Shown in pieces: positions 1 to 12,193 of a DNA stretch of 12,193 nucleotides. Source of the stretch: Nitrospirae bacterium CG2_30_53_67. GTDB lineage: Bacteria; CG2-30-53-67. The number at the start of each line of letters is the position of its first letter. Position 1 is the stretch's first letter. The translations under genes were made by a program, and so were the position numbers. The notes below the pieces were generated by a model. That model had not been told where the DNA came from and did no database searches. It saw only the letters and a list, made by a program, of their open reading frames with translations. Location of the stretch: the NCBI GenBank assembly GCA_001873285.1, contig MNYV01000130.1:1-12193 (forward strand). Direction: 5' to 3'.

Positions 1-497
1 CAGGCTCTTCAGCCATCCGCGAACAGATCAGGAAACTCCGGAAGGCTGTCCAGGGACTGGTCCTGAGAACGACCCTCATGGTCGGCTTCCCGGGCGAAAC
101 CGAAGACGCCTTCCGGGAACTATGCGGCTTTGTTTCAGAGACCCGCTTCGACCATCTCGGCGCCTTTGCGTACTCACAGGAAGAGGGAACGCAGGCGGCA
201 GAGCTTCCGGACCAGATCGCAGATGAGATCAAGACCGAACGGCTGAATACGATCCTAAACCTTCAGGCCGGCATATCCAAACAGAAAAACCGGGGGCGGG
301 TAGGGACGGTGCAAAAGGTCCTGGTCGAAGGGACGTCGCCCGAGACCGACCTTCTGCTTTCCGGCCGTTACTACGGCCAGGCCCCGGAGATTGACGGTTC
401 GGTCCTGATCAACAAGGGTGACGCCGTGGTCGGGGAATTCTTTAATGTAAAGATCACCGATGCCCATGAATATGATTTGATCGGGGAGATTGTGTAA
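1..497 (+). CDS. rimO: Ribosomal protein S12 methylthiotransferase RimO, 3' part
   Basis: Partial gene open at the left edge; the reading frame begins at base 3 and ends with TAA at 495-497. It encodes the last ~164 residues of a MiaB/RimO radical SAM methylthiotransferase, which adds a methylthio group to an aspartate of ribosomal protein S12 using SAM and Fe-S clusters. The visible part starts in the radical SAM barrel ([12 protein letters not shown], then [13 protein letters not shown], then [18 protein letters not shown]), which is highly typical of RimO. The C-terminal TRAM domain follows (roughly from [12 protein letters not shown] to the end), with [19 protein letters not shown] and DLIGEIV. 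The TRAM wording (YGQAPEIDG) favours RimO over MiaB or MtaB. The N-terminal UPF0004 domain and the CxxxCxxC cluster lie outside the window. The next gene starts 73 bases downstream on the same strand and may be co-transcribed. Confidence 0.93.
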
Positions 498-570
498 TAA
501 TTTTTTTGCCCCTTTCACCTTTTTCTCCCACATCCGGAAAAAGGACAAGGGCAAGGAGAAAAGATTCGAT

Positions 571-1338
571 ATGTTAAATAGCAAAAAAATTATCGTTGTC
601 CTTCCGGCCTACAACGCCGAGAAGACCCTGGAGGCCACCTACAGGGAGATCCCCCTTGGTATCGTAGACGAGGTTTTGCTGGTGGACGACAGGAGTTCGG
701 ACCGGACCACCGAAGTGGCGCAAAAACTCGGGATCAAGACCTTCGTGCATCAAAAGAACCTGGGCTACGGCGGGAACCAGAAGACCTGCTATACCGAGGC
801 CTTAAAGCATGGCGCTGATATCGTAGTCATGCTCCACCCCGACTATCAGTACACGCCCAAGCTCATCACGGCCATGGCCTCCATGATCTCCGAAGAACTC
901 TATGACGTGGTCCTGGGTTCAAGGATTCTGGGAAAAGGCGCCCTGGCCGGAGGCATGCCGCTCTACAAATATTTCAGCAACCGCTTTCTCACGGCCTTGG
1001 AGAATGTCCTTGTCGCGCACAAGCTCTCGGAATACCATACGGGCTACCGGGCCTTCTCCCGCAAGGTCCTGGAGACGCTCCCGCTCCTGGAGAACTCCAA
1101 TGATTTTGTCTTCGACAATCAGATGCTGGCCCAGATCATCTATTTCGGATTCTCCATCGCGGAGATCACCTGCCCCACAAAATATTTCGAGGAGGCCTCC
1201 TCCATCAACTTTTCAAGAAGCGTGACCTACGGCCTGGGCGTGCTCGAAACCGCAATCCGCTTCCGCCTGCACAAACTCGGATGGCTCAAATCCAGGATCT
1301 TCGAGGAAAATGGGAAGAAACTTCAGACGGGTAGTTAA
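571..1338 (+). CDS. Family 2 glycosyltransferase (DPM1/DPG-synthase-like)
   Basis: A 255-residue GT-A fold glycosyltransferase of family 2. The N-terminus [13 protein letters not shown] with VDDRSSDRT (residues 38-46) is the nucleotide-sugar binding start, and HPDYQY (89-94) supplies the metal-binding acidic residue in place of a classic DxD. The later [11 protein letters not shown] and the [10 protein letters not shown] motif are typical of polyprenyl-phosphate sugar synthase-like GT2 enzymes. There are no membrane helices, so it is probably a cytosolic or peripheral enzyme; donor and acceptor cannot be read from the sequence. I chose ATG at 571 because AAGGAG lies at 553-558 and homology starts just after it. 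An in-frame ATG at 490 would overlap rimO and add 27 residues with no family resemblance (many Phe/Lys/Arg). It probably shares a transcript with rimO. Confidence 0.85.
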
Positions 1339-1368
1339 TCAATCATAGCATCAGAACATATTTTATGC

Positions 1369-1405
1369 TTGCAATTTCGCCATTAAATGGCTAATATTTA
1401 GCCAT
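1369..1405 (+). promoter_or_regulatory. Promoter with nested palindromes for the AAA ATPase
   Basis: TTGCAA at 1369-1374 and TAATAT at 1392-1397 are separated by 17 bases and form a plausible sigma70 promoter. Seven bases beyond the -10 is 1404, the A of the ATG, so the transcript would be leaderless; this agrees with the absence of any Shine-Dalgarno sequence. Two overlapping palindromes cover this promoter: GCCATT-A-AATGGC at 1379-1391, and ATGGCTAA-TAT-TTAGCCAT at 1387-1405. Both are perfect in their arms and share the half-site ATGGC. This looks like an operator, possibly autoregulatory; that role is inference. Confidence 0.55.
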
Positions 1406-2642
1406 GTATCGGAGAAATATCAAAGACTATCTGCAGGCGGTTCTGGCGGATACACCGGTGGTTTTGCTCCATGGGGCGCGACAGACTGGAAAGACGACCC
1501 TTGTCGAGAACCTCGCCGGGGAGCTGGGCGGCCGTTATCTGACGTTGGACGATGCTACAGTTCTGGCAGCCGTGACCGCCGATCCGGCCGGGTTTGTCCG
1601 GCAGCAGGATGGCATGATCATTATTGACGAGGTTCAGAAGGCACCGGACCTTTTCCCGGCCATCAAACAGCAGGTCGATGCCGACCGCCGGCCTGGCCGG
1701 TTTCTGCTGACCGGCTCGGCGAACATATTGATGCTGCCCAGAATTTCTGAGTCATTGGCCGGCAGGATGGAGATCGTGACTCTGTGGCCCCTTTCGCAGG
1801 GCGAGCTGGCCGGGCAGAGGGAGCGATTCATTGACGCGGTGTTTTCTTCCGGCCTCCCACAGCCGGCGAAGGCTGGACCGGTGGATCGTGACATCGCAAG
1901 GCGCGTTCTTACCGGCGGATATCCCGAGGCGGTGGAGCGGAGCGCTTCAGAGCGCAGGCAGGCATGGTTCGGGGCCTACATTACCACCATTCTGCAACGT
2001 GATGTGCGTGACCTCGCACATGTCGAGGGACTCACCGACATGCCGCGGCTGCTTTCTCTTCTTGCGGCGCGTTGCGGCGGCCTCCTCAACATGTCCGAAC
2101 TGTCCCGGTCGTCTGGGATTGCTCACACAAGCCTGCGGCGCTATTTGAGCCTGCTGGAGACTACGTTTCTCGCACAATTGCTGCCTGCGTGGTCCACAAA
2201 CCGGAGCAAACGATTGGTGAAGTCCCCCAAGATCCATTTGATAGACAGCGGCCTTACGAGCCGGCTCGCAGGCGCTTCCGGACAGGATCATCCCGAAGAC
2301 CTGCAGCTCTTTGGCCGCCTCGTGGAGACCTTCGTGGTCATGGAACTGCGCAAGCAGGCAACCTGGAACAAGACGCTTTGTGCCCTGTATTATTTCCGCA
2401 CCGCTTCCGGTCAAGAGGTCGACGCAGTGATGGAAGACGGACGGGGGAGGGTCGTGGGGATCGAAGTAAAATCCGCTGCAAGCGTTGCTGAGAAAGACTT
2501 CGCCGGGCTGAAGGTTCTGGCGGACTTGGCCGGCAAGAAGTTTCATCGCGGTATTGTTCTCTATGACGGCGATGCCGCCGTGCCGTTCGGTGACCGGTAT
2601 GCGGCCCTGCCGATCAGCACGCTTTGGCGTGTGACAGAGTAG
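1404..2642 (+). CDS. AAA_14/DUF4143 family ATPase
   Basis: A 412-residue P-loop ATPase of the widespread AAA_14 plus DUF4143 family. Walker A is GARQTGKTT (residues 24-32), Walker B is MIIIDE followed by VQKAPDLFP (71-85), and the sensor-like segment is TGSAN (103-107). The C-terminal half carries the DUF4143 features: a winged-helix-like segment around MSELSRSSGIAHTSLRRYLSLLE, then SPKIHLIDSGL, and a nuclease-fold-like end (YYFRTASGQEVDAVME and VGIEVKSAA) with the D/E...ExK spacing of restriction-endonuclease-like domains. Length is normal for the family. The cellular role is poorly known; such genes are common in accessory DNA, often near toxin-antitoxin genes, as here. The start ATG lacks a ribosome binding site but sits where the promoter predicts transcription begins. 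The minus-strand reading of this region is open for long stretches but matches nothing. Confidence 0.88.
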   Translation: MYRRNIKDYLQAVLADTPVVLLHGARQTGKTTLVENLAGELGGRYLTLDDATVLAAVTADPAGFVRQQDGMIIIDEVQKAPDLFPAIKQQVDADRRPGRFLLTGSANILMLPRISESLAGRMEIVTLWPLSQGELAGQRERFIDAVFSSGLPQPAKAGPVDRDIARRVLTGGYPEAVERSASERRQAWFGAYITTILQRDVRDLAHVEGLTDMPRLLSLLAARCGGLLNMSELSRSSGIAHTSLRRYLSLLETTFLAQLLPAWSTNRSKRLVKSPKIHLIDSGLTSRLAGASGQDHPEDLQLFGRLVETFVVMELRKQATWNKTLCALYYFRTASGQEVDAVMEDGRGRVVGIEVKSAASVAEKDFAGLKVLADLAGKKFHRGIVLYDGDAAVPFGDRYAALPISTLWRVTE

Positions 2643-2654
2643 TCTTAGCCCATC

Positions 2655-2681
2655 TTTAAAAAACAAATATTTTTTTTTAAA
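2655..2681. terminator. A/T-only hairpin after the ATPase gene
   Basis: TTTAAAAAA at 2655-2663 can pair with TTTTTTAAA at 2673-2681, with a long T run between 2670 and 2678. It starts 13 bases after the ATPase stop and could end transcription, but without a GC stem it would be a weak terminator. Confidence 0.3.
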
Positions 2682-3017
2682 CGGTCTCTGATTTTCCGTC
2701 GTAAAAATTAATCTGTAACACTTTGACAAAGATGAACTATTCCGGAACCGTCCCCAAACATTCCTCAAACATTCCTTATCTTCAAAGTATATTATACAGA
2801 ACGACCGAAATCTTATGCCCGGCTGGGTAACTTCAAGATCTGCACGGACCTGACTGACTTGAACTTGCCCAATCTGTAAGTGGCTGAAAAGTATGGACGA
2901 GCAGGAATCTGGGCTTGGCAGGTCCGGCCAAAATCGTCTATTATGCAACATGAATGCATAATGGACGAGACGGCCTTCGTCCGTTTCCTCGGAGTTGCGG
3001 CTGCTCGAACCGGACAG
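2682..3017. other. Intergenic accessory DNA, no gene recognised
   Basis: No open frame here resembles a known protein. The only longer reading frames are the antisense extension of the ATPase region (minus) and a 69-codon plus frame, 2880-3089, which runs into the nucleotidyltransferase relic. A short plus frame ending with TAA near 2877 has no recognisable relative. The clearest structure is the palindrome at 2934-2968. Confidence 0.5.
2934..2968. repeat. Palindrome with 14-bp arms
   Basis: TCGTCTATTATGCA (2934-2947) and TGCATAATGGACGA (2955-2968) are inverted copies matching at 13 of 14 positions around a 7-base spacer. It sits about 50 bases before the likely start of the nucleotidyltransferase relic, so it could be a surviving operator of that lost toxin-antitoxin locus. 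That role is inference. Confidence 0.55.
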
Positions 3018-3250
3018 ATGCTGAATCTGGCCGAGACGCCGTTGCCCCTGACTTCCTTTGCTCAATCCATCCCCGTGAGCGCGCTCTGACGGCCGCAGGC
3101 TCGGGGTAAGGCAACCCGGCTGTCGGACGTGGACATCGCTGTGTATTTCTACCCTGAGAAGAAGAATCCCATAGAAATATGAAGAAGAGCGGGTCTACGA
3201 GGGAGAAAACGGAATCTGGGCGGACATGGAGGACCTCCTAAAAAAAACCG
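3018..3250 (+). pseudogene. Decayed MntA-like nucleotidyltransferase antitoxin
   Basis: A relic of a minimal nucleotidyltransferase of the MntA type, which in intact loci AMPylates and silences a HepT toxin. From 3099 the frame reads ARGKATRLSDVDIAVYFYP, which contains the family SDxDI motif with both metal-binding aspartates. The preceding bases give PLTSFAQSIPVSAL then a TGA at 3087-3089, just where the GS of the usual LFGSxARG motif should be, so a small deletion or change has removed the catalytic glycine-serine. At about 3174-3177 one extra base shifts the frame. Dropping it gives PIEYEEERVYEGENGIWADM and then EDLLKKTE, which continues the family pattern. Homology stops near 3250, inside the tail of the opposite-strand MazF gene, so the last third is missing. 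No HepT partner is visible. The upstream limit is uncertain; ATG 3018 is a guess. Confidence 0.7.
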
Positions 3251-3582
3251 AATATCTTTCTCAGTCTATCGCTCACTTCACGATACATCGCAGGAGTCAA
3301 TTCCCCCAATTCACGCCGGATCATCGAACTGGTAATGGTCATAAGCCGGTGTAACTGAAGAGTCGAGGGCGCTCGCAGTCCGGTTTCCGCGAAACCCGTA
3401 TACCGTGAGTCGATCACCAGATCCGATTCAAGTAAATCAGTTGGAATTTGACTGGTAATAAAGGCGAGGATAACGTGGCGGTAAGGACCGATTGGATCGG
3501 TTAAACATACAGCCGGCCGGACCTTGGTTGCCGTAAGGTCATCGAAAGGAAATGGTACCAGGACGACCTTACCCCTTGTCAT
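3238..3582 (-). CDS. MazF/PemK-type mRNA interferase toxin
   Basis: A 114-residue toxin of the PemK/MazF family, ribosome-independent or -dependent RNases that cleave mRNA when released from their antitoxin. The N-terminus TRGKVVLVPFPFDDLTATKVRPAV is the hallmark, with the conserved RP pair at residues 22-23. The middle keeps FITSQIP, and TGLRAPSTLQLHRLMTI near residue 80 is the second conserved strand with its Ser/Thr. I chose ATG at 3582 over an in-frame ATG at 3609, because GGGAGG lies 7 bases upstream of it and the family begins there. The start overlaps the antitoxin end by 14 bases, which couples translation of the pair. It appears intact. Its 3' end runs into the nucleotidyltransferase relic on the other strand. 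Confidence 0.9.
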   Translation of the reverse strand: MTRGKVVLVPFPFDDLTATKVRPAVCLTDPIGPYRHVILAFITSQIPTDLLESDLVIDSRYTGFAETGLRAPSTLQLHRLMTITSSMIRRELGELTPAMYREVSDRLRKIFGFF

Positions 3583-3823
3583 GAAAGGGCCTCCCGTCTG
3601 TAGGGGCATAAATATCTTCTGCAGGGTTCTTCAAGAAGTCAAAAGCCGGATTACTATCCGCTGTTTTAAGCCACTCCTGTTCATTTATCTCAGTATTTTC
3701 GGATACAAGAATGACAACACGCACGCGGGCCGGGCCTTCTATCGGCAATGGTTCATCCAAGACAAGCCGATGCCTCGCGTCAATGGTACCCGTAACTTCG
3801 ATTGCCTTCACCGGATTCTTCAT
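3569..3823 (-). CDS. MazE-like antitoxin partner of MazF
   Basis: An 84-residue antitoxin, first gene of the toxin-antitoxin operon. The N-terminal half (AIEVTGTIDARHRLVLDEPLP) resembles the short beta-barrel start of AbrB-like/DUF104-type antitoxins. The C-terminal half (SNPAFDFLKNPAEDIY, then DGRPFHDKG) is the acidic, Pro/Phe-rich tail often seen in partners of MazF/PemK toxins and expected to wrap around the toxin. AGAGGTG at 3834-3840 serves as ribosome binding site, 10 bases before the ATG. It overlaps the toxin start by 14 bases. It probably also binds the operon promoter; the perfect palindrome at 3865-3883 is the natural candidate site. Confidence 0.82.
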   Translation of the reverse strand: MKNPVKAIEVTGTIDARHRLVLDEPLPIEGPARVRVVILVSENTEINEQEWLKTADSNPAFDFLKNPAEDIYAPTDGRPFHDKG

Positions 3824-3864
3824 AACAGAATTTCACCTCTTTTGTGTTTTAGTCAACCGTTTTG

Positions 3865-3917
3865 TTATTCTCTGTGAGAATAAACAACACTATTGCATAG
3901 CACCTTAGATTTGTCAA
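3865..3917 (-). promoter_or_regulatory. Promoter and operator of the MazEF-like operon
   Basis: On the minus strand TTGACA (3912-3917) is followed after 17 bases by AATAGT (3889-3894), predicting a start near 3882. A perfect palindrome, TTATTCTC-TGT-GAGAATAA (plus-strand reading), spans 3865-3883 and overlaps that start. This is a suitable position for repression by the antitoxin or the antitoxin-toxin complex. The leader to the antitoxin ATG would be about 59 bases. Confidence 0.6.
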
Positions 3918-3957
3918 CGATCGAATGGTTTCTTCCTTTTCCATCCGGCGTCCAGGA

Positions 3958-5559
3958 TCACAAACCGATCCCCTTGCTTTGCAGCAGTGTCCCTTTGATC
4001 TGCTCAAGATGGGCCAGGGATTTTCGGAAGTCAACACGGGCCCGGAGTTCCCGGCTCCTTGCCGTAGAAAGTTTTTCCTGATACTCCAGGACATCGTGGC
4101 TGATGCCCAGCCCGACCTCGAACCTCTGGGTCTCGCTCCGGAGCCTCTCTTCAGCGAGCCTCCGGGCCGCTTCGGCCGCGGCGACCCTTTTCCTGTCGGT
4201 CTCGATCTGCCGGTATGCCTCCCTCACATCCCGGATGACCTGGTTTTCGAGGTCCTTGACTGCCATGACGGCCTTCTGATTCTCCAGGTCGGCCATGACC
4301 TTCTCGCTTCTGGCTGAACGGTTGCCTAGGGGATACTCTACCTTGATACCCACAGTGTACGAATAGTAATCCCCGGACTTGAGTTCTCTCAAGGAATCCG
4401 GATTATTCCCTCCAAAGGGATTTTCTGTGGTCGCCCCCGGATTCCGGAAATCCGGCTGCGGCTGCGCCGCGCCTGAAAGTCCGCTGAGGCCGATAGATCC
4501 GACCAGATCAACCCGGGGGAAAAGCTGGTTCTTTGTGTATTTCAACTGGATCTGTTTGTTTTCCAGATCCACCTTGGCTTGATGGATATCGGGACGGCTT
4601 TCCATGGCTGTTCTGATCTGTTCGGGGAGATCTTCGATTTCCGCTGCCACCACCGGTTCATCCGCCGGGGTCAGCCTGATCTCCCAGTATCGAGGATCAT
4701 CCGTGAGATTGAGGGCTTTGCGAAGGCTGTCCTCTGCATCCCGGAGGGCATCTTCGGCCGTAATAACCCCCTCTTCCCGCGCCGCCTTCTCGGCTTCAGC
4801 CTCCAGGATATCTATGGGAGGAAGCACCCCCACATCCACCTTGCTCCGGGTGATCTTCAGAAAATCCTCCGCGAGCTGCAGGGATTCCTGCTGTACCTTC
4901 TGATCCTCTATGGTATAAACGAGCTCCCAGTAGATGGACTCGACATCAAAGAGGATTTGCATGACATGGCTCTGAAATTGAAACCTGGATATCTCCTTGT
5001 TGTTTGCGGCGATCCGGATCCCGGATGTGTTGGTCCCGATCCCGAAATCTTTGAGCAGCGGCTGGGTCAGGGAAAGGATCAGCTCGGAAGAGTATGAAGG
5101 GTTCAGGCCTGCAAAGGCCGAATTGGTTTCGTTCCTGTTGTTGACGGCGGAAAGATCGGTCTCGGTTCCGGGTGCCCACTTCCGGGCGATGCCGGCATTG
5201 ATATTGTAATCCTGATTCTTGTTCTCCGGAGGGGATGCAAAGGATGAACTCGTCTGTTTCACAGACTGGTCCTTTGAAACGCCCACGGATACCCTGGAAT
5301 CGAAAACCGATTTCTCCTGCACCAGTTTCTGTTCGCTGATCTCAGGCTCAACCCTCTGGATGGCGATCTCCAGATTGTTCTTGAGGGCAAGCTGAAGACA
5401 GGCATTCAGCGAGAGCCTGGCTTCTTTTTTCTGCAGGAAGTCCTGGATCTCCTGCTCCGAGATCCCGGTCGCGGGCTGAGACCCTGACTCGCCCCCTGCA
5501 TTTGGAACGATGAGTAGAACTGAGAAGATGAAAAGAAAAACAAGGCCTAACCTCTTCAT
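3958..5559 (-). CDS. TolC-family outer-membrane efflux channel
   Basis: A 533-residue outer-membrane factor of the TolC/OEP family, the exit duct for tripartite efflux pumps or type I secretion. It begins with a signal peptide (MKRLGLVFLFIFSVLLIVP, then a likely cleavage near NAGG) without a lipobox cysteine, so it is not a CusC/OprM-type lipoprotein. Two OEP repeats follow: LSLNACLQLALKNNLEIAIQ begins the first (about residue 48), and IHQAKVDLENKQIQLKYTKN with LFPRVDLVGSIGLSG marks the second. Long Ala/Glu-rich coiled-coil helices are visible near IDILEAEAEKAAREEG and in the C-terminal part (RLAEERLRSETQRFEVGLG). A Gln/Pro/Asn-rich loop (PQPDFRNPGATTENPFGG) would be a surface loop. No membrane fusion protein or inner-membrane pump is adjacent. 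Its ATG overlaps the purE stop as ATGA, with GGGAG 5-6 bases upstream. Confidence 0.88.
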   Translation of the reverse strand: MKRLGLVFLFIFSVLLIVPNAGGESGSQPATGISEQEIQDFLQKKEARLSLNACLQLALKNNLEIAIQRVEPEISEQKLVQEKSVFDSRVSVGVSKDQSVKQTSSSFASPPENKNQDYNINAGIARKWAPGTETDLSAVNNRNETNSAFAGLNPSYSSELILSLTQPLLKDFGIGTNTSGIRIAANNKEISRFQFQSHVMQILFDVESIYWELVYTIEDQKVQQESLQLAEDFLKITRSKVDVGVLPPIDILEAEAEKAAREEGVITAEDALRDAEDSLRKALNLTDDPRYWEIRLTPADEPVVAAEIEDLPEQIRTAMESRPDIHQAKVDLENKQIQLKYTKNQLFPRVDLVGSIGLSGLSGAAQPQPDFRNPGATTENPFGGNNPDSLRELKSGDYYSYTVGIKVEYPLGNRSARSEKVMADLENQKAVMAVKDLENQVIRDVREAYRQIETDRKRVAAAEAARRLAEERLRSETQRFEVGLGISHDVLEYQEKLSTARSRELRARVDFRKSLAHLEQIKGTLLQSKGIGL

Positions 5560-6056
5560 TGCTGCTCCCTCACACGCTGGTCCGCTTCTTCAACCTTCCT
5601 GCGCTGGTTCTTCTTGAATTCCGCGAGCTGTTTTCTCAAGGGCACGCTCTTGAGCGCGAGGACCCGCAAAGAAAAGAGTGCGGCATTCCTGGCCCCGGCA
5701 ACCCCGATGCTCATGGCGGCAACGGGAACGCCTGCGGGCATCTGCACCGTAGACAGAAGGGCATCGAACCCATTCAGCGGGGTAGACGAGATGGGAACCC
5801 CGATCACCGGAAGGTCCGTGACGGCGGCCATAGCCCCCGCCAGATGTGCGGCAGCCCCGGCCCCGGCAATGATCACCTTGATCCCCCGGCCTGCAGCTTT
5901 CTTTGCATACTCGGCTGCGAGATCCGGTGTCCTGTGGGCCGAGATCACCCGGATCTCGAAAGGAATCTCAAAGCTTTGCAGGATCGCACCGCCCTCCTTC
6001 ATGACCGAAAGATCCGACTCGCTCCCCATGATAATCCCTACCAGCGGTTTCGTCAT
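5556..6056 (-). CDS. purE: PurE, N5-carboxyaminoimidazole ribonucleotide mutase
   Basis: A 166-residue class I PurE, which moves the carboxyl group of N5-CAIR to C4 to give CAIR in purine synthesis. The nucleotide-binding loop MGSESDLSVM (residues 10-19) is typical, SAHRTP holds the conserved histidine, and GAGAAAHLAGAMAAVTDLP and PISSTPLNGFDALLSTVQMP complete the active site. MSIGVAGARNAALFSLRVLAL is the usual C-terminal helix region. The last ~25 residues (KKNQRRKVEEADQRVREQQ) are charged and slightly longer than in many relatives. The start has a clear AGGAGG-type ribosome binding site near 6063-6068. No purK is in the window. The stop overlaps the TolC-family start, and purD lies upstream beyond an inverted-repeat element. 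Confidence 0.95.
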   Translation of the reverse strand: MTKPLVGIIMGSESDLSVMKEGGAILQSFEIPFEIRVISAHRTPDLAAEYAKKAAGRGIKVIIAGAGAAAHLAGAMAAVTDLPVIGVPISSTPLNGFDALLSTVQMPAGVPVAAMSIGVAGARNAALFSLRVLALKSVPLRKQLAEFKKNQRRKVEEADQRVREQQ

Positions 6057-6099
6057 TGTCCCCTCCTATATATAAACATTTTCGGTTCTTCTCCCATAT

Positions 6100-6408
6100 A
6101 GTGGGTAAGAAGGGTTCAAGGGGTCAAGGGTTCGAGTGAACCCCGTTAGAGAGACGAGCTCTCTAACGGGGTGAAATACTGAAACGCAAGCAAAATCTCC
6201 AGAGAAAAACACTGGACCCCAAGATGCCTTAGTGTAGTAGCCGTCGTAGACGGCAAGGATATAGAAAAGCGGGACACGCTAAGCGTAACCCTAGGACCCT
6301 CGGCCCCTTATGTTTTTAGCACTTCACCCCGTTAGAGGACAACCTCTAACGGGGTTCACTTGACCCCTGGGATCCTTGACCCCTTGACCCCTGATGTTTT
6401 CACCCACT
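6100..6408. repeat. Inverted-repeat element between purD and purE
   Basis: About 310 bases with no gene, bounded by imperfect terminal inverted repeats. Each end has a strong hairpin: ACCCCGTTAGAGAG (6140-6153) pairs with 6159-6172 over a 5-base loop, and ACCCCGTTAGAGG (6326-6338) pairs with 6343-6355 over a 4-base loop. Outside each hairpin, reading inwards, is a related stretch of GGGTCAAG-like units ending in GTGAACCCC; the outermost matching bases are GTGGGT at 6101-6106 and ACCCAC at 6402-6407. Inside are smaller hairpins (GCCGTC-GTA-GACGGC at 6240-6254, ACGCT-A-AGCGT further right). There is no open frame for a transposase and no T run, so it looks like a REPIN- or MITE-like non-autonomous repeat inserted within the pur operon. 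Confidence 0.65.
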
Positions 6409-6501
6409 CTTTTGGAGATGATCTACATTTTCAAGTTTGATGGACTCCCCATGAACTGCGGTTCCTTTGCCCCCGGCCCCGGCAAACAGGCATAATCCCC
6501 G

Positions 6502-7785
6502 CTATCCCTGCTCGCACAGCATCTTCAACCCCTTTTGCCCGATGTCGGTGCGGAAGTGCTTTCCCTTAAAGTCAATCAGGTTTACGGCATCATAGGCCTT
6601 GTTCAGGGCGGAAGCCAGGGTCTCCCCTCGGGCCGTGACCCCCAGGACCCTGCCGCCGGCTGTGACAATCCTGTCATCCACCATTCTCGTCCCCGCATGA
6701 AAGACCAGGAGATCCTCGGTGTCCGGGATCCTGTCCAGACCGGAGATGGTCTTCCCTTTTTCATAGGCCCCCGGATACCCGCCTGAAGCCAGGACCACAC
6801 AGGCGCTGGCGCCGTTCTTCCATTCGATAGGGACCTGACTGAGCCGGTCATTAAGGATCCCCTCGATGATGTCAACGAGGTCGGTCTTGAGCCTGAAGAG
6901 GATCGGCTGAGCCTCGGGATCACCGAAGCGCACATTGAATTCCAGGACCTTCAACCCCTCGGGTGTGACCATGATGCCGGCATACAGCACCCCTTTGAAG
7001 ACCCTCCCCTCCTCGGCCATGCCACGGATCGTCGGGACCATGACCGTCTCCATGATCTCCTCGGTCCGGTCCTGAATGACCGGCGCAGGGGTATAGGCGC
7101 CCATGCCGCCGGTGTTGGGCCCTCGGTCCCCGTCATGGACCTGCTTGTGGTCCTGAGAGGAGATCATGGGTATGACGGCCTTTCCGTCCGTGAAGGCCAT
7201 AAAGGAGGCCTCCTCCCCGGCCAGACACTCCTCCACCACGATGGCCTCTCCGGCCGAACCGAATTTCCTCTGTTCCATGATCATGTACACGGACGCAACC
7301 GCCTCCTCAACGTTCTGCGCGACCACGACCCCCTTGCCTGCGGCCAGTCCGTCGGCCTTGACCACGATGGGCGCTCCCTTTTTCAAGATATAGCCGGCGG
7401 CTTGAGCAGGATCGGTGAAACTCATATACTCGGCCGTGGGGATCCCGTGCCTGCGCAGAAAATCCTTGGTGAAGACCTTGCTTCCCTCCAGGATCGCGGC
7501 GTTCTTTCTTGGGCCGAAGATGGGGAGCCCGGCCTCCTCAAAGCGGTCCACAATTCCCAGGGTCAGAGGGCCTTCGGGCCCGACCAGGGTGAGATCGATC
7601 TTCTGCTTCCTTGCAAAATCGAGGAGACTCTCGATCTCCCCGGCCTGTATGGGGACGGGTTCCGCCAGGCCCAAGGTTCCGCCGTTGCCCGGCGCGCAGT
7701 AGATTTTTTTGACCCTGGGGCTCTGCGCAATCTTCCAGACCAACGCATGTTCCCTGCCCCCGGAACCGACAACCAGAATTTTCAT
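6502..7785 (-). CDS. purD: PurD, phosphoribosylamine-glycine ligase
   Basis: A complete 427-residue GAR synthetase, which joins glycine to phosphoribosylamine with ATP in the second step of purine synthesis. Domains in order are the N-terminal pre-ATP-grasp domain (ILVVGSGGREHALVWKI, residues 3-19; GPEGPLTLG near 74), the ATP-grasp core (KADGLAAGKGVVVA; FMAFTDGK; SSQDHKQVHDGDRGPNTGGM), the metal-binding FNVRFGDPEAQPIL near residue 290, and the C-terminal small domain (CVVLASGGYPGAYEKG). The family usually reads NxRFGDPE, as here. The ATG at 7785 has AGGGG a few bases upstream. It is transcribed from a good promoter at 7913-7941 and is followed by a repeat element and purE. Confidence 0.96.
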   Translation of the reverse strand: MKILVVGSGGREHALVWKIAQSPRVKKIYCAPGNGGTLGLAEPVPIQAGEIESLLDFARKQKIDLTLVGPEGPLTLGIVDRFEEAGLPIFGPRKNAAILEGSKVFTKDFLRRHGIPTAEYMSFTDPAQAAGYILKKGAPIVVKADGLAAGKGVVVAQNVEEAVASVYMIMEQRKFGSAGEAIVVEECLAGEEASFMAFTDGKAVIPMISSQDHKQVHDGDRGPNTGGMGAYTPAPVIQDRTEEIMETVMVPTIRGMAEEGRVFKGVLYAGIMVTPEGLKVLEFNVRFGDPEAQPILFRLKTDLVDIIEGILNDRLSQVPIEWKNGASACVVLASGGYPGAYEKGKTISGLDRIPDTEDLLVFHAGTRMVDDRIVTAGGRVLGVTARGETLASALNKAYDAVNLIDFKGKHFRTDIGQKGLKMLCEQG

Positions 7786-7912
7786 AACGGCCCCTGCTCC
7801 AAAAAGAAAAATATCCTAAATACAGTTCGGTCAAGATGGTTAAAACCCGTCACCGTCCTGCCAAAGATAACACTGTCAAACGAGGTTTATTGGAGTATTA
7901 AAAACCGGCCTG

Positions 7913-7941
7913 ATTTTATGTGATCAGAATATAATTGTCAA
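7913..7941 (-). promoter_or_regulatory. Sigma70-like promoter for purD
   Basis: On the minus strand a perfect TTGACA (7936-7941) is followed after 17 bases by TAAAAT (7913-7918), one base off consensus. Transcription would start near 7906, leaving a leader of about 120 bases before purD. I see no known purine riboswitch core in that leader. Confidence 0.6.
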
Positions 7942-8036
7942 CCTTAACCTAAACCCGAGGGAATGCACAGTGGTGAGTGAAGTTTCTGCAAAAGTTTTTT
8001 AGCTCATCGTGGAAGTGAGTGGGCAAAAACCCCATA

Positions 8037-8143
8037 AGGGATAACTCCCCCTTGCCCCTCAGAGGGATAACTCCCCCTTGCCCCCTCAGAGGGATAACTC
8101 CCCCTTGCCCCCTCAGAGGGATAACTCCCCCTTGCCCCCTCTT
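8037..8143. repeat. Four tandem 26-27-bp units
   Basis: The unit AGGGATAACTCCCCCTTGCC followed by CCCTCAG occurs at 8037-8062 (one C shorter), 8063-8089, 8090-8116 and 8117-8143 (last unit diverging at its 3' end). The copies are nearly identical, pointing to recent slippage-type expansion of a dispersed C-rich repeat. There are no spacers, so it is not a CRISPR array. Confidence 0.85.
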
Positions 8144-8156
8144 AAATAAGAGGGGG
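8135..8156. repeat. Strong hairpin ending the tandem repeat
   Basis: CCCCCTCTTA (8135-8144) and TAAGAGGGGG (8147-8156) form a perfect 10-bp stem over a 2-base loop. No T run follows on either strand, so a role as intrinsic terminator is doubtful. It is probably the palindromic core of the repeat. Confidence 0.6.
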
Positions 8157-8212
8157 GAAGCCTTTAGAAAAGGGAGGTTAGAGCCTGCCCTCGAATGGGT
8201 TTATCGGGGGAG

Positions 8213-8266
8213 GGATTTTTGATATGATGTCGTTTCTATTATGAGAACCATAATATCAAAAAATCC
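8213..8266. terminator. A/T-rich inverted repeat downstream of glpD
   Basis: GGATTTTTGATATGATG (8213-8229) and CATAATATCAAAAAATCC (8249-8266) pair almost fully (one mismatch, one bulge) around a 19-base loop. It lies about 30 bases past the glpD stop and may stabilise or end its transcript; the low-GC stem makes true terminator activity uncertain. Confidence 0.35.
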
Positions 8267-8296
8267 AAGAAGAAATATGACCGGAAGCGCGTTCGG

Positions 8297-9919
8297 TTAT
8301 CTTGAAGGGACGCCGGCTTGAATCGGAAAGTTCATTTCTTGCAGATAAGTCTCGATCTGGTGTTCGGTCTCTCGTGGATCCCAGTGAAGATACCTGGCGA
8401 GCAAGGAAGCGACGCGGCCCGCAGTCTCACGGCCGTTGGCCTCGGAAAGGGCAAGCGAGGTTCTCCTCCGGAGAAAATCGCTGAGGGTCACGACCATCTC
8501 CTCCTCCACGCCATAGCGGACCTGGGCAAGGATTTCCGGTCTTCCCGGAGTGATCCGCTCACGAAGTCCCTCATCCTCCTGGATTCGATTCAGGACATCC
8601 CGGTAACGGGTCCCGTAACACCGGATGAAGTGCGCCGCCGTATCCGGCCCGATGCCGTATTCGGTTTCCGCCTTTTCACATATCATCTTCATGTCGGAGG
8701 CTGGATCTTTGAGGCCCCCGCCATAGAGCGGGAGCTCGGCAGTCCTGCACGGGACCCGTGACCGCATCTCCTGTCCCCTGGCGATCCGGTCCACCACCTC
8801 CTCGGCGACCTGCCGATAGGTGGTGTACTTTCCGCCGGCCACACTCAGAAGTCCGGAACGCTCCTCGTAGATCACATGACTCCGTGAAAGCTCGGATGGG
8901 CGGCCCGGCTCCGCCACCAAGGGGCGGAGCCCGGCGAAAGACGCGATCACATGCTCTCTGTCCAGCTTAGCGCCCGGAAGGACGCGCCGACCCTCCTCGA
9001 TGAGATAGGCGATATCCTCTGGTGACGGCGTGACCTGGTCAGGATCGCCGGTATAGAAGGTGTCGGTGGTCCCGACCAGTGAGTAACCCTGATAGGGAAT
9101 CACAAAAAAAACGCGGTTGTCCCGCCGCGCCGAGATGAGCAGGGCATGACCTCGGGTGGATCCGGGAACGATGATGTGAACCCCCTTGGTGGGCCGAAGC
9201 CGAGGCTCTGTTTTTAGTGAACTCATTTTAGTGATACGGTCGAGCCACGGGCCTGAGGCGTTGATCACCTTCCGGGCCATGACCTCGAACGTCCGCCCGG
9301 AAAGTCGGTCTTTGACCACGGCGCCGGCCGCCCTTTCCCCGCTCCTGATTAGGGAGATGACCTCGGCATAATTGACCGCGGCCGCCCCAGCCTCTGTGGC
9401 GGAGAGCACATTTTCCAAACAGAGGCGCGCATCGTCCATCCGGCAGTCATAGTAGACGGCCCCGCCCTGAAGGCCCGTCCTTTCGAGATCGGGCTCTGCC
9501 TTGAACACGTCCTGTAATGAAACCATCCGGTGCCTCTCAACATTCCTGAACAGGGCCAGCATGTCATACAGGATCATCCCCGCATGGATGATTGCCCGGC
9601 CTCTCGCGTCCTCCTTGTAGACCGGAATCAGAAAAGGGAGAGGATGGACCAGGTGAGGGGCGATGGAGAGAAGGGTTCTCCGTTCCCGGCAGGATTCAAA
9701 GACCAGGCCGAGTTTCATCTGTTCCAGGTACCGAAGTCCCCCGTGGACCAGCTTTGAGGTCTTGCTGCTGGCGCCCGAGGCAAAGTCCCCTTTCTCCACC
9801 AGGGCCGCCCGATACCCCCGGAGGGCGGCGTCCCTCAGGATGCCGCAGCCGTTGATCCCGCCGCCGATGACGAGAAGATCGAACGTCTCCGAGGTGAGTC
9901 TATGGATTTCCCGTTTCAA
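8297..9919 (-). CDS. glpD: FAD-dependent glycerol-3-phosphate dehydrogenase GlpD
   Basis: A 540-residue flavoprotein that oxidises glycerol-3-phosphate to dihydroxyacetone phosphate and passes electrons to quinone at the inner membrane. The FAD-binding Rossmann motif is VIGGGINGCGILRDAALRG (residues 17-35), followed by ALVEKGDFASGASSKTSKL and VHGGLRYLEQ, the family signature. VNYAEVISL, NASGPWLDRI and KGVHIIVPG continue the DAO domain; SLVGTTDTFYTGDP and FAGLRPLV are also typical. The C-terminal DAO_C helical domain starts near CRTAELPLYGG and ends with RYLHWDPRETEHQIETYLQE. The start is TTG (9917-9919) with GGAGG at 9927-9931, 7 bases upstream; no in-frame ATG is better placed. No glpK or glpF is adjacent. 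Confidence 0.94.
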   Translation of the reverse strand: MKREIHRLTSETFDLLVIGGGINGCGILRDAALRGYRAALVEKGDFASGASSKTSKLVHGGLRYLEQMKLGLVFESCRERRTLLSIAPHLVHPLPFLIPVYKEDARGRAIIHAGMILYDMLALFRNVERHRMVSLQDVFKAEPDLERTGLQGGAVYYDCRMDDARLCLENVLSATEAGAAAVNYAEVISLIRSGERAAGAVVKDRLSGRTFEVMARKVINASGPWLDRITKMSSLKTEPRLRPTKGVHIIVPGSTRGHALLISARRDNRVFFVIPYQGYSLVGTTDTFYTGDPDQVTPSPEDIAYLIEEGRRVLPGAKLDREHVIASFAGLRPLVAEPGRPSELSRSHVIYEERSGLLSVAGGKYTTYRQVAEEVVDRIARGQEMRSRVPCRTAELPLYGGGLKDPASDMKMICEKAETEYGIGPDTAAHFIRCYGTRYRDVLNRIQEDEGLRERITPGRPEILAQVRYGVEEEMVVTLSDFLRRRTSLALSEANGRETAGRVASLLARYLHWDPRETEHQIETYLQEMNFPIQAGVPSR

Positions 9920-9958
9920 ACGCAGGCCTCCATGGTTTGTAATCAGATTTTTATTTTA

Positions 9959-9967
9959 ATTATAGCA
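9959..9967 (-). promoter_or_regulatory. Extended -10 promoter for glpD
   Basis: The minus strand reads TGCTATAAT here, a perfect -10 with the TG extension. No good -35 lies 17 bases upstream, which extended -10 promoters tolerate. The predicted start is near 9952, about 33 bases before the TTG codon. Confidence 0.5.
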
Positions 9968-10211
9968 TGGAACAGGATTCAAGGTGAGTGAGATTTATCA
10001 TAGGAGGAGATACACATCGATCGTCTGAGTTTACAGGCTTCGGGCAAGGCGAACGCTTTGGATCTTTTATCGTAATAAACAAATTCACATACAGAGCGAC
10101 AGAACAAAGCAGACCGAGGCGCGAGGAAATCGAAGAGTGAGGCGTACTGGTAGTACGCCGCAACGACGAGACGAGGAAGCAACAAAGGTATGCAAAGTTA
10201 TGTCGCTCTGT
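9968..10211. repeat. Hairpin-rich dispersed-repeat-like region
   Basis: No gene is supported. The right half is a structured element bounded by inverted copies of ACAGAGCGACA (10091-10101, and its complement at 10201-10211), the second one touching the tautomerase stop codon. In its middle, GGCGTACT-GGT-AGTACGCC forms a perfect 8-bp hairpin (10141-10159). The 121-base unit resembles REP-like dispersed repeats and could fold as the 3' end of the tautomerase transcript. The left half (9968-10090) holds only short frames without known relatives. Confidence 0.55.
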
Positions 10212-10397
10212 CTACATATCCGAAAAGAGTTTGCCCCCCTTGCCCCAGTTTTCCTTCTCGACCTCTTCGATCACGATGTAGGTGTGTTCGCTCGGCTTGC
10301 CGGCCACCCGTTCGAGGGTCTCGGAAAACTCCTTCACAATCTTGGCCTTCTGTTCCCTGGACAGCTTGCCCAGAAGCTTCAGATTCACGTAAGGCAT
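10212..10397 (-). CDS. 4-oxalocrotonate tautomerase family protein
   Basis: A 61-residue protein of the small tautomerase superfamily, which uses the N-terminal proline, exposed after removal of Met, as catalytic base. It begins MPYVNLKLLGKLSREQKAKI and later has the typical VIEEVEKENWGKGG. Pro1 is present and the residue equivalent to Phe50 is Trp. Judged by simple alignment to the classic enzyme, the catalytic arginines at 11 and 39 are Leu and Tyr. The enzyme may therefore act on a substrate other than oxalocrotonate; none can be named. AAGGAG lies 7 bases before the ATG. The start overlaps the end of the upstream unknown gene by 13 bases, so the two are surely one operon. The structured repeat begins directly after its stop. 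Confidence 0.85.
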   Translation of the reverse strand: MPYVNLKLLGKLSREQKAKIVKEFSETLERVAGKPSEHTYIVIEEVEKENWGKGGKLFSDM

Positions 10398-10687
10398 GGG
10401 TCTTCTCCTTGTAGTTCGGTTTCCAACCTTGATTCAAGAATCCGTATAACCCTGTCCATATCCTGGACTGGGGTCTGATCGAGATGTTCGAACATCTCCG
10501 CCTCATCATCTTCTTCCAGATCCCTCAGGTGGGCGATATGAATCGCAAAGTTTTTGCCGCTTTTCTTGACCTCACGGATCTCTTTGAGGAACCCCAGAAG
10601 TTTGGTGCAGATCTCTTCCGGCATCTGAGGAACCGGACCCGAGAGCCTGTTCCTGATCCAGTCGCTGAGGCTGATCTCTTCGCTCAT
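10385..10687 (-). CDS. Hypothetical protein, 100 residues
   Basis: I do not recognise a family. The protein is acidic and predicted mostly helical (IRNRLSG, EEICTKLLGFLKEIREVKKSGK, DDEAEMFEHLDQ, MDRVIRILESRLETE), with no signal peptide or membrane segment and a single cysteine in the middle plus one near the end. It is supported as a real gene by its overlap of 13 bases with the tautomerase start, by a GAGGGA-type ribosome binding site just before its ATG, and by a promoter-like repeat about 60 bases upstream (10743-10787). The tautomerase pairing suggests a shared job, but its nature is unknown. Confidence 0.65.
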   Translation of the reverse strand: MSEEISLSDWIRNRLSGPVPQMPEEICTKLLGFLKEIREVKKSGKNFAIHIAHLRDLEEDDEAEMFEHLDQTPVQDMDRVIRILESRLETELQGEDPCLT

Positions 10688-10742
10688 CTCCGTCCCTCAA
10701 TTAATTTCCCGCCGTGCAACATACACCATAGCGTGGGACCCG

Positions 10743-10787
10743 ACAAGGGACAGTCCTATTCTTCCCGTAAAAACAGTTCTTGTCAAG
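10743..10787 (-). promoter_or_regulatory. Promoter-bearing repeat, copy A
   Basis: On the minus strand TTGACA (10781-10786) is followed after 17 bases by AAGAAT (10758-10763), then TGTCCCTTGT (10743-10752). This would start transcription near 10751 for the unknown gene and tautomerase. The segment matches copy B at 11988-12033 with about 80% identity. The most conserved parts are ACAAGGGACA, GTAAAAAC and TTGTCAAG in plus-strand reading. Confidence 0.55.
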
Positions 10788-10841
10788 CTGAGAAAGACGG
10801 TGGAACGAAAGGGTGATTGCCGAGTGTTCAAGTTGCTCCAT

Positions 10842-11093
10842 TTATCGGAGGGGTATCCGTTCCGGAATACTCTCTTTTCTGATGCGGATCTCCGCCACAG
10901 GGGAGTTGACCTCAAAATATCTCGCCACTTCATTGGAAATAAAGGACCAAACATCATCCGGGATTGAAGACATCCTGCTGAATGCGGCATGATTTTCTCT
11001 TACGATCTTCTCACAAATTTTTTCAAGCTGCGGTGTCGGAACTAAAATGTGTCCGGCAAAAGCATCACCTTGATATTCAAACCAATCGATCAC
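10842..11093 (-). pseudogene. ImmA/IrrE-type protease, detached C-terminal half
   Basis: This 83-codon frame starts at GTG 11091-11093 and is in the same frame as the upstream protease half, separated only by TAA and two codons (S, D). Its beginning, VIDWFEYQGDAFAGHILVP, is the well-known second conserved block of ImmA/IrrE (DUF955) proteins, in which the Glu of EYQ is expected to be the third zinc ligand. The rest (helical segment around ICEKIVRENHAAF, end IRKESIPERIPLR) is normal for the family's C-terminus. It could be made only by reinitiation or readthrough. A purine-rich GGGAGGG lies about 13 bases before the GTG, so reinitiation is conceivable. Confidence 0.7.
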
Positions 11094-11099
11094 GTCGGA

Positions 11100-11459
11100 T
11101 TACAAGCCCTCCCTCCACTCCATATACTCATGCACTAATTTAAATTGTAAATCAGCATAAAACGACTCATGCAATACACAATGACCAAGCTCATGGGCAA
11201 GGGTGAAACGGCATTTCTCATGCATTTGGTCATACTGAATCTCATCAACCATGATGGTCGTTCGGTCGGCCGTAAGAAAACCGTTTAAACCATGATCTCT
11301 GTATAGTCGTGGGAAAGGGTATATGTTCAGACGGAGTTTCAGCTCAATTATTTCTTCAATCGGGATGGGAATCTCTTGCGATGGATGCAGCTCATGCAGA
11401 AACTCTCTGGCTTTTCTCCCGATCTCAGCGTAAGTAAGACGGGGAAGTTCAAAACTCAC
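11100..11459 (-). CDS. ImmA/IrrE-type metallopeptidase, N-terminal half
   Basis: A 119-residue product ending at TAA (11100-11102). It carries the HELGH zinc motif (residues 89-93, in FTLAHELGHCVLH) preceded by DRTTIMVDEIQYDQ, typical of ImmA/IrrE (DUF955) proteases that cleave XRE-type repressors. The in-frame continuation after the stop contains the second conserved block, so the gene is a ~205-residue protease split by a nonsense codon between HExxH and the third ligand; alone this half is probably inactive. It starts at GTG, overlapping the regulator stop as GTGA, with AAAGGA 6 bases upstream. The tight overlap with the XRE gene indicates regulator and protease act together. Confidence 0.8.
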   Translation of the reverse strand: MSFELPRLTYAEIGRKAREFLHELHPSQEIPIPIEEIIELKLRLNIYPFPRLYRDHGLNGFLTADRTTIMVDEIQYDQMHEKCRFTLAHELGHCVLHESFYADLQFKLVHEYMEWREGL

Positions 11460-11836
11460 CGCAATTCCTTTCGGATAGATTCAAGCAGATTCTTCAGATC
11501 CTCGTCATCAAGCTTCTTTCCCCTGACTGTCCTATATAAAATGGGAAGCGCTTTGATCATTTCGCGATCCGAGACTATGTCGGAAGGTATTTTCCCAACA
11601 CCGGTGGAAGCCAGATCACAAAACGTGAGCCAGTCATCACTTCCTTGCTTGATTCTCAAAGCTGCTGCATACTCCTTCCTTTTTTCTTTGGACTGCGGCG
11701 GCGCCAACAAGTCTCTCTCAATTTTACTTATGTTTCCCGGATCAAACCCGTTGTGCCTACAAAATTCCCGTAATGTAAGACCAAGCTCAATTCTTTTTTG
11801 TTTAAAAAATTCGCCGAATGTGACCCCGGGTTTCAT
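11456..11836 (-). CDS. XRE-family transcriptional regulator
   Basis: A 126-residue DNA-binding protein. The helix-turn-helix occupies about residues 7-60 (FGEFFKQKRIELGLTLREFC, then GFDPGNISKIERD with the recognition helix). The C-terminal half (LPILYRTVRGKKLDDEDLKN, LLESIRKEL) is of the kind found in regulators paired with ImmA proteases. I chose ATG 11836 over GTG 11845 because GGAGGTGA lies 5 bases upstream, a nearly perfect ribosome binding site that the GTG start would sit inside. Its stop overlaps the protease start by 4 bases. It likely represses its own promoter through the inverted repeat at 11857-11880, which covers the -10. Confidence 0.88.
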   Translation of the reverse strand: MKPGVTFGEFFKQKRIELGLTLREFCRHNGFDPGNISKIERDLLAPPQSKEKRKEYAAALRIKQGSDDWLTFCDLASTGVGKIPSDIVSDREMIKALPILYRTVRGKKLDDEDLKNLLESIRKELR

Positions 11837-11856
11837 AATTATCACCTCCTCCCCAT

Positions 11857-11894
11857 CTGTTGTTAAATTTACTACAACAGACCGGACTTGTCAA
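11857..11894 (-). promoter_or_regulatory. Promoter and operator of the XRE/ImmA operon
   Basis: On the minus strand TTGACA (11889-11894) is followed after 17 bases by TAAATT (11866-11871), giving a start near 11859 and a leader of about 23 bases. An inverted repeat, CTGTTGT (11857-11863) and ACAACAG (11874-11880), brackets the -10, with the palindrome TAAATTTA between them. A regulator bound here would block the polymerase. Confidence 0.6.
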
Positions 11895-11987
11895 CCCCCT
11901 GCAGTAAAATTTTTCTATAAATGCTGATTATTTTTTAATCCCAGAGGGTGGCTCGGTCCGACCCCGGAAGGCATGCATAGGAAAACC

Positions 11988-12033
11988 ACAAGGGACAATG
12001 CCAATTTTCCCCGTAAAAACCGTATTTGTCAAG
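11988..12033 (-). promoter_or_regulatory. Promoter-bearing repeat, copy B
   Basis: Second copy of the segment at 10743-10787. On the minus strand TTGACA (12027-12032) is followed after 17 bases by GAAAAT (12004-12009) and then by TGTCCCTTGT. It lies about 95 bases upstream of the XRE operon's own promoter. With copy A it brackets the XRE/ImmA module as a direct repeat. Confidence 0.5.
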
Positions 12034-12073
12034 AGAAGAAATAAATATTCAAGTGTGACAAGTTATTCTCAAC

Positions 12074-12119
12074 AAAAAAGCCCTGCCTCTCTACGAGTCA
12101 TCGACCTAAGAGAGAGGGC
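12074..12119 (-). terminator. Rho-independent terminator of the right-edge gene
   Basis: On the minus strand a stem of GCCCT plus CTCTCT pairs with AGAGAG and AGGGC (12080-12092 with 12109-12119, a two-base bulge), then six T residues (12079-12074). It lies about 30 bases past the stop of the gene entering from the right edge. Confidence 0.75.
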
Positions 12120-12146
12120 CTTGGGTATCTTCTCACCAAGAAAGGA

Positions 12147-12193
12147 CTATGGTTTCCTCCGCTTCATAGCGATCAGGCCAGCCAGCCCTGTGC
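12147..12193 (-). CDS. PEP-CTERM-like sorting tail, 3' end of a surface protein
   Basis: Only the last 14 codons are inside the window: TGLAGLIAMKRRKP then TAG at 12147-12149. A short hydrophobic Gly/Leu/Ala stretch followed by a basic KRRK end is the C-terminal half of a PEP-CTERM or VPxxA-CTERM signal, which exosortase-type enzymes recognise on exported proteins of Gram-negative, exopolysaccharide-forming bacteria. The diagnostic PEP motif would lie just outside. A terminator directly downstream supports this being a true gene end. The body of the protein cannot be judged. Confidence 0.65.
   Translation of the reverse strand, partial: TGLAGLIAMKRRKP

Follow-up and report, generated by a model that had tools for sequence, protein, structure and literature searches.

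A CapH/CapP- or ImmR/ImmA-like repressor-protease operon in a Nitrospirae bacterium, with a protease gene probably inactivated recently by a nonsense mutation

Several described regulatory systems pair an XRE-type repressor with a protease of the ImmA/IrrE family. In CapH/CapP of CBASS and in PprI/DdrO of Deinococcus, the protease cleaves the repressor after activation by a signal such as ssDNA (PMC10904395). ImmR/ImmA of ICEBs1 and TnSmu1 consists of a two-gene operon encoding an XRE-type repressor and an HExxH anti-repressor protease that cleaves the repressor once it is activated by a signal (PMC10233336). Rir, a COG2856 protein, has been reported to act on the repressor Crh without cleavage (PMC7907104), and Xre-COG2856 pairs have been predicted to be toxin-antitoxin-like (Makarova 2009, PMC2701414).

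The operon described here lies on the minus strand of a 12,193-nucleotide contig (MNYV01000130.1; the window) of Nitrospirae bacterium CG2_30_53_67, and its features are collected in Table 1. Like CapH/CapP, it has the gene order repressor, then M78 protease. The PADLOC capP entry matched the N-terminal half of the window protease with E = 2e-9 (3.5e-13 for the intact relative L016), and capH matched the window repressor weakly (E = 0.002). CapP (structure 7T5T), however, is 291 aa long, whereas the window protease would be about 205 aa and is broken. In addition, CBASS or other defence genes were not recognised beside the operon on the 12 kb contig, and its neighbors are instead a 100-aa unknown protein, a tautomerase and a GlpD-like protein. 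The two-gene arrangement is also that of ImmR/ImmA, but the window operon has a broken protease and housekeeping neighbors, and neither conjugative nor phage genes were recognised on the contig. More generally, no mobile genes were recognised in the list of open reading frames of the 12 kb window, which extends only 0.3 kb past the operon on its upstream side. DdrO/IrrE shares the M78 fold, in a protease that cleaves an XRE-type repressor, but IrrE has an additional GAF-like domain at its C terminus and DdrO governs a whole regulon (PMC10904395), in contrast to the single operator in this genome. Finally, the pairing and sporadic distribution (the repressor occurs in 12 of 386 genomes) are those of the Xre-COG2856 pairs. 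A toxin-antitoxin role was argued against in the ImmRA case (PMC10233336).

Table 1. Features of the two-gene operon and of the interrupted protease frame; positions are those of the window.
Feature	Position	Strand	Remarks
XRE/CapH-like helix-turn-helix repressor, intact	11456..11836	-	TGA overlaps the GTG of the protease gene by 4 nt
Predicted palindromic operator TGTTGTAGTAAATTTAACAACA	11858..11879	-	Overlaps the repressor's -10 element; unique in the genome
Sigma-70-like promoter of the two-gene operon, TTGACA-17-TAAATT	11866..11894	-	
N-terminal 119 codons of the ImmA/IrrE (M78) protease	11103..11459	-	HELGH (zinc ligands 1 and 2), without the third ligand
Premature in-frame TAA, context TAAT	11100..11102	-	Falls where a variable linker joins two predicted helices
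C-terminal remainder, 85 codons and stop	10842..11099	-	Invariant Glu, the expected third ligand, in FEYQGDAFAG
GTG codon, 6 nt past the TAA	11091..11093	-	Possible but weak restart site

Some other features of the window and of related loci may be recorded here. A 41-nt direct repeat, 78% identical between its copies, flanks the two-gene module (10755-10795 and 12001-12041). These are its only two copies in the genome, and each contains a minus-strand promoter-like TTGACA-17-hexamer, so that transposition is not claimed although the repeat looked like an insertion scar. A dispersed intergenic repeat of about 135 nt with inverted ends (10080-10220) is matched 6 times in this genome and 23 times in a genome of the same genus (G001), several of the matches being 91-94% identical over their length. 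On the minus strand, the contig end (12149-12193) encodes a C-terminus, GLAGLIAMKRRKP, followed by a stop and a possible terminator hairpin; this C-terminus resembles a PEP-CTERM sorting signal. At another family locus (L002, 2199-2822), a DUF5343 gene directly follows an intact repressor/protease pair and matches the model of a candidate defence protein, PDC-M34A (E = 8.5e-81), which hints at an association with defence islands.

The regulatory half of the module appears complete. The repressor gene starts at ATG 11836 behind a strong Shine-Dalgarno sequence, and an XRE-type repressor stands directly upstream, on the same strand, of every family protease that has room for one on its contig. 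The predicted operator lies at the repressor's own promoter. Of 38 family repressors, 20 have this type of palindrome upstream, compared with none in 7,600 shuffles; with a relaxed form the count is 23, compared with 0.2% in shuffles. The operator consensus, TGTTGTA-N7-TACAACA, spans 21-22 bp, accompanies CapH-like repressors from several phyla, often over the -10 element, and occurs in two copies at some loci (operator loci: the window, L002-L005, L010-L012, L014-L019, L022, L024, L028, L036, L039 and L041). Since the genome has a single copy of the operator, the repressor is predicted, at the stringency of our scan, to target only its own operon.

Both the upstream repressor and the predicted operator are thus as in modules of the CapH/CapP or ImmR/ImmA type, but the protease is not contained in one translated chain. 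The original prediction held that the two halves share a frame with only TAA, S and D between them, and this is what we find on the minus strand. The frame opens at GTG 11459 and runs for 119 codons, ending in HEYMEWREGL, to the TAA at 11102-11100. Beyond it come S, D and a GTG, and the frame stays open until the stop at 10844-10842, which gives 204 sense codons in addition to the internal TAA. No other stop or frameshift occurs in these 205 codons, so that the sole lesion is one TAA. Against Pfam Peptidase_M78 (cut-off 22 bits), the N-half alone scored 20.1 bits and the C-half alone 13.4 bits, both below the cut-off, while the halves joined through the stop scored 32.7 bits. The protein of an intact relative also aligned with the window protease at 46% identity over residues 3-200, in an alignment that spans the one TAA. 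Because the relative aligns across the TAA and the joined halves pass the M78 cut-off, the C-half was once truly coding, and its open frame is not accidental. It is probably untranslated today. With HELGH before the TAA and the invariant Glu after it, the zinc ligands fall on either side of the stop, and the gene is therefore a disrupted, not a working, member of the ImmA/IrrE family (Peptidase_M78, COG2856). No second M78 gene was found in the rest of this genome.

We compared the gene with about 38 close relatives from many phyla, which came from an alignment-based search; a third scan of viral contigs added only distant phage homologues. The uninterrupted relatives number 35, and the broken members are the window gene, L005 in G001 and L041, whose frameshift may have arisen in sequencing. 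Two further candidates were set aside, since the apparent stop of L021 is the gene's natural end and L037 has a run of N, an assembly gap, in place of a proven frameshift. The closest relatives of the window protease are L016 (Syntrophaceae, 60% identity) and L010 (Desulfobacterales, 57%). Intact relatives with 47-60% identity read uninterrupted past the TAA site, where the closest have P, P, D or S in a non-conserved linker of variable length. Among the family relatives there were no other split members and none with a stop at this site. With the N-half as sole query, plasmids, phages, IMG/VR and GTDB genome contigs yielded no relative, so that the alignment-based search was needed. The comparison of homologues turned up none in which the N-half is conserved by itself as a complete protein, an alternative that the original prediction had named.

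Nine residues are invariant in 35 aligned sequences: D72, R84, A88, H89, E90, H93, H97, E128 and L139. H89 and H93 lie within HELGH. E128 lies within FEYQGDAFAG, and from the general HExxH...E arrangement of such proteases we take it to be the third zinc ligand. It lies past the stop and is lost with the break, as had been anticipated. In a fold prediction that included 34 relatives and put a residue in place of the TAA, the read-through model reached a pLDDT of 95.9 and a pTM of 0.92. Residue 120, the stop, falls in a loop between helix 109-117 and helix 121-139, and E128 is on the latter. Truncation removes helix 121-139 and everything downstream, that is, the second half of the predicted fold. 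The model has the M78 fold, its best matches among solved structures being IrrE/PprI and CapP, with modest TM-scores (~0.5); 3DTI, 3DTE and 8SLN headed the list, CapP was among the four best, and CapP was the only match in a sequence-profile search of the PDB. The high-confidence fold, the joined score and the homologues bear out the assignment to ImmA/IrrE made from the bare sequence. Judging from the model, the truncated product, which keeps HELGH and loses the third-ligand helix, should be non-catalytic.

The break appears to be young, because the C-half is well conserved and has acquired no further stop or frameshift. It keeps almost all columns that are at least 75% conserved, the exceptions being A to G and S to N. 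Identity between the window and L016 is 63% before the stop and 55% after it, compared with 62% and 63% between L016 and L010; this slight excess of change in the window C-half fits a recent loss and is not proof of one. A dN/dS test of relaxed constraint was uninformative, with synonymous sites saturated, and no closely related genome with the intact ancestral protease at the same locus was found.

A second loss may have occurred in the same genus. At L005, G001 has the same gene pair with the repressor and operator intact. There the protease matches the family only as far as HEIGHIV (profile residue 97) and then passes into unrelated sequence, a 166-residue open stretch in another frame with a weak match to the candidate defence protein PDC-M32A. 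(The region of this break is L005 1780-2276, and a Fic-domain gene lies upstream.) The G001 and window loci are at different places, with different flanking genes, and G001 has one other M78 gene, in a 376-codon open frame. This comparison, of two genomes only, is suggestive of protease losses through distinct events in two congeners, both of which retained the repressor. In S. mutans, immA deletion is tolerated whereas immR could not be deleted (PMC10233336), so the asymmetry of a lost protease and a kept repressor is unsurprising.

Taken together, we think it likely that the operon is a self-regulated switch like CapH/CapP or ImmR/ImmA and that a nonsense mutation recently inactivated its protease gene. 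By analogy with the studied systems, the repressor of intact relatives would bind the palindrome over its own promoter, a signal (DNA damage or ssDNA in those systems) would activate the protease, and the activated protease would cleave the repressor and relieve repression. In the window operon, the ribosome would halt after codon 119 and release a non-catalytic product without the third-ligand helix. The repressor would then not be removed and, leakage aside, would keep the operon promoter shut, leaving the module as a fossil or a locked autorepressor. We infer cleavage of the window repressor, its inducing signal and the locked state from these analogies. Of the two outcomes that the original prediction had offered, a very recent loss with a locked regulator is thus the one favored, by the homologues, by the intact neighboring repressor and operator, and by the second, independent protease loss in the genus.

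The other outcome, a two-chain or readthrough protease, fared poorly. Re-initiation at the GTG only 6 nt past the TAA, followed by assembly of the halves, would draw on an open C-half and on the predicted purine-rich stretch before this GTG, which is indeed there: an AGGGAGG tract that pairs with the anti-SD at -11.9 kcal/mol, in the top 1% of the window. However, its last paired base is 14 nt from GTG 11093, more than the usual spacing, and the closest relatives do not have the tract at the equivalent codons. The split would also place the zinc ligands on two chains, as in no other family member, and we regard this reading as very improbable, although restart at a low level may occur. Programmed or leaky readthrough of the TAA, which would yield a small amount of full-length protease, fits the common frame on either side of the stop and the conserved C-half, but a stop occurs at this site in no relative. 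Furthermore, the context TAAT corresponds to UAAU, the most efficient bacterial termination tetranucleotide reported (PMC5289835), so readthrough is unlikely and this reading seems to us hardly credible.

The organism's protease gene would be intact if the stop came from an error of assembly or consensus, or from several strains collapsed into one sequence. The genome is an assembly of 183 contigs, and the change is a single damaging one in an otherwise clean frame whose C-half keeps its conserved residues. Against this, the lesion is a substitution-type stop and not a homopolymer slip, the congener G001 independently lost the same gene, and the other long frames of the window are all open (by eye from their translations, glycosyltransferase-like, TolC-like, PurE-like, PurD-like, GlpD-like and the repressor). 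We therefore consider an error unlikely. It is decidedly unlikely, in our judgment, that the truncated N-half has been retained to partner the repressor without proteolysis, acting as an anti-repressor, co-repressor or decoy. Such a role has a precedent in the action of Rir on Crh, and both congeners keep the repressor, the operator and the N-terminal protease ORF through HExxH. Yet the break points differ (about 95 compared with 119 family residues), the G001 tail is unrelated, so that no common fragment is conserved, the short version is found in no other relative, and truncation takes away the second half of the predicted fold. The N-half ORF and the repressor remain tidy, and the N-half fragment may retain some residual function. 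If a non-catalytic N-half fragment that still binds the repressor does exist in this genus, an inducible switch would have become a different kind of regulator.

Ordinary gene loss is the most likely account of the window operon, a known kind of system with an ordinary kind of damage. As a nonsense-mutated switch, it would be a natural case of a locked repressor, in which the antirepressor protease is lost while the repressor and operator persist, perhaps twice independently in one genus. With the predicted operator, targets of the repressor can be foreseen and the cleavage model is readily tested. The more useful findings may be that this widespread but sporadic family of CapH/CapP-like two-gene modules has a recurring operator, and that the protease appears to have been lost repeatedly within one genus.
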